From: Nitrospirota bacterium
GTDB lineage: Bacteria; Nitrospirota; Nitrospiria; Nitrospirales; Nitrospiraceae
Assembly (NCBI GenBank): GCA_030682135.1
Contig: JAUXQT010000100.1
Coordinates: 87,366-151,365, forward strand
Reading direction: 5' to 3'
DNA: 64,000 nucleotides
Below the pieces are notes generated by a model. It was not told the origin of the DNA, made no database searches, and saw only the letters and a program-made list of their open reading frames with translations. A program made the translations under genes and the position numbers. Every line of letters begins with the position of its first letter. Position 1 is the stretch's first letter. Shown here one piece after another: positions 1 through 64,000 of this stretch.

Positions 1-251
1 GCAGGCACATCCTGCTTCAATTCCTGATCGAAGCGATCATTATGACGGCGATCGGCGGAATCGTCGGCGTGGCTGCGGGCATCGGGGGTGCAAAACTGTT
101 GACCACACTCGTCGGCTGGCCGACCATTATCTCTCCGGAAGCCATCGTGATCGCGTTTTTCTTTTCCCTGGTCGTCGGTGTCTTCTTCGGCCTCTATCCC
201 GCAAACAAAGCGTCGAAGATGAACCCCATCGAAGCCTTGCACTACGAGTGA
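1..251 (+). CDS. ABC transporter permease, MacB/FtsX-like C-terminus (partial at window edge)
   Basis: C-terminal sequence ...FFFSLVVGVFFGLYPANKASKMNPIEALHYE is typical of FtsX/MacB permeases; ORF is open to the left edge. Confidence 0.85.
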   Translation, partial: RHILLQFLIEAIIMTAIGGIVGVAAGIGGAKLLTTLVGWPTIISPEAIVIAFFFSLVVGVFFGLYPANKASKMNPIEALHYE

Positions 252-259
252 GAGCCGGC

Positions 260-1153
260 ATGAGCATGGCGCAGAATCAGGACATCGCCGGGCGATTGCG
301 AGAAGTTGCGCAGCTCTTGGAGGATCAGGGCGCGAATCGCTTTCGCGTGCGAGCCTATCGTGCGGCGGCAGAGACGATCGAACGTTTGACGGCTCCCGCC
401 GCAGAGATCGCACAACAACGGGGCACGGATGGGCTGCAGTCGTTGCCCGGCATCGGGGTGAGCCTCGCACGCTCCATTCATACCCTTGTCGTCACAGGCC
501 GGCTGCCGATGTTGGACCGCCTGCGCGGCCACATGAACCCGATCTCACTGCTCACGTCGATTCCAGGGATCGGTCCGGCTCTCGCCCATCGGCTGCACGA
601 CGATCTGCAGATCGAAACGTTGGAACAACTGGAAATGGCAGCGCATGACGGACGCTTAACAGAAATCGAAGGGATCGGTCCCAAAAAACTCCAGGGCATC
701 ATCGATTCCCTGACTGCACGGCTTGGACGTGTCCGACAGAGCGCCGGCAGAATGGTTGGGCATCCAACTGCTGAACCTCCGGTGGAAGAACTCCTGGACG
801 TGGACAGGGAATACCGCGAATCCGCCCAGGCCGGCAGCCTGCAGAAAATTGCGCCGCACCGCTTCAATCCAGAGAAAGAGGCCTGGCTGCCGATCCTCCA
901 CAGGCAACGAGGCGCCCGCCACTATACTGCGCTGTTTTCGAACAGCGCCCTGGCCCATCGACTCAAGAAAACGCAGGACTGGGTCATCCTCTACTACGAT
1001 GACGATCACGGCGAACGCCAGTGCACCGTGATCACCAGCCACCAGACTCCATTTATTGGGAAACGCATCGTACGGGGACGGGAAGAAGACTGTGCGGACT
1101 ACTACCGGTCTCGTGACGCCATGACCCCAGAGGCAACTTCTCCAAGCTCGTAA
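260..1153 (+). CDS. Helix-hairpin-helix DNA-binding protein, PolX/Pol-beta N-terminal-like
   Basis: HhH motifs LQSLPGIGVSLA, LTSIPGIGPALA, LTEIEGIGPKKL; 'LLEDQGANRFRVRAYRAAAETI' is typical of the PolX N-terminal domain. Confidence 0.8.
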   Translation: MSMAQNQDIAGRLREVAQLLEDQGANRFRVRAYRAAAETIERLTAPAAEIAQQRGTDGLQSLPGIGVSLARSIHTLVVTGRLPMLDRLRGHMNPISLLTSIPGIGPALAHRLHDDLQIETLEQLEMAAHDGRLTEIEGIGPKKLQGIIDSLTARLGRVRQSAGRMVGHPTAEPPVEELLDVDREYRESAQAGSLQKIAPHRFNPEKEAWLPILHRQRGARHYTALFSNSALAHRLKKTQDWVILYYDDDHGERQCTVITSHQTPFIGKRIVRGREEDCADYYRSRDAMTPEATSPSS

Positions 1154-1402
1154 TGACAACGCGCTGGCTGCTCAAAAAGGCCGTTCTCTTCATCCGTCGT
1201 TCGTGAAGGGTCGTTCGTATCTCGTTCCTGAAAAGAGCATATAGCCAATAGCGTATGGTCCAGAATGAAGAAGGGAAGGATCTTTGCTCCCAGCTATACG
1301 CCCTTCGCCATACGCTCTTATCTCCAACGAGATACGCTTCACGAGGGACGCTTCACGGTCTTTGGCGCTGGCGAACGTAGCAGCCTGCGAGGATGAGTCA
1401 AC

Positions 1403-2332
1403 ATGATCCCAATGCCAGGACAAAGCCATCAGGGGCCGCTGCCGCCGCTGACGGAGCAGCAGCGAATGCTGGGACAGGAACTCCGCTCCCACGTCCAGCA
1501 GCTCGCTGGACAGATCGGCGAGCGCAACGTCTTTCGGCAAGACAGGCTCGCCATGGCGGCGGATTATATCCGGACAACGTTCGCCCGCGACGGCTACCAG
1601 GTAGGACGACAACCCTTCGAGGTGGGGGGCATAGGCTGTGAAAATGTAGAAGCAGAAGTGCGGGGGAACCAGAGACCGGACGAGATTATTGTCATCGGCG
1701 CACATTACGACTCGGTGCAGGGAAGTCCCGGCGCCAACGATAACGCGAGCGGCGTGGCAGCGATGCTCGCCTTGGCCCGTGCCTTCGCGAAAACCCACCC
1801 GGCCCGTACCCTGCGATTTGTGGCCTTCGCCAACGAAGAGCCGCCGCTCTTTCAAACCAAATATATGGGCAGCCGCGTCTATGCCAGGCGCAGCCGCGAG
1901 CGCGGAGAAAAGATCCTCCTCATGCTCAGCCTGGAGACCATCGGATACTATTCAGACGAGCCAGGGAGCCAACACTTCCTGTTTCCCTTGAATCTCATCT
2001 ATCCCTCCACCGGGAATTTCATTGCCTTCGTCAGCAACGTAGAGAATGGCTTCCTGGTGCGGCAGCTTGTGGGATCGTTTCGGCGGCAGGCGCAATTTCC
2101 CTCTGAAGGCGGAGCCCTCTGGGGTTTGGTCCCCGGCGTCGGGTGGTCGGACCATTGGGCCTTCTGGAAGGAAGGATTCCCGGCGGTGATGGTGACCGAC
2201 ACCGCCCTCTTCCGCTACCCGGCCTACCACTTGAACAGCGACAGGCCCGAGTTGGTTCAATGCGACCGAATGGCGCGCGTCGTCTCCGGCCTGCAAGCCG
2301 TCATCGCAGAAATGGCACACGCACAAAAGTGA
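1403..2332 (+). CDS. M28 family zinc peptidase
   Basis: IVIGAHYDSVQGSPGANDNASGVAAMLALAR, FVAFANEEPP and GWSDHWAF motifs. Confidence 0.9.
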   Translation: MIPMPGQSHQGPLPPLTEQQRMLGQELRSHVQQLAGQIGERNVFRQDRLAMAADYIRTTFARDGYQVGRQPFEVGGIGCENVEAEVRGNQRPDEIIVIGAHYDSVQGSPGANDNASGVAAMLALARAFAKTHPARTLRFVAFANEEPPLFQTKYMGSRVYARRSRERGEKILLMLSLETIGYYSDEPGSQHFLFPLNLIYPSTGNFIAFVSNVENGFLVRQLVGSFRRQAQFPSEGGALWGLVPGVGWSDHWAFWKEGFPAVMVTDTALFRYPAYHLNSDRPELVQCDRMARVVSGLQAVIAEMAHAQK

Positions 2333-2652
2333 AAGAAAGACGGACAAGGGAAAGTAGCCAGACTATCCTTGCTTGCTTGCCCCCTTCTCCCCCTAGCATG
2401 GGACGGAATCACCTCTAAATAGGGAGGGCGGCCGACCCGATCCTTAACTGCGCGCGTCCAACCATCACTACAAATGATCCCTCCGAGCTCGCTCCTTTTC
2501 TCTCCCCACCGCTGCAACCGAACGTGACACAGAAGGGGCGGCTTGGGTGAATCCAGAACTGCGCGCGTCGAACGACCACTTTCCAAAGTGGGGGTTCCGC
2601 GAGCACTGGATCACCCAGGCCGCCCCTTCATTTTCTATAGTTCGCCCCAGCC

Positions 2653-3138
2653 CTATTCTTCTGCCTGCACCCCAGCATGATAGGTGCCATACACATACAC
2701 GGGGATCGACAAGTGGCCGAGATGTTTTTCCATCAACGGTTTCACATCTTTCCAGTCGAGCCCGCCCACCCCGGTGGCCAAGCGTGGAAGCGCAACGCTC
2801 TTGAACTTCTCCGTTTCGATCGCCTTACATAACGCTTTGAGACAGTGATTCACGTTCTCGATCGTGGCCCGTCCCGGGTGCTTGGCTCCGTGACTGGCAG
2901 CCGCCTCCTGAGTAAACAGATTCACAATCCGAATGCCCCCGACCCCGGCCCAGGCCCACAATTCGCCGGCCTTGGGGCTGAACGTCTGAGAATAATGCCG
3001 GAAGTCCTTATACATCGCCGGCCACTGTTCTCTGAGCGCCAAAGCTAACCCGTTGGCGAAATTATCGTTGGGAGCAACGCCATGTGCCAACGCTTCCGCC
3101 TTCGTCAACAAAATATCCCCTGCCACTTCCTTCAACAT
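2653..3138 (-). CDS. Macro domain (ADP-ribose-binding) protein
   Basis: GDILLTKAEALAHGVAPNDNFANGLA... VALPRLATGVGGLDW. Confidence 0.8.
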   Translation of the reverse strand: MLKEVAGDILLTKAEALAHGVAPNDNFANGLALALREQWPAMYKDFRHYSQTFSPKAGELWAWAGVGGIRIVNLFTQEAAASHGAKHPGRATIENVNHCLKALCKAIETEKFKSVALPRLATGVGGLDWKDVKPLMEKHLGHLSIPVYVYGTYHAGVQAEE

Positions 3139-3417
3139 GTCGCGTCCTCCTCCGTCGAGTTAGTAATGAAGCTTTGAATCTTATCACAGAGAGAGAGATG
3201 AGTCTCCCCCGCACCCCGCGAATCGGCCTCCTGACGATCTTCCTCTTTTCCAGGTGATTAAAGGGGCAGGAGTCTGTCCGAGTAATGCCATTCTGCTGCG
3301 GCCAACGATCTGCACGCGTCTGCGTCGTTCTCGACCCGCGCTCAAGAACCGTGACCGTGAAACGAGGGTCAGCCTCGGAGCTGCGGCCGCGCAACGAATG
3401 ACGACTCGGACAAACTC

Positions 3418-3873
3418 CTAGGATCGAAATGGTTGGACATCACCTGACTTACGCAACATCTTGTTCACTTCGTCGAGATGCAGCTCTTCGCCGACAATCA
3501 TCTCTCGTGCATATTCTTCCAACAACACGGACTTTCCCTCGGAGACTTTCAGGAGTTCGTAATAGGCGCAGATGGCGGCCTTCTCGTGCTCCAAACTTTC
3601 CCGCAGAATATCTCCCACATCATGCTTCTCGGTTTCCAAGAGTGTCCCGATTTTCAACGATGGGTGGCCGCCGAGCAACGTAACCAGTTCCCCGGCTTTA
3701 TGCGCGTGGGCAAGACTCTCGTCAGCATTACTCTTCAGCCAAGACACGATAGGAATACGGTTATACCCATAGATCATGAGGGAGTAATGCATATAGCGTA
3801 CGACCCCCGCCAACTCATGCTCCATAATTTTATTGAGAATCCCAACCGCACTTTGAGTATCTTGATCGTTCAT
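3418..3873 (-). CDS. Bacterioferritin/ferritin-like protein
   Basis: LNKIMEHELAGVVRYMHYSLM ... ESLAHAHKAGEL ... EEYAREMIVGEELHLDEV. Confidence 0.85.
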   Translation of the reverse strand: MNDQDTQSAVGILNKIMEHELAGVVRYMHYSLMIYGYNRIPIVSWLKSNADESLAHAHKAGELVTLLGGHPSLKIGTLLETEKHDVGDILRESLEHEKAAICAYYELLKVSEGKSVLLEEYAREMIVGEELHLDEVNKMLRKSGDVQPFRS

Positions 3874-4155
3874 CTGATGTCTCCTGTTATACGAAGCTAT
3901 TCCGCCGGAAGAAGTTGCGAATGGCATAACACCTGGCACGTCTGCTGCGGTCGGCCTTGCAGCCGGCACACCACCATCAGTCGTTCAACTGGAAACAAGT
4001 CTACTAGAAAGCCCGATGCGTATCCATCTCGTTCAATCCCTTGAGTAACCCTTGTCATTTCTACAACTCTCCCCTATAAAATGGGCAGCCCGCAAGCTGA
4101 TGAATCATCCAGCTTCCGTGACAAACCGTTTCGCCGTTGCACAGGAGAGCCCTCT

Positions 4156-4452
4156 ATGAAAATGTTGATGATCGTCTTTCGCCGATCGATTGTGGAACGC
4201 ATCCATGCCCTGCTGAAGGAGTATGACGTCAACGCGTTTACTGAACTGCATAATGTCGCCGGCAGGGGAGAAACCGGCCCCAATGTTGAATTCTTCCTCT
4301 CACCGGGCCCCAACAGTATGATCCTCACTGCGGTATCGGAACAGCTTGCCTACCGCCTCATCGAGGGGTTCACACGCTTCAAAGCGGAGCAGGGGACGGA
4401 TCAGCCTAACCATGTTCACGTATTTATCCTTCCCTGCGAGCAAGCGGTCTAG
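4156..4452 (+). CDS. Small P-II-like/DUF3240-like protein
   Basis: MKMLMIVFRRSIVERIHALLKEYDVNAFTELHNVAGRGETGP; P-II-like alpha/beta pattern. Confidence 0.55.
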   Translation: MKMLMIVFRRSIVERIHALLKEYDVNAFTELHNVAGRGETGPNVEFFLSPGPNSMILTAVSEQLAYRLIEGFTRFKAEQGTDQPNHVHVFILPCEQAV

Positions 4453-4574
4453 CAGGATGCTGAAAAAGTCCCCCAGCGGCGTTCTCGCGTCGCTCAGAGA
4501 CTCAACGTACTGAAGCGTACGCCTCGCCTCTTCGCTCGCTGCGGCCTTGCTAGACGGCCTTTTTGAGCATCCTG
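4452..4574. repeat. Family F2 repeat, ~123 bp with terminal inverted repeats
   Basis: GCAGGATGCTGAAAAAG...GGCCTTTTTGAGCATCCTG; same element at 18667, 20069, 29437, 40604, 55581. Confidence 0.85.
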
Positions 4575-4727
4575 AGGTTATTCTGCCCCCCGCACCATAC
4601 GGAAGATTTCAACCATGTTTGCCGTATCAACCGAGTTTTTCCGCAGCCTGCCAGCCCAGCACACAACAAGGCGAACGAGACAACCTCATGCGTGAAAGAG
4701 GTGGGGATGGATTGGGCTGGATTAGTT

Positions 4728-4885
4728 CGGTCGATAGCTCATCAAGGGCCAGATCTGTCGAATCCCTGCCGCCTGCTGGTCGGACGTCACCCGCTCTCGG
4801 AGAATCCCGTTCACATCACGCTCGACGAAGAAGCCTCCACATCCGAACGCCCAAGGCGAGACGACATCTCTTCGCGGCTCTGCTC
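4728..4885 (-). repeat. Family F4 repeat copy 1, conserved minus-strand reading frame
   Basis: Minus-strand translation ...GCGGFFVERDVNGILRERVTSDQQAAGIRQIWPLMSYRPN* aligns with the copy at ~8328. Confidence 0.6.
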
Positions 4886-4957
4886 TCAAGGCCGTACACG
4901 GACAGGTTCTGCGCTGTTGGAGTGAAAGACCCGCCCCTACCTGAGTTCTACATCACT

Positions 4958-5317
4958 TCACTTGGCGAGGGTCCGCACATAGGCCAGCACGTCTCTGCTC
5001 TGTTTCTCCGAGAGGAGGACCTTCCAGGCCGGCATGTTCGGTTTGCCGTCATGGATGGTCTTGAGCAAGTCGGCATCGGATTTCTTTCTGGTCGACGGTG
5101 CTGTGAGGTTAGCCGGATCCGGCCCAAGAATCCTGTATCCATCCCCTTTGCCCTGAGGCCCGTGACAACCGGCACAGTTTCTGACAAACAGTGTCTTGCC
5201 ACGCGCCACGTCGCCGCTCTGAGCCTTTGGCTCCGCTTGTCCTTGCGCCACCATCCCGAATAGAAGACCGCTCACGCACCCGACCGTTGCCGCCCCGAGC
5301 ATCCAACTTCTCTTCAT
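4958..5317 (-). CDS. Secreted c-type cytochrome
   Basis: Signal peptide plus CAGCHGPQGKGDGYRILGPDPANLT and NMPAWKVLLSEKQSRDVLAYVRTLA. Confidence 0.9.
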   Translation of the reverse strand: MKRSWMLGAATVGCVSGLLFGMVAQGQAEPKAQSGDVARGKTLFVRNCAGCHGPQGKGDGYRILGPDPANLTAPSTRKKSDADLLKTIHDGKPNMPAWKVLLSEKQSRDVLAYVRTLAK

Positions 5318-5631
5318 AACATTCCCTCCTGTTCGCGACTGCGTTACCGACTGAATGCAATCTGAGCCCTGCCTCGAATGTAGTGGCAGTGTCGAGCGGG
5401 TCTGCTGTGCGACAGCAGCAGGCGCTCGTTCACCGACTCAGTCCGTTGCAGACCAGCCGGACAGACACCAGAAACTCCGATCGCCTGAACCCGGGCCTTC
5501 CCTGACTTTCCTACAGAACAGTACCCCATCGGAAGGTGAGGCTCAACATCTGTGGAGAGGAGTCGGAGCCAAAAGAACAGAAACCGCGACGTGCAAAGTC
5601 GCAATGGCCCGCTACACCACTCCGCGCAGAA

Positions 5632-6228
5632 TCAGGGGCCAAGGGGCGCATTCGACGGATCGATATCTTCTAGTCGTCCCGTGCAGAAACGACGAACCGG
5701 ATCGTCGAGTGAATCCGGGTCGCCATCGTCCCACAAGACCGACCGGACGTTCCAGCGGACAATGGGATAGAACACCAACATCATCGGTGAAGCTGCCAAC
5801 GTGCCCAGCGTGGAGTACAGCATCTCGTCTTCGTCGAGACGCGTCTGCACACGACGGGACACCCTGCGGTACCAGTCAACCGATTGACGATACCCAGCCC
5901 GCCGATCGATGAGCCTCTGGTAGAGATCATCCTCCATCCTGCGGGGATTGGTTTCGGCAACGGTCCCGGCTTCAACCGGGCTTGTAGGGATAGACAGATC
6001 CGTAGTGCCGCCATTGTCGGCAAGGTAGGACAGCGGAGGAGATCGCCTTGCAGTCGAGGAGCGGGCCTTCCAGGCAACTCGCCAATCGGCTTCGAGCGAG
6101 TCGAGTTCTTCCTGAGACTGCCACACCTCCAACATGAGGCTTCCAAGGCAGTGCACCTCGCGCGTGCGTGTAGAAGAAGCGCAACCCACGGCGAGACTCG
6201 CCAGGATGATGAGGAGGAACGTTCGCAT
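5632..6228 (-). CDS. Hypothetical lipoprotein
   Basis: MRTFLLIILASLAVGC lipobox; plausible composition; no family recognised. Confidence 0.55.
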   Translation of the reverse strand: MRTFLLIILASLAVGCASSTRTREVHCLGSLMLEVWQSQEELDSLEADWRVAWKARSSTARRSPPLSYLADNGGTTDLSIPTSPVEAGTVAETNPRRMEDDLYQRLIDRRAGYRQSVDWYRRVSRRVQTRLDEDEMLYSTLGTLAASPMMLVFYPIVRWNVRSVLWDDGDPDSLDDPVRRFCTGRLEDIDPSNAPLGP

Positions 6229-6454
6229 GCACCCCTCTTACGAACACGATGTCGTGCCTCACTCTACGCTCGACAACGGCAAGCCGCAAACCAGGGAGGG
6301 CGAAGATGCCCTCATGGACATATCCCATATATCGGACATGACCGAAACAGGTTGAGATAACTCAAGAATGTGCCTTGCACACTGGTCAAGCGCCATCCAC
6401 GATCTATGTCGAGAGAGCCTTGTTCGACAGAAGAACTTTGACTAGAGTAGGGCT

Positions 6455-6604
6455 ATGAGCGATGTGGAGTGGCTGGCAGTCATCATGTCAGGCAGCCTGC
6501 TGATTGCGCTCGGCTGGCAGTGGTACCGGCGACGCCGCGCGGCCAAGTCGGCGGATGAGTTGCTGGCCGACGTGCTCAAGAGTAAGGATGCGTTCCACCG
6601 GTAA
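6455..6604 (+). CDS. Small single-TM protein (49 aa)
   Basis: ATG...TAA reads MSDVEWLAVIMSGSLLIALGWQWYRRRRAAKSADELLADVLKSKDAFHR. Confidence 0.5.
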   Translation: MSDVEWLAVIMSGSLLIALGWQWYRRRRAAKSADELLADVLKSKDAFHR

Positions 6605-6743
6605 TCGCTCACGTCTGCGAACATCTCAACCCCCTCGCGCGATCATCACCCTATTCCCGTTCATGTATTATAATAAAGTGTCTCTGCCCTCGGTTCTACG
6701 CATCTGACAGAGCCGCAATATACATCCGGAGAGGAGGAACACC

Positions 6744-8249
6744 ATGAGCACAGCAACGGTGGAAATCCCGACTCACCAAACGGTTACAACCTTTCTAGAC
6801 GCGCCCAGGAAAGTGCTGATCGGCGGCAGATGGCTCGAAGCCGCGTCGGGGAAGACCTTCCCGACCTACAACCCGGCCACGGGCGAAGTCCTGGCCCAAG
6901 TGGCCGAAGGCAACAGCACCGACGTTGACAGGGCGGTCACCGCTGCACGGAACGCCTTCGAGAGCGGCCCGTGGCGCACGTTCACAGCCTCGGAGCGTGG
7001 ACGGCTGATCTGGAAGCTCGCCGACCTTGTCGAATCTCACCTGGAAGAATTCGCCCAACTGGAGTCGCTCGACAACGGGAAGCCGGTCGGCGTGGCCCGC
7101 GTGGCGGATGTGCCGCTGGCCGTGGACCTCTTCCGGTACATGGCAGGTTGGTCGACCAAAATCGAAGGCCACACCATCCCCATTTCGGTGCCCTACATGC
7201 CCGGCGCCCGGTATCTCGCCTACACGCTGCGCGAGCCGGTCGGCGTGGTAGCCCAAATCATCCCTTGGAATTTTCCGCTACTCATGGCGGCTTGGAAGCT
7301 GGGTCCGGCGTTGGCCGCGGGCTGCACCGTCGTCCTGAAGCCTGCCGAGCAGACGCCGCTGTCCGCCCTGCGACTCGGCGAGCTGATCTGCGAAGCAGGA
7401 TTCCCGGACGGAGTGGTCAACATCGTGCCCGGGTACGGGGAGACCGCCGGCGCGGCACTGGCGGCGCATCCGGACGTGGACAAGGTGGCCTTCACTGGCT
7501 CCACCGAAGTGGGAAAGCTCATCCTTCGGGCGGCGGCAGGGAATCTCAAGAAAGTGTCGCTGGAGCTCGGCGGGAAATCCCCCAACATCGTATGCAAGGA
7601 CGCCGATCTGGAGGCGAGCATACCCGGAGTCGCGAGTGCGATCTTTTTCAACCAAGGCCAGTGCTGCTGCGCAGGCTCCAGGCTTTTCGTCGAAAAGGGT
7701 ATCTTCGACAAGGTGGTGGCGGGCGTGGCTGAGGAGGCGAAGAAGATCAAGGTCGGGCCGGGCATGGATCCCGCCACCCAAATGGGGCCGCTGGTGTCGG
7801 ACGAGCAGCAACGGCGGGTGCTCGGCTATCTGGAGTCGGGCTTCTCCGAGGGCGCCAAGGCAGTGGTCGGCGGACGCAAGCTGGGCGACAAGGGCTACTT
7901 TGTGGAACCGACCGTGCTGGTCAACACCACGCAGACGATGAAGATTATGCAGGAGGAAATCTTCGGGCCGGTTGTCTGCGCAGTCCCGTTTACGGACGTG
8001 GGCAAAGTGATCCAGGCGGCGAACGACTCCATCTACGGTCTGGCGGCGGCAGTATGGACCCGTGATGTCGGCAACGCTCATCGCATCGCAGCCGAGCTGC
8101 GCGCAGGGTCGGTGTGGGTCAACTGCTACAACATCTTCGACGCCGCGCTACCCTTCGGCGGCTACAAGCAATCCGGGTGGGGCCGCGAAATGGGCCACGA
8201 CGCACTGGAACTCTACACCGAGGTGAAAGCCGTCACAGTGCAGCTGTGA
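6744..8249 (+). CDS. NAD(P)-dependent aldehyde dehydrogenase
   Basis: [13 protein letters not shown]-like [41 protein letters not shown] gaggagg upstream. Confidence 0.97.
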
Positions 8250-8327
8250 AAGATCCCTGGAGAACGGAAGGATCGTCGGAAAGAGTACAAGCTATTACGC
8301 GCGGATGGAGCGAGGACGGATCTGACT

Positions 8328-8485
8328 AGATTCGGTCGGGTGATAGCTCGTCGAGGGCCAAGCCTGTCGAATCTCTGTCGCCCGCTGGCCGGCCGTCACG
8401 CGCTCCCGGAGAATCCCCTTCACCTCACGCTCGGCGGAGAAGCCTCCACATCCGAGACGCCCAAGGCGAGATGCAATCGCTTCAT
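8328..8485 (-). repeat. Family F4 repeat copy 2, conserved minus-strand reading frame
   Basis: Minus ORF LGRLGCGGFSAEREVKGILRERVTAGQRATEIRQAWPSTSYHP aligns with copy 1 at both DNA and protein level. Confidence 0.6.
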
Positions 8486-8688
8486 GGATCACCTCTCAAA
8501 GCCGCGCGCGGACGCGGCAATCAGAAAAGGTGAATATCCCCGTTTTCCGGTCCACAATCCAGCCGAAGACGGCTGTCCACAAAACCTACGATAATCCCAC
8601 CCCTCAAACCCCCGAAAATTCAGCATGCCATATCTAGCCATCCTATGTACTTAAATCAGATGATTCGCGGACAATGCAGCTTGTCAAT

Positions 8689-8729
8689 TAACACGGATAT
8701 GTGTTACACGATTGACACGTATTAGTGTT
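8689..8729 (+). promoter_or_regulatory. Two tandem inverted repeats upstream of the XRE fusion gene (putative operators)
   Basis: TAACAC-ggatat-GTGTTA (8689-8706) and ACAC-gtatta-GTGT within GACAC..GTGTT (8714-8729); TTGACA at 8712-8717. Confidence 0.55.
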
Positions 8730-8749
8730 GCAAAAATGGGGGGTCAATT

Positions 8750-11700
8750 GTGACAGCGAGAAAAGGGAGCCGGACGAAAAAAACAGTCCCTGATAAATCT
8801 GTAAAGCAGAAAAAGGTGCGAGAGCCTAATCGGATACGAGTGGTCCGCGAAGAGCTTGGCCTGAGCCAACAAGCGCTAGCAACAAAGATTGGAACCAGCC
8901 AACAACAAGTTCAAAGAATCGAAGCCGGAAGGCAATCGGTTCGTCACGACCTCGCCCTCAAAATTTGTGCGGCCCTCGGTACCCCTATCGGAAATGTGTT
9001 TCCGAGGATAGGTAAAGCCGTTCAGACCATCCATTCAAACAAAGGCACCGCCTCTACTGCCAAAGTCCCTGCCCTAAGGACGATGAGGGCCGTTTTAGCC
9101 GATGCGACAGATCTGCATGATTGGGCAAAAAGAATAGATGCACCTGCTCTGCTCCCGCTACTGATCAGAAGGCTAATACTGTTTTCCCTTCAGACTGTTG
9201 AAGAGATTCATTTTAGATCTGAGGAAGGAGTAAGGCTTCCTGGTTGGGACGGAGTTCTTCGCGTATCCCAAGGCAATGCATTTATTCCGCCGGGTACATC
9301 CGGGTGGGAAATGGGCACTACCGAACAGATAAAAGGGAAGGCGGATGAAGACTATGACAAACGGGTGAAAGACCCGCTTGGCTTGCAGCCAGCCAATAGC
9401 ACTTTTGTCTTCGTCACACCTAGGCGCTGGAAGAATAAAGAAGAGTGGGCTCAAGCCAAGCGAAATGAAGGCGTGTGGAAAGATGTTCGAGTCATCGATG
9501 CCGATGATTTGTCGGCATGGCTCGAAATCAGCCCCTCGGTACATATCTGGTTCTCCATTCTAATAGGCAAGCGGCCTAGCGGCGTGAACGACTTACAGAA
9601 CTTCTGGCAAACGTGGTCCGGCGCAACACAACCTGCGTTATTACCGAAGCTGCTACTCTCTGGGAGGTCGGCCTCCGTTGCGCAAGTGCAAGAGTTTCTT
9701 CGCGCACGCCCATCGGTCTTGGAAATAAAAGCGGATACGAGGGAAGAAGCGCTGGCCTTTCTTACGGCGTCCATTCTGAGCCTGAAAAACGATGACGAGC
9801 GGGAAAGAACCTTGGCGCGTGTGGTCATCGTCGAAGATCACGCAGCTTGGAGGCAGTTGGCTGGATGGAATAGATCTTTAGTACTTGTTCCTTCTTTTGA
9901 CGATCGTAGAACCGTTCCCGAAGCCCTCACGAGCGGCCATTCCATAGTAATTCCTCTCGGAGGAGGTGACCAGCCGTCACAAGGTGCAATTGTGCTTCCT
10001 CGATTGAATCGGGATGAAGCCAAGAAGGCTCTTGAAGGAATGCACATTCCCGCTGATCGAGTTGCAGAACTCGCCGCGCTAGCACGGCGAAGCATGGGAG
10101 CACTCCGACGCACAATTGCTATTAGTGTATCAACGCTGACGCCAGCTTGGGCGAATGCGGAAAATGCTAGATCCCTACTTCCAGCACTACTGACAGGACA
10201 GTGGAACGACCGCAACCCGAGTGATCAAAAAGCGGTTTCAGATATCGCCGGGAAAGAGTATGCAGATATTGCAACAGCACTTCTGCGCTGGGCTAACGAG
10301 CATGATCCCCCAGTCCGACGTGTGGGAGACACATGGATGTTCGTATCTAAAGAAGACGGCTGGTTACTACTCTCGAGATACCTATCAACACAGGATCTTG
10401 AGAGATTTGAAACGGTAGCCCTTGAGGTGCTTAGCGAGCGCGACCCTGAGTATGAATTGCCTGTTAATGAACGCTGGGAAGCCAATCTGAGGGGCAAGAT
10501 ACTAAAGCGGTCGAAAGAGATACGCAAAGGAGTCGCGGAGACGCTCGCTATTATGGGTTCCTTGAGCGAAGTTCATCCAATCAGCGGCGTCCTTAGCGGG
10601 CAAGAGTGGGCTACTCGTATTATCACCAAGCTTCTTTCTCAACCCGAGGACTGGACGTTTTGGGCATCGATCTCTCCCGTGCTTGAATTCATTGCGGAAG
10701 CCGCACCGGAGGCCTTTCTGTCAGCTGTTGAACGCGCTGTCTCTGATCCCAACAAACAATTAGTAAGGATATTCTCCGATGGTGAAGCGACCTGGCTCCA
10801 AGGGTCCCCTCATACAGGACTGCTGTGGTCGTTGGAAGTTCTAGCCTGGTCCCCTGAGTTTCTTGCTCAAACGGCTCTGATCCTCGCCAGGCTCGCAGGC
10901 CTTGATCCAGGTGTGAGAATGGAAAATAGGCCGATCAACAGTCTTCGAGAAATATTTCTTTGCTGGTCCCCCGGTACAGCTGCCAACCTGGATAAACGCC
11001 TTCGCGTCATAGATATGATACGCAAGCGCGAACCGAACGTGGCATGGAACCTTCTCTGTAGCCTTCTGCCAAGAATCATGGATAGCTCAAATCCAACAGC
11101 GAAACCAAGCTGGCGAGATTGGAAACCGGAAGAGACTTCCTCTGTCACATACGCTGAAGTGTTTAGAGCGACACAGGAAATTGTTGAAAGGCAGCTTGAG
11201 GATATCGGCACGTCGGGCTCCCGCTGGAAAGCCATCATCGAGCATCTTCATGAAGTGGGTCCTGAATTCGACAAGATTGTTAGTCGTCTAGAATCCCTTG
11301 ATTCTCAAGCTCTCACAGAAGTCGATAAAGTTGCTATTTGGGACAGTTTGCGGAAATTCGTATCACAGCATCGCCGATTTCATGATGCACAATGGGCGTT
11401 GCCCTCCGAGTTGGTTGATCGCCTTGATGAGCTACAAGGGCGGTTTGAACCCAACGATCCTATCATTAAGCAGGCTTGGCTCTTCTCAGACGATCCCGAC
11501 CTGCCCTACAAGCGCTCTGACGACGAATACGAGGAGGCCATTGAAGAGGCTCAAACAAAGAGCATTGAGGACCTCCATACCCTGGGCGGATTACCACTTA
11601 TCTTCAAGCTAGCTGAACAAGTGCAATGCCCTTGGAAAATTGGAACAGCACTTGGCACTACCAAGCTGTATGACGGTTTAGAAGGAGAACTCCTAACTCA

Positions 11701-12865
11701 GTGTTTTGGTTCCTCAGATAGGTCGCTTCGGCAACTCGGCATGTACTTTCTGATCAAGAGACGCTCTACTAAAGGCCTGGAATGGGCGGTCAGCCTGCAA
11801 GTGCAGAAAGAATGGAACGGCTGGACACCTAAGCAAAAATCCGATTACTTCCAATGTTTGCCGTTCACCGATGGAGCCACTTGGGACACGCTAGCTCTCC
11901 AAGATGAACAGACGCAACGACTATATTGGTCGCAAGTCGGCCCATATGGGCATGGGAAACTTGAAGGAGAGTTCCGCGAGAAGGTTGTAGAGAAATTTGT
12001 TAAGTACGATCAACTGGAGACAGCCATCGAGTTCTTGGATCTATATGCCCATCGCAAAGAATGTCCTGTACAGCCCAACCTAATAGCGGCAGTACTGTCT
12101 AAAGCTGCTCGCGGGTCTACCAAAGAGATTGATTGGAAACGGCATGGTCATCGTGTAGCAGAATTGTTGGAGCAACTTGCCAGATCTGGTCAAATCCAGA
12201 ATACGGAACTGGCCCAGCTTGAATGGTACTTCTTGCCGTTTCTGCGATTTGATCGGCGTCCAAGTACTTTGCTAAAAGCACTTGCCGACGACCCTGAGTT
12301 TTTTGTCGAGATGTTGAAGATTGTTTATCGAGCGGATAACCAAGAGCCTGAGGAGGTAACCGAGGAACAACGGACACGTGCGCATTATGCCCATGATTTG
12401 CTTTTAAGATGGCAACGCGGTCCGGGACTGAATGCAGATGGAAGCGTTTCTCCCGAGAAGCTGAACGCCTGGATTACGAAGGCGCTTGAATTGGCCTCTG
12501 CGCAGGGGCGCCTTAAAGCCGCTGAGCATCAGATCGGAAATGTATTGGCTCACTACCCTTCAGGTGCCGATGGTGCATGGCCGCACGATGCGATCCGAGA
12601 CCTCATTGAGGAACAAGCGAATGAAGAGATGCAAAATGGTATTACTCAGGGAATTTTGAATAGCAGAGGAGTTGTGAGCCGGTCTCTTGACGAAGGTGGA
12701 AGGCAAGAGAAAGCCATCGCTGAACGATATAAAGAGTACGCGAGAATTCTAAGCGACAAATGGCCAAGGACCTCCATGCTGATGAAAGAAATTTCCAGAT
12801 CTTATGAACTTCGAGCGCGCCGAGAAGACCTTGAAACAGAGATCAGACAAGATTTGTGGAACTAA
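8750..12865 (+). CDS. XRE-type HTH fused to large uncharacterised nuclease-like/helical-repeat protein; candidate defence or effector protein
   Basis: N-terminal HTH VREELGLSQQALATKIGTSQQQVQRIEAGRQS; 'LPGWDGVLRV..NAFIPPGTSGWEMGTT..KADEDYDKR...STFVFVTPRRW...VRVIDADDLSAWLE'; long helical C-terminus; GTG start. Confidence 0.85.
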   Translation: MTARKGSRTKKTVPDKSVKQKKVREPNRIRVVREELGLSQQALATKIGTSQQQVQRIEAGRQSVRHDLALKICAALGTPIGNVFPRIGKAVQTIHSNKGTASTAKVPALRTMRAVLADATDLHDWAKRIDAPALLPLLIRRLILFSLQTVEEIHFRSEEGVRLPGWDGVLRVSQGNAFIPPGTSGWEMGTTEQIKGKADEDYDKRVKDPLGLQPANSTFVFVTPRRWKNKEEWAQAKRNEGVWKDVRVIDADDLSAWLEISPSVHIWFSILIGKRPSGVNDLQNFWQTWSGATQPALLPKLLLSGRSASVAQVQEFLRARPSVLEIKADTREEALAFLTASILSLKNDDERERTLARVVIVEDHAAWRQLAGWNRSLVLVPSFDDRRTVPEALTSGHSIVIPLGGGDQPSQGAIVLPRLNRDEAKKALEGMHIPADRVAELAALARRSMGALRRTIAISVSTLTPAWANAENARSLLPALLTGQWNDRNPSDQKAVSDIAGKEYADIATALLRWANEHDPPVRRVGDTWMFVSKEDGWLLLSRYLSTQDLERFETVALEVLSERDPEYELPVNERWEANLRGKILKRSKEIRKGVAETLAIMGSLSEVHPISGVLSGQEWATRIITKLLSQPEDWTFWASISPVLEFIAEAAPEAFLSAVERAVSDPNKQLVRIFSDGEATWLQGSPHTGLLWSLEVLAWSPEFLAQTALILARLAGLDPGVRMENRPINSLREIFLCWSPGTAANLDKRLRVIDMIRKREPNVAWNLLCSLLPRIMDSSNPTAKPSWRDWKPEETSSVTYAEVFRATQEIVERQLEDIGTSGSRWKAIIEHLHEVGPEFDKIVSRLESLDSQALTEVDKVAIWDSLRKFVSQHRRFHDAQWALPSELVDRLDELQGRFEPNDPIIKQAWLFSDDPDLPYKRSDDEYEEAIEEAQTKSIEDLHTLGGLPLIFKLAEQVQCPWKIGTALGTTKLYDGLEGELLTQCFGSSDRSLRQLGMYFLIKRRSTKGLEWAVSLQVQKEWNGWTPKQKSDYFQCLPFTDGATWDTLALQDEQTQRLYWSQVGPYGHGKLEGEFREKVVEKFVKYDQLETAIEFLDLYAHRKECPVQPNLIAAVLSKAARGSTKEIDWKRHGHRVAELLEQLARSGQIQNTELAQLEWYFLPFLRFDRRPSTLLKALADDPEFFVEMLKIVYRADNQEPEEVTEEQRTRAHYAHDLLLRWQRGPGLNADGSVSPEKLNAWITKALELASAQGRLKAAEHQIGNVLAHYPSGADGAWPHDAIRDLIEEQANEEMQNGITQGILNSRGVVSRSLDEGGRQEKAIAERYKEYARILSDKWPRTSMLMKEISRSYELRARREDLETEIRQDLWN

Positions 12866-13165
12866 CAGGTCCTATCATCAGGTGAGAGGAACGGTCGTAT
12901 AGCAGAGCTATTCCCTGCTCATTCCGTCTCACTCAATCCCACTCCTTCTCAGGTCCCAAGTCGCTGACTTTCTTGCGAAAAGTCTTTGAAGCTCGCGTCA
13001 GTATTGGATGGGCTGAAATGGTCTCAAATCAAATCCCGCCTTCGGCACCACCTCTCCACTTGGAGACAAGAAGTGGAGACATTCTAAGTATTGGGAACAC
13101 TCCTTCTCGCCAAAGCGGGTTCCACTGCTATGATTGAGCAACCACAGCTCTTCCGTCTTCCCCTT

Positions 13166-13230
13166 GAGGGCGGGCTAGATGGTCTCCCACTGCGCGTGTC
13201 CAACGAAGTATGAATGATCCCTCCAAGCTC
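13166..13230. repeat. F1 half-element (left arm and core, then conserved spacer)
   Basis: gagggcgggctagatggtctcccactgcgcgtgtccaacga then aatgatccctccaagctcactg. Confidence 0.6.
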
Positions 13231-13245
13231 ACTGCTTCCCTATTT

Positions 13246-13342
13246 AAGGGGGCAGCCTGGTTGATCCTCGAATGCGCGCGTCGAACGAGGCCCTTCTGAG
13301 GGCGCGCGTTCCGCGAGCAGGAGGACGACCAGGCCACCCCTT
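13246..13342. repeat. Family F1 long palindrome
   Basis: AAGGGGGCAGCCTGGTTGATCCTC ... GAGGACGACCAGGCCACCCCTT arms around core TGCGCGCGTCGAACGAGGCCCTTCTGAGGGCGCGCGTTCCGCGAGCA. Confidence 0.85.
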
Positions 13343-13375
13343 TTCCCTTCCGGGCTCGCTCGTTGCACTCTCCTA

Positions 13376-13470
13376 GAGGGTGGCCTGACTGGTCTCCCAT
13401 TGCGCGTGTCCAACGAGGGTCTTCTGAGACCGCGCGTTGCACGAGCACAGGAGACCATCAGGCTACCCTC
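13376..13470. repeat. Family F1 long palindrome
   Basis: GAGGGTGGCCTGACTGGTCTCC ... GGAGACCATCAGGCTACCCTC; tip GGTCT-TCTG-AGACC. Confidence 0.85.
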
Positions 13471-13598
13471 CTCCCTCTTGACCCGGTCATCCCGCAAGCG
13501 CATCCTTTTAGCTGATCCTGCGCGGGATGCACTCTGCTCTGAACCATCGGCACTCGTAGGATCTCGCCGGGGCGTTCGGATCACGAGAGGGCTACATC

Positions 13599-14558
13599 GT
13601 GATGGCTGCCTGGCTCCTGCTGCTCGTTCCACTGTTACACCCGAGTCCTACCTGGTCTCTTTCCCACTCTGTGCCTGTTCAGCAAGTGTCTACGGCCAAA
13701 ACGCTCACAGGCGACGAATTACTCCGCATCGGCGAGGTCCACGACCACCAGCGCCACTTTCCTGAAACGCTGACCTACTATCAGCTCGCGTTGTCGACGT
13801 TCCGGGAGCACCAGCAGGCCCGCGGCATGGCAACCGCCTTGGTGAAAATCGCGCAGGTGTATGAACGGCAAGGCAAGATCCAGGATGCCGACCTGGCGCT
13901 CCAAGAGGCCCTTCCCCTTTTCGCCCGTTCATCTGACCGGACCGCTCATGCGCGGGCTTTGTTGGTCAGGGGGCGCGTCTCGGCCAGGCTTGGACGCCTC
14001 GACAACGCTCGTACGTCGTTCAGCCAGGCGATCACCCTGTTCGAGCGTGCCCACGATCGACAGGGATGGAACGAATCGTTGGTGCAGCTGGGCCTGCTGG
14101 ACGTCGGTGACGGCGTGACCGAGCCAGGCCTGTCGTTGCTGCAGCAGGCTCGGCAAGACGCGCGCACACGGCAGGATCGCGGTCAGCAACTTGCGGCGGT
14201 CGTGGCGCTGGGAAACGCGCACTGGCTGTTGAATCGGGCTGACGCGGCCCGCCAGTTTTACGACGAGGGCCTTCATCTGGCTGAAGTCGAACGGAATATG
14301 ACGATCGAAGCGATGTTGCGGCTCCGGCTGGCTCAATTAGATGGTGAGGACGAGCGGCTGACCGAAGGCATCGAATTGGGGAAACGCGCGCTTCTTCTCT
14401 CTCAAACCTTGCGCGATGCCGCGACTGAGGCGGCCACGTTGTCTCTGCTGGCCGACCTCTACCGGAAGATGGGACGGAATGCCGAGGCAGAGGAATCGGA
14501 ACAGCGCGCCCTGTCGATCTATCGCAGCCGTCAGATCCTCGTCCACGGCGCCCGTTAA
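13599..14558 (+). CDS. Secreted TPR-repeat protein
   Basis: Signal-like N-terminus followed by repeated TPR units (e.g. ALVKIAQVYERQGKIQDADLALQEALPLF). Confidence 0.8.
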   Translation: MMAAWLLLLVPLLHPSPTWSLSHSVPVQQVSTAKTLTGDELLRIGEVHDHQRHFPETLTYYQLALSTFREHQQARGMATALVKIAQVYERQGKIQDADLALQEALPLFARSSDRTAHARALLVRGRVSARLGRLDNARTSFSQAITLFERAHDRQGWNESLVQLGLLDVGDGVTEPGLSLLQQARQDARTRQDRGQQLAAVVALGNAHWLLNRADAARQFYDEGLHLAEVERNMTIEAMLRLRLAQLDGEDERLTEGIELGKRALLLSQTLRDAATEAATLSLLADLYRKMGRNAEAEESEQRALSIYRSRQILVHGAR

Positions 14559-14775
14559 TCATCCCGCAGGCTCAGAGGGAACGCTTGACCGAGCCTCTCT
14601 CTGGGCGTAGCATATTTTCATGACGTTCCAGTGACGGTGGCTGCAGTCTCTTCCGCACGCCTCTCTCCGTCATCCTGCGCGCCGGATCTCGCCGCAGTCC
14701 CTTTCACTCCTACGCCGGATACAAAGCCCTAGCGCATCACCGCCCGGATGCGGATCCTTTGGAACGAGGGTCCTC

Positions 14776-15216
14776 ATGGGAACTGTCGGCCACAGACCAG
14801 TCCTTCCCCTCTTGGCACTGCTCCTAGTGTCTTATGCCTTCTCTGTGACTGCACCGAATCCCGTTCAGGCCGGTGAAACTCCGACTGTTCTGCCTGTTAC
14901 CGTTACGCCCACGGAGCGTCTCGCTCCGCCGGTCATCTGGCTGGATACGCTTCAATTCAGGCTGACAACGTACTTCACAAAGAAATATCCCGCGTACGAT
15001 TTTTCACCCTACGCACGGGAACTGGACCGAATCCGTGGGGCACTCAGCCTGGGCGATCGATGGGGCGCAAAACGGGAGATGGGGGTGTTTCTCTCAATGC
15101 TGGCGAGTCGTGCCTATGGCCTGGGAGGCGATGCGGCCGAAGAGTTGGCTGACTTTTCGCTACAGATGATGCCTGACGAAGAGTTCGGCATCGTCTACCC
15201 CGGATCGGAAAGATAG
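14776..15216 (+). CDS. Hypothetical exported protein
   Basis: N-terminal signal peptide MGTVGHRPVLPLLALLLVSYAFSVTAPNPVQAG; no family recognised. Confidence 0.5.
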   Translation: MGTVGHRPVLPLLALLLVSYAFSVTAPNPVQAGETPTVLPVTVTPTERLAPPVIWLDTLQFRLTTYFTKKYPAYDFSPYARELDRIRGALSLGDRWGAKREMGVFLSMLASRAYGLGGDAAEELADFSLQMMPDEEFGIVYPGSER

Positions 15217-15282
15217 CGATAGCGGCAAGAAGAGGTGCCAACGGTTGTCGTGATGATTCAAACCGGAGAGGAGGATCTGATC

Positions 15283-15522
15283 ATGGCTTCACACAATCCC
15301 GTGACCAATCGCATTCTCGGAGAAGTGAAACGCACGCAGGGGTGCGATCTCGATACGTTGACCAAACGTCTCTCCGACCTGTCCTGGAACCAGGTCTTTA
15401 ACGAAGTCGATCGCCTGAGCCGAAAGGGCATGGTGCTGGTGACGTTCGGCGCCGAGCGTCGCTATATGATCCGGCTGCCGGAACAGAAGAAAGAATCGGC
15501 GAACCGACACATCCAGTCCTGA
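15283..15522 (+). CDS. Small winged-helix-like hypothetical protein
   Basis: MASHNPVTNRILGEVKRTQGCDLDTLTKRLSDLSWNQVFNEVDRLSRKGMVLVTFGAERRYMIRL. Confidence 0.6.
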   Translation: MASHNPVTNRILGEVKRTQGCDLDTLTKRLSDLSWNQVFNEVDRLSRKGMVLVTFGAERRYMIRLPEQKKESANRHIQS

Positions 15523-15778
15523 TCAGTGAAGGGGATTGACGAGAGCGGCCACCAGCGAGAGAACAACCCCATTAATCTTGCGCCCGTATTGCGCAGAGGG
15601 AGGAGGCTGACGGTTCACTCTTCCTTCGACGACACTTGGCAAGGTGTAAATCCGGTTAGCTGGTCGACGGCAGGATCTGCCGCGTGACTGCTGATTGTTG
15701 ATGATCTCTTGCCGGAAGCAGTGACGGATCTCGCCTCTCGCTTTTCGCCTGTCCCTTGCCGTACGCTTCTTCCTACCT

Positions 15779-16660
15779 ATGAATCAGCACGGACACCTCC
15801 TCACGCCCGGCACCCTCTGGCCCGCCCTGCTCGCACGAACGGCCCATGCCCATGACCGGAAGGCCATCCTCTCCATCCCCACGGAGCCGGAGGTAATCGA
15901 GCAGAGCGGAGTGGCTTTTCAAGTGCGCGTCATCACAGCCCTTGCGATGAAAGCGCTCACGACTGCTGCGAAATCGAACAACGACCCCTTCCTGCCATAC
16001 GACCAGGACCTCTTCGTGACGGATGTCTCCCCCACTCATGTCGCCTTGCTGAACAAGTTCAACGTGGTCGATCACCATCTCGTCATCGTGACCCGCTCGT
16101 TCGAGCCGCAAGAGGCCCTGCTCACCCATGAGGATTGCGCGGCGCTGCTGGCTTGCCTCGCTGAAATCGACGGACTGGGCTTCTACAACGCCGGACCGGC
16201 AGCCGGGGCCAGTCAGCGGCACAAACATCTGCAGCTGATTCCGTTGTCCGCTTTACCGGAAGCCCGACTGCCGATCCAACCGTTGCTACGTTCCGTGAAA
16301 ATGGCCGGCGCCACCGGCCTGGTGCCAGGCTTGCCGTTCCTGCATGCCTATGCGCCGATGGACCAGGCATGGATCGACCAACAGAGTGATGGCGCCTCGC
16401 CGTTGCTCGACTGTTATCGCTCGTTGCTCCGCTCCGTGGGCCTGTCCGTTGAGGCACCCTCGATTCCCTACAACCTGCTCGTGACCAGACAGTGGCTCTT
16501 GCTGGTACCCCGGTCCCAGGAATTTTTCGAGGGGATTTCGATCAATGCGCTGGGCTTCGCGGGAGCCTTGCTGGTGAAAGATGCGGCGCAACTTGCGACG
16601 CTGCGGAAACAGGGTCCCATGACCGCACTTCAACGGGTGGCGCTACCACGGCCGCCGTGA
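15779..16660 (+). CDS. ATP adenylyltransferase/Ap4A phosphorylase-like
   Basis: VALLNKFNVVDHHLVIVTRSFEPQEALL; GPAAGASQRHKHLQLIPL (HIT-like active site). Confidence 0.9.
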   Translation: MNQHGHLLTPGTLWPALLARTAHAHDRKAILSIPTEPEVIEQSGVAFQVRVITALAMKALTTAAKSNNDPFLPYDQDLFVTDVSPTHVALLNKFNVVDHHLVIVTRSFEPQEALLTHEDCAALLACLAEIDGLGFYNAGPAAGASQRHKHLQLIPLSALPEARLPIQPLLRSVKMAGATGLVPGLPFLHAYAPMDQAWIDQQSDGASPLLDCYRSLLRSVGLSVEAPSIPYNLLVTRQWLLLVPRSQEFFEGISINALGFAGALLVKDAAQLATLRKQGPMTALQRVALPRPP

Positions 16661-16704
16661 AGCGGCGTTCGTGAAACGTGACGCGTTAACAGAGGAGGAT
16701 GGTG

Positions 16705-16854
16705 ATGATTCGTTTGATACCGGCCCTTGTTGTGGCATTCGTCGTCCTGGCCGCTCTCGCGTCCGGCTGCATTCCGCGTCACCCTCCCCACACGCCTCAG
16801 CCGGTGCCGGAAGTCCCCAACCAAGAGGTACGCCCGGCTGATCAGCGGAGCTGA
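16705..16854 (+). CDS. Small lipoprotein (49 aa)
   Basis: MIRLIPALVVAFVVLAALASGCIPRHPPHTPQPVPEVPNQEVRPADQRS with lipobox; gaggagg RBS. Confidence 0.6.
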   Translation: MIRLIPALVVAFVVLAALASGCIPRHPPHTPQPVPEVPNQEVRPADQRS

Positions 16855-16867
16855 TGGCTGGACCTCA

Positions 16868-16956
16868 AGAGCTGATAGCGAATGGCTGATAGCACGGACA
16901 AAGGCAATTCTGTGTTTATTCTCCGGACATGCTATCAGCCATACGCTATAGGCTCT
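16868..16956. repeat. Heptad-phased palindrome
   Basis: AGCTGAT AGCGAAT GGCTGAT AGCA... versus GCTATCA GCCATAC GCTATAG GCTCTT (reverse complement). Confidence 0.7.
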
Positions 16957-16996
16957 TTTCTTCAGACAAGACACGCGAGGTGAATTGATCCGCTGG

Positions 16997-18649
16997 CTAC
17001 TGTTTCGCCGGGGGGGCTTCCAATGCGAGATGCAGCACTTCCGACTCGGCCAGATCTTGGTCTCGCTTTGAATTGCCGGAGCGTAGGAGCTTGTCGCCGA
17101 GGCCGACGGCCAGGTTGCGATAGATGATGACCCCGATGTCGGGGCGGCGGCGAATGAGATCCGCCAGATCGCGCTGGAGCAGTTCCGCCGCCTCAACCGG
17201 CCCTTCGGCGGTGGCCGTGGCGGAATGGGGTCTGGCCGAGAGGAGCGAGACTTCGCCGCACGTTTCTCCGGTGCGGACGGTCCCGATCGTGACTGATGGA
17301 GACCCACCACTAATGGCGACTTGCCCCTGCAGCAGGATGTAGAGACGGTCGGCAGGATCGTGCGTGGCAAAGAGACGCTCGCCGGCCCGCACTTCCCGCA
17401 CCCGGCAGATTCCTGCGAGCCTGGTCGCCTGTTCCATGTTCATCCCGTGAAACAACGGGATCTCCTTGATCGCCTGCGCCATGCGCGGGGCAATCACGCA
17501 GGTGGAAAAGCCGCGCATCACCACGTCGGCGACAGCCTGCACCGGTTCCATCAGCGCGAGCGGCCCAAGATCTTGCAGCTTGTTCAGCCGCACCATCTTT
17601 ACGATGTCGAGCCGTTCCACTTGATAAAAGACCATGGCCGGCACATAGGCGACCGGAAGAAAGTTCAGCTCCAAAAGCGTGCGCTGCATTCGTGGCGCAT
17701 AGGCGCTGACGTCGATCTCAATGTATTCAATCCCCATCTCCTCCCGGCACTTCCGTTCCAGCTCGGAGAGCAGAAATCGCACGACGTCGTCGGCCAAGGC
17801 GATCAACTCGAACACACGGACGGTGTGCTCGACCGGATCCATCGTATAGCCGACAGCCCCGACGATGTGGCCGCCGGAGCGGGCCAGAAAGTAACTGGTT
17901 TGCCGCGCCTGGAGTTTGAAGAACCCATAATCCAGCCGCATGGGGCCGAAGATTTCACGATTGCGGACCCGCCCACGCTCGATGCGCAGCAGAGCCGGAT
18001 AACCTTCGGCCTGCAGCTGCTCGATGGTGTAGTCGCCCCCGGCTGGATACGGCGCGGAATCTTCGTCGACGATGAAATCCGGCGTGAGCGGCGGCTGGCT
18101 CATGACGAGATTGGCTAAGGCATAGGCCTCGGGAATGATCCGAGGATTGTTGCGGCGCAAGGCCAGCGCGTCGCCGAAATACCGGGCCAGCAGAGCGAAA
18201 CTCTCGCGGTGGCGGAAAAAATGTTTCAGTGGCAGAAAGCCGGTGGGGATGAACCCGTGCGCGAGACTGATCTGCTGGGCGTACGGGTGCACAGTCCGCG
18301 CGACGACCAGACCGACATGCAGGCGGTTGTGAATGGCTTCCAGCCGCTTCTCCATCAGCAGCTTGCCGACCTGTAAGCGGCGATAGTCCGGGTGGACGGC
18401 GAGGCGGCCGAATTCTCCGACGAGATCGGAATGGGCCCCGAAGTCGAAGAGGACGGAGGCCGTGCCGATCACCCGGCCTGCATCTGTATCTTCGGCAACG
18501 AGAATCAGCGCGTCGTCGGTGAAGACGGAGCGCTTGAGCCACAATTCGTCGTAGAGTTCGCGATGCGGATAGTCGGCCCCGTAGACCGCGAGAAAGATCT
18601 CACGGATCTGGACGACATCTTCTTCGCGGGCTTCTCTGATCCGAATCAT
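16997..18649 (-). CDS. GNAT acetyltransferase fused to cyclic-nucleotide-binding domain
   Basis: GEFGRLAVHPDYRRLQVGKLLME (GNAT); IPLFHGMNMEQATRLAG...ERLFATHDPADRLYILLQGQVAIS (cNMP domain). Confidence 0.85.
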   Translation of the reverse strand: MIRIREAREEDVVQIREIFLAVYGADYPHRELYDELWLKRSVFTDDALILVAEDTDAGRVIGTASVLFDFGAHSDLVGEFGRLAVHPDYRRLQVGKLLMEKRLEAIHNRLHVGLVVARTVHPYAQQISLAHGFIPTGFLPLKHFFRHRESFALLARYFGDALALRRNNPRIIPEAYALANLVMSQPPLTPDFIVDEDSAPYPAGGDYTIEQLQAEGYPALLRIERGRVRNREIFGPMRLDYGFFKLQARQTSYFLARSGGHIVGAVGYTMDPVEHTVRVFELIALADDVVRFLLSELERKCREEMGIEYIEIDVSAYAPRMQRTLLELNFLPVAYVPAMVFYQVERLDIVKMVRLNKLQDLGPLALMEPVQAVADVVMRGFSTCVIAPRMAQAIKEIPLFHGMNMEQATRLAGICRVREVRAGERLFATHDPADRLYILLQGQVAISGGSPSVTIGTVRTGETCGEVSLLSARPHSATATAEGPVEAAELLQRDLADLIRRRPDIGVIIYRNLAVGLGDKLLRSGNSKRDQDLAESEVLHLALEAPPAKQ

Positions 18650-18666
18650 GACAGCCCTCTGCGCCA

Positions 18667-18792
18667 GCAGGATGCTGAAAAAAACCGCCAGCGGCGTTCT
18701 CGCATCGTTCAGACCCTCAACGTACCCCAGAGGGTACGCCTCGGCCCCTCACTCGCTGCGGCCTTGATGGACGGCCTTTTTGAGCATCCTGC
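18667..18792. repeat. Family F2 repeat
   Basis: GCAGGATGCTGAAAAAAACCGCC...GGCCTTTTTGAGCATCCTGC. Confidence 0.9.
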
Positions 18793-18874
18793 GTGAGGTG
18801 TTCTCCTCTTATCCAAGGCCTGCTGACCATCAAAGTTTCAGCATATCAAAACAGTTTGTCCGCAGCCTGCTAGG

Positions 18875-20056
18875 TCAGGAACGGGAGGTCTGATCGCGCA
18901 AGCGTTGGCCGGCAATCTTAGCAATGGCCAGGTAGTAGGCTGCGCCGACGGCCAAGGCCTCTTCGTCGAAATCGAACTTGCTGGAATGAGCAGGGAAGCC
19001 TTCCTTGCCGGGCACTTGCCCGCCGAACCGGACATAGGCCCCCGGTATCTTTTCCATGTAGTAGCTGAAATCCTCAGCCCCCATGTTGGCCGTCTTCAGC
19101 GGCAGCACATTGGCCGCCCCGACCGCCGCGATTGCGGCGGAGCGGGCGAGACCCGCCATTTCCGGTGTATTGATGAGCGGCGGTGTCCCTTCGGTCACGG
19201 CGACTTGAATCTTGGCGCCGTGGAGTTGAGCGATCGATTCGGCGATGCGGCGGACGGAAGAAAGGAGCTGTTGCCGGACAGAGGGATCTTGCGCACGGAC
19301 AGTGCCAGCCAGCCTGGCCTGGCCTGCAATCACGTTCGGGGCAGTCCCAGCGTGGAACTGCCCCACGGAGACGACCGACGGACGGGCCGGATCGACTTCG
19401 CGCGAGACGATCGTTTGCAGCGCCATGATCATGAGACTCCCGACCACGACGGAGTCGATGCTTTCATGGGGGCGGGCGCCGTGCGCGCCCTGTCCAATAA
19501 TTTCGATCATGAAATTATCCGACGACGCATTGACGGCGCCCTCGGACACGACGATGGCCCCCGGGTGATAGTGGCGGTCGAGATGGCCGCCGAATATCAT
19601 GCCCGCACCGTCCAATGCCCCGGCCTTGATCATGGCGATCGCACCGGTGCCTTTTTCTTCTGCCGGTTGAAAAATCAGTCGCACGGGAGCCGGCAGGTCT
19701 TTCTCCTCGGAGAGGAGCGCCGCCGCGCCGAGCAACATGGTGGTGTGCCCATCATGGCCGCAGGCATGCATGATGCCGTCGTGGACCGACGCGAAATCCA
19801 AGCCGGTGTCTTCCTGAATCGGCAGTGCGTCCGTATCGGCACGCAAGACGACGCAGGGCACTCCGGCGCGTCCGGGAATGTCGGCGACGACTCCGTGGCC
19901 GGCGACCTGAGCCCGATACTTGATGGCCAGACCATCGAGAAATTTGCAGATGACGGCGGCCGTGTTCACTTCCTGCCCGCTGAGCTCCGGATACTCGTGG
20001 AGCACGCGGCGAAGCTGAACGAGGCGGTGTTTTAGCGGCTCAGGAATCAACGGCAT
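18875..20056 (-). CDS. M20 family amidohydrolase (hippurate hydrolase-like)
   Basis: HEYPELSGQE, MHACGHDGHTTMLLGAA, FQPAEEKGTGA, NMGAEDFSYYME. Confidence 0.95.
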   Translation of the reverse strand: MPLIPEPLKHRLVQLRRVLHEYPELSGQEVNTAAVICKFLDGLAIKYRAQVAGHGVVADIPGRAGVPCVVLRADTDALPIQEDTGLDFASVHDGIMHACGHDGHTTMLLGAAALLSEEKDLPAPVRLIFQPAEEKGTGAIAMIKAGALDGAGMIFGGHLDRHYHPGAIVVSEGAVNASSDNFMIEIIGQGAHGARPHESIDSVVVGSLMIMALQTIVSREVDPARPSVVSVGQFHAGTAPNVIAGQARLAGTVRAQDPSVRQQLLSSVRRIAESIAQLHGAKIQVAVTEGTPPLINTPEMAGLARSAAIAAVGAANVLPLKTANMGAEDFSYYMEKIPGAYVRFGGQVPGKEGFPAHSSKFDFDEEALAVGAAYYLAIAKIAGQRLRDQTSRS

Positions 20057-20068
20057 GATTATGACCTT

Positions 20069-20193
20069 GCAGGATGCTGAAAAAAACCGCCAGCGGCGTT
20101 CTCACATCGTTCAGACCCTCAACGTACCCCAAGGGTACGCCTCGGCCCTTCACTCGCTGCGGCCTTGCTGGACGGCCTTTTTGAGCATCCTGC
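20069..20193. repeat. Family F2 repeat
   Basis: Near-identical to the copy at 18667, same orientation. Confidence 0.9.
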
Positions 20194-20424
20194 GGGAGGG
20201 TCCTCCTCTTGTCCAAGACGTGTAGGCCATCAAAGGTCTAAACCTGCTGTGCCGAATTGGTTTCCCCCAGCCTACTCGGCAATGAACGTACGACGGCCTG
20301 TCAGTATACCTTTAGCCGGGTCCGGCCAGACCGGCGAGCTGAAGACAACTGCCCCATGGTAGCACAGAAGAGACGGAGGTTTCCGCAGGGGATCGCGCTC
20401 TTCCGCTCGCTCGTCTCCCATTCC

Positions 20425-20500
20425 TAAAAGCAGGCTGACGTGGCGTCTCCTGCGCACATCGAAGGGCCCTCATCCTATTCAATAATCCCTCCAGGCTCGC
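20425..20500. repeat. F1 half-element with conserved spacer
   Basis: aggctgacgtggcgtctcctgcgcacatcgaagggccc then aataatccctccaggctcgctc. Confidence 0.5.
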
Positions 20501-20515
20501 TCACTTTTCTCTTCT

Positions 20516-20734
20516 GATGGTGGTCTACTTGATATCCCACTGCGCGCGTGCATTCGTATGCGTTTCCCATTTAAGTACCAACCAAGCAAGGGGGTGAGGA
20601 GCTTTCGACTGCGGCCGTCGAGCGAGGCCCTTCAGAGGGCGCGCGCTCCGGGAGCAAAGAAAGCTCCTCACCCCCTTGCGCCACACCTTTCTCAGGCCGC
20701 GCGTTGCGCGAGCACAGGAGATCAACAGACCACC
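20516..20734. repeat. F1 palindrome interrupted by a nested F1 element
   Basis: Outer arms GGTGGTCTACTTGATATCC / GGAGATCAACAGACCACC. Confidence 0.75.
20586..20679. repeat. Nested F1 palindrome
   Basis: Perfect 21-bp arms GCAAGGGGGTGAGGAGCTTTC / GAAAGCTCCTCACCCCCTTGC around F1 core. Confidence 0.9.
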
Positions 20735-20771
20735 CTCCCCCTTTCCAACTCAGTCGCTTCCTCTCATCAAA

Positions 20772-20865
20772 GGGGCGGGCTCGTGGGTCCTCAACTGCGC
20801 GCGTCGAACGAGGCCCTTCCGAGGGCGCGCGTTCCGCGAGCACGGAGGACCCACGAGCCTGCCCC
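20772..20865. repeat. Family F1 long palindrome at the 3' end of the CusA-like gene
   Basis: GGGGCGGGCTCGTGGGTCCTC / GAGGACCCACGAGCCTGCCCC; ends 1 bp before the stop codon. Confidence 0.9.
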
Positions 20866-20866
20866 G

Positions 20867-23800
20867 TCACACCCACTCCGGCGCATACTCCTTTCCCGCT
20901 TCTTGTTCTGCGAACCATCGATAGAGGGCCGGCAACACGACCAGCGTGAGCGCGGTCGAGGTGAAAAGACCGCCGATCACGACGGTCGCGAGCGGCCGCT
21001 GGACTTCGGCCCCGATCCCCTGCGCGAGCGCCAACGGCAGCAGACCCAATAACGTCGTCATCATCGTCATGACGACCGGACGAAGCCGGAGAACACAACC
21101 CTTGACGATCGCCTGGTCCATTTGCATGCCTTCGTTTCGCAACTGATTGATATAGGACACCAGCACGATCCCGTTCCCGACCGCCAAACCGAACAGTTCG
21201 ATGAAACCGATGGAGGCCGGCACGCTCAGGTATTGCCCGCTCAGCCAGAGAGACACGAAGCCCCCGATCAAGGCGAAGGGGAGATTCATAATGATCAACG
21301 TCGCATAGCGGAGCGAGTGAAAGGCCCAGAAGAGCAGAAAGAAGACGAGCCCCAGCGTGACCGGCACCACGATCAACAGCCGCGCGTTCGCCCGCTCCAT
21401 GTTCTCGAAAGCTCCGCCCCAGGTGACATGGTAGCCTTCGGGCAGGTGCACCAATGATTCCAGTCTCTTGCGCCCTTCATCCACGACGCCGCCGATGTCG
21501 CGACCCACGACGTTAAAGCCGATGTAGATGCGACGATGGACCTGCTCACGGCTGATGCGGGCCGGGCCTTCGCGCATTTCGATCGAAGCGAGTTCGCTCA
21601 TCGGGATCAGCGCGCCTGAGGCCGACTTCACCCGAATCTCTCCGATGGTGCCGATGCTGTTGCGCTGCAGCTCCGGGAACCGAAGCGTCAATTGAAACCG
21701 CCGTTCGCCTTCGTACACGTAGGTCGCCGCCTTGCCGCCGATGGCGGTGGCAATAATCTCCTGCACATCGGCCACGTTGATGCCGAAGCGGGCGATCTTC
21801 TGACGGTCGATATCGACCGTCAGATAGGGTTGGCCGGCAATCTGCTCGACTTTAATGTCTTTGACGCCGTCGATCTGCTGCATCAAGGCGGCGATCTCCT
21901 CCGCCTTGTCGTGCAGGACGTCGAGATCCTCCCCGAAGAGCTTGATCGCACATTCGGTCCTGATGCCGGAGATCAGTTCGTCCACCCGTTCTTGAATCGG
22001 CTGGCTCATGAGGACCGAAATGCCGGGGATCTCCGCCAGCTTTTTCCTGATGGCGTCGGTCAATTGCGCCTGAGTGGTCGCCGTCTTCCATGTGCTCCGA
22101 TCGGTCAGGGTCACGATCGGATCGCTCTCGTTCGGCTCTTCCGGCCCAAAGGCGATATCAGGCCGCCCGATCCTGCTCACGGCCATCCGCACTTCGGGAA
22201 ACTCCAGCATCGCCTTATGGGTGCGCTTCTCCATCTCGATGGACTCCGGCAGCGAGACGCTCGGCAACCGCACGATCTGAGGCGTCAAAGCGCCTTCTTC
22301 CAGGAGCGGAATGAACTCTCTCCCTATGAGCGGAACGAGCGCGAGGCTGCAGAGCACGATCGCCGTCGAACCGGTCAAGACGCGGCTGCGATGCCGAAGC
22401 GTCCATTGCAGCACCGGCACATAGCGCTGTTTCATCCAGAACGTGAGGCGCGTTTCCTCCGGATGGTTTCCGCGCAAGAGCAGCGACGCAAGCACCGGCG
22501 ACAGGGTCAGCGTGACGACGACCGAAACCAGAAGCGCGATGACCAGCGTATAGGCCAGCGGCGCGAACATCTTCCCTTCCATGCCCTGGAGCGTCATGAG
22601 GGGCAGGAACACGACGCTGATGATGAGAATGCCGAAGAGGATCGGACGGCCGACTTCTTTCGTCGCGTGAAGGATAACGTCAAGGTTGCTTCTCCTCTCC
22701 ACGCCGTTATTCTGCGCGAGATGCCGGTAGACGTTTTCTACGACGACCAGCGACCCGTCCGCGATTTCACCGATCGCGATGGCGAGCCCGCCGAGCGTCA
22801 TCAAGTTGGCTGAGAGCCCCAACCGCTGCATCACGATGAATGTGATCAGGGGGGTCACGATGAGCGAGACCGTCACGACGAGGGCGCTACGGACATGGCC
22901 CAGGAAGAAAAAGAAGACGAAGACCACCAGCACGATCCCTTCGATCAGAGCATCCCGCACCGTATCGATGGCAGCCGTGACCAACTCGATGCGGTCGTAG
23001 AAGGGCAGGAGCTTGGTACCGGCTGGAAGGATGTGACTCTGCTGCAGATCGTCCACCTTGCTCTTGACCGCCTCGACCACCTGCCGCGCATTGCCCCCGC
23101 GGATCATGAGCACCGTCCCCGCCACAACCTCCCGCTCGCCGTTGAGCACCACGGCCCCATGGCGGACGGCGTGGCCGATGCGGACCTCCGCGACATCGCG
23201 GACGAAGACCGGCGTGCCGCCGGACTCCTTGACGATGATGGACTCGATATCGCTCACGGTCTTGATCAGTCCCAGCCCGCGGACGATCGCCCGTTCCGCA
23301 TGGCGCTCCAGCACGTTGCCGCCGGCATTGGCATTGTTCTTCGCCACCGCCCCGTAAATATCGTGGAGCGTCAGGTCGTATTTGCGGAGCTTCGCCGGAT
23401 CGACGAGGACTTGGTACTGCTTCACAAACCCGCCCATGCCGTTCACATCGATCACGCCAGGCACGCTCTTGAGCAGCGGGCGCAGGACCCAGTCCTGCAG
23501 CGTGCGCTGATCCGTCAGCTCGGTCTCGACGACCGAGGGATCGGCCGCCGCCGCATGCGGTCCTTCCACATAATATTGATAGACCTCGCCGAGCCCGGTA
23601 CTCACGGGAGCCATCACAGGATCGAGCCCCTCCGGCAATCGTTCTTTCGCCGCCATGATCCGTTCGAGGACCAACTGGCGGGCGAAGTAGATGTCGACGT
23701 CGTCGTTGAACACGACCGTGATCTGAGAGAGGGCGAATTTTGACAGGGATCGAATCTCCGCCAAGCCCGGCAGGCCGGTCATCTGGAGTTCGAGCGGATA

Positions 23801-23998
23801 GGTGATGAATCGTTCAACTTCGACCGGCGAGAGACCCGGCGCGTCGGTCAGCACCTGCACCTGGATATTCGTCACGTCGGGATAGGCGTCGATCGGAATG
23901 GCACGAAACGCGAATACGCCGGCGACGGACAACAGACAGGCCAGACCCAGAACCAGGATCCGTTGCCGCAATGAAAATTCCAGCAAAGAGGCAATCAT
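20867..23998 (-). CDS. Heavy-metal efflux RND transporter, CusA/CzcA family
   Basis: 1043 aa; YPDVTNIQVQVLTDAPGLSPVEVERFITYPLE; GEIADGSLVVVENVYRHL; typical HME-RND. Confidence 0.97.
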   Translation of the reverse strand: MIASLLEFSLRQRILVLGLACLLSVAGVFAFRAIPIDAYPDVTNIQVQVLTDAPGLSPVEVERFITYPLELQMTGLPGLAEIRSLSKFALSQITVVFNDDVDIYFARQLVLERIMAAKERLPEGLDPVMAPVSTGLGEVYQYYVEGPHAAAADPSVVETELTDQRTLQDWVLRPLLKSVPGVIDVNGMGGFVKQYQVLVDPAKLRKYDLTLHDIYGAVAKNNANAGGNVLERHAERAIVRGLGLIKTVSDIESIIVKESGGTPVFVRDVAEVRIGHAVRHGAVVLNGEREVVAGTVLMIRGGNARQVVEAVKSKVDDLQQSHILPAGTKLLPFYDRIELVTAAIDTVRDALIEGIVLVVFVFFFFLGHVRSALVVTVSLIVTPLITFIVMQRLGLSANLMTLGGLAIAIGEIADGSLVVVENVYRHLAQNNGVERRSNLDVILHATKEVGRPILFGILIISVVFLPLMTLQGMEGKMFAPLAYTLVIALLVSVVVTLTLSPVLASLLLRGNHPEETRLTFWMKQRYVPVLQWTLRHRSRVLTGSTAIVLCSLALVPLIGREFIPLLEEGALTPQIVRLPSVSLPESIEMEKRTHKAMLEFPEVRMAVSRIGRPDIAFGPEEPNESDPIVTLTDRSTWKTATTQAQLTDAIRKKLAEIPGISVLMSQPIQERVDELISGIRTECAIKLFGEDLDVLHDKAEEIAALMQQIDGVKDIKVEQIAGQPYLTVDIDRQKIARFGINVADVQEIIATAIGGKAATYVYEGERRFQLTLRFPELQRNSIGTIGEIRVKSASGALIPMSELASIEMREGPARISREQVHRRIYIGFNVVGRDIGGVVDEGRKRLESLVHLPEGYHVTWGGAFENMERANARLLIVVPVTLGLVFFLLFWAFHSLRYATLIIMNLPFALIGGFVSLWLSGQYLSVPASIGFIELFGLAVGNGIVLVSYINQLRNEGMQMDQAIVKGCVLRLRPVVMTMMTTLLGLLPLALAQGIGAEVQRPLATVVIGGLFTSTALTLVVLPALYRWFAEQEAGKEYAPEWV

Positions 23999-25173
23999 AG
24001 CGCCGGCTCGATCTTGTGCCGTTCCATTTCAGACTTGAGGACGAACGATCCCTTGGTCACAACCTGCTCGCCGGCGCTCACCCCCTCCAGCACTGTCACC
24101 ACTTCTCCCTGCGCGCTTCCCAACTTGACCGTCCGTACTTCGAATTCGTTCGTCTCTTTTCGGACAAAGAGTATTTTCCCAGCCGGTCCGTTCTGGACTG
24201 CCGCAAGCGGCACAGTCAAGGCATCCGGGGTCGGCGCCGCATAGACACGGACGGTGGCGAACATTTCCGGTTTGAGCAGCCGATCGGGATTCGGCACCGT
24301 GACTCGCAGACGCATCGTGCGGGTTGCCGCATCGATCACATCGCTGATGTAGGTAATCGTTCCCGGAAAGATGGCATGAGGATAGGCGGATACGATGACA
24401 TCGACCCTCTGCTCCTTGCGGATATACTGCACGTCCTTCTCCGGCACGTTACCGACCACCCACACCTCAGAAAGGTCCGCCACGGTGAAGAATTTCTGGT
24501 TCGTCTCAACCACCTCGCCCCTGGTAATATTGCGCATGATGACCCGGCCGTCGAAGGGCGCGCGTAACGGCACGTCGGCCTTGATCGTATGCTCACGCTT
24601 CAACCGCTCGATTTCCTGCCGTGGAACGCCGAGCAGTTCGAGACGATTTTGCGTTTCGCGGGCCTCGGCCCGGGCCGTTTTCATTTCCGCCTCGCGGCGC
24701 TGCAGCTCGGCCAGGCTCACCGCCTTGTGTTCGTGCAGATCCCTGGCGCGCTCGTGCGCCAATTCTGCTTCATGCAGCCTTGCCACGGCCTTCAAGTAGG
24801 CTCCCTCCGCCACGCCAAGGTCCGTACTATGAAGCAGCGCCAGCAAGGCATCTTTTTTCACATCTTGACCGACATCCACATGGACCTTGACCACCCGGCC
24901 TCTGATGAGCGTGGTGACCTCAGCCAATTCATTTTCGTTGGACTGCACGGTGGCGGGAAACTCGCGAGGCACCAGCAACTGCCCGCGGGCAACCGGCACG
25001 ACCTCAATGGCCGTCCGCCCGAGTTCTTCGGGTGTGAGACGGAGCACTCCAGGCCCCTCAGCCACAGCGGCCTTGTTGGCCTCAGGCGCCGGGTCGGGCG
25101 TTCTCTCGCAGGACAAGAACCCGGCTAAGGCTACTGAAACGAGGAACAGGCAGTTGACGAGATTTTTCAGCAT
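23995..25173 (-). CDS. Efflux RND periplasmic adaptor subunit (CusB/CzcB-like)
   Basis: RGRVVKVHVDVGQDVKKDALLALL; PLRAPFDGRVIMRNITRGEVV; overlaps the CusA-like start. Confidence 0.93.
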   Translation of the reverse strand: MLKNLVNCLFLVSVALAGFLSCERTPDPAPEANKAAVAEGPGVLRLTPEELGRTAIEVVPVARGQLLVPREFPATVQSNENELAEVTTLIRGRVVKVHVDVGQDVKKDALLALLHSTDLGVAEGAYLKAVARLHEAELAHERARDLHEHKAVSLAELQRREAEMKTARAEARETQNRLELLGVPRQEIERLKREHTIKADVPLRAPFDGRVIMRNITRGEVVETNQKFFTVADLSEVWVVGNVPEKDVQYIRKEQRVDVIVSAYPHAIFPGTITYISDVIDAATRTMRLRVTVPNPDRLLKPEMFATVRVYAAPTPDALTVPLAAVQNGPAGKILFVRKETNEFEVRTVKLGSAQGEVVTVLEGVSAGEQVVTKGSFVLKSEMERHKIEPAL

Positions 25174-25393
25174 CTTTCCAGAAGCTCCTGGCCACATGGC
25201 AATACAACCCCTTCATATAACCAGCATGAGGTGTGCCACGGAAAACTTGTGGTTCTGCAGGAGAAGACGAGAGAAGGACAGACGCACTAGGAGCCTTTTG
25301 CCACGGTGCCGATAGAGGACCGTGGTGAAATGCGACAGCGGGGACGAACGGGCAGGAGCTAATTGCCACTCGCTTCCTGCAAGCCGGGTCTAC

Positions 25394-26023
25394 TCATGAA
25401 CGATCCCGGCCAGGAAACAGGGACATTGCGAACGCGACAGAGGTTGCGAGCAAGGCGCCGGTCAATGATGCGGCCATGTCCTTCTGCGCATCCCACTCAT
25501 CTCCTTGTGTTCCAAGGTAGGCGCTTCCCAATTCCGGGCTCACGAGGGTCGCCACGACCGCTTCCGCAATCTCGAAAAAGCTGCTCTGCGCCAAGATGAT
25601 CGCGACCGGCAGGAAAAAGGCCCAGAATCCCCGCACCCCGGCCAGACGCACGAGCAATTCCCGAAGGGGATACAGCAACAGGAGACCGTACGAAAAATGT
25701 GCGATCCGATCGAACGGGTTGCGACTTAAGCCGAGGAGGTCCTTGAGCCAGAAGCCGAACGGCACCTCGGCATAGGTATAATGCGCGCCGATGGCATGAA
25801 GCGTCAGGAACAGACCGACGAGACAGTAGGAGTTCAGGGAAAACTGGAACCGCCGATAGGTCAGGACCAAGACGACGACGAGCGTCAGGGAGAGGAGATT
25901 TTCCAGAAGCCAATCGCGCCGGTCGACCGGCGCGATGGCCAACCAGGTCCAGAAGAGACCGTAGAGCAGCAACAGGCCCAGTAGCAGAGGCTGGCCGCTC
26001 CTGTCCATGACTCCTGCTCTCAT
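25394..26023 (-). CDS. DUF2238 membrane protein
   Basis: HAIGAHYTYAEVPFGFWLKDLLGLSRNPFDRIAHFSYGLLL; YLGTQGDEWDAQKDMAAS. Confidence 0.85.
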   Translation of the reverse strand: MRAGVMDRSGQPLLLGLLLLYGLFWTWLAIAPVDRRDWLLENLLSLTLVVVLVLTYRRFQFSLNSYCLVGLFLTLHAIGAHYTYAEVPFGFWLKDLLGLSRNPFDRIAHFSYGLLLLYPLRELLVRLAGVRGFWAFFLPVAIILAQSSFFEIAEAVVATLVSPELGSAYLGTQGDEWDAQKDMAASLTGALLATSVAFAMSLFPGRDRS

Positions 26024-26024
26024 G

Positions 26025-26783
26025 TCAGGCGGATTCGGACGCGGTGCCCTGAGGCTGGAGCGCGGTGTAGGGCCTACGGAGGCTGCGCGTGATCATGAGC
26101 AGCAACACGCACAACAGCGCGCCATAGAACGCGGCGGCGATATCCTTCTGGGCATCCCACAGATCCCCCTGAGAACCCAGATAGGTAATGCCCAATTCCG
26201 GATGGACGGAACTCGCCACCCAGGACTCAAGAATTTCCCAAAGTCCGCTCAACCCCAGGACGGTCATGACCGGCAAATAGTAGAGCAGCCAGCCTCGCGC
26301 ATGGGCCAGGAGCCGAAATGCCTCTTCCATCGGATAGGCCAGGAGGAAGCCAAAACTAAAGTGGACGACACGATCGAAGTGATTGCGCCCGAGGTGCAAC
26401 GACTGATCCAGCCAGGCGCCAAGCGGCACCTGCGCATAGGTGTAATGCACACCGATCGTATGGAGACTCAGAAAGACGGTGATCAAGACGTACGAAGCCG
26501 TCGACAGGGGCATCCACCGGTGCATGGCAATCAACCCCGCCACCAGCAAGGCCGGGAGGATGCTGGCGATAGCCCAGAATTCTGGATCCACCGGACGGTA
26601 GGCCGTCCACCCCGACAGCACCAAGTACCAGGCCAGCAGGCCCCATAACAGCGACTTGCTCTGAACCATCACAGTGCCTCCCGATGTCTTGTGGGATTCA
26701 AACGGTGCAGACAACCCCTTCACTGTACAAGGGAAAGGCCTATCGTACAAGCACTCGTCGGCTATAGAGGTCAATGGCTCCAA
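26025..26783 (-). CDS. DUF2238 membrane protein (tandem paralogue)
   Basis: HTIGVHYTYAQVPLGAWLDQSLHLGRNHFDRVVHFSFGFLL; YLGSQGDLWDAQKDIAAA. Confidence 0.85.
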   Translation of the reverse strand: MEPLTSIADECLYDRPFPCTVKGLSAPFESHKTSGGTVMVQSKSLLWGLLAWYLVLSGWTAYRPVDPEFWAIASILPALLVAGLIAMHRWMPLSTASYVLITVFLSLHTIGVHYTYAQVPLGAWLDQSLHLGRNHFDRVVHFSFGFLLAYPMEEAFRLLAHARGWLLYYLPVMTVLGLSGLWEILESWVASSVHPELGITYLGSQGDLWDAQKDIAAAFYGALLCVLLLMITRSLRRPYTALQPQGTASESA

Positions 26784-26834
26784 CGACGCATCGCATGATC
26801 TCGCGCCCGGAGCTGCCCACCCTTCGCCACCCGC

Positions 26835-27422
26835 CTACTTCCCTGCCTCCCCCAGTCCCCTCATCTCATCCAGCCATCCCAACCGCTGCTTCTCATTCAT
26901 CCCTTCGATGGAGCCGATGATCGTCGATCGGATCGGCCCGATCCCGCAGAACCAGAGGGTGTTCCGCCGGAGGCTCTTGAGGCTGTGGGCGAAGAAAATC
27001 CAGCGATAGACGAAGGCCGGCATGCCCATCGTCACCACGATTCTTGCGGACTTGCCGGTGAGCAGCTTCTTCGCCATCCCGCCGGACTTCTGATATTCAA
27101 ACGCAAAGCCCGGGCGCAACACCTGCTCAAGAAACGCTTTGAGCAACGCAGGCATCGATCCGAGCCAGAGGGGATAGAGAATGACCAGATGGTCCGCCCA
27201 CTTGATCACGTCCTGGGCTTGCCTGATGACCTCCGGCGGGATTCCCTTCTCAAAGTCTTCCTTCGTCCGCAGGAAGGGAAAATTCAACGTGGCTACTTCG
27301 ATACGCCGGACGTCGTGACCGCCATCTTCCGCACCCTTCGCATACTCATCCGCAAGCGCATGGCAGAAATGGCGAGCCTGCGCATCGGGATGGCCTTGAA
27401 TGATCGTGATACGTTTCGCCAT
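26835..27422 (-). CDS. NAD(P)H dehydrogenase (quinone)/flavodoxin-like fold protein
   Basis: ITIIQGHPDAQARHFCHALADEY; VILYPLWLGSMPALLKAFLEQVLRPGFAF. Confidence 0.9.
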   Translation of the reverse strand: MAKRITIIQGHPDAQARHFCHALADEYAKGAEDGGHDVRRIEVATLNFPFLRTKEDFEKGIPPEVIRQAQDVIKWADHLVILYPLWLGSMPALLKAFLEQVLRPGFAFEYQKSGGMAKKLLTGKSARIVVTMGMPAFVYRWIFFAHSLKSLRRNTLWFCGIGPIRSTIIGSIEGMNEKQRLGWLDEMRGLGEAGK

Positions 27423-27723
27423 GAGATGGGATTCCTTCTCCAGCTCTAAACAGACGCAACAGCGATGCCGCGATGCGACATGTCTCACGATTCAAGCCAG
27501 AGCGCGCTCAACACTTACCCAACTCCAGGCCCCCATCCTGATACTGAGGACAAATACCTCAGACCTCCCGAAGGCCCTGCCGCAAAACGCTACGGTCATG
27601 TCTTCACGAATTGCTTCCTTGATATTCAATCCCTTCTCCAGCCTCTGTGCTAAAGACGAATTCGCCACTCTGCAGGCGGCACAGCTGATGCATCTCATCT
27701 GAGAGAAAGGTTGCTCTGTACCA

Positions 27724-28452
27724 ATGCCGACACCTGTGCTCGAAATCCGAAACCTCACATTTGCAGCGGGGCCACAGAAGATCCTCGATCGTCTTGGGCT
27801 CATGGTCCAACAACAAGAAATCCACGCACTCCTGGGGGCCAACGGCTCCGGCAAGACCACGCTGGCCTACTTATTGATGGGCTGCGAGGGCTATGTGCCG
27901 AGCGCGGGAACCGTTCTGTTCAATGACATAGACCTTCTCCCCCTCAAGATGCATGAACGGGCCAGGTTGGGCCTGACCCTTGCCTGGCAGGAGCCGGCCC
28001 GGTTCGAAGGCGTCACGGTTCGCGAGTACCTGACACTTGGCAAACCGGACTGCGACCCGGTTCCAGCGCTGAAACAAGTGGGTCTGGACCCGGCCCGTTA
28101 TCTGAGTCGTCGACTGGATAAGGCCTTGAGCGGAGGGGAACGTCATCGAATCGAACTGGCCTCAATCTTGTCCATGAAACCCAAGCTCGCCATCCTCGAT
28201 GAGCCGTCGGCGGGGATCGATATGCTCTCGATCACTCACATTATCGACATCATTCGCGCGCTGAAGGCAGCCGGGGGATCAATCCTCTTGATCACGCACC
28301 AGGAAGAGGTCGCGCTCATCGCCGACCGGGCCTCGCAGCTCTGCGCCGGTCGCATCATTTTTTCCGGCAGTCCTCGGGAAGCCGTCGATCATTTCCGCGG
28401 GCGGGCCTGCGTCCGTTGCGATGGGGAAGTTTGTAACTATGTCCGAGCTTGA
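27724..28452 (+). CDS. SufC-like ABC ATPase
   Basis: LLGANGSGKTTLAYLLMG; LSGGERHRIELASIL; AILDEPSAGIDM; C-terminal RACVRCDGEVC. Confidence 0.92.
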   Translation: MPTPVLEIRNLTFAAGPQKILDRLGLMVQQQEIHALLGANGSGKTTLAYLLMGCEGYVPSAGTVLFNDIDLLPLKMHERARLGLTLAWQEPARFEGVTVREYLTLGKPDCDPVPALKQVGLDPARYLSRRLDKALSGGERHRIELASILSMKPKLAILDEPSAGIDMLSITHIIDIIRALKAAGGSILLITHQEEVALIADRASQLCAGRIIFSGSPREAVDHFRGRACVRCDGEVCNYVRA

Positions 28453-29374
28453 CGAGCTGCGACGCACTCTTCCGATGGTCGGAGCCGAGCCATCGATCCT
28501 CGACGATACGCGCATCGCGCACGTCGTGGCACATGGGCACCACATCCTCAGCCATCGAACCGTTCCCGGCCTCCGCGTGGAATTGGAAGAAACGCCCGAC
28601 GCGATCATCGGGAAACTGATTGTCGAAGCGGGCGCACAGATCGCTCAACCGATCCACATGTGTTTCGGCCTGGCCCACCCCACCGGGGTCCAGCAGATCA
28701 AGATCGATGTACAGATACTCGAAGGGGCACGGGCTCAGGTGCTGTCCCACTGTCTCTTCCCCTTCGCACAAGCGGCGGAGCATCGCATGCAGGCAACCAT
28801 GGAGATCGGACCGGGCGCGTCGCTGACCTACACAGAAGGCCATTACCACGGGCCCCATGGCGGCATGCAGGTCCTGCCCCACGCGACGATCAAGGTCGGC
28901 AAAGGCGCCCGTTACTTTTCAGACTTCTCGTTACTCTCCGGCTCGGTGGGCCGGCTCGATATCGACTATCTCGTCGGAGTGGAGGAAGAAGGCATCGCCG
29001 AACTCAGCGCAAAGATCTTCGCGCACAAGACCGACCGCATCACGCTCAAAGAAGCGGTCATGCTGCGGGGGGAACGGTCACGCAGCCTCATCAAGACGCG
29101 TGTGGTGCTGGAGGGCCAGGCGCATGCCGACATCACCGGCATCACCGAAGCCTACGCCAAAGGCGCGCGGGGCCATGTCGATTGCATGGAGATCATACAG
29201 GGCCGGGCAACGGCCAGCGCGATTCCCATCGTGAGAGTCTTTCACCCGGAGGCGAAGGTCACACACGAAGCGGCCATCGGGAGCGTGGACAAGAAAGAAC
29301 TCGAAACCTTGATGGCACGGGGGCTAAGTCCCGAGCAGGCGGTCGAAATGATCGTGAGCGGGATTCTGCGATAA
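28439..29374 (+). CDS. SufB/SufD-family Fe-S assembly protein
   Basis: SufBD core ...HEAAIGSVDKKELETLMARGLSPEQAVEMIVSGIL; overlaps the SufC end. Confidence 0.92.
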   Translation: MSELDELRRTLPMVGAEPSILDDTRIAHVVAHGHHILSHRTVPGLRVELEETPDAIIGKLIVEAGAQIAQPIHMCFGLAHPTGVQQIKIDVQILEGARAQVLSHCLFPFAQAAEHRMQATMEIGPGASLTYTEGHYHGPHGGMQVLPHATIKVGKGARYFSDFSLLSGSVGRLDIDYLVGVEEEGIAELSAKIFAHKTDRITLKEAVMLRGERSRSLIKTRVVLEGQAHADITGITEAYAKGARGHVDCMEIIQGRATASAIPIVRVFHPEAKVTHEAAIGSVDKKELETLMARGLSPEQAVEMIVSGILR

Positions 29375-29436
29375 CGTCAGCGGGTACGGCAGGCCTTCGA
29401 GAGCCGATAGGTCTTGGACAACAGAAAAGTTGCGAA

Positions 29437-29563
29437 CAGGATGCTCAAAAAGGCCGTCCAGCAAGGCCGCAGCCGATGAACGCACCGGAGGCGTAGCCTC
29501 TGGGCTACGTTGAGGATGCTTTCGAGGCGAGAACGAAGCTGGCGGCCTTTTTCAGCATCCTGC
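29437..29563. repeat. Family F2 repeat (reverse orientation)
   Basis: AGGATGCTCAAAAAGGCCGTCC...GGCGGCCTTTTTCAGCATCCT. Confidence 0.9.
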
Positions 29564-30663
29564 TAAGTGAACTGCTTGAGCAGCACCGGCCGCCGCCGCG
29601 CACCCCATCGCCCCGGCTGGGCTTCGAAGACTCCGGCACAGGGAGTCCTGCAGAAACGACAGCTCCCATCATCCGTTAAATTCCATTCGCTCAGTTCATA
29701 CCAGTCTCGTCCGATGAGTATCTGCCCGCAGGCATAACAGTAGGTGCTCCCGCCTTCCGGGTCAGAGACATTGCCGGTATAGGCATAGCGGACGCCGTTC
29801 TTTATCGCGATACGGCGGGCCATGGTCAGAGTGGCAGACGGCGTGTGCGGGTAGCCACGCATCTTCCAATCAGGATGAAAGGCGGTGAAGTGGATCGGCA
29901 CGTCCGGCCCGAGCTGCTCGACCACCCACTGCGTCAGGGCTTCGATTTCCTGCTCCGAGTCGTTCTCTCCCGGGATGAGCAGCGTCGTGATCTCGAACCA
30001 AACTTTGGTCTGGTGTTTGAGATAGAGCAGCGTCTCCAGCACCGGTTGGAGATGGGATCCTGTGACCTCGTGATAGAACCGCTCGGTGAAAGCCTTGAGA
30101 TCGACGTTGGCGGCATCCATATATCGGTAGAACTCGACGCGGGGTTCCGCGCAGACATAACCTGCCGTTACGGCGACGGACTTGATGCCACGATCACGGC
30201 AGGCTTGCGCCACATCGATCGCATACTCATGGAAGATCACCGGATCGTTATAGGTGTAGGCCACGCTCCGGCACCCGAGTTCCGCCGCAGCCCGTGCGAT
30301 CGTCTCGGGCGAGGCCTCGTCGGCCAACGTATCCATTTCGCGGGACTTGCTCATGTCCCAGTTCTGGCAGAATTTGCAGGCCAGGTTACAGCCAGCCGTC
30401 CCGAACGACAGGACCGGCGTGCCGGGCAGAAAATGATTCAACGGCTTTTTCTCAATCGGGTCCACGCAGAAGCCGCTGGATCGTCCGTATGTGGTCAGGA
30501 CGATCTGATCCTGCCGCCGTTCGCGCACGAAACAGAGACCCTGCTGCCCCTCCTGGAGCTTGCAGAACCGCGGACAGAGGTCGCACTGGATGCGGCCGTC
30601 ATCCAGCCTGTGCCAGTACTTGGTGGGAAATCCGGTTGTCGAATTCAGCATAGCGTCTTTCAA
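29563..30663 (-). CDS. amrS: AmmeMemoRadiSam system radical SAM enzyme
   Basis: CDLCPRFCKLQEGQQGLCFVR; SFGTAGCNLACKFCQNWDMS; SVAYTYNDPVIFHEYAIDVA. Confidence 0.92.
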   Translation of the reverse strand: MKDAMLNSTTGFPTKYWHRLDDGRIQCDLCPRFCKLQEGQQGLCFVRERRQDQIVLTTYGRSSGFCVDPIEKKPLNHFLPGTPVLSFGTAGCNLACKFCQNWDMSKSREMDTLADEASPETIARAAAELGCRSVAYTYNDPVIFHEYAIDVAQACRDRGIKSVAVTAGYVCAEPRVEFYRYMDAANVDLKAFTERFYHEVTGSHLQPVLETLLYLKHQTKVWFEITTLLIPGENDSEQEIEALTQWVVEQLGPDVPIHFTAFHPDWKMRGYPHTPSATLTMARRIAIKNGVRYAYTGNVSDPEGGSTYCYACGQILIGRDWYELSEWNLTDDGSCRFCRTPCAGVFEAQPGRWGARRRPVLLKQFT

Positions 30664-30956
30664 GAGGCTCCAGTACCCGACTCACACCGACCGCTGCTTC
30701 CCTCCTCAGGGCCTGATCGTCAGCGGGGAAACCGTCGTCACATGCAACCTGTCATTCGACATCGTACCATCAGATGGCTGCAGCCAGGTTTTCGGAAGAG
30801 GAGGAGAACAGCCGCCCATCATTATTAGGAGAGCGGCGCTCAGAAAACAGGTGACGATCACGGGACGCATATTCCGGTTGCTCGCCATGGGAGGACCTCC
30901 TTGCAGTAGGTTCAATGCTCGCTGATATCCGCTGCTCATGCAGGATACAATGGCCA

Positions 30957-31454
30957 ATGCAGTCCCTGAATGCACAGATCGTTCCTCCGCCGATGTTCTT
31001 CGCCGACTCGATGCTCGGTAGACTGGTCCGCTGGCTCCGGGCCCTCGGATACGACACAGCCTATGAAAAGATCATTTCCGATGAGGCGCTGATCGAACGT
31101 GTCCTGACAGAGCAGCGGTGGCTCCTCACGCGAGATAGATACCTCGTGCAACGCAAGATCCTTCGAGATCGCCACACGCTCATTGGCAGCGACCATCTGC
31201 AGGACCAACTCCGGCAACTCCGGTCTGAGCTACATATTGAACTCGTCCTCAGTGATAGAACCGCAAGCCGCTGTGCAGCCTGCAACGATCTGCTCATCGT
31301 CATCCCGCACGAGGAAGCCGCACTCACAGTTCCGGCCTATGTCGCAAACGTGCATCCTCGGTTCGTGCAATGCCCCAACTGCGGACGGATCTATTGGCAG
31401 GGCACCCATTGGACGAACATGCTCACGAGCCTCCAAGAGCTGAGGGCCTCATGA
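30957..31454 (+). CDS. Mut7-C RNase domain protein
   Basis: FFADSMLGRLVRWLRALGYDTAYEK; LLTRDRYLVQRK; CxxC...CPNCGRIYWQGTHW. Confidence 0.88.
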   Translation: MQSLNAQIVPPPMFFADSMLGRLVRWLRALGYDTAYEKIISDEALIERVLTEQRWLLTRDRYLVQRKILRDRHTLIGSDHLQDQLRQLRSELHIELVLSDRTASRCAACNDLLIVIPHEEAALTVPAYVANVHPRFVQCPNCGRIYWQGTHWTNMLTSLQELRAS

Positions 31455-32128
31455 TGAGAGTGGGCTGCCTCCCGTTGATCCTCTTCCTGATTCTGCTCGC
31501 CCTCCTCCCGCTCGTGTTCGGGCAACTCTTCACAACAGCCCTGATGAAGCTTCGGCTGGAGCCCTCAACCGCACTCCTCCTGGTTATGGGAATCATCCTG
31601 GGCAGCAGCATCAATATTCCTCTCAAGCGCATAACCAGGAACGACACCCTCGTCGAAGATCCACTGGCGATCCTGGGTTTGGCCGGCCAGTGGCCACAGT
31701 TTCAGCGCGTCCGGCAAGAAACGGTCATCGCCGTCAATGTGGGGGGCTGCTTGATTCCTGCGGGCCTGGCCATCTACGAAGTCGCCCATCTCTTGTTCCA
31801 CAACCCACAGTCCCTCCCCTGGCTGACCATCGCGGTCGCCATCAATACGGGCGTCTGCTATCGACTCGCGCAGCCGGTCTCAGGAATCGGCATCGCCCTG
31901 CCTGGGCTGGTGCCTGCCGCGCTCGCAGCCGTGAGCGCCGTTTGGCTGGTTCCCGATCAGGCACCGCAAGTCGCCTTTGCCGCGGGAGTGCTGGGGCCCC
32001 TCATCGGCGCCGATCTGCTTCACCTCCGTGACATCGAGACGCTTGAGACAGGAATCGCCAGTATTGGCGGTGCCGGTACGTTCGATGGCATTGTCCTCTC
32101 CGGAATCGTCGCTGCCTATTTGGCATGA
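31451..32128 (+). CDS. DUF1614 membrane protein
   Basis: GSSINIPL...IAVNVGGCLIPAGLAIYE...GGAGTFDGIVLSGIVAAYLA. Confidence 0.85.
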   Translation: MMRVGCLPLILFLILLALLPLVFGQLFTTALMKLRLEPSTALLLVMGIILGSSINIPLKRITRNDTLVEDPLAILGLAGQWPQFQRVRQETVIAVNVGGCLIPAGLAIYEVAHLLFHNPQSLPWLTIAVAINTGVCYRLAQPVSGIGIALPGLVPAALAAVSAVWLVPDQAPQVAFAAGVLGPLIGADLLHLRDIETLETGIASIGGAGTFDGIVLSGIVAAYLA

Positions 32129-32371
32129 GCTAGGGATCGTTCACCCCTGCCTACACAAGGCGCTGCTCGGTTGATTCAGGACTGAGCGTATTTCCCCATT
32201 AACACTCGGCGGGCTGAGGAATAAGGCTACAGTGACGTTCCTCTGTCATCATCGCTCGATGACAAAACCTCCAACATCTCAAGGATCTCCCCTGCATTTT
32301 CGATAATCGATAAGAAGGCACGGCCATTGCTCACCTCTTCATCACTGAGAACAAGAGGAAGGGTCCATCCG

Positions 32372-32473
32372 ATGATCACCTCGATCACCCTCATCGCCTA
32401 TCCGGTCTCACACATGGAACAGGTTCCCGCCTTTCCAGTGGACTGTTTCGACCATCCATCCTCCTTCCAATAA
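32372..32473 (+). pseudogene. Truncated 5' fragment of a VOC-family gene
   Basis: MITSITLIAYPVSHMEQVPAF... matches start of the intact VOC gene at 37091 (MITSIAFTAYPVSNMERARAF) then diverges to a stop. Confidence 0.7.
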
Positions 32474-32525
32474 CTACCGCGGAGGCGGGCTGGTGAGGGT
32501 GTGTTATCCAAGGAGGGAACCAGCC

Positions 32526-32771
32526 ATGACGTCGGTCAGCATTCGTTCGCGAAAACCAGACCGGAAAACGCAGGCTCCGGAGGAGCAGTCCAAAAGGCCG
32601 GGGACGGGAAAACCTCACGCACCGCCGCTGTCTCCCAGTGGTGACCTCGGCATACTGATCGCGAAACGGGCTTACGAGCTCTACAGCGAGCGGGGCTATC
32701 GGCATGGCTCGGCGCTCGACGATTGGCTCGAGGCGGAGCGGGAAATTCTCAGTCACATTCCGCCGGTCTAA
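32526..32771 (+). CDS. DUF2934 domain protein
   Basis: IAKRAYELYSERGYRHGSALDDWLEAEREIL. Confidence 0.85.
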   Translation: MTSVSIRSRKPDRKTQAPEEQSKRPGTGKPHAPPLSPSGDLGILIAKRAYELYSERGYRHGSALDDWLEAEREILSHIPPV

Positions 32772-32798
32772 CGAGCCACACAAGAAGGAGGGTCTCGC

Positions 32799-35700
32799 AT
32801 GTCGCACGTCGGCGTGAATATCGGCGCACTCACGGTGAAGGTCGCAGCCCTTCGTGGCGACGCCAGGACCGCCACGGTGCTGGCCCATCAAGGCCGCCCG
32901 CTCGAGATACTGGCCGAGGTGCTCGCCCGTCCTGAGTTTGCCGATGCGGAGTACTTCGGTGTGTCCGGCCAGCTTGGGCATATTTCAGAAGTGGCTGCGG
33001 TTCAGCGGGCGCTCCGCGAGGTGGAGGGTACATTCGATGCGGTCGCGTCGCTCGGAGGCGAGTCCTTCCTCGTCTATCTCCTCATGGACGGGAGAATTAC
33101 TAATGTGGTGTCCCACAATAAATGCGCGGCAGGGAGCGGCGAGTTTTTCGTGCAGCAGATCGGCCGGATGGGACTAGGTATGGAGGAAGCGATCCAGCGC
33201 TCCTTCAGCGGCAAGGTCGTGCCGCTGGCCTCACGCTGCTCGGTGCACTGCAAATCGGATATCACCCACAAGCTGAACCGCAACGAGGCTACGCCCGAAG
33301 ATATTCTCCACACGCTACACGACAGCATGTCCAACAAAGTGATTGCCTTGCTGGAGAAAGGCCCACGCGAGCTGAAGCGGGTCCTCTTGATCGGCGGTGT
33401 CACGCGCAATGAGGCCATGCTGGCATCGTTGCGGGCCAAACTGCCGTCCACGGAGTTTGTGGTGCTGCCGGAAAGTGCCTGGTTCGAAGCCTGGGGCACC
33501 GCCCTGCTCGTCCGTGACTCACCCAGCGAGATGTCTCCGAAGATTGCCGCGCAGCCTGGTCTCGGCCGTCTCCCGCCGCTGCATCTCTATGGCGAACAGG
33601 TGCAAGTGATCGCCACCCCGCCCCGCCAAGCCCCTCCCGACGGGCCGCTGGTCCTGGGAGTCGACGCAGGCTCGACGACCACCAAAGCCATCTTGCTCGA
33701 CCCCTCGACCCATGCCGTGGTGGCCTCCTATTACGGACGCACGAAGGGAAATCCCGTGGCGGCCACCCGCGAATGTCTCCAGGCGCTCATCGAACAGGTG
33801 GGCAATCGCCAGATCGGATTGATCGGCACGACAGGCTCGGCCAGAGAACTGGCCGGCGCCTACCTCGGCACAGAATACGTCTACAACGAGATTTCGGCCC
33901 ATGCAGCCGGCGCCACACACTTCGATCCTGACGTGGATACGATCTTCGAAATCGGCGGGCAGGACTCCAAGTACATCTATCTGCGCAACGGCGTGCCCAT
34001 CGACTACGCCATGAATAACGCCTGCTCGGCAGGCACAGGCTCCTTCCTGGAAGAAAGCGCCCACAGCGATCTCGGCATCAGCGTCTCGGACATCGCCGAC
34101 CTGGCACTGGCCGCTCCCTCCCCGGTGCACTTCAAAGCGACCTGCGCGGCCTTCATCAATTCCGACATTCGCCTCGCCCAGCAACAGGGCCATCCCCGCG
34201 ACAACATCATCGCCGGACTGGTGTATGCCATTGCCGACAATTATCTGAATCGAGTCAAGGGACCGCGTTACGTGGGAAAGAAAATCTTTCTGCAAGGCGG
34301 CGTCGCGCTGAACCGCGCGGTCGGGTACGCCTTCGCCCATAGCGTCGGCCGCCAAGTCGTGATCCCGCCCAGCCCGGAATTGCTCGGCGCGCTCGGAGTC
34401 GGACTCCTCGCCTTGAAACGAGCCGGTGATATGCCGGGCCAGACCGTCGATCTGCTGACTCTCGGCGCACCGGAGATGAAACTCGTCGGACGATTCACGT
34501 GCGGCGCCTGCAAGATGTACTGCAGCATCGACCGGTTCGAAGTTGCAGGACGCCGGTTTCCCTTCGGGGGCCGCTGCAGTCTCTATGAAAATGTGTGGAA
34601 ACGAAAGGCCAGGACCGCCGCGGCTCAAGATCTGGTCGAGAAACGAGCCGAGGTGCTCTTTCAGGTCACCCCCGCTTCGCCCGCCGCCACCCCGAAGCAC
34701 GAGCGGGTGGAACGTACCTCCTGGGGCGTGGGGCCGGCCTATGAAAGCGCGAAGGCCTTTGTGCGTGAGTCCCTGGGCCATTCCAACGGCAACGCGGTGG
34801 CGAGCGGCACTCGCATTGGCATTCCCAGAGCCCTGACGACTCACTCGCTGTTTCCGCTCTACTCCACGTTCTTTTCTCGTCTGGGCATGGAGGTCGTGCT
34901 GTCCGACGTGGACCCGCGGGGGGACCTCAGTTCGCAATCTGGATTTTGCTTCCCCGCACAGATTGCGCACGGCGCCGTCTTGGACCTGGTCAAGAAAGAT
35001 GTGGGCCTGATCTTCATCCCACATGTCGTGCGCATGCCTCACCCGAACCAGTGCAAAGACTCGTACCTCTGTCCAATCACCCAGGCCGGACCCTATTTCC
35101 TGGCCAAGGCCTTTCCCGATCGCCGCTTACTCTCGCCCGTCTTGGAGTTCATCAACGGTTACAAGACCTGCACGGCCATGGCCGACATGGCTGTGGCAGA
35201 ACTGGGAATCGAACGTGAGTTGGCTACCAACGCCTGGTCAGTAGCGGTGCAGGCCCAGACAGATGCAGAGAGCAGGCTCCGCGATCTCGGGAAACAGGCG
35301 CTCAATGACGCGATCGCGGCGGGCAAGCCAGCCATCCTGCTCGCAGGCCACAGCTACAACGCCTTCACCCCGGAGGCGTCGCAATCCGTCGGGAAGAAAC
35401 TCTCCAGCATGGGAATCTCCGTCATCCCTGCCGACTGCCTGATGTCATCGGGAGAGGGACCCACCTCCTGGCACTTTGCGAACATGATCTTGAATGCCGT
35501 CGGCATCGCGAAGCAGCATCCCAACTTATTTCTCTTGAGCGTCAGCAATTTCAGCTGTACCATCGACGCGTTCACCCACTCCATGCTCGCGTCTGAATTG
35601 GGATCGAAGCCCTACCTGGTCCTCGAAATCGACGCGCACACTGCGGATGCCGGAGTTCAAACCAGGCTGGAGGCCTTCCTGGACATCATCCACAACTACC

Positions 35701-37052
35701 GGGACGTGCAATCTGTCGGCGCCAGCCCTTTCGTTCCCTGCCGGCTTGTTTCCGGCGGCCGCGTCATCCGATCGAACGGCGAGTCCGTGCCGCTCACGGA
35801 CCCCCGGGTAAAGATCTACTATCCGAACTTCTCCCCCTACCACACCAGATCGCTGGCACTGGCGACCGGCTGGCTCGGACTCCACCCTGGCCAGGTCATT
35901 CCACTGGACCGAGCCCAACTCGATAAGGGGCTGCAGCACACCTCCGGCCGTGAATGCCTGCCCTTGCCGATCTGCATCGGCCAACTACTCCAGATCCATG
36001 AGCAACGCCAGCCCGGAGAAATCTCGGGATTCCACATGGTACAGGGTGGCGCCCCCTGCGTCACCGACGCCTACATGGGATACTTTGAGCGATTTATCGC
36101 CGAACAACGGCTGACCGACCTCTTCCTCTTCAGTCCCCAGCCGGAGAACGACTACCTCGGCTTCGGTAAAATCGTCCTGGCGCAGCATCTGTCGCTGGCT
36201 GTCATCCTCGCAGACATTTTAGTCGAGATCGAGCATGTGCTCCGGGTCGTGGGACAGCAAGGCTCCCTCGATCGGCTGAGGGAGGAATGGGAGCGCTTTA
36301 CCCAGGGAGCTCGCTCACTCGACGAATTCCATGCCACGTTACCCTCGTTCGTCGAGCGCCTGGCGCAGCTACCGCGCAACAAAGATCCGCACACCTGCCC
36401 GCGCGTGGTCGTGGCCGGCGACTTCTTTACCCGCTTCAGTTCGTTTTTCATGGATGGAGTGCGCGACCTCTATGCCGAGCGGGGGATCATCCTCAAACCG
36501 GTCGATCTGAGCGAACTGTTTCTCTATATCGCCTATCATCCCATGGCGGAAACGGCCGGCACCTGGGGCATGAAGCCGGGCGGCATGGCCCTGGCCAAAG
36601 CCTGCACGAGGATGTTTGAGCCGGAAGGGAAAGAATATATTCAGCAGTGGATGGCCTACCAGACCTTGCAGCGCGAGGAGGAACATTACCGAACGCTCTT
36701 CCGCGAGACCGGTCTGCTGGTAGCCGCTCCCAACGCGGTCGCCTCCATTTTCGAGAGAGGCGCCGAGCATGTCTCGCCCGCCATTTATGGCGAACTCCTC
36801 CCGACTGTGGGCAAGGGACTCGAAGCGGCCCATGAGGGGTACGACGGCATGCTCGTGATCGGGCCGTTCAACTGCCTCCCCTATCGGATTTCAGAGGCCA
36901 TTCTCAAGCCGCTCAGCATCGAGCAAGGCATGCCCATCCTCACGTACGAGAGCGACGGTTATGCCGTCTCTCCGTCCGTCCTCAGACAGGTGGACGTCCA
37001 TATCCAACAGGTACTCGACCATGCAGCCAGAAACCATGTGACACCAGCATGA
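32799..37052 (+). CDS. Giant BadF/BadG/BcrA/BcrD ATPase plus 2-hydroxyacyl-CoA dehydratase-like (CoA activase) protein
   Basis: Two ASKHA-type ATPase segments (VSHNKCAAGSGEFF, LGVDAGSTTTKAILLD, EIGGQDSKYIYL) plus DUF2229/HgdB-like C-terminus. Confidence 0.93.
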   Translation: MSHVGVNIGALTVKVAALRGDARTATVLAHQGRPLEILAEVLARPEFADAEYFGVSGQLGHISEVAAVQRALREVEGTFDAVASLGGESFLVYLLMDGRITNVVSHNKCAAGSGEFFVQQIGRMGLGMEEAIQRSFSGKVVPLASRCSVHCKSDITHKLNRNEATPEDILHTLHDSMSNKVIALLEKGPRELKRVLLIGGVTRNEAMLASLRAKLPSTEFVVLPESAWFEAWGTALLVRDSPSEMSPKIAAQPGLGRLPPLHLYGEQVQVIATPPRQAPPDGPLVLGVDAGSTTTKAILLDPSTHAVVASYYGRTKGNPVAATRECLQALIEQVGNRQIGLIGTTGSARELAGAYLGTEYVYNEISAHAAGATHFDPDVDTIFEIGGQDSKYIYLRNGVPIDYAMNNACSAGTGSFLEESAHSDLGISVSDIADLALAAPSPVHFKATCAAFINSDIRLAQQQGHPRDNIIAGLVYAIADNYLNRVKGPRYVGKKIFLQGGVALNRAVGYAFAHSVGRQVVIPPSPELLGALGVGLLALKRAGDMPGQTVDLLTLGAPEMKLVGRFTCGACKMYCSIDRFEVAGRRFPFGGRCSLYENVWKRKARTAAAQDLVEKRAEVLFQVTPASPAATPKHERVERTSWGVGPAYESAKAFVRESLGHSNGNAVASGTRIGIPRALTTHSLFPLYSTFFSRLGMEVVLSDVDPRGDLSSQSGFCFPAQIAHGAVLDLVKKDVGLIFIPHVVRMPHPNQCKDSYLCPITQAGPYFLAKAFPDRRLLSPVLEFINGYKTCTAMADMAVAELGIERELATNAWSVAVQAQTDAESRLRDLGKQALNDAIAAGKPAILLAGHSYNAFTPEASQSVGKKLSSMGISVIPADCLMSSGEGPTSWHFANMILNAVGIAKQHPNLFLLSVSNFSCTIDAFTHSMLASELGSKPYLVLEIDAHTADAGVQTRLEAFLDIIHNYRDVQSVGASPFVPCRLVSGGRVIRSNGESVPLTDPRVKIYYPNFSPYHTRSLALATGWLGLHPGQVIPLDRAQLDKGLQHTSGRECLPLPICIGQLLQIHEQRQPGEISGFHMVQGGAPCVTDAYMGYFERFIAEQRLTDLFLFSPQPENDYLGFGKIVLAQHLSLAVILADILVEIEHVLRVVGQQGSLDRLREEWERFTQGARSLDEFHATLPSFVERLAQLPRNKDPHTCPRVVVAGDFFTRFSSFFMDGVRDLYAERGIILKPVDLSELFLYIAYHPMAETAGTWGMKPGGMALAKACTRMFEPEGKEYIQQWMAYQTLQREEEHYRTLFRETGLLVAAPNAVASIFERGAEHVSPAIYGELLPTVGKGLEAAHEGYDGMLVIGPFNCLPYRISEAILKPLSIEQGMPILTYESDGYAVSPSVLRQVDVHIQQVLDHAARNHVTPA

Positions 37053-37090
37053 TACGCAACTGACTCAATTTCACCGGAGAGATTTTCCCG

Positions 37091-37444
37091 ATGATTACCT
37101 CAATCGCCTTCACCGCCTACCCGGTCTCGAACATGGAGCGGGCCAGAGCCTTCTATGAGCACGTGCTCGGATTGCATGTGAGTTACAACTACCAGGACGT
37201 ATGGGTGGAGTATGATCTGAGTGGATCGACCTTCGCCATCACGACCACGGAGATGGGCCATACCCCTGGGGCCAAAGGCGCAGTCGTGGCATTTGAGGTA
37301 TCGGATCTCGACACCTTCCTGCTGAAGATGAAGGAGCGGGCTGTGTCGTTCGTCGTGGAAGCGTTCACCACGCCGGTCTGCCGCATGGCGGTGATCGAGG
37401 ACCAGGACGGGAATCACATCACGATCCACAAGCGGCATGCATGA
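37091..37444 (+). CDS. VOC (glyoxalase/dioxygenase) family protein
   Basis: FTAYPVSNMERARAFYEHVLGLH; VIEDQDGNHITIHK. Confidence 0.92.
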   Translation: MITSIAFTAYPVSNMERARAFYEHVLGLHVSYNYQDVWVEYDLSGSTFAITTTEMGHTPGAKGAVVAFEVSDLDTFLLKMKERAVSFVVEAFTTPVCRMAVIEDQDGNHITIHKRHA

Positions 37445-37456
37445 GCAGGCGGCTGT

Positions 37457-38446
37457 CTATTTCACATTGATCGTCCCTACCCCGTCTCGAAAGCCCACCG
37501 CTGTCCCAAACGTAGCGCACTTGGCCTGCATGGTCCTGTTCAGGAATTCCACCTCTCGGTCCTTCGCCAGCCGGACATACAGGTCTTCGATGCAGACGGG
37601 ATGGAGAACAATACGTGCGATGCGGCCCCGTTCGAGTTCCAGGACAAACAGGAACGAGAGATCGTTACGCTCATCCCTGTCGACCGCATAGTCGTCGATG
37701 AAGTCGCCGGTCGAGTAGAGGATGGCCTTGCCCTTGTAGAGCTCGATGCCTTGCGGAGTGTGGTTGGAATGGCCCCAATAGAGATCGGCTCCGAGATCGA
37801 CGATCCGATGAGCGAACATCCGCATGGCAGCAGAGGGCGGACCCCAGTTGGGTCCCACGTGCGCGCTGACCACCACGAGATCGGCCAGGCTGCGGATCTG
37901 CTTCAAGACCTGCACAAGCCGGGACCGATAGGGTTCGACCAAGCCCTTTGCATCGTAGGCAATGTAATGCGTGCCAGGTTTCTTCTCCCCCGCCTCCCAT
38001 TCCGTCTCGTTGTCCGTGAGGGAGACAACCGCGAGCCGGCCCTGAGGCAAGTCCACGATAGCAGGGGTGAGGGCCTCGGCGAGCGAGGCGCCGGCCCCTG
38101 TCCGCTTGATGCCGGCTCGGTCGAGCAGTGCGAGGCATTCGAGCAGCGCATCCGTTCCATAGTCCAGCACGTGATTGTTGGCCAAGGTCACGCAGTCGAT
38201 TTTGGCAGCGCGAAGAAAACCGATCGCCCGTGGATGGGCGCGAAAGTGAAAGGCTTTGGAGTCTGGCTGCCACTCACGGCCACGGCCGCTGATCACACAT
38301 TCCAGATTGATCAACCGTCGATCCGCCTTGAGCAGCAGCGGCAACACATCGCTCCAGATCTTGTCCGGTCCGATCGACTGATTCTGGATCACATACTGAT
38401 CCACCAGCCGGCCCAGCATGACATCCCCGGTCAGTGCGATCTGCAT
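37457..38446 (-). CDS. CapA/PgsA-like metallophosphatase family protein
   Basis: LTGDVMLGRLVD; VTLANNHVLDYG; VVSAHVGPNW; WGHSNHTPQGIELYKGKAILYSTGDF. Confidence 0.93.
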   Translation of the reverse strand: MQIALTGDVMLGRLVDQYVIQNQSIGPDKIWSDVLPLLLKADRRLINLECVISGRGREWQPDSKAFHFRAHPRAIGFLRAAKIDCVTLANNHVLDYGTDALLECLALLDRAGIKRTGAGASLAEALTPAIVDLPQGRLAVVSLTDNETEWEAGEKKPGTHYIAYDAKGLVEPYRSRLVQVLKQIRSLADLVVVSAHVGPNWGPPSAAMRMFAHRIVDLGADLYWGHSNHTPQGIELYKGKAILYSTGDFIDDYAVDRDERNDLSFLFVLELERGRIARIVLHPVCIEDLYVRLAKDREVEFLNRTMQAKCATFGTAVGFRDGVGTINVK

Positions 38447-38465
38447 GGCAGGCCCATCCCCTCCG

Positions 38466-38579
38466 TCGTTCGTCTTTCGTATCTCGTCGTTCGCAAGCGG
38501 AGGCCTTCCTAGCCTGCGAGAGACGTTTCACGAGGAACGCTTCACAGTTCTTGCGCTGGCGGACTTTTTCAGCATCCTG
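38466..38579. repeat. Heptad-phased palindrome abutting an F2 terminal fragment
   Basis: CGTCGTT CGTCTTT CGTATCT CGTCGTT ... ACGTTTC ACGAGGA ACGCTTC ACAGTTC then GGACTTTTTCAGCATCCTG. Confidence 0.75.
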
Positions 38580-39041
38580 TTAACGCCCGAACCGTCCCAT
38601 GAGCTGCGCCTCGGCCAAGACGTGTCCCTTGCACGCATCCAAGACTTGAGCCTTGGTCGCGCGGGGCTTCAGATTCAATGTGACATCCAGGGCATAGAGC
38701 CTGAAGTAGTACCGGTGGGGCTTGCCAGGCGGAGGACAGGGTCCGCCGTAACCGAGCCGCTTGAAGTCATTCAATCCTTGCAGAGCCCCGTCCGGCAAAC
38801 GGCCCTTGGGAGGCACACCCTCCGTGAGCCCGCGCAGATCAAGAGGGAGATCGTAGATCACCCAATGCACCCATGTACCGACCGGCGCGTCGGGATCGTC
38901 CGCAATGATGACGAAGCTTTTCGTCTCGGCCGGTGGTACAGACCAATGGAGCGGCGGCGACAGATCCTCACCTTCACAGGTATAGCGGCGCGGGATAAGA
39001 TCCCCGGATGTGAATGCCGAACTTGTGAGCTGAAACGCCAT
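38580..39041 (-). CDS. YbhB/YbcL family Raf kinase inhibitor-like protein
   Basis: MAFQLTSSAFTSGDLIPRRYTCEGEDLSPPLHW; DPDAPVGTWVHWVIYD. Confidence 0.95.
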   Translation of the reverse strand: MAFQLTSSAFTSGDLIPRRYTCEGEDLSPPLHWSVPPAETKSFVIIADDPDAPVGTWVHWVIYDLPLDLRGLTEGVPPKGRLPDGALQGLNDFKRLGYGGPCPPPGKPHRYYFRLYALDVTLNLKPRATKAQVLDACKGHVLAEAQLMGRFGR

Positions 39042-39129
39042 AGGCTTCTCCCTCCTCTGAACCAATACCGAACAAGGCGCAGGTTTCACGACCGTACGTG
39101 GCGGGAACCATCGCTGGCGTAGCGGACCT

Positions 39130-39819
39130 TTACGCCGGGAGTTTCCTCTCCGGCGTCAGCGCCCTGCGGACCTTCTCCAGACACGCGATCACCTCCTCAT
39201 CCTCGACCTGGGGAAACTGTTCATAAAACTGGCCGATCCCGAAGAACCACTCGGACGTGTGCAGAACCACCACCTCGTCGACAAGCACCTTCAGCTCGGC
39301 CAATACTCGTGGAGGCGCGACCGGCACCGCAGCAACGATCTTCGCCGTCTCCGCCTTGAGCAGGGCGCCCAACGACGCATAGAACGTCGCCCCCGTCGCA
39401 ATACCATCGTCCACCAGGATGACCGTCTGCCCTTTCAGCGAGGGAAGCGCCCGCCCATCCCGATATCGCTCAATTCTTCGGCGGACTTCTCTCTCCTGAC
39501 AAAGAATCTCCTCGTCCACTTCTGCCTTGCTCACGTGATATTCCCGGATCACATCCTCGTTCATATGCCGGTAGCCTGTTTCGGCCAGGGCGCCCATTGC
39601 GAGCTCGGGATTCGAGGGAGTTCCCAACTTACGCGTGATGAACACGTCCAAAGGGAGCCGCAACGCCAGACTGATGTCATAACCCACCGTCACCCCGCCA
39701 CGAGGTAACGCAATGACGATCGTATTCTTCGCTTCCTTGTAATGGAGAAGCTTCTGAGCCAATCGTTGGCCTGCATCATGGCGATCCCGAAAGAGAGCAA
39801 ACTCACCACGAGGAATCAT
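39130..39819 (-). CDS. Phosphoribosyltransferase family protein
   Basis: FRDRHDAGQRLAQKLL; VIALPRGGVTVGYDISLALRLPLDVFITRKLG; VILVDDGIATGATFYA. Confidence 0.93.
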   Translation of the reverse strand: MIPRGEFALFRDRHDAGQRLAQKLLHYKEAKNTIVIALPRGGVTVGYDISLALRLPLDVFITRKLGTPSNPELAMGALAETGYRHMNEDVIREYHVSKAEVDEEILCQEREVRRRIERYRDGRALPSLKGQTVILVDDGIATGATFYASLGALLKAETAKIVAAVPVAPPRVLAELKVLVDEVVVLHTSEWFFGIGQFYEQFPQVEDEEVIACLEKVRRALTPERKLPA

Positions 39820-40373
39820 CGCTTCCCCTCCGGCAACGGAATCCATTGAGGCGGCCCCCAATACGGACCCCAATAGGGTCCCCAGTAGGCGCCGAAATAG
39901 GGATAGGGACGGCTCCACCAGACGGGAACCTTGGGAGGCCAGACTGTCACGGCCTTGATGTCCATTGTGGGATAGACATAGTCAACTTCGTCCACCGGCA
40001 AGCTGACCGATCCGGTGACTTCGCCAACCACCGTCATGCGCGTCCCCATCGGGATCGTCGCCGGATCGAGGAATTTCTTGTGGAAAGCAAGGAATCGTCC
40101 CTGCGAGTCAGTCAACCGACCTGTCGGTTCGTAGTCTTCGTCCAGAGGCAACTCAAGAATTTCGATCCTCGTCCCGTCCTGTTTCAACGGTTTGGCCGTC
40201 AAGACCATCCCGCCAACCACAATCAGACGGCCTTTGTACGAGAGCGGCGAGGCCTTCACTTGCAGAAACGAAACACGCTCATCGATTTTGTCTTTGAGGT
40301 CGGGAGGAACGACGGGAACCCCCGCGCATCCCGTCACCAGCACAGCCACTCCGATAGAAACAAGACCCCTCAT
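39816..40373 (-). CDS. Slp-family outer-membrane lipoprotein
   Basis: LVTGCAGVPVVPPDL; SPLSYKGRLIVVGGMVL; C-terminal YWGPYWGPYWGP. Confidence 0.85.
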   Translation of the reverse strand: MRGLVSIGVAVLVTGCAGVPVVPPDLKDKIDERVSFLQVKASPLSYKGRLIVVGGMVLTAKPLKQDGTRIEILELPLDEDYEPTGRLTDSQGRFLAFHKKFLDPATIPMGTRMTVVGEVTGSVSLPVDEVDYVYPTMDIKAVTVWPPKVPVWWSRPYPYFGAYWGPYWGPYWGPPQWIPLPEGKR

Positions 40374-40603
40374 TGAATCCCTCGAATCCTTCCATGCGTT
40401 ACGTAGTCTCCCCTCATGAATGAGCAAGAGAGGTGCCGAAGTCCTTTCCAAATGGAGAAACGTAACCACCTGAACCTTCAAGGGAAGTTGAATCGCTGTC
40501 GGCACACGAGCGTGACTCGCAGGATTCAGCTGAGGGATTTTTCCACAATGCTCGAATTATGCTGAGGCAAGGAGGGACAGTCGGATGAGTTCAGACGGCT
40601 CTC

Positions 40604-40730
40604 GCAGGCTGTTCAAAAAGGCCGTCCAGCAAGGCCGCAGCCGATGAAAGCACCGGAGGCGTAGCCTCTGGCTACGTTGAGGATGCGTTCGAGGCGAGAA
40701 CGAAGCCGGCGGCCTTTTTCAACAGCCTGC
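40604..40730. repeat. Family F2 repeat with compensating terminal changes
   Basis: GCAGGCTGTTCAAAAAGGCCG...CGGCCTTTTTCAACAGCCTGC. Confidence 0.9.
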
Positions 40731-40819
40731 TAGTCGGACGTCCCCTTCCGCCAGAAGATCCACAGGAGCACCGCGGACACGATAACCGCGAGGATCAGTT
40801 CAAAGACTTCAGCAGACAT
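40730..40819 (-). CDS. Very small TM protein (29 aa)
   Basis: MSAEVFELILAVIVSAVLLWIFWRKGTSD, TAG stop overlapping the F2 edge. Confidence 0.4.
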   Translation of the reverse strand: MSAEVFELILAVIVSAVLLWIFWRKGTSD

Positions 40820-40855
40820 AGATACACCCACCGAGCCAAATCGAGCTGTCGCTTC

Positions 40856-41581
40856 TCACGGGCGGACCTCCAAGCGATTAACGACCTTGTCGACCCCGAA
40901 GACGTACCAGGCATCGAACTCGGCCATTTCCTTCTGCGGCGCAGAGGGCGCATCTCCTTCCAGCGTGACCACCGATTTCTTCACCGTCACACGAATGCGC
41001 TCGACATTGACGAAGGGGTCCTTTTCCAACACGAGGCGCACCGCTTTCGCCATTTCCTCATCGGAATCGTCCTGCAGCGGAACGACCTCCATGCCATTGA
41101 CGACGTCTCGACTCCCTGGGACCCACCAGGCCAACACGCCGGCCAGCCGCTTCTGGATGAGGCTGGTCACATGATCGTCCAGGAGCACGACCCCGTCCGT
41201 CACGGACACTTGAATCACTCCATGCGGCGTCACGGTCGACTCCCGGACTGTTTCCCAGGTCCCTTTGCGCTTCACCTGAATCGTACAGTTCTGCAGGCCT
41301 GGCGCATGCAGTAATGCATCGCGCAGGGCGTCCAGGATCGCTCCATCGCCCATGTGGGTGGAAGGCGTCACGTGCAGTCGATCCACAATGCCTGTGACTC
41401 CGGGGACGGCAATCGCAAGTTCCAGTGAGAGTTTCTTCGCTGCCACATGCTCCGCCTCACCTTCCAGGGTGAGGACGCCGTCGCTGAAGTCCATGCGAAC
41501 GGGATATTTGTGCAAGTTGATGCGGGGCTCCCGCTCGAATGCCGCTCGCACCGCTGTGAGGACTTGACACTGATTCGTCAT
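40856..41581 (-). CDS. BON domain protein (three BON-like repeats)
   Basis: VRAAFEREPRINLHKYPVRMDFSDGVLTLEGEAEHVAAK and two further BON-like units. Confidence 0.88.
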   Translation of the reverse strand: MTNQCQVLTAVRAAFEREPRINLHKYPVRMDFSDGVLTLEGEAEHVAAKKLSLELAIAVPGVTGIVDRLHVTPSTHMGDGAILDALRDALLHAPGLQNCTIQVKRKGTWETVRESTVTPHGVIQVSVTDGVVLLDDHVTSLIQKRLAGVLAWWVPGSRDVVNGMEVVPLQDDSDEEMAKAVRLVLEKDPFVNVERIRVTVKKSVVTLEGDAPSAPQKEMAEFDAWYVFGVDKVVNRLEVRP

Positions 41582-41658
41582 GGCAGACTCCTTCTTGTCT
41601 GACAGAATGCTGAAAAATCATCCGGTGCCGCAGCTCACTGAGCAGCCGGCTGCTTAAA

Positions 41659-42105
41659 TCAGCGCCTCGGCATGAGCGCCTCGATCCTGGTTTTGAGAAC
41701 CTCTGGATCGCTGATGCCGCGCAACGACAGGAGCCGGTCCCCGCACATGGAGTGGAGTACGACCGTGCCGATGCTCATGAACTGCGCGAGGGGACCCTGC
41801 GTGATCGTGACCTCGCGAATGTCGCCGATCGCCATCGCTTGAATTTCACGGCCCGTGTACCAATTCCTCACGACCACTCGCTGCGAGGTCAGGCTGTACC
41901 AAGCCCAGTGACGCAGGATGGCGGCCAAGACCAGAAGGATGACGGCTCCGACTCCCCACACTTCCCCTCCGGTCACGTCAAACCGCAGAAAGATCCAGCC
42001 ACGCAAGCCCGCCATGAGGCTCAAGAAATAGAGCCATGTGAACTGTCTCCAGGAGGGATAAGAACTCCACCGTTCCATCTCCCCAGGCTGCTGCTGTCCA
42101 GCCAT
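41659..42105 (-). CDS. PH (bPH2) domain membrane protein
   Basis: Two TM segments then YSLTSQRVVVRNWYTGREIQAMAIGDIREVTITQGPLAQFMSIGTVVL. Confidence 0.8.
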   Translation of the reverse strand: MAGQQQPGEMERWSSYPSWRQFTWLYFLSLMAGLRGWIFLRFDVTGGEVWGVGAVILLVLAAILRHWAWYSLTSQRVVVRNWYTGREIQAMAIGDIREVTITQGPLAQFMSIGTVVLHSMCGDRLLSLRGISDPEVLKTRIEALMPRR

Positions 42106-42429
42106 CTCGTCCGATCTGACCATGTGTCAGCTCAAGACTTTCCATCCTGCGCCAGGGAGTGAATCGAGTGCCTCGTCTTCTCAGCTGAGCAAGGCCGGTA
42201 CCATCCGCCAAAACCGAGTCTTCTCCCGAGTTCATCGAAAAAGCAGCAGCTTGGAACGAAGCCCTCGATCAGACCCGGAGGGCCAAGGGAAATCTTGCTA
42301 CAACGAGCCGGCCATACGTGTAGTGAAACGCTACAGGAGCCGTGAAACATGTGTACCGGCACTCCATTTCTTTACGGCACCGGGCTTGCTCATTCTTCCA
42401 GGCATCATCACCCAGGCTTCGTCTCTCTT

Positions 42430-43185
42430 ATGACATCCCTAACTCGTGCACTGACATTGTTGTGGATGACCTTCGCCATGCTGATCCCCTGTCTGATTAT
42501 CATCCCCGGATGCAGCGGTGACTCTCGCCAAGGCCCACCCCTCTCCGACCCCACGCGCCAAGCCGAGCGAGACAGGATGGTGGAGGAACAGATCATCCCC
42601 CGTGGCATCAAGGACCCAACCGTCCTCGCCGCGGTGCGTCGTATTCCCCGCCATCGGTTTGTGCCTGCCCTCTACTCCGCCTTCGCCTACAACGACGGCC
42701 CTCTCCCGATCGGCCACGGTCAGACCATCTCGCAACCCTTTGTCGTCGCGCTCATGACTGAAGCGCTCGCCTTGCAAGGAGCCAAGAAGGTGCTGGAAGT
42801 GGGAACCGGCTCCGGTTATCAGGCTGCAGTCTTGGCTGAAATTGTGCCCCATGTCTTCACTATCGAAATCGTCGAGCCCCTGGCGACAGAGGCTGCGCAG
42901 ACGCTGGCGGAACTTGGCTACCGCAACATCCACACGCGCGTCGGTGACGGCTATCGAGGCTGGCCGGAAGAAGCCCCCTTCGATGCCATCATCGTGACCG
43001 CCGCACCCGATCACGTGCCGCAGCCGCTCCTCGATCAACTCGCCGTCGGAGGGCGGCTGATTCTTCCGGTCGGCCGCTACTACCAGACCCTGGAACTCTA
43101 TCGCCGAACGGCAGAGGGTTATGAGCGCAAGATCATCTCGTTCGTGCGGTTTGTCCCGCTGGTCCGCGAGGGGCAAGAAGAGTAG
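42430..43185 (+). CDS. pcm: Protein-L-isoaspartate O-methyltransferase (exported/lipoprotein form)
   Basis: VEEQIIPRGIKDPTVLAAVRRIPRHRFVP; LEVGTGSGYQAAVLAEI; IIVTAAPDHVPQPLLDQL. Confidence 0.93.
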   Translation: MTSLTRALTLLWMTFAMLIPCLIIIPGCSGDSRQGPPLSDPTRQAERDRMVEEQIIPRGIKDPTVLAAVRRIPRHRFVPALYSAFAYNDGPLPIGHGQTISQPFVVALMTEALALQGAKKVLEVGTGSGYQAAVLAEIVPHVFTIEIVEPLATEAAQTLAELGYRNIHTRVGDGYRGWPEEAPFDAIIVTAAPDHVPQPLLDQLAVGGRLILPVGRYYQTLELYRRTAEGYERKIISFVRFVPLVREGQEE

Positions 43186-43194
43186 ACCCGACAG

Positions 43195-44547
43195 ATGGAG
43201 AAAGCCGTGCGAGATCCGTCCACACTGCCCCGCCACATCGGCTGGTTCACAGCCAGCTGCGTCCTTGTCAGCAACGTCGTCGGCAGCGGCATCTTTACCA
43301 CGACGGGATTCATGGCCCGCGACCTCGGCCATCCAGGCTTGATCCTCTCGATTTGGCTCATGGGGGCAGTGATCGCACTCGCAGGAGCCCTCTCCTACAG
43401 TGAGTTGGGCGCGGCCTTTCCGGTCGCCGGCGGAGAATATGCGTACCTTCGCCGGGCCTATGGGCCGTTTGTCGGGTTCCTCAGCGGATGGACGTCCTTC
43501 ACCATCGGCTTCAGCGCGGCCATTGCGGCAGGCGCCGTGAGCTTCGCCGCCTACTTCCTCCAACTCGTTCCGCTTGATGACGAGGGAGGGAGGCAGTCAA
43601 CGGTCTTGGCGTTGGCCCTCCTCTGGTCAGTGACAGGCTTCCACCTGGCCGGCGCAGGAGCAGGCGGGGCTCTCCAGCGGACGCTGACAGTGCTGAAGGT
43701 GGGGGCCATACTGTTGCTGATCGCGGCGGGTCTGATGGTCGGGAGAGGCGACTGGGCGCATTTCACTCCCTCAGATACTCATCCTGTCCCAGGCATCGGA
43801 CCCTACGTCGTGTCGTTGATCTTTGCCCTCTATGCCTATTCGGGCTGGAATGCCGCGGCCTATCTGGCTGGAGAGATCACCGATCCTGCCCGCACCATCC
43901 CCCGGACGATGATCGGCGGTACGCTCTTCGTCGCACTGCTCTATCTCATACTGAACGGGTTCTACTTCTACGCATTGCCGGTGACGGAACTGGCTAAGCC
44001 GCCACTCCTGCCTGTCGCCGATAAATCCGCACGAGCGCTACTGGGCCTCGAGGCTGGCCGATTCTTGACCGCCATGCTGTGCCTTTCGATCGCAGGAGCC
44101 GTGAGTGCCATGGTATGGGCCGGACCGCGCGTCTACTATGCGATGGCGCAAGACGGCTTAATTCCCTCCCTCTTCGCGAACAGCCCTGGCAGGCAACAGA
44201 CGCCGATCAACGCCATCCTGCTGCAAAGCCTCTGGGCCTCAGCTCTGATTCTATCGGGGAGCTTCGAACGGCTGGTGATTTACAGCGGCACGGTGCTCAT
44301 GATCTTCAGCGCACTGGCAGTGGGAGCAGTACCGATCCTGCGTCGGCGGGAACCGGACCTGCCCCGCCCCTATCGCACCCCCCTCTACCCGCTTGTCACG
44401 GGATTCTATATTCTGGTGTCGGCCGTGATCGTCGGGACCGCGCTCTACGAGCGTCCGGTGGAAGGAGGTCTGGGAATTGCCACCGTCTTAGCTGGAACGC
44501 CGCTCTACCTACTCTGGCGGAGGCTGCGCAGAGACAGCCGTTCGTGA
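43195..44547 (+). CDS. APC family amino acid permease
   Basis: VSNVVGSGIFTTTGFM; YSELGAAFPVAGGEYAYLRRAYG; 12 TM-like. Confidence 0.93.
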   Translation: MEKAVRDPSTLPRHIGWFTASCVLVSNVVGSGIFTTTGFMARDLGHPGLILSIWLMGAVIALAGALSYSELGAAFPVAGGEYAYLRRAYGPFVGFLSGWTSFTIGFSAAIAAGAVSFAAYFLQLVPLDDEGGRQSTVLALALLWSVTGFHLAGAGAGGALQRTLTVLKVGAILLLIAAGLMVGRGDWAHFTPSDTHPVPGIGPYVVSLIFALYAYSGWNAAAYLAGEITDPARTIPRTMIGGTLFVALLYLILNGFYFYALPVTELAKPPLLPVADKSARALLGLEAGRFLTAMLCLSIAGAVSAMVWAGPRVYYAMAQDGLIPSLFANSPGRQQTPINAILLQSLWASALILSGSFERLVIYSGTVLMIFSALAVGAVPILRRREPDLPRPYRTPLYPLVTGFYILVSAVIVGTALYERPVEGGLGIATVLAGTPLYLLWRRLRRDSRS

Positions 44548-44698
44548 AGCGAGGCTGAGGTCATGGATGAGCGTCGATTCGACTTGCTTCAATACTCCTG
44601 AGCCTTCCCCAAAAAGCTGGCGGTGCCACAGAAAAGACTCCCGGTACCTTTTCTGGTTTCTTGCTTGGGTGAGAGGAAGACTTACGGAGCCAGACCCC

Positions 44699-44905
44699 TT
44701 ATCCGCCGCCTTCCTTTTCGATCTTGCGCTTTTTGGACAACGCTTCCGCCTGTACCACGTTCTTGCAATGTTCACACACCCAGTGGCCATACAACAGCGC
44801 CGGCCCCACCCCTCCGCAGAGAAGACAATGGCTGGGTTCTTCGAACGGCGGCTTCTCCTCTCGTTTTTCTTCCCTGTTCTGTTCCGGTTTCTCCGACTTC
44901 ATCAT
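44699..44905 (-). CDS. Small zinc-ribbon-like protein
   Basis: CLLCGGVGPALLYGHWVCEHCKNVVQAEALSK (two CxxC). Confidence 0.7.
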   Translation of the reverse strand: MMKSEKPEQNREEKREEKPPFEEPSHCLLCGGVGPALLYGHWVCEHCKNVVQAEALSKKRKIEKEGGG

Positions 44906-44961
44906 CGTAGCCTCCGTTGTATCTCACGCGATCGTCGTGTGATGCCCTGACCTCGTTTCTC

Positions 44962-46410
44962 CTACCCCTTCACACAAATGAGCGGTTCGAGCCTGGCCAC
45001 CTTCCGAGCCAGCTTCGCCTCGTCCGCCGCGTCGACCACCTCGCTGACATCCTTGTACGCGCCGGGCGCTTCTTCGGCGACTCCGCGAAACGACGGACTG
45101 CGAATCAGAATCCCGCGCGCGGCTAACTCCTTCACCACGTCATGGCCGTGCCACTGTCGAAGCGCCTGATGCCGGCTCATGCTGCGGCCGGCTCCATGAC
45201 AAGCAGACCCGAACGCCAGCGACATACTCTCCTTCGTGCCCACGAGCACATACGAAGCCGTCCCCATCGTGCCACCGATCAGGACCGGCTGCCCCACGGC
45301 TCGCAAAGACGGAGGCACATCTGGATGGCCGGGTCCGAAGGCCCGCGTGGCACCCTTGCGATGGACGAAAAGACGAGTGGGTGTCCCGTCGATGACATGC
45401 TCCTCGACTTTGCAGGTATTATGGGAGACGTCGTAGAGCAACGAAAGCGTCGCCTGTGGCAAGAAGTCGGCGAACGTCTGCCTGACGAGATGGGTGACGA
45501 TCTGACGGTTGGCGAGGGCGCAGTTGATCCCTGCTCGCATCGCGCCGAGATAATCATGCCCCACGTCCGAATTGATTGGGGCGGACGCCAATTCCCGATC
45601 CGGCAATTCAATGTGGTACCGCGCCGCGCTGACGGCCATGCGCTTAAGAAATTCTGTGCCGATCTGATGGCCGAGTCCGCGCGAGCCACAATGGATGCTG
45701 ACGACGAGGTCTCCTTCGCGGAATCCGAAGACCGACGCCACTGCTGCATCGAAGACCTTCACGACCTGTTGCACTTCGAGGTAGTGGTTCCCGGAGCCGA
45801 GCGTCCCCATCTCATCCTGCTGGCGCTTCTTGGCATAGTCCGACACGCAGTCCGGTTTGGCGCCGGCCATGCAGCCATGCTCTTCGATGAACTCGAGGTC
45901 CTCGTGCAGCCCGTAGCCTTTCCCCACCGCCCAGCGCGCGCCGCCAGCAAGCATGGCATCCATCTCGTGCCGATCCAAGTGCACCTTCCCCCTGCTCCCG
46001 ACCCCCGCGGGAATGCGATGAAACAAGGCATCGGCCAGTTGCTCCTTCACCGGCTGAAGATCCTCGACCGTGAGTCCCGTGCGAAGCGCCCGGACGCCAC
46101 AGGAAATGTCGAAGCCTACACCGCCGGCGGACACCACTCCTCCGAGATCGGGATCGAACGCGGCAACTCCGCCGATGGGAAACCCATAGCCCCAATGGGC
46201 ATCGGGCATCGCATAGGAGGCCTGGACAATCCCCGGCAACGTCGCAACGTTGGTGACTTGTTCATAGACCTTCTCGTCCATGTCGTGAATCAAGGATTCG
46301 GTGGCATAGATCACCCCCGGCACCCGCATCTTACCGCGCGGAGAAATATGCCATTCGTCAGGCCCTCGTCGTTTCAACTGGTTGAGATCCATCTCCGCCT
46401 CATGTCCCAA
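44962..46410 (-). CDS. rtcB: RtcB RNA ligase
   Basis: VASYAMPDAHWGYGFPIGGVAAFD-like motifs; GGVGFDISCGVR; GTLGSGNHYLEVQ; SIHCGSRGLGHQ; CHGAGRSMSR. Confidence 0.97.
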   Translation of the reverse strand: MGHEAEMDLNQLKRRGPDEWHISPRGKMRVPGVIYATESLIHDMDEKVYEQVTNVATLPGIVQASYAMPDAHWGYGFPIGGVAAFDPDLGGVVSAGGVGFDISCGVRALRTGLTVEDLQPVKEQLADALFHRIPAGVGSRGKVHLDRHEMDAMLAGGARWAVGKGYGLHEDLEFIEEHGCMAGAKPDCVSDYAKKRQQDEMGTLGSGNHYLEVQQVVKVFDAAVASVFGFREGDLVVSIHCGSRGLGHQIGTEFLKRMAVSAARYHIELPDRELASAPINSDVGHDYLGAMRAGINCALANRQIVTHLVRQTFADFLPQATLSLLYDVSHNTCKVEEHVIDGTPTRLFVHRKGATRAFGPGHPDVPPSLRAVGQPVLIGGTMGTASYVLVGTKESMSLAFGSACHGAGRSMSRHQALRQWHGHDVVKELAARGILIRSPSFRGVAEEAPGAYKDVSEVVDAADEAKLARKVARLEPLICVKG

Positions 46411-46416
46411 TACGGC

Positions 46417-46860
46417 CTATACATCGACGACGCATTGCGCAATCCACCGCCCCCCCTCATCCTGCTTCACGGACAGCTCGGTGTAGGTCGCGCCTTTCAC
46501 TTCGACGGCCGGTTGATGTCTCGCCACCTCGATCGGCTCCCCCCATGCCGTCGCGTGCAACGAATGGTCGTTGAAGCGAACGTGGAACCGGCTGAACAGC
46601 ATCCTCCGTGTAGCCATTTCGTATACGAGCGCATTCAGCCAATCGACCAGCAGCAACTCGTCATCGGGCGCCTCACAGACGATCGGCACCGGTTGTGTCG
46701 GAGCGACAGAGTCCGGGTCGGTGATCACGGCAGTCAACGCCTCCGCCGCTCCTTCAAAGGCCGTCTCCTTGGTCGCACCGATCCCCCGCACACCGATATC
46801 GGCCTGATGCGGGAAATGTTCCCAGCTTCCTTGCAGGGCGTCGAACTGAGGGGACTGCAT
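46417..46860 (-). CDS. Archease
   Basis: [58 protein letters not shown]. Confidence 0.95.
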
Positions 46861-46936
46861 GATTAACGGTCCTCGTAAAAATCGCAGATCGACACAGAAC
46901 CCTTCATTGTGCCCGTGCCTCTGTATCGCTCCAGCC

Positions 46937-47863
46937 CTAAAGCCAATCCCGATGAGCCTTCTCCGCCCTTTCTCCCCACATTTCACTGAGGGGGATCTCG
47001 GTAAGCAGGTAGGCTCCCGGTTTACGTTGCGGAAGGGCGCGAGCAGCGGCGAGCATAACCTGGGCCGTCAGAACGGTCTCGTCAAAGCGCGCTTCCAATA
47101 GTAAATGGTGGTGTCCCAATCGTCCCGGAGGGCCCCGTCGATCAAGGACCACTCCCCGCCCTTCTTGTTCCAGCTCCGCGAGACTCTCAACGGGAAACAC
47201 CTGCGTCTCTTCCTGGAGAAAGAGCGGATCGGCGCGGATGGCTTGGGTGATCCTGTCTGCATCCGCCCCCTGCATCAATTCGACATAGACGTACCGCTGC
47301 AGTCGCCCATCGACAGCTCGGACTTCGGCACAGAGGGCATCTTTCACCCCGACCACGCTCCGGGCCATCGTGGTGTGGCGGAGACTGATGCCTGTGTGAT
47401 GCCGCGTCTCCGTCGATCCCCCAGGCGTCAATAGGGCAAACCATGAGCGGAACAACGAGAGGGCGCCGGGATCCCAGCCCGCCCCCACGATGGCCGAGGC
47501 TCCATGATGGAAGGCCACCTTGTGGATCGCGTTTTTATGGGCATGGAGCGCCTCTCCGTGCAGCGTGGCGCAGTCCACGACCGGAATTCCATGCTGAAGA
47601 ATCTGATACGCAATCTCCATGACGGCGTTCGTCGGCACGCAGATGAGTGCCGCGTCGACGTCCCTCGCCTGACCGATGTGGGTGGTCACTGGAATGGAGC
47701 GGAGGGTCTCCGGAAGCTTCCCCCCTGCACTAGCCGCTCGACGCACGATGGCCGCCACGCTGAGATCGTGGCTCAGGGAGATGAGTTCCGCGCAGACCTG
47801 CCCCACCTTGCCGAACCCGACAACTGCGAGACGGAGTGGTTTCAATGGTTCCATGGATAACAT
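46937..47863 (-). CDS. Diaminopimelate dehydrogenase-like oxidoreductase
   Basis: [49 protein letters not shown]. Confidence 0.75.
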
Positions 47864-47870
47864 CCTCTCC

Positions 47871-48431
47871 CTACTGCCAAAGAAGAATTTCCGGTGCCCG
47901 CCGTTGAACCGGCGGCGTCCCTCCCCTCGGATAGCCCGCGACAACGGGAAACACCGGCACATAGGCATCCGGGATGCCGAGACTTCGCTTGATCCTGGCC
48001 TGGTTCAACCAGGGTCGCGCAAACCCGATGGGACAGGTGCCCACGCCCATCGAGCAGGCCGCGAGCATCAGATTCTGCGCCGCGAGGGAACAGTCTTCTT
48101 TGCCGTTATGCGCATCCGGCTTTGCGCAGATGACGATGAGCGTCCCCGCCCGATGGAAGACATGGTAGTCGGAGCTGGAGATCATGTCGCGATACTTCGC
48201 GAGCGGAGAATCCGGTTTGAGCCGTCTCAGCACGTAAGCCTTGATGCGCTCGGACCAGGACGCGAGCTGCGTGGGATTCTGGATCACGACAAAGGCCCAG
48301 GGCTGTTCGTTCATCGAACTGGGAGCGTGGGTCGCGGCTTTGATGAGGGCTTCGACGGTCGCCTTATCGACCGGTTGATCGGTATAGGCCCGCACGGAGC
48401 GGCGGTTGTGGATCGCTTCCATCACATCCAT
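47871..48431 (-). CDS. Nitroreductase family protein
   Basis: MDVMEAIHNRRSVRAYTDQPVDKATVEALIKAATHAPSSMNEQPWAFVVI. Confidence 0.95.
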   Translation of the reverse strand: MDVMEAIHNRRSVRAYTDQPVDKATVEALIKAATHAPSSMNEQPWAFVVIQNPTQLASWSERIKAYVLRRLKPDSPLAKYRDMISSSDYHVFHRAGTLIVICAKPDAHNGKEDCSLAAQNLMLAACSMGVGTCPIGFARPWLNQARIKRSLGIPDAYVPVFPVVAGYPRGGTPPVQRRAPEILLWQ

Positions 48432-48488
48432 GGCATTTCCCCATGCTGGTGCGATGAGCGCAGTTCGAAGCCTCGCCAGATGCAGGCC

Positions 48489-48824
48489 CTACCAGAGACC
48501 AAAGTTCACGTCCCTGAAAGGGATCGTTTCCCATTGCTCCTGTTCCACATCCAAGATCGCGATTTCGAGATTCGACGGAAACACTCGCATCCCTTTCGGT
48601 CTGACCCAGGTATCCGACTTCAAGGACTTGAAGTACAAATGGGGTCTGGCTTGGGCATAGTCTCGCGCATGAAACAACTCCAGTAATCGCAACGCGTCGG
48701 CAAATGTCATCGTGTCCCCCTTCTGTATTCCAACCACCCTTGCCAGCTCTTCCAATGAGCAATCGGAATGCCGGACATCGATGATGAGCATTCGTTGAGT
48801 CTCGCCCCTCCCTTTGCAGAACAA
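48489..48824 (-). CDS. Hypothetical protein
   Basis: Globular-looking ORF, same strand as neighbours; no family recognised. Confidence 0.45.
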   Translation of the reverse strand: MFCKGRGETQRMLIIDVRHSDCSLEELARVVGIQKGDTMTFADALRLLELFHARDYAQARPHLYFKSLKSDTWVRPKGMRVFPSNLEIAILDVEQEQWETIPFRDVNFGLW

Positions 48825-49111
48825 TCACGGTGAGATCGGACCATTCCCGTGGATTCACAGATCGGGCAAGAAGGACGGCGGGTTAGAATTTCCTGGATTC
48901 TTGCGACCTTTCGCCACAGCAGGGTTGCTGCACCTGTAGCGGAGTTCCACAGAGATCGCCGCGATCCCTGGGTTCGCCAGTTTCAAACCCAGGAATTTCC
49001 TACCTGTGGACGGCGACTCGGCGGTTAGGCGACATGGCCCCGTTCTTGCCATAACCAGTCATGCGACACGTTTTGGGTTGAGGCTCAGCATACAGAAGGA
49101 AGGCTCTTGCT

Positions 49112-49450
49112 ATGAGAACAACGCTCTACTCTCTCGGCCTTGTTGTCGCCATGGGGCTCGTCACCCTGACGCCCCACTTCTCAACCGCCTCGACAGAGAC
49201 CATCCAGCGGATGGTGCGAGGAACAGTGATGGCCACAAATACTACCGCCGATCCTCAGACGATCGTGGTGAAAGTTATGCTGCCCAATAAGGAAGAGTTG
49301 ATTGTGGGGGCTCGTGTCCCGGCAGACACCAGGATCACGCGGGGCACCAGAGCTACAGGGTTGGCCAACCTCAAGGTGGGAGAAGCCGCCGAGATGACAT
49401 ATCTGAAATCGCCGGATGGTTTGATTGCACGATCCATTCATGTTCATTAA
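49112..49450 (+). CDS. Exported hypothetical protein
   Basis: Signal peptide, RBS (gaaggaag), beta-rich mature part. Confidence 0.65.
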   Translation: MRTTLYSLGLVVAMGLVTLTPHFSTASTETIQRMVRGTVMATNTTADPQTIVVKVMLPNKEELIVGARVPADTRITRGTRATGLANLKVGEAAEMTYLKSPDGLIARSIHVH

Positions 49451-49463
49451 CCAAGGAGCGGCT

Positions 49464-50117
49464 ATGTCGACTCGGTGCCACCTGTCCTCTTTCCATTTCT
49501 GGCTCTGCCTGCTTGTGGTTGCAGTGCTGTCCGGCTGTGCAAGCCGCAAGATCGTCACGTCGGTAGAGGACCAGAGTTTTGTCTCAGGACCGGCCCCCCA
49601 AGCCCAAGCGCCTGTGGCTGAGGCAACGGTCCCCCCGCCAACTCCAATAGAAGCAGCAAAAGCGGAGCCAACACCGGTCCAGGTTGATAAAGCGGTCCCC
49701 CCGCCTGCGGTGAAAGAAGCGCGGGTCGTGGAACAACCGATCGCTCCGGCGCCTCCTTCGCAACCTCCGGCCCCTGCTGCCAGGCCGATACAGGAACTAT
49801 CTGATATCTTCTTCGATTTCGACCGGTTTTCGATTCGCGATGACGCTCGAGCCGGACTCGAAGCCAATGCCGGTCTCCTGAAGTCACCATCCGGCGAGAA
49901 GGTCCTGATTGAGGGCCACTGCGACGAGCGAGGCACAAGTGCCTATAACCTGGTTCTGGGCGAGCGCCGGGCGCAGGCAGTCGTCCAGTATCTCCGGGAC
50001 CTCGGAGTTCCCGCCTCACAGATGCAGATCACCAGTTACGGGAAAGAACGCCCCTTTTGCACGGAGCATAGCGAAGCCTGTTGGCAATCCAATCGGCGAG
50101 CTCACTTCACCAGATAG
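49464..50117 (+). CDS. OmpA/Pal-family lipoprotein
   Basis: LSGCASRK lipobox; DIFFDFDRFSIRDDAR; IEGHCDERGTSAYNLVLGERRAQAV. Confidence 0.92.
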   Translation: MSTRCHLSSFHFWLCLLVVAVLSGCASRKIVTSVEDQSFVSGPAPQAQAPVAEATVPPPTPIEAAKAEPTPVQVDKAVPPPAVKEARVVEQPIAPAPPSQPPAPAARPIQELSDIFFDFDRFSIRDDARAGLEANAGLLKSPSGEKVLIEGHCDERGTSAYNLVLGERRAQAVVQYLRDLGVPASQMQITSYGKERPFCTEHSEACWQSNRRAHFTR

Positions 50118-50185
50118 TCAGTGCGCTAGTGAGAAGCCAGCCTGAGAAACGGCCATCGAGAATTCTTGAATGTAAGGAGGGTCCT

Positions 50186-50812
50186 GTGAAGAGACATCGG
50201 ACGCTGCTCATATGCGTGATCGGTCTTATGGCCATGGCGGGATGCGCCGGAGCGGGCGAAGTCATTCCGCTCCAGATCCATCCCATCGTGATGAAGTCCG
50301 AGGCGATTTCGAAACCGACTCCCGCTCTTCGTGTAGCGGTAGGACCGTTCGAAGACGGTCGGAGCCATAAAACCGGCCTTGGAGTCCGGACACACCTCTG
50401 GGGCGGTGTCAGCTATTTCGATGTCCCCGGAGGGAACCCCGCCGACGTGGTCGCCCAGGCCCTGACCGACTACCTGACCGCCAAGGGCTGGCAGGTGACC
50501 AAGCGAGGAGGCGACGACAAGGGAACCGATGTCGTGCTCACGGGAAAAATCCTCGACATTGGAGTCCACGCGAAGAGTCGGGTCGGTTTCACCGAGATGA
50601 CGACGAAGTCGAAGCTCGCATTACAAGTACAGAACGTCGCGGACGGGAGCACGATCCGTATGACCCTGAACGGGAGCGGAGCAGACGATGTCTTCTGGTT
50701 CGATCCTGAAGACGCCCAAGCGCTGATGAATGACGTCTTGACCGATAGCTTCGGCAAGTTGGTCCAGGATACGACGGTCGAGAATAAACAGTTACGGGTG
50801 AAAAACCCATAA
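50186..50812 (+). CDS. Exported lipoprotein, YajG-like
   Basis: GTG start; MAMAGCAGA lipobox; VGPFEDGR...DVVAQALTDYLTAKGWQV. Confidence 0.7.
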   Translation: MKRHRTLLICVIGLMAMAGCAGAGEVIPLQIHPIVMKSEAISKPTPALRVAVGPFEDGRSHKTGLGVRTHLWGGVSYFDVPGGNPADVVAQALTDYLTAKGWQVTKRGGDDKGTDVVLTGKILDIGVHAKSRVGFTEMTTKSKLALQVQNVADGSTIRMTLNGSGADDVFWFDPEDAQALMNDVLTDSFGKLVQDTTVENKQLRVKNP

Positions 50813-50846
50813 TAAAACGAGTTGCTTCTAGCCAAGGAGGGCTCCG

Positions 50847-51314
50847 ATGAAAGTCCAAGATATCATGACCAGCGATGTGCACTGTTGCGGTCCAGACACG
50901 AATTTGGCTGCCGCCGCGAAAAGGATGTGGGACAGCGACTGTGGGGCCTTGCCCATCCTGAACGTTGAGGGTCAGGTGATGGGCATGATCACGGATCGCG
51001 ACATCTGCATGGCCGCAGCCACCAAAAATAAACCGGCGTCGGACATTACTGCCTGGGAAACAGTGTCCGGAAAGGCTCACACCTGCCACCTGTCCGATGA
51101 TGTCCATACAGCCCTGGACATCATGAAACGGGAAAAAGTCCGACGGCTCCCTGTCGTGGATGAAGACGGGGTGCTCCAAGGCATCGTCGCCATGAACGAT
51201 TTTGTCCTCCTCGCCGGAGAGGCGAAAGGGGGAAAGGCCCCGGCTCTCTCCTACGAAGATGTCGTGCGGACAATGAAGGCAATCAGCGCGCACCGAGTGC
51301 TAGTGGGAATCTAA
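50847..51314 (+). CDS. CBS-domain protein
   Basis: KVQDIMTSDVHCCGPDTNLAAAAKRMWDSDCGALPIL; two CBS motifs. Confidence 0.95.
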   Translation: MKVQDIMTSDVHCCGPDTNLAAAAKRMWDSDCGALPILNVEGQVMGMITDRDICMAAATKNKPASDITAWETVSGKAHTCHLSDDVHTALDIMKREKVRRLPVVDEDGVLQGIVAMNDFVLLAGEAKGGKAPALSYEDVVRTMKAISAHRVLVGI

Positions 51315-51324
51315 CCGGACCGTT

Positions 51325-51387
51325 CTGAGCGCTGAGTTCTGGTTTATTTCAAACTCAGAACTTCCAAATCAGCACTCAACACTTAGC
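51325..51387. repeat. Heptad-phased palindrome
   Basis: GAGCGCT GAGTTCT GGTTTAT ... ACTCAGA ACTTCCA AATCAGC ACTCAAC ACTTAGC. Confidence 0.6.
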
Positions 51388-51400
51388 CTTCTGAGGCATC

Positions 51401-53128
51401 ATGTATCGTCGTGTCATGGCTTTCGACTTCGACGGCACGCTCGCCGTCAACGGAATGGTGCCTGCCGAGGTTGAAATAGCGCTGAAACAATGTCGCGACA
51501 GCGGCCACGTGCTGTTTCTGGTCACAGGGCGCCGCTACGAGACCGTGGCCCTGGGCAGCCTCGGAGATCTCTTTGCCGGCATCGTCTGGGAAAACGGCGC
51601 GGTTCTGACCCATACCACGAGTGGTGAGACCTATCTCCCCTTTGGCCAGCTCGATGCGCGATTGCTCAAGGCCATCGAAGAAGCCGGCATTCCATTCGAG
51701 CGGGGACTCGCCATTGCCGCCACCTGGACCCCCCATGACCAGGCCCTGTGGGGAATCCTGCGCTCACACGGCGGCAGTACCTCGATCGAGTACAACAAAA
51801 ACGCAGTCATGGTCCTGCCACCAGGGGCGACGAAAGGGACCGGCCTCGAACGGCTTCTTGCCTTGTGCGGTCTCTCGCCCAGAAACCTCGCAGCGTTCGG
51901 CGATGCAGAAAACGATCTCTCGATGCTGACCCTGGCCGAGGTCTCGGTGGCCGTGGCGGACGCCGTTCCCGCCGTCATCGAAACGTCCGATGTGCTGGCC
52001 ACAGCCCCTGGCCCTCAAGGGGTCCTTGAAATTCTCAAGCAATATCCGCTCGGCGGAAAATTTCTGGATATCCCGCTCAAACGCGAGCGGCCGATCCTGC
52101 TTGGGCAGACTGAGTCCGGCGCAGTCATTAACATCCCTGCGGCGCAGCTGGCCGGGCGCAATCTGGGGGTCTTCGGCAACTCCGCCACCGGCAAGTCCTG
52201 GATGGTCGGCTTGATCGCGGAAGGGCTCCATCACGAAGACTATCAGGTCCTCCTGATCGATCCCGAAGGAGACTTCCGCGGACTGCGCGTTCTGCCGCGC
52301 TTCGTATCGGTCAGCGGTGACCGGGCCACCCTCCCTCCTCCGTCCGCCGTGGTCTCGCTCCTCGACGAGGGAGGCGTGTCGCTGGTCCTCGACCTGAGCC
52401 AATATCCCATCGGTTCGCGAAGCCACTATCTTGCCGAACTGCTGCGTGCCTTGCGCCCCGTGCGCGAACGCAAGTTCCGGCCCCATTGGATCGTGCTGGA
52501 CGAAGCGCAGGAGTTCCTCTTTGAAGGAAGCGAGGTGACAGCGCTGCTCCGTCCCATGCTGGAGGCTGGCGGCTTGGCCTTCGTCTCCTATCGCCCGGAT
52601 CGCCTCAGCAAGTCGGTGCTCACCTCGCTCCACCACCTGCTCTTGACCAGGATCACGGACAGTCAGCTCGGGGACTGCCTCAAAACCCACTGTGCCGTCT
52701 GCGGCGTCCAGCATGCGACCCTCGATCAAATCCCCATGGGCAGCGCCCTACTCTGCAGTGGCGAAATCGTTCGCATGCGCCCGGCCATCAGACGCGTGCC
52801 GCATGTCCGTCACCTTTACAAATATCTCGATGTGCCTCTCCCGCCAGGGAAACGATTCTCCTTCCGAAACGAGAAAGGCCATCTAGGGATAGAAGCGGCC
52901 AGTTTGTACGAACTGTCCCGCCTAATTCCGACCCTCCCGCTGGAGAGCCTCGAATACCACGATCATCGAGAAGATTTTGTGAAATGGGCCGACTGTACGC
53001 TTGGAGATGGAGGACTTGCCGCGCGTCTCCGCAAAGTGGCGAATCGCCACTATCAGGGAGCAGAACTCCGGGAGGCGCTCAGTCAGGTTGTCTCAACCCA
53101 CTATGAAGAACTCCGACAACTCAAATAA
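51401..53128 (+). CDS. HAD-IIB hydrolase fused to HerA-like/DUF87 ATPase domain
   Basis: FDFDGTLAVNG..., AFGDAENDLSML (HAD); GVFGNSATGKSWMVGLIAEG (Walker A), HWIVLDEAQEFLF (Walker B). Confidence 0.88.
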   Translation: MYRRVMAFDFDGTLAVNGMVPAEVEIALKQCRDSGHVLFLVTGRRYETVALGSLGDLFAGIVWENGAVLTHTTSGETYLPFGQLDARLLKAIEEAGIPFERGLAIAATWTPHDQALWGILRSHGGSTSIEYNKNAVMVLPPGATKGTGLERLLALCGLSPRNLAAFGDAENDLSMLTLAEVSVAVADAVPAVIETSDVLATAPGPQGVLEILKQYPLGGKFLDIPLKRERPILLGQTESGAVINIPAAQLAGRNLGVFGNSATGKSWMVGLIAEGLHHEDYQVLLIDPEGDFRGLRVLPRFVSVSGDRATLPPPSAVVSLLDEGGVSLVLDLSQYPIGSRSHYLAELLRALRPVRERKFRPHWIVLDEAQEFLFEGSEVTALLRPMLEAGGLAFVSYRPDRLSKSVLTSLHHLLLTRITDSQLGDCLKTHCAVCGVQHATLDQIPMGSALLCSGEIVRMRPAIRRVPHVRHLYKYLDVPLPPGKRFSFRNEKGHLGIEAASLYELSRLIPTLPLESLEYHDHREDFVKWADCTLGDGGLAARLRKVANRHYQGAELREALSQVVSTHYEELRQLK

Positions 53129-53368
53129 CACCCAGGTAGCGGTCGGTTCAGAGATCGCCCTCGGCAGTGAATCGAATAGATGCTGTCGCCTATTGCAACA
53201 GTCGTATTTTTCAAGTTGAGGCATCTTGCTCAATTAGACGGAGGGGCAGCCGCCTCCGTGTGGTCTCACGAGCGCCAATTCCCTGTGCGATCAAGGCTCT
53301 CATTGAACCAGCTTATCCATGGTCTCCCGGCATGGCGCTTGCTGATTATCCTTTCGAGCGACGACGTC

Positions 53369-53695
53369 ATGAGGCACCAGATGACTCCTGAGAAAATCGT
53401 GGCAGAGCCGGTCCTCCAAATGAGTCCCACTTCACACGCAGAAGCCTCCATGGCGACGCGCATTCTTCCCGTATGCTGTGTCTGCGGACTTATTCGCGAC
53501 GATACAGGCTCTCTGCCTGGTCGCAGGTCCCGGGTCTCGTGGAGACTGTATCGACGCATACACAACGCACGGTCAACCGAACGTCTCTTGACCCATGGCT
53601 ATTGTCCCGCTGGTTTCCTCCAGGCCCAGGACAACATGAGAGCATTCTTCAAAGAACAAAGGGAGCGTGACGATGACACAAGCTCATCCTTCTAA
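53369..53695 (+). CDS. Small CxxC-IRDD...HGYCP motif protein
   Basis: LPVCCVCGLIRDDTG...W..Y....STERLLTHGYCPAGFLQAQ resembles the Cys motif often C-terminal to bacterial PAS sensors; start uncertain. Confidence 0.5.
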   Translation: MRHQMTPEKIVAEPVLQMSPTSHAEASMATRILPVCCVCGLIRDDTGSLPGRRSRVSWRLYRRIHNARSTERLLTHGYCPAGFLQAQDNMRAFFKEQRERDDDTSSSF

Positions 53696-54230
53696 GAGTC
53701 GTTCTGTTTTCGATTCCATACGTTGGGGCCTTGTAGGTCTGGCCGTTCTTCTGGCCTCCGGCTGTGCCACCACGAAAGATCTCGACACGCTCCGGGCTCA
53801 ACTGAACGATCAAGTGGCGTCAGCGCGGAGCGATGCGGCGCAATCCCGCCAAGCCGTCGATGCCTTGAAAACGGACGTCATATTGCTCAAGTCCCTCGGC
53901 GTCGCGGTGGACAGCCTCAAGAGCCGCCTGGATGTCGCGCAAGCAATGCTGCAGGGGTTGCAGACTGAAAGCGACTCTCACCGGACGACCCTCGGTAATC
54001 TGCGGGTCGACTTCAAGGAATTCAGAGTCGCGCACGAAGGCGTCGCCAGAGAAACCGACCGGCTTCGTATGAGCGTCGGCTCTCTGGAGCAAGGCCTGAT
54101 GCACCAGCTTCAAATGGAAGTGACGCTCGCCCGGGAACGGATCAAGCAACTGGAGCAGGTGATCGAGAGCCTGCAGAAGAGCGGTCCCGCCGACAAAGGC
54201 AGGGAGGGGACTGCGCCGCCGAAACTATGA
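53667..54230 (+). CDS. Coiled-coil lipoprotein
   Basis: LLASGCATTKDLDTLRAQLNDQV lipobox followed by coiled coil. Confidence 0.75.
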   Translation: MTMTQAHPSKSRSVFDSIRWGLVGLAVLLASGCATTKDLDTLRAQLNDQVASARSDAAQSRQAVDALKTDVILLKSLGVAVDSLKSRLDVAQAMLQGLQTESDSHRTTLGNLRVDFKEFRVAHEGVARETDRLRMSVGSLEQGLMHQLQMEVTLARERIKQLEQVIESLQKSGPADKGREGTAPPKL

Positions 54231-54285
54231 AGAGTCGTCACTGTGCCATCACCCGCGCTCACGCGCGCAACAAAGGAGGAGTTCC

Positions 54286-54486
54286 ATGTCCGTCGCGAAA
54301 ATCATTGAGATCAGTTCAGAATCATCGAAGAGTTTCGAAGATGCCATTCAGAGCGGAATCACCCGGGCAGCCAAGACCATACACGGCATCAAATCGGCTT
54401 GGGTCAAGGAGCAACATGTGGTGGTCGACAACAGCAAGGTCGTCTTGTATCGCGTGGACCTGAAAGTCACGTTCGTACTGGATTAG
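54286..54486 (+). CDS. Dodecin
   Basis: MSVAKIIEISSESSKSFEDAIQSGITRAAKTIHGIKSAWVKEQHVVVD...YRVDLKVTFVLD. Confidence 0.95.
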   Translation: MSVAKIIEISSESSKSFEDAIQSGITRAAKTIHGIKSAWVKEQHVVVDNSKVVLYRVDLKVTFVLD

Positions 54487-54492
54487 CGAGTC

Positions 54493-55242
54493 ATGAAAAT
54501 GACCGAGCAAGACGAGCGGAGGTTCGAAGTTCGAGGTTCGAGGTTTTCGGAACGTCCAACCAAGAACTTCGAACTTCGGACCGTTCGACGCAGGGCTTTT
54601 CCCCTTGCGCTACTGCTTGTTGCCCTGATGGGCACCGTCGCGTTCGGCGCGTCGGGCCAGCCCACAGAGTCCCCCACTGAGGCGGTCCGCACGACGATTA
54701 CTGAAGTCTTCCGCATCCTCGAAGACGAGAAACTCAAAGATCCGGCCAAGCTCATCCCGCGCCGGCATATGCTGGAAGAGGTCATCGCGTCCCACTTCGA
54801 CTATACCGAAATGTCGAAGCGGGCGCTTGCGGCCAACTGGAACCCACTCACGGCCATTGAGCGGACCGAGTTCGTCGAACTCTTCAAGAGCTTTCTGTCC
54901 GACCGCTATGCCGAAAAGATCGAAGGGTATTCGGGAGAACAGGTACACTATCTCTCCGAACGGATCGAGGGAAACTATGCGGAGGTGCGGACCGAGCTAC
55001 GGTCGAGCAAAGTCGAAATCCCGATGGATTACCGCCTGCACATGAAAGAAGGGACCTGGCATGCCTACGATATCATCGCGGACGGAGTCAGCCTGGTGAA
55101 GAATTACCGCAGCCAGTTCGACAAAATCATCCGCTCCGACTCCTACCAGGAGCTCGTCCGCCGGCTGCGTGAGCGCACCGTCGGCGAGGACAAGAAAAAG
55201 AAGGCAGCGTTCACAGAAAGACTCCACGGCCACGCTGCCTGA
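54493..55242 (+). CDS. MlaC/Ttg2D-family ABC transporter substrate-binding protein
   Basis: HFDYTEMSKRALAANWNPLTAIERTEFVELFKSFLSDRYAEKIEGYSGE; YDIIADGVSLVKNYRSQFDKII. Confidence 0.92.
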   Translation: MKMTEQDERRFEVRGSRFSERPTKNFELRTVRRRAFPLALLLVALMGTVAFGASGQPTESPTEAVRTTITEVFRILEDEKLKDPAKLIPRRHMLEEVIASHFDYTEMSKRALAANWNPLTAIERTEFVELFKSFLSDRYAEKIEGYSGEQVHYLSERIEGNYAEVRTELRSSKVEIPMDYRLHMKEGTWHAYDIIADGVSLVKNYRSQFDKIIRSDSYQELVRRLRERTVGEDKKKKAAFTERLHGHAA

Positions 55243-55580
55243 CAATTGACCTTTCGCCGAGTGCGGTTATCTTATAAGTGAGCGGAGGCCTCGGTGAGAG
55301 GAACATTCAAGGGAATCGAGGTCGAACGCAGGGGTGGTGAGCAGGCCCGCCGACGGGTGGGAAGCCTAAAGCTCCTCCAAGACCTCCACAATAAGCACAG
55401 AGCTCTCTGACCCGCCTCCGCTCCGATTTTTTCATTCCCTACCTCGAAAGCTCCCCGGCACACGAACTCTAATTCATGGTGTGGTTTTCATGAGACCTAT
55501 TCATCGTAGGTCGTCATCTGTGGGAGGGCTGCGCGTACTTAGGAGGGATTGAGTAGGAGTGGCAGAAGACTCAATTTCCC

Positions 55581-55707
55581 GCAGGATGCTCAAACAGTTC
55601 GTCCAGCAAGGCAGGAGGCGAGTCGAAACCGGAGGCGTACCCTCGGGGGTACGTTGAGGATTTCGATGAGCCGAGAACGAAGCTGGCGGACGGTTTCAGC
55701 ATCCTGC
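55581..55707. repeat. Family F2 repeat
   Basis: GCAGGATGCTCAAACAGTTCGTCCAGC...GCTGGCGGACGGTTTCAGCATCCTGC. Confidence 0.85.
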
Positions 55708-56068
55708 TAAAAAACGGCCCGCTCTTGTGTGGAACGCCAAACCTGCCTTCCGACCAGAGTGACGTTCAGCAATCCTTCAGTCGCCCTCGCTGATTGCCCC
55801 GCGCTTCAATCTTCGCTTAGACTCGCATCTACGGTCGTGCCTAATGGCACCGATGATCGATAGCGCGTCCCTCGAACCGCCACCCCGCAATTGAAGCAGG
55901 AGCGGCGCCCTTTGCACGCTGGCTGCACAAGAGCGGGTCAAACTCGAACCAGGCTGCCGACCCATCTAAGCTTCATTCACCTCCCTCAATTTCTGGATAA
56001 CCATTCTCTCCTCAAAATCAACGAACCCATGACGTCCAAATGATGCAACAGGCTGCAGAAAAGCTCAG

Positions 56069-56146
56069 AACGATGAACAGGGAACGCTGAAGTGCAAATG
56101 GCGTCTTTGTTCATCATTCATCGCTCATAGTTCATAGTTCAACGTT
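56069..56146. repeat. Heptad-phased palindrome at malic enzyme 3' end
   Basis: TTCATCA TTCATCG CTCATAG TTCATAG TTCAACG versus upstream GAACGATGAACAGGGAACGCTGAA. Confidence 0.7.
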
Positions 56147-57476
56147 ACCAGGGTGGCGACCCAATCACCCCGGAACTGGTAAGGACTTCGAGCGCCCTTC
56201 GCGCTTCTTGAATTTTCTCTTCTGCAGACCGGCGCAGTTCATCGGAGCTCTTCCGCAACTGCGCAATGCCCTGCTCTTGCGCTTTCATGGCTGTCGCCAC
56301 CGCCACTCGCGGGACCACCTCCCATTCGTCCATGGTCGGCAAAATATATTCTTCTGTGAGCCCCCTGGCCTCGGCGCAGCTCGCCAACTCGTGCGCCGCA
56401 GCCATGGCCATCTCGTCCGTGATGGTGCGGGCCCGCACATCGAGAGCCCCTCGAAAGATGCCGGGGAAGACCAGTGAATTGTTGACTTGGTTGGGAAAGT
56501 CGCTCCGCCCCGTCGCCACGATCCGCGCCCCTGCTTCCTGCGCCTCCCAGGGCCAAACCTCGGGAACCGGATTCGCACAGGCAAATACAATGGCGTCCTT
56601 GGCCATCGCGTGAACCCATTCCGGTTTGATGATACCCCCGGCTGAAAAGGCGACACAGACATCCGCGCCCCGCAATGCCTCAGCAATCCCGCCCTGCAGG
56701 CCTGAAGGATTCGTCTCCTGACAAATTCGCCACTGCTCGGTATAGGCCGGGTCCCTTTCATAGTCCTGCCGATGACGTCCCAGCATTCCACCCAAGTCGC
56801 AAGCCAGGATTGAAGCAGGCACAGCCCCGCTGGCTGTGAGAAACCGGTAGGTCGGCACGTTGGCAGCTCCCATGCCGATCATCGCGATGCGGACCTTGCC
56901 TATCGCCTTTCCCACCACCTTCAGGGCATTGAGCAGGGCAGCCAGAAGGACGGTCCCTGTTCCCTGCTGATCGTCGTGCCATACAGGGATGGTACTGGCT
57001 TTTCGACAGGCCTCAAGGATATGGAAACATTTGGGCATGGAGATATCTTCGAGGTTGATCCCGCCGAAGGAGGGCTCCAGGAGTTTGACCGTCCGAATGA
57101 TCTCCGCCGGATCTTTGGTTCCGAGACAGATCGGCACCGCATCCACCCCGCCCAGATACTTGAAGAGCAGCGCCTTGCCTTCCATCACCGGCAATCCTGC
57201 TTCCGGGCCGATGTCGCCCAAGCCAAGAACTCTGGTGCCGTCCGAGATAACCGCAATGGAATTCGCCTTGTTCGTGTACTGGTACACCAGTTCAGGCTTC
57301 CGCTGAATCGCGCGGCAGGGGGCTGCGACTCCCGGTGTGTACCAGATCGAGAAATCCTCAATCCCCCGAATCGGACATTTGAGCGCTGTTTGGATCTTGC
57401 CCTTGTAGAAGGCATGAAGCCGCAACGCCTCTTCGGCCGGTTTCTGGGCTTTCGCGAGCAATTCTTCACGTGTCAT
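56145..57476 (-). CDS. NAD(P)-dependent malic enzyme
   Basis: YTPGVAAPCRAI; VISDGTRVLGLGDIGPEAGLPVMEGKA; HDDQQGTGTVLLAALLNAL. Confidence 0.97.
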   Translation of the reverse strand: MTREELLAKAQKPAEEALRLHAFYKGKIQTALKCPIRGIEDFSIWYTPGVAAPCRAIQRKPELVYQYTNKANSIAVISDGTRVLGLGDIGPEAGLPVMEGKALLFKYLGGVDAVPICLGTKDPAEIIRTVKLLEPSFGGINLEDISMPKCFHILEACRKASTIPVWHDDQQGTGTVLLAALLNALKVVGKAIGKVRIAMIGMGAANVPTYRFLTASGAVPASILACDLGGMLGRHRQDYERDPAYTEQWRICQETNPSGLQGGIAEALRGADVCVAFSAGGIIKPEWVHAMAKDAIVFACANPVPEVWPWEAQEAGARIVATGRSDFPNQVNNSLVFPGIFRGALDVRARTITDEMAMAAAHELASCAEARGLTEEYILPTMDEWEVVPRVAVATAMKAQEQGIAQLRKSSDELRRSAEEKIQEARRALEVLTSSGVIGSPPW

Positions 57477-57675
57477 AGAACCATTCTTTCACCACTAGCG
57501 AATTTTGGACACCTGCCGCTCGCCGCCTTGAAATGAAAAGGGAATTCTGGCATCACTGACGACACCACAATCCCCCTACAAACATTCGAGCGCGACCAGC
57601 TCCGCACACAAAACTCTCATACAGCCTGGGTCACAATCGAGGGTGACCGCCTGAAGGCATGTTGAGCACATCTTG

Positions 57676-57915
57676 CTAATTCAACCGAGAGTGGCCTGAA
57701 CCGGCACAAGCCGGTTCGGTTTCTTGTCGCGCATCCTGCTGCTGACGATGGGCCAGAACCACCTGATCGACCCGGTCACCGCACGTCACGCAGTGCCATT
57801 CCAGTCCTCTGGTCTCAAGCGCAAATTCCGACACCATGAGCCCGCCGCAACGATGGCAGCAATCGAGCGCTCGTGGCTTGGCTTGTTTCGTGTTTGTGGC
57901 CACTGATCCTTTCAT
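57676..57915 (-). CDS. Small zinc-ribbon-like protein
   Basis: CCHRCGGLMVSEFALETRGLEWHCVTCGDRVD (CxxC...CxxC). Confidence 0.6.
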   Translation of the reverse strand: MKGSVATNTKQAKPRALDCCHRCGGLMVSEFALETRGLEWHCVTCGDRVDQVVLAHRQQQDARQETEPACAGSGHSRLN

Positions 57916-57964
57916 ATTGTTCTCCTTCCTTGCCTCTGTGAGAGACAGCCGACGTGAATAGGAC

Positions 57965-59296
57965 TCATCCCTTTCTGGCTTGGCCGATCACGCCTGCCAA
58001 CAGATCCCTGAAGCCCGGCGCCCCCAGCTCTTCAAAACGATATGTCACCCGGCATGTCGGCTGCTTGATAGAGATGATTCGGCGTAAGTCAACCGGGGTC
58101 GCGATCAGGACGACATCGCAGGGAACCCGGTTGATCGTGTCCTCCAGCTCCCGGACCTGTGTCGCACCGTAGCCCATGGCTGGAACCAGGTTGCCGATAT
58201 GCGGGTACTGAGTGAAGGTCTGCTGGATCGTCCCGACGGCATAGGGCCTGGGATCGACTAACTCACTGGCTCCCTGCTGCTTGGCGGCAAGCACACCAGC
58301 GCCGAAACTCATGCCTCCGTGAGTGAGCGTCGGGCCATCCTCGACGACGAGCACCCGTTTCCCCTTGATCAGATGGGGGTAATCGACCGTGACCGGCATC
58401 GCCGTTTCGAGGACCGTCGCCGCCGGATTGAACTGCCGGATGTTCGCCCGCACCTCGCGAACCTGCTCCGGACTGGCCGTGTCCATCTTGGTGAGGACCA
58501 GCACATCGGCACGGAGCAGGTTGACCTCGCCAGGGAAATAGGTCCGCTCATGACCGGCCCGGTGTGGATCGACCAGGACAATCTCCAGGTCTGACAGGAA
58601 AAATGGCACATCGTTATTACCGCCGTCCCATACGAGCACGTCCGCTTCTCGTTCTGCCTCCCGCAGGATGCGTTCATAGTCCACGCCAGCGAAGACCACG
58701 TGCCCATCCCGAATATGCGGCTCGTATTCCTCCATCTCCTCGATCGTGCAGTCGGCCGCACGGAGATCCTCGAGACAGGCAAAACGCTGCACCGCTTGCT
58801 TGGCCAAATCCCCGTAGGGCATGGGATGCCGGATGACTGCAACGCGGAGTCCTTCCTCGCACAGCAGGGATGCAATCTTGCGAGTTGCCGGACTCTTCCC
58901 CGCTCCGGTCCTGACGGCACAGACCGACACGACAGGCTTCTTCGCGGCGACCATGGTGCGGCGCCCGCCCAACAGGCTGAAGTCGGCCCCCGCGGACAAT
59001 ACCCGCGAGGCCTGATGCATGACGGCTTCGTGAGAGACATCGCTGTAGGCGAAAATAACCTGATCGACCCTATAGGCCGCGATCAAAGACTCAAGTTCCT
59101 CCTCGGGATGAATCGGGATGCCCTCAGGATACAAGGAGCCTGCCAGCGCAGGAGGATAGCGACGCCCCGCAATGTTAGGAATCTGCGCTGCGGTGAAGGC
59201 GACGACTCGATACTCAGGACGGTCGCGAAACACCACGTTGAAGTTATGGAAATCTCGGCCGGCCGCTCCCATGATCAGCACAGTAATAACAGGCAT
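57965..59296 (-). CDS. Cyclic 2,3-diphosphoglycerate synthetase-like GTPase
   Basis: VLIMGAAGRDFHNFNVVFRDRPEYRVVAFTAAQIPNIAGRRYPP; CAVRTGAGKS; VWDGGNNDVPFF; VLTKMD. Confidence 0.88.
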   Translation of the reverse strand: MPVITVLIMGAAGRDFHNFNVVFRDRPEYRVVAFTAAQIPNIAGRRYPPALAGSLYPEGIPIHPEEELESLIAAYRVDQVIFAYSDVSHEAVMHQASRVLSAGADFSLLGGRRTMVAAKKPVVSVCAVRTGAGKSPATRKIASLLCEEGLRVAVIRHPMPYGDLAKQAVQRFACLEDLRAADCTIEEMEEYEPHIRDGHVVFAGVDYERILREAEREADVLVWDGGNNDVPFFLSDLEIVLVDPHRAGHERTYFPGEVNLLRADVLVLTKMDTASPEQVREVRANIRQFNPAATVLETAMPVTVDYPHLIKGKRVLVVEDGPTLTHGGMSFGAGVLAAKQQGASELVDPRPYAVGTIQQTFTQYPHIGNLVPAMGYGATQVRELEDTINRVPCDVVLIATPVDLRRIISIKQPTCRVTYRFEELGAPGFRDLLAGVIGQARKG

Positions 59297-59384
59297 ACCC
59301 GTACTCCCCCCTCAAACAACACCCTCGTCGAGCCGGAATTCCCCCCGATAACAAAGCAACAGTGATGCCTCCCTCACGAGAAGA

Positions 59385-59542
59385 TACCCAGTCCCCCACT
59401 GCGTGCGTCCAACGAAGGTTGGTTCATCTGGTCTATCTGGTTTGTTGGTGGGACCGGATATTCATCCAGAAGAACCAGATAGACCAGCCAACCAGACAGA
59501 CGAGCCCGTGCGCGTTGCGCGAGCACAGAAGATCATCAGCCT
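59385..59542. repeat. Degenerate F1 element with a second hairpin nested in its tip
   Basis: Core ctgcgtgcgtccaacga ... gtgcgcgttgcgcgagcaca; inner CTGGTCTATCTGGTT / AACCAGATAGACCAG. Confidence 0.65.
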
Positions 59543-59803
59543 CCATCCCCGCCCAACTGTAGCCATTTACCGCAACCTGCATCCTCGGGGATGTGGCACG
59601 TTGCCCCGTTCGAGTTTTCCTCGTGCCTACCAGACAGGCGGATGCACCTATCCACTTGATTCCACCAGCAAAACACAGAGTACGGCCCTATTTCCCGACG
59701 ACCCTTTCCTGGCTCGCCCTATGCAGGCATTGACGGTAGTACGAAGCATGATCAGCATGCGAGAGAAGAGCATCATTCAGTCTCAAGAAGGAAGGGAACG
59801 TCT

Positions 59804-60649
59804 ATGAATCTTCAGTCCGGGAACACGGTAGGGCATTTCATGCATCGATACTTGGAAGTCGTCCCACCCGCGACCACAATTGTGGAAGCCGCAGAGCGCA
59901 TGCGAGAGAAAAGCCTTGGCTCTCTGTTGGTCGAGTCGACCGACGCAGAGGGTCGGATGACCCGTGAGTCCGGGATCGTGACCGAGACGGACTTAATTCG
60001 AAAGGTGCTCGCCAAAGGAATCGATCCTTCCCTGACGATGGTGGATCAGATCATGACCAGTCCGCTGCTGACGATCGCACCGGATCGCCCCATGCTGGAT
60101 GCCAGCCATCTGATGGAAACGAACCATGTCCGCTATCTCTGCGTCTCGGACAAGGATGAAATCGTCGGGGTGATTTCAGTCCGGGACCTCGCGCGCTATT
60201 TTGTCGATTCAGAAGGGGGCCCCGTCCATGACCTCGACAATGTGTACCGGCCCCTCAGCCTGCTCATGCACCAGATGCTGGAAACCATTGCGAGTGAACG
60301 GACGGTGCTGGAGGCGGCGCAGAGGATGGCAGAGAAGCGGATCGGCTCGCTCCTCGTGATGGAGGCTGGAGAAATGGTCGGGATCGTGACCGAGACCGAT
60401 GTGGTGAGGAAAGGGATGGCGTCTCATCTCCCTGCGAACAGCACCACCGTCGGGACTGTGATGAACTATCCCCTGATTCAGGTCGACATCAACCGTACCG
60501 TTCGCGACGCCAGCCGGCTCATGGCCGAGGAACGGATTCGCCACCTCGCAGTGACAGAGGACAACAAGGTGGTCGGCATTGTATCTGTGCGGGACCTGGT
60601 GAAGATGGTCTCCGTGAGAGACAAACCCCGGTTCCTTCGCCAGCCATAA
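59804..60649 (+). CDS. Protein with four CBS motifs
   Basis: Repeated ...EAAERMREKSLGSLLV.. / ..DASRLMAEERIRHLAVTEDNKVVGIVSVRDLV. Confidence 0.95.
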   Translation: MNLQSGNTVGHFMHRYLEVVPPATTIVEAAERMREKSLGSLLVESTDAEGRMTRESGIVTETDLIRKVLAKGIDPSLTMVDQIMTSPLLTIAPDRPMLDASHLMETNHVRYLCVSDKDEIVGVISVRDLARYFVDSEGGPVHDLDNVYRPLSLLMHQMLETIASERTVLEAAQRMAEKRIGSLLVMEAGEMVGIVTETDVVRKGMASHLPANSTTVGTVMNYPLIQVDINRTVRDASRLMAEERIRHLAVTEDNKVVGIVSVRDLVKMVSVRDKPRFLRQP

Positions 60650-60744
60650 CGACACTCGTCTCCCTCACCTCAGCGGAGAGAGCCGGAGTCGGGAGTCTTC
60701 ATGGCCCCGTGCCGGCGAGAACCTCCTACCCGTTTTCTTTCTTC

Positions 60745-60835
60745 TCACGGACGGACCTCCAAGCGATTGTCGACCTTGTCGACCCCGAAGACATACCAGG
60801 CATCGAACTCGGTCATCCCCTTCCAAGGTGACCAT
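60745..60835 (-). pseudogene. Fragment of the BON-domain gene 3' end
   Basis: cggacctccaagcgattgtcgaccttgtcgaccccgaagacataccaggcatcgaactcgg matches 40861-40920 at near identity. Confidence 0.8.
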
Positions 60836-60912
60836 GGCCTGATTGAATGGTTTCATGCTCGTGCGCACCTTCCACCTTCACACGTGCAGAGCCCTGTGAT
60901 CGCAGACGTCCC

Positions 60913-61539
60913 TCAGACCCTCGCCGGAAACCACACCAAGAGGAGCGTCATGACCCGCTCATGTTCGGCCTGGCATTGGCGCTCGTCGGCCATCGGTTTG
61001 CTCAACGCAACAGCCAGGACCTTGATCGTCTCGCGCGCGTCCTGCCAGGCAACCTCAGCCTGCCCATCCCGCGCGGTACGAGAGGTGAGCATGGCCTCCT
61101 CGCGGTCACGGAACATCACGTCCAACAAGGCCATCCAAACCGTCTGGTGCAAGGGAGGCCATCCATCAAAGGTTTCGAACACCAACGGTCGTGCGGAGTT
61201 CAGAAAATGGGAACATATTCTGAGATGCCAACCAGCGCCGAGGCGAAACGCATCACGAGAGGCAGGTGCCGCTACGCCATCGCTGACCGGAGATCTCCCA
61301 CCCTCGCTGCCTGGCAGAGAGAACAGATAGGCATGTTGTATCCGCTTGAACCGAGCGACCTCATGGTCGTCCGACAACGACGAGGCCCCCTCCCGGCCGG
61401 CAGAGCCGTCGCATGCGAAGGTGCCCAGCAAGAGATCGTGATGGCCCGCAAAGAGGGGTTTCAGCAACGGAAGCGAGGCTTCCTCTTCCTGCGTGAGCAG
61501 CAGCCTGTCCTTCTGTCGGTTATCCTGTCCGTTCATCAC
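60913..61539 (-). CDS. Hypothetical protein
   Basis: Open frame on the same strand as the regulator genes; no family recognised. Confidence 0.35.
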   Translation of the reverse strand: MMNGQDNRQKDRLLLTQEEEASLPLLKPLFAGHHDLLLGTFACDGSAGREGASSLSDDHEVARFKRIQHAYLFSLPGSEGGRSPVSDGVAAPASRDAFRLGAGWHLRICSHFLNSARPLVFETFDGWPPLHQTVWMALLDVMFRDREEAMLTSRTARDGQAEVAWQDARETIKVLAVALSKPMADERQCQAEHERVMTLLLVWFPARV

Positions 61540-61596
61540 GATCTTTCTGGCTCCATCGATTGACCTCCTACGAGCCCATGGCGGCCCTCGCTTCTG

Positions 61597-62049
61597 CTAC
61601 GACACCCTGGTCGACAGGTTCTCTCCCTCGGCACGTTCCCAGGCCTCTCGTTCCCCCACACCATGCCCGAGATAACGATCGCCCGCGAGCACATGCTGCA
61701 GGGCTTGCGGCAGTTCCGTATAGAGAGACGTTCGTTTCAGGAGATACCCGCGGGCTCCCGCCTTAAAGGCTAAGGTCACGTAGACCGGCTCCCGATGAAC
61801 CGTCAGCACGATCACCTTGCTCTGCGGGACACAGGCCTGCAGCGCGCGCGTGGCGTCCAGCCCATTCATCGTCGGCATCGAGATATCCAAGATAATAATG
61901 TCCGGCTCCAGCCGGATGGCCGCTTCGATAAGCGGCTGCCCGTCCGTCACCATGCCCACCACCTCACCCAAACCGTCTTCCAGCAAGCCGCGTAGCGCGC
62001 TCAACAATTCAGGATGGTCGTCGGCGAGCAAGATTCGTGGCTTCGTCAT
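61597..62049 (-). CDS. Response regulator receiver protein lacking an output domain
   Basis: PRILLADDHPELL...IIILDISMPTMNGLDATRAL...IVLTVHREPVYVTLAFKAGARGYLLKRT, stops shortly after REC. Confidence 0.88.
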   Translation of the reverse strand: MTKPRILLADDHPELLSALRGLLEDGLGEVVGMVTDGQPLIEAAIRLEPDIIILDISMPTMNGLDATRALQACVPQSKVIVLTVHREPVYVTLAFKAGARGYLLKRTSLYTELPQALQHVLAGDRYLGHGVGEREAWERAEGENLSTRVS

Positions 62050-62203
62050 CGCGTGACGCCCTCCTCTCTTACAAGGGGAACCTCTCGTTATCGTAGACGG
62101 CTTGGGAGAATGGTGGAACTAGGAAGAACCCTGGCACCGCGGGAGAATCCTACTAGCGCGAGTAGTCATAGGGTGCAGAAGAAGCTGGAAAAAACGAGGT
62201 GAA

Positions 62204-62370
62204 CAGGATGCTCAAACAGGCCGTCCAGCAAGGCCGCAACCTTCTATCACTCACTAAGGGGTGGCTGGGATGATCCCCACTGCGCGCGTCCAACGAGGGC
62301 CTTCAGAGGCCGCGCGTTGCGCGAGCACAGGGATCGTCCCAGCTATCCCGCCCCCTTTTCAGCATCCTGC
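62204..62370. repeat. F2 element interrupted by an F1 palindrome (62258-62349)
   Basis: CAGGATGCTCAAACAGGCCGTCCAGCAAGGCCGCAAC | GGGGTGGCTGGGATGATCCC...GGGATCGTCCCAGCTATCCC | TTTTCAGCATCCTGC. Confidence 0.85.
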
Positions 62371-62373
62371 CGA

Positions 62374-63021
62374 TCAGAGGCCGGTGATGCCATGCGTAAT
62401 CGCATATTTGGTAAGGTCGGCCGTCGTGTGAAGATCCAACTGCTGCATGAGGCGGGACTTATGGAACTCCACCGTTTTGACCGAGACGCTGAGGAGCGTG
62501 GCAATCTCCTTCGTGCCATGGCCTTCGGCGACGAGCTGCAGGACTTCCCGCTGGCGCGCAGTGAGCGCGCCGGACACCGCCTCGCCTCGCTCCCCGGTGG
62601 AGGGTTTGAGGACCGAGTCCAGCACATCTTTCGTGAGCGACGGCGTCAGATAATGCTGGCCTTGGAGAACGGCCTTAATCGCCAGTCCGAGTTCCGAGGC
62701 CGCAGACCGTTTCAGGAGATAGCCGGAGGCCCCGATCTGGAACGCTTCGGTCGCATAGGTCGGGCTGGCATGCATGGTGAGAAAGATGAGCTTGCAGTCC
62801 GGCACCAGCGTGCGGAGTTGCCTGGCCGCTTCAAGCCCGTTCAAGAGCGGCATCGAGATGTCCAGGAGAATCAGATCGGGCCGCAGTGTCTGCGCCGCCT
62901 CCACCAACGATCGCCCGTCCTCCACCGTGCCCACTACGTCGCAGTCGGCCTCGACCAGCTTCCGTAAACCGGCGAGGACCAGCGAATGGTCATCGGCCAT
63001 GAGGACGCGCGGCTTCTTCAT
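62374..63021 (-). CDS. NarL/FixJ-family response regulator
   Basis: REC domain plus LTARQREVLQLVAEGHGTKEIATLLSVSVKTVEFHKSRLMQQL. Confidence 0.96.
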   Translation of the reverse strand: MKKPRVLMADDHSLVLAGLRKLVEADCDVVGTVEDGRSLVEAAQTLRPDLILLDISMPLLNGLEAARQLRTLVPDCKLIFLTMHASPTYATEAFQIGASGYLLKRSAASELGLAIKAVLQGQHYLTPSLTKDVLDSVLKPSTGERGEAVSGALTARQREVLQLVAEGHGTKEIATLLSVSVKTVEFHKSRLMQQLDLHTTADLTKYAITHGITGL

Positions 63022-63866
63022 GCACCCTCCCGAACACGTGGAATCCAGGCACAGACCTTCGTGCCTTCCGTTGGAAGGGAATGGATTCGGAGAAAGCCGC
63101 CCAGCAGACGCATACGCTCTTGCATGCTCACCAAACCGATCCCTTTCATGCGAGCGTCCTTGCCCTCAAGGTCGAACCCCTGACCGTTATCGCGCACCGA
63201 CAGACCGATCCCTTTGGACGAGCCGCTCAGCTTCACCGTCACCTCGGTCGCCCGGGCATGTTTGAGCACATTGTGCAGACTCTCCTGCATCACGCGAAAC
63301 AGATTGGTGGCCACCTCCGGCGCGAGCGTTCCAGGGACCTCTCGCGCGGTCAGCGTCACGGGCAGCCCTGTCCGCTTCATGAACTCGGTCACGTGGTCCC
63401 GCGCGGCAACCTCCAAGCCGATATGTTCGAGCAACGAAGGGTGCAGCCGGTACGCCAGATCGTGCAGGTCATCGGAGAGCTGTCCGACATGGTCCCGCAC
63501 CGCAGTGAGCTGCTGAACGACCGGCTCAGGGAAGGCATCGGGCGTACGCTCTAAGGTCTCGAGTTCGACGGCCAGCGCCGCCAATCGTTGATTGAAGTCG
63601 TCGTGCAATTCTCGCGCAATCCGCTTGCGCTCCTGCTCCTGGGCGTCGATCAGCTTCCCCGTGAGGGATTCCAGCTCCTCTTGCTTGTGACCGAGCAGGA
63701 GGAGCTGATGCTCCAACTCCAAACCCATCTTGACTCGCGGTGAGATATCCGTATGCGACACCACGACGCCTTGAGGCTCTTTCAACGAAGGCTCTTTCAA
63801 CGGAGACACCCGCATCAGGAACCAGCGCTCTTCTTCCGGCGAATGGCAGGCATATTCATGGGCGGT
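63018..63866 (-). pseudogene. NarL-type sensor histidine kinase, 5' part missing (IS30 junction)
   Basis: PAS remnant YACHSPEEERWFLMRVSPL, then RIARELHDDFNQRLAALAVELE and HATPase VTVKLSGSSKGIGLSVRDNGQGF; upstream sequence is IS30 transposase. Confidence 0.75.
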
Positions 63867-63867
63867 T

Positions 63868-64000
63868 TCAAGTTCCAAGTGCAACGGGTGAATGATGGCG
63901 CAGTTGCGCATAAACTTCCAGGGGCGTGGCAAAATCGAGGCATTTCCTCGGGCGCGTGTTCAACCGATGCGCGATGGCATTCAGCTCACGCTGGGTATAG
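63868..64000 (-). mobile_element. IS30-family transposase C-terminus (partial at window edge)
   Basis: Minus-strand translation YTQRELNAIAHRLNTRPRKCLDFATPLEVYAQLRHHSPVALGT*. Confidence 0.85.

Follow-up and report, generated by a model that had tools for sequence, protein, structure and literature searches.

A P-loop-less, STAND-like candidate immune receptor with a fused XRE domain in a Nitrospirota bacterium

The window analysed here, a 64,000-nucleotide stretch of a Nitrospirota contig, encodes a giant protein in which an XRE-type helix-turn-helix (HTH), a PD-(D/E)XK-like domain, a STAND-like core without a P-loop and a long helical solenoid follow one another in a single polypeptide (Table 1). 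By a modest margin, this protein is best read as an Avs/PD-lambda-4-type immune receptor, encoded by one gene and directed against phages or plasmids, that lacks the P-loop and represses its own gene; there are no wet-lab data, and cleavage, trigger, repression and phage resistance are inferred. Computation shows how the domains are arranged, that the P-loop is missing, that nuclease-like residues are conserved, that the operator-like pair is unique, that relatives have an operator at a fixed place and that defence genes surround those relatives. The closest known protein is PD-lambda-4_A (PADLOC PDLC03991), protein A of the PD-lambda-4 system (Vassallo et al. 2022; PMC9519451), an Avs-like STAND nuclease that has a homologous nuclease and solenoid but keeps its P-loop. 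The family shares its core fold with the NLR receptors of animals and plants, and poses the question of whether a STAND receptor can switch without a P-loop. On this reading it would offer a rare and directly testable immune receptor that carries a fused repressor of its own gene and for which candidate operator sequences are available.

The open reading frame has exact bounds, begins with a GTG codon and is poorer in GC (0.49-0.53 across the gene, about 50%) than either flank (0.58-0.64, about 60%). An aldehyde dehydrogenase (ALDH) gene lies upstream at 6744-8249, a TPR protein gene lies downstream at 13599, and no co-directional partner gene adjoins it. The original prediction had described one 4.1-kb gene of lower GC than its neighbours and without an operon partner, and this held. 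No other recognised defence gene was found in the neighbourhood, and no MoxR AAA+ or vWA genes occur among the ten window ORFs scanned (3.4-18.6 kb). A chance ORF is ruled out by conservation over the full length, and a pseudogene by the open reading frame. In a genome of the same genus (G017), a PD-lambda-4_A homologue lies inside the same ALDH/TPR interval; a contiguous empty ALDH-TPR site was not found in 13 congeneric stretches.

Table 1. Features of the giant gene and its upstream region, in window coordinates
Feature	Residues	Coordinates	Strand	Basis or detail
Giant gene: XRE HTH / nuclease-like / P-loop-less STAND / helical solenoid	1371 aa	8750..12865	+	
Operator-like palindrome 1, AACAC-N6-GTGTT		8690..8705	not assigned (.)	core ACAC-N6-GTGT, 8691-8704
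Operator-like palindrome 2, GACAC-N6-GTGTT		8714..8729	not assigned (.)	core 8715-8728
XRE/Cro-type helix-turn-helix	29-80	8834..8989	+	Pfam HTH_3 E 4e-12; Foldseek: C.BclI, CylR2, HigA
PD-(D/E)XK-like domain	114-285	9089..9604	+	AF2 topology; invariant residues; hhalign to PD-lambda-4_A
STAND-like nucleotide-binding fold without P-loop	about 320-455	9707..10114	+	AF2; Foldseek; homologue alignment
Winged-helix-like segment	about 466-545	10145..10384	+	AF2 secondary structure; assigned by inference from STAND layout
Alpha-solenoid (HEAT/ARM type)	546-1371	10385..12862	+	AF2 pLDDT 92; Foldseek; hhalign

Fold assignment depends on AlphaFold and Foldseek, and on hhalign to PD-lambda-4_A; the two AlphaFold2 models have high confidence, with pLDDT of 91 and 92. 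For the N-terminal 700 residues, which include the STAND-like core (about residues 320-545 overall), the best PDB matches were Avs5, Avs4, Apaf-1 and NLRC4, with CED-4 also returned; the TM-scores are low over the multidomain alignment. A BFVD search with this N-terminal model returned mainly HTH proteins, and sequence-profile searches against the PDB gave no meaningful match for either the core or the nuclease segment. Where a P-loop would be expected, the model has a 3-residue turn (328-330) that joins strand 323-327 to helix 331-343. GxxxxGK[ST] is absent from the entire window protein, and a P-loop is absent from the expected position in all 78 homologues compared (78/78); their sole GxxxxGK[ST], at residue 77 of L107, falls in the nuclease-like region, far from that position. 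This loss is not neutral, since Avs5 requires its Walker A residues (PMC12931631).

The nuclease-like domain is modelled as helix 131-146, strands 152-155, 168-172 and 182-188, helix 194-207 and strand 217-222, which together form an alpha-beta-beta-beta-alpha-beta core. D167, G168, E187, R205, W257 and R306 are identical in 78/78 homologues, and K197, on the helix after the E187 strand, is kept in 75/78. By hhalign, the domain also matches the D...QxK-bearing N-terminus of PD-lambda-4_A (probability 94%, E 1.8e-7). It is likely PD-(D/E)XK-like by fold and homology, as predicted from the model; DNA cleavage is unproven and catalysis inferred, because the second acidic motif reads ExG where the classical motif is (D/E)xK. 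Either K197 would have to act catalytically or the domain is inactive.

The C-terminal portion of the protein, from residue 560 to 1371, is modelled as helices only, save for isolated bridge residues, and Foldseek matches this solenoid to karyopherins and HEAT proteins. It carries the family motif LLWxLExLAW at about residues 691-700, and hhalign pairs it with the solenoid of PD-lambda-4_A (probability 97%, E 1.3e-10), with which it shares an LxWALExLA motif. Likeness to that protein also includes the N-terminal block DG...(Q/E)x(K/G), a YDxxxLxxWL segment and a STAND-like middle; hhalign of the two middle regions detected no sequence similarity. The PADLOC PD-lambda-4_A profile matches the window protein weakly and over one stretch only (E 5e-4), and 7/15 homologues match this profile. 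An intact P-loop (GPSGFGKS) and QxK are present in the PD-lambda-4_A homologue L114, in which no HTH was seen, whereas the window protein is P-loop-less, carries ExG and bears an HTH.

Avs4 and Avs5 (Foldseek E 5e-6) share with the window protein the order of effector domain, STAND core and C-terminal repeats, which in the window protein are a putative sensor. Unlike them, it lacks Walker A and has both a fused putative repressor and a HEAT/ARM-type solenoid, and identity is very low (10%). STAND folds with eroded Walker motifs have been described in iSTAND, iSTAND2 and BrxB and proposed as defence sensors or switches (PMC7159879, PMC8195603, PMC12839542). Those modules are components of MoxR-vWA or BREX systems made up of several genes, whereas the window protein combines a putative effector, core and sensor in one chain.

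The HTH of the window gene is HigA/HipB-like. Just upstream of the start lie the two operator-like palindromes, spaced 24 bp apart, and the 3.75-Mb genome has no second tandem pair of this sort. The motif ACACTAATTCGTGT, upstream of a homologue with 54% identity (L002), is the same as that of palindrome 2. Among proteobacterial-type relatives, 485 kb of sequence contains 19 copies of a palindrome, each 18-19 bases ahead of the start codon. Additionally, HTHs from two unrelated families (XRE and MerR-type) are fused to the same receptor; HTH-bearing and HTH-less homologues coexist, the latter being common, and the fusion was apparently gained more than once. The unique tandem site, the operator fixed at -18/-19 in the proteobacterial-type relatives and the fusion of two HTH families thus lend good support to self-regulation, which is likely; binding data are lacking, and DNA binding and actual repression are inferred. 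The XRE controllers of RM systems C.BclI and C.AhdI resemble the window protein in HTH fold and in the paired sites upstream of the gene. C proteins act through paired operator sites upstream of their own gene; the window controller domain differs in being fused to the effector polypeptide.

A scan of GTDB representative genomes recovered 548 related loci. These came from an alignment query, and a single-sequence scan of genome contigs gave no relatives. Within the phylum the gene was found in 12 of 296 genomes. Family members occur on 30 plasmid records (20 of them conjugative or mobilizable), on 11 IMG/VR contigs and in E. coli prophage remnants, WP_000182525.1 being an E. coli prophage homologue, and extend across numerous bacterial phyla and into at least one genus of archaea. 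The family is large, uncatalogued, accessory, mobile and patchily spread; six homologue accessions were unnamed in the text of the papers searched. A housekeeping or core gene is ruled out by the patchy distribution. AbiE genes were found at 17 loci, mostly adjoining and divergent, a linkage that lies largely within one clade and may reflect few events. Other neighbours of relatives include type I RM; DUF2357, SLATT with reverse transcriptase, and Shedu; Abi, SIR2 and RES-Xre; Abi with superinfection exclusion; and a CBASS cyclase with phospholipase, pAgo and KwaA. This survey had no random-gene background control.

All the structural guesses that the original prediction had drawn from sequence alone were borne out. 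An N-terminal XRE-type HTH, a conserved WDG...WExG...K block, a middle paced like a STAND NTPase without GxxxxGK[ST] and about 800 mainly helical C-terminal residues were all upheld. Its suggestion that the block could be a PD-(D/E)XK-like nuclease held for fold and homology and not for activity, which is unproven; that the C-terminus could be a sensor rests on inferred binding to an invader molecule. The built-in repressor gained support from the operator-like sites, with DNA binding itself inferred, and the likeness to single-protein anti-phage STAND effectors with a degenerate NTPase held for the layout and the lost P-loop, the anti-phage role being inferred. Of the three outcomes named as refuting it, the two open to computation did not occur, namely a predicted structure without a nuclease- or STAND-like fold and homologues fixed as syntenic core genes; the fold was as guessed, and the homologues are patchy and mobile. 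Contrary to the original claim, the gene is not an orphan at the family level; the original prediction could assign no described system, and PD-lambda-4_A is a described relative.

In the proposed mechanism, the solenoid would recognise an invader molecule, and the signal would pass through the P-loop-less core, which would serve for assembly or as a hinge without needing a nucleotide, or at least without needing a P-loop. The PD-(D/E)XK-like effector would then be released and cut DNA. The fused XRE domain would bind the two palindromes in the promoter region and repress the gene, keeping a dangerous protein scarce. A bolder reading, possible at most, is a nucleotide-independent NLR-like receptor in which an invader bound to the solenoid frees the protein from its own operator, raising expression, and activates the nuclease. 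If true, sensing, effector and transcriptional feedback would reside in one polypeptide, and repeated independent XRE and MerR-type fusions would represent convergent evolution of built-in dosage control.

It is unlikely that the protein is instead a STAND-type transcription regulator, akin to MalT or AfsR, that controls target genes and in which the WDG/WExG block is non-catalytic. An HTH, a STAND core and a solenoid make up the layout of STAND activators, and the XRE HTH is confirmed here. However, many homologues lack the HTH and D167, E187 and R205 are invariant nonetheless; the operator-like sites are next to the start of the gene itself, with the tandem pair unique in the genome; HD-CE replaces the N-terminus in L094; and relatives sit in mobile, defence-rich contexts. 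Also doubtful is a receptor whose nuclease is dead and which serves as sensor and not as effector, passing its signal to a partner, for example the divergent AbiE toxin-antitoxin. The ExG motif, the AbiE genes by 17 loci, mostly divergent, and the description of inactive REase and inactive STAND sensors (PMC12839542, PMC8195603) favour it. Against it, AbiE is absent beside the window gene and at most loci, and the conserved pattern D...WExG...KA..DY.KR resembles an active site rather than decay.

Least likely is a one-polypeptide addiction module of plasmids or islands, in which an antitoxin-like HTH fused to a toxic nuclease would maintain mobile elements and not fight phages. The many plasmid copies, the HigA/HipB-like HTH and the TA genes among the neighbours of relatives are consistent with this view. 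Yet HTH-less members are common, the conserved 800-residue solenoid is hard to account for by addiction alone, and a separate labile antitoxin is normally needed.

Within the family, the effector side is swapped on a constant solenoid, with HD-CE in L094 and other N-termini in L104-L111. In the E. coli prophage variants, the N-terminal region went unrecognised by Pfam; judged by eye only, it resembles a Cap4/DUF4297-type nuclease.

The closest known protein to the 1371-aa protein is PD-lambda-4_A (PMC9519451). With hhalign, both its nuclease-like domain (prob 94%, E 1.8e-7) and its solenoid (prob 97%, E 1.3e-10) align to the PD-lambda-4_A homologue L114, with no alignment between the middle regions of the two proteins. 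L114 contains an intact P-loop, GPSGFGKS, along with GEDG...FQSKA, whereas the 1371-aa protein is without a P-loop. The position and length of its gene in the original prediction held. An XRE HTH is the sole Pfam domain recognised in it (E 4e-12), and PADLOC returns a weak PD-Lambda-4_A match at residues 644-757 (E 5e-4).

AlphaFold2 models built with 70 homologues reach a pLDDT of 90.9 for residues 1-700 and 92.3 for residues 560-1371. Residues 131-259 follow a PD-(D/E)XK-like order of elements, where D167 is modelled ahead of one strand, E187 within the next, and K197 and R205 on the helix after it. D167, G168, E187 and R205 are unvarying in 78 of 78 homologues, while K197 differs in three of these. 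The STAND-like core, modelled at residues ~320-545, has a three-residue turn at the P-loop position, with the family signature hxhxAxSxxEAxAF, and the rest of the protein is a karyopherin/HEAT-like helical solenoid. The top Foldseek matches of the residue 1-700 model are Avs5, Avs4, Apaf-1 and NLRC4, with CED-4 lower (E 5e-6 to 6e-2). Comparing multidomain chains keeps the TM-scores low (0.1-0.3); the claim is therefore limited to fold class and not to detailed similarity.

The 1371-aa protein is supported as a candidate defence protein and a variant of the Avs/PD-lambda-4 kind, with its catalysis, trigger and phenotype inferred. Inactive STAND modules are known as components of MoxR-vWA and BREX systems (PMC7159879, PMC8195603, PMC12839542), whereas here all parts lie within one polypeptide, a combination not found in the literature searched. 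Unlike Avs5, which needs its Walker A (PMC12931631), the 1371-aa protein fails the P-loop criterion and thus falls outside Avs in the strict sense, though it could well function like Avs.

The reading we favour, with moderate confidence, is a single-gene immune receptor that would hold its own expression down. Its solenoid would sense an invader trigger, the P-loop-less STAND core would pass this on, and the PD-(D/E)XK-like domain would act as the effector at the end of the relay. A STAND transcription regulator, a sensor whose nuclease is dead, and an addiction module are rival explanations, each less favoured than the self-repressed receptor.

The neighbours of the gene are metabolic or general, namely an aldehyde dehydrogenase upstream and a TPR protein and Ap4A phosphorylase downstream. 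Its GC content of ~0.50 between flanks of ~0.60 suggests that it was acquired horizontally. The L114 gene of a congener is likewise flanked by homologues of this aldehyde dehydrogenase (96%) and TPR gene (92%), and in a third congener this aldehyde dehydrogenase is followed ~6 kb downstream by a HEAT protein, for which PADLOC gives no match. We infer, with two complete examples and one incomplete one, that NLR-like genes are probably exchanged at the ALDH/TPR interval; none of the 13 congeneric stretches checked showed the site empty.

Coordinates of the features discussed (window positions unless a locus is named)
Feature	Position	Strand	Remark
Window gene	8750-12865	+	1371 aa
Upstream intergenic stretch	8300-8560
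Second copy of ~200 bp of this stretch	G000:C75:92070-92268 (window ~4705-4903)		81% identity
Interspersed repeat	13100-13520		62 matches in own genome
GNAT acetyltransferase/cyclic-nucleotide-binding fusion	16997-18649	-	550 aa
PD-lambda-4_A homologue, intact P-loop, ALDH/TPR interval	L136 (G017:C29:128000-138500), 3020-6748
HEAT protein, NACHT C-terminal domain NCAB2	L127:7738-12327	-	1530 aa; third congener, G031
HD-CE phosphohydrolase-like domain on same solenoid	L094:8945-12742		Armatimonadota

The interspersed repeat, whose matches are fragments of ~30-240 bp at 72-96% identity, is also found close to the same genes in congeners and seems to belong to a REP/MITE-type family. The duplicated ~200-bp stretch is present in several congeners too. 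The Pycsar matches that PADLOC assigns to the 550-aa fusion are due solely to its cNMP-binding part.

Directly ahead of the window gene start, and in line with self-regulation, are the operator-like palindromes AACAC-N6-GTGTT and GACAC-N6-GTGTT, 24 bp apart. These are the only ACAC-N6-GTGT sites in the window (chance expectation ~0.9 per 64 kb), and the 3.75-Mb genome has no second tandem pair of them. The homologue L002, 54% identical to the window protein, has ACACTAATTCGTGT upstream. A large XRE clade has a different palindrome, TCATA-N7-TATGA, with 19 occurrences in 485 kb, each placed 18 or 19 bases ahead of the start codon. A second TCATATGA palindrome lies ~-110 from the start in L046, L049, L057, L058, L064 and L044; it faces the divergent AbiEi gene, which suggests that both genes may be jointly controlled. 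The MerR-type-HTH members L093, L100 and L102 share CACAAAGTCCACAATCTG directly before the start, with differing sequence farther upstream, and from sequence this is probably a direct-repeat operator.

Since the XRE and MerR-type families are unrelated, an HTH has been fused to the family at least twice. A core tree built without the HTH (FastTree, with compositional warnings) needs seven HTH changes, three MerR-type and four XRE, the latter four also forced by the starred branches; such counts cannot tell gain from loss. The window protein and L002 nest among HTH-less rows, away from the proteobacterial XRE clade.

The window gene is an accessory, mobile gene. A single pattern scan of GTDB representatives, run with an alignment query, gave relatives at 548 loci, of which 80 were kept. 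Relatives are also on 11 IMG/VR contigs and in 30 plasmid records, 18 of which cover >=80% of the protein. Their hosts span Pseudomonadota, Bacteroidota, Actinomycetota, Bacillota, Planctomycetota and Acidobacteriota, as well as the archaeon Methanosaeta. Within its own phylum the family is found in 12/296 genomes, and a first survey of 31 congeners gave a long match in just one other genome.

AbiE toxin-antitoxin genes are present at 17 loci (AbiEi 17/17, AbiEii 16/17), mostly as the divergent upstream neighbour and also on plasmids; Pfam identifies 12 AbiEii and 11 AbiEi among 128 upstream neighbours. Other relatives adjoin type I RM genes, DUF2357/SLATT-RT/Shedu genes, Abi, SIR2 and RES-Xre genes, a run of HTH, ImmA/IrrE and PDDEXK nuclease genes, or CBASS, pAgo or Kiwa components. 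As no random background was measured, this is a description and not a tested enrichment.

The solenoid, from ~residue 463, is joined to different N-termini in relatives, an arrangement of constant sensor and varied effectors that we infer to be typical of defence receptors. Besides the HD-CE fusion, L111 and Buttiauxella have a short GSGxN-type leader, and the prophage loci L104 and L108-L110 have an unrecognised N-terminal domain, which we take to be Cap4-like in appearance. This last variant occurs in 8/5426 E. coli genomes, and the two E. coli loci inspected adjoin prophage remnants, one with tRNA-Thr at its far end.
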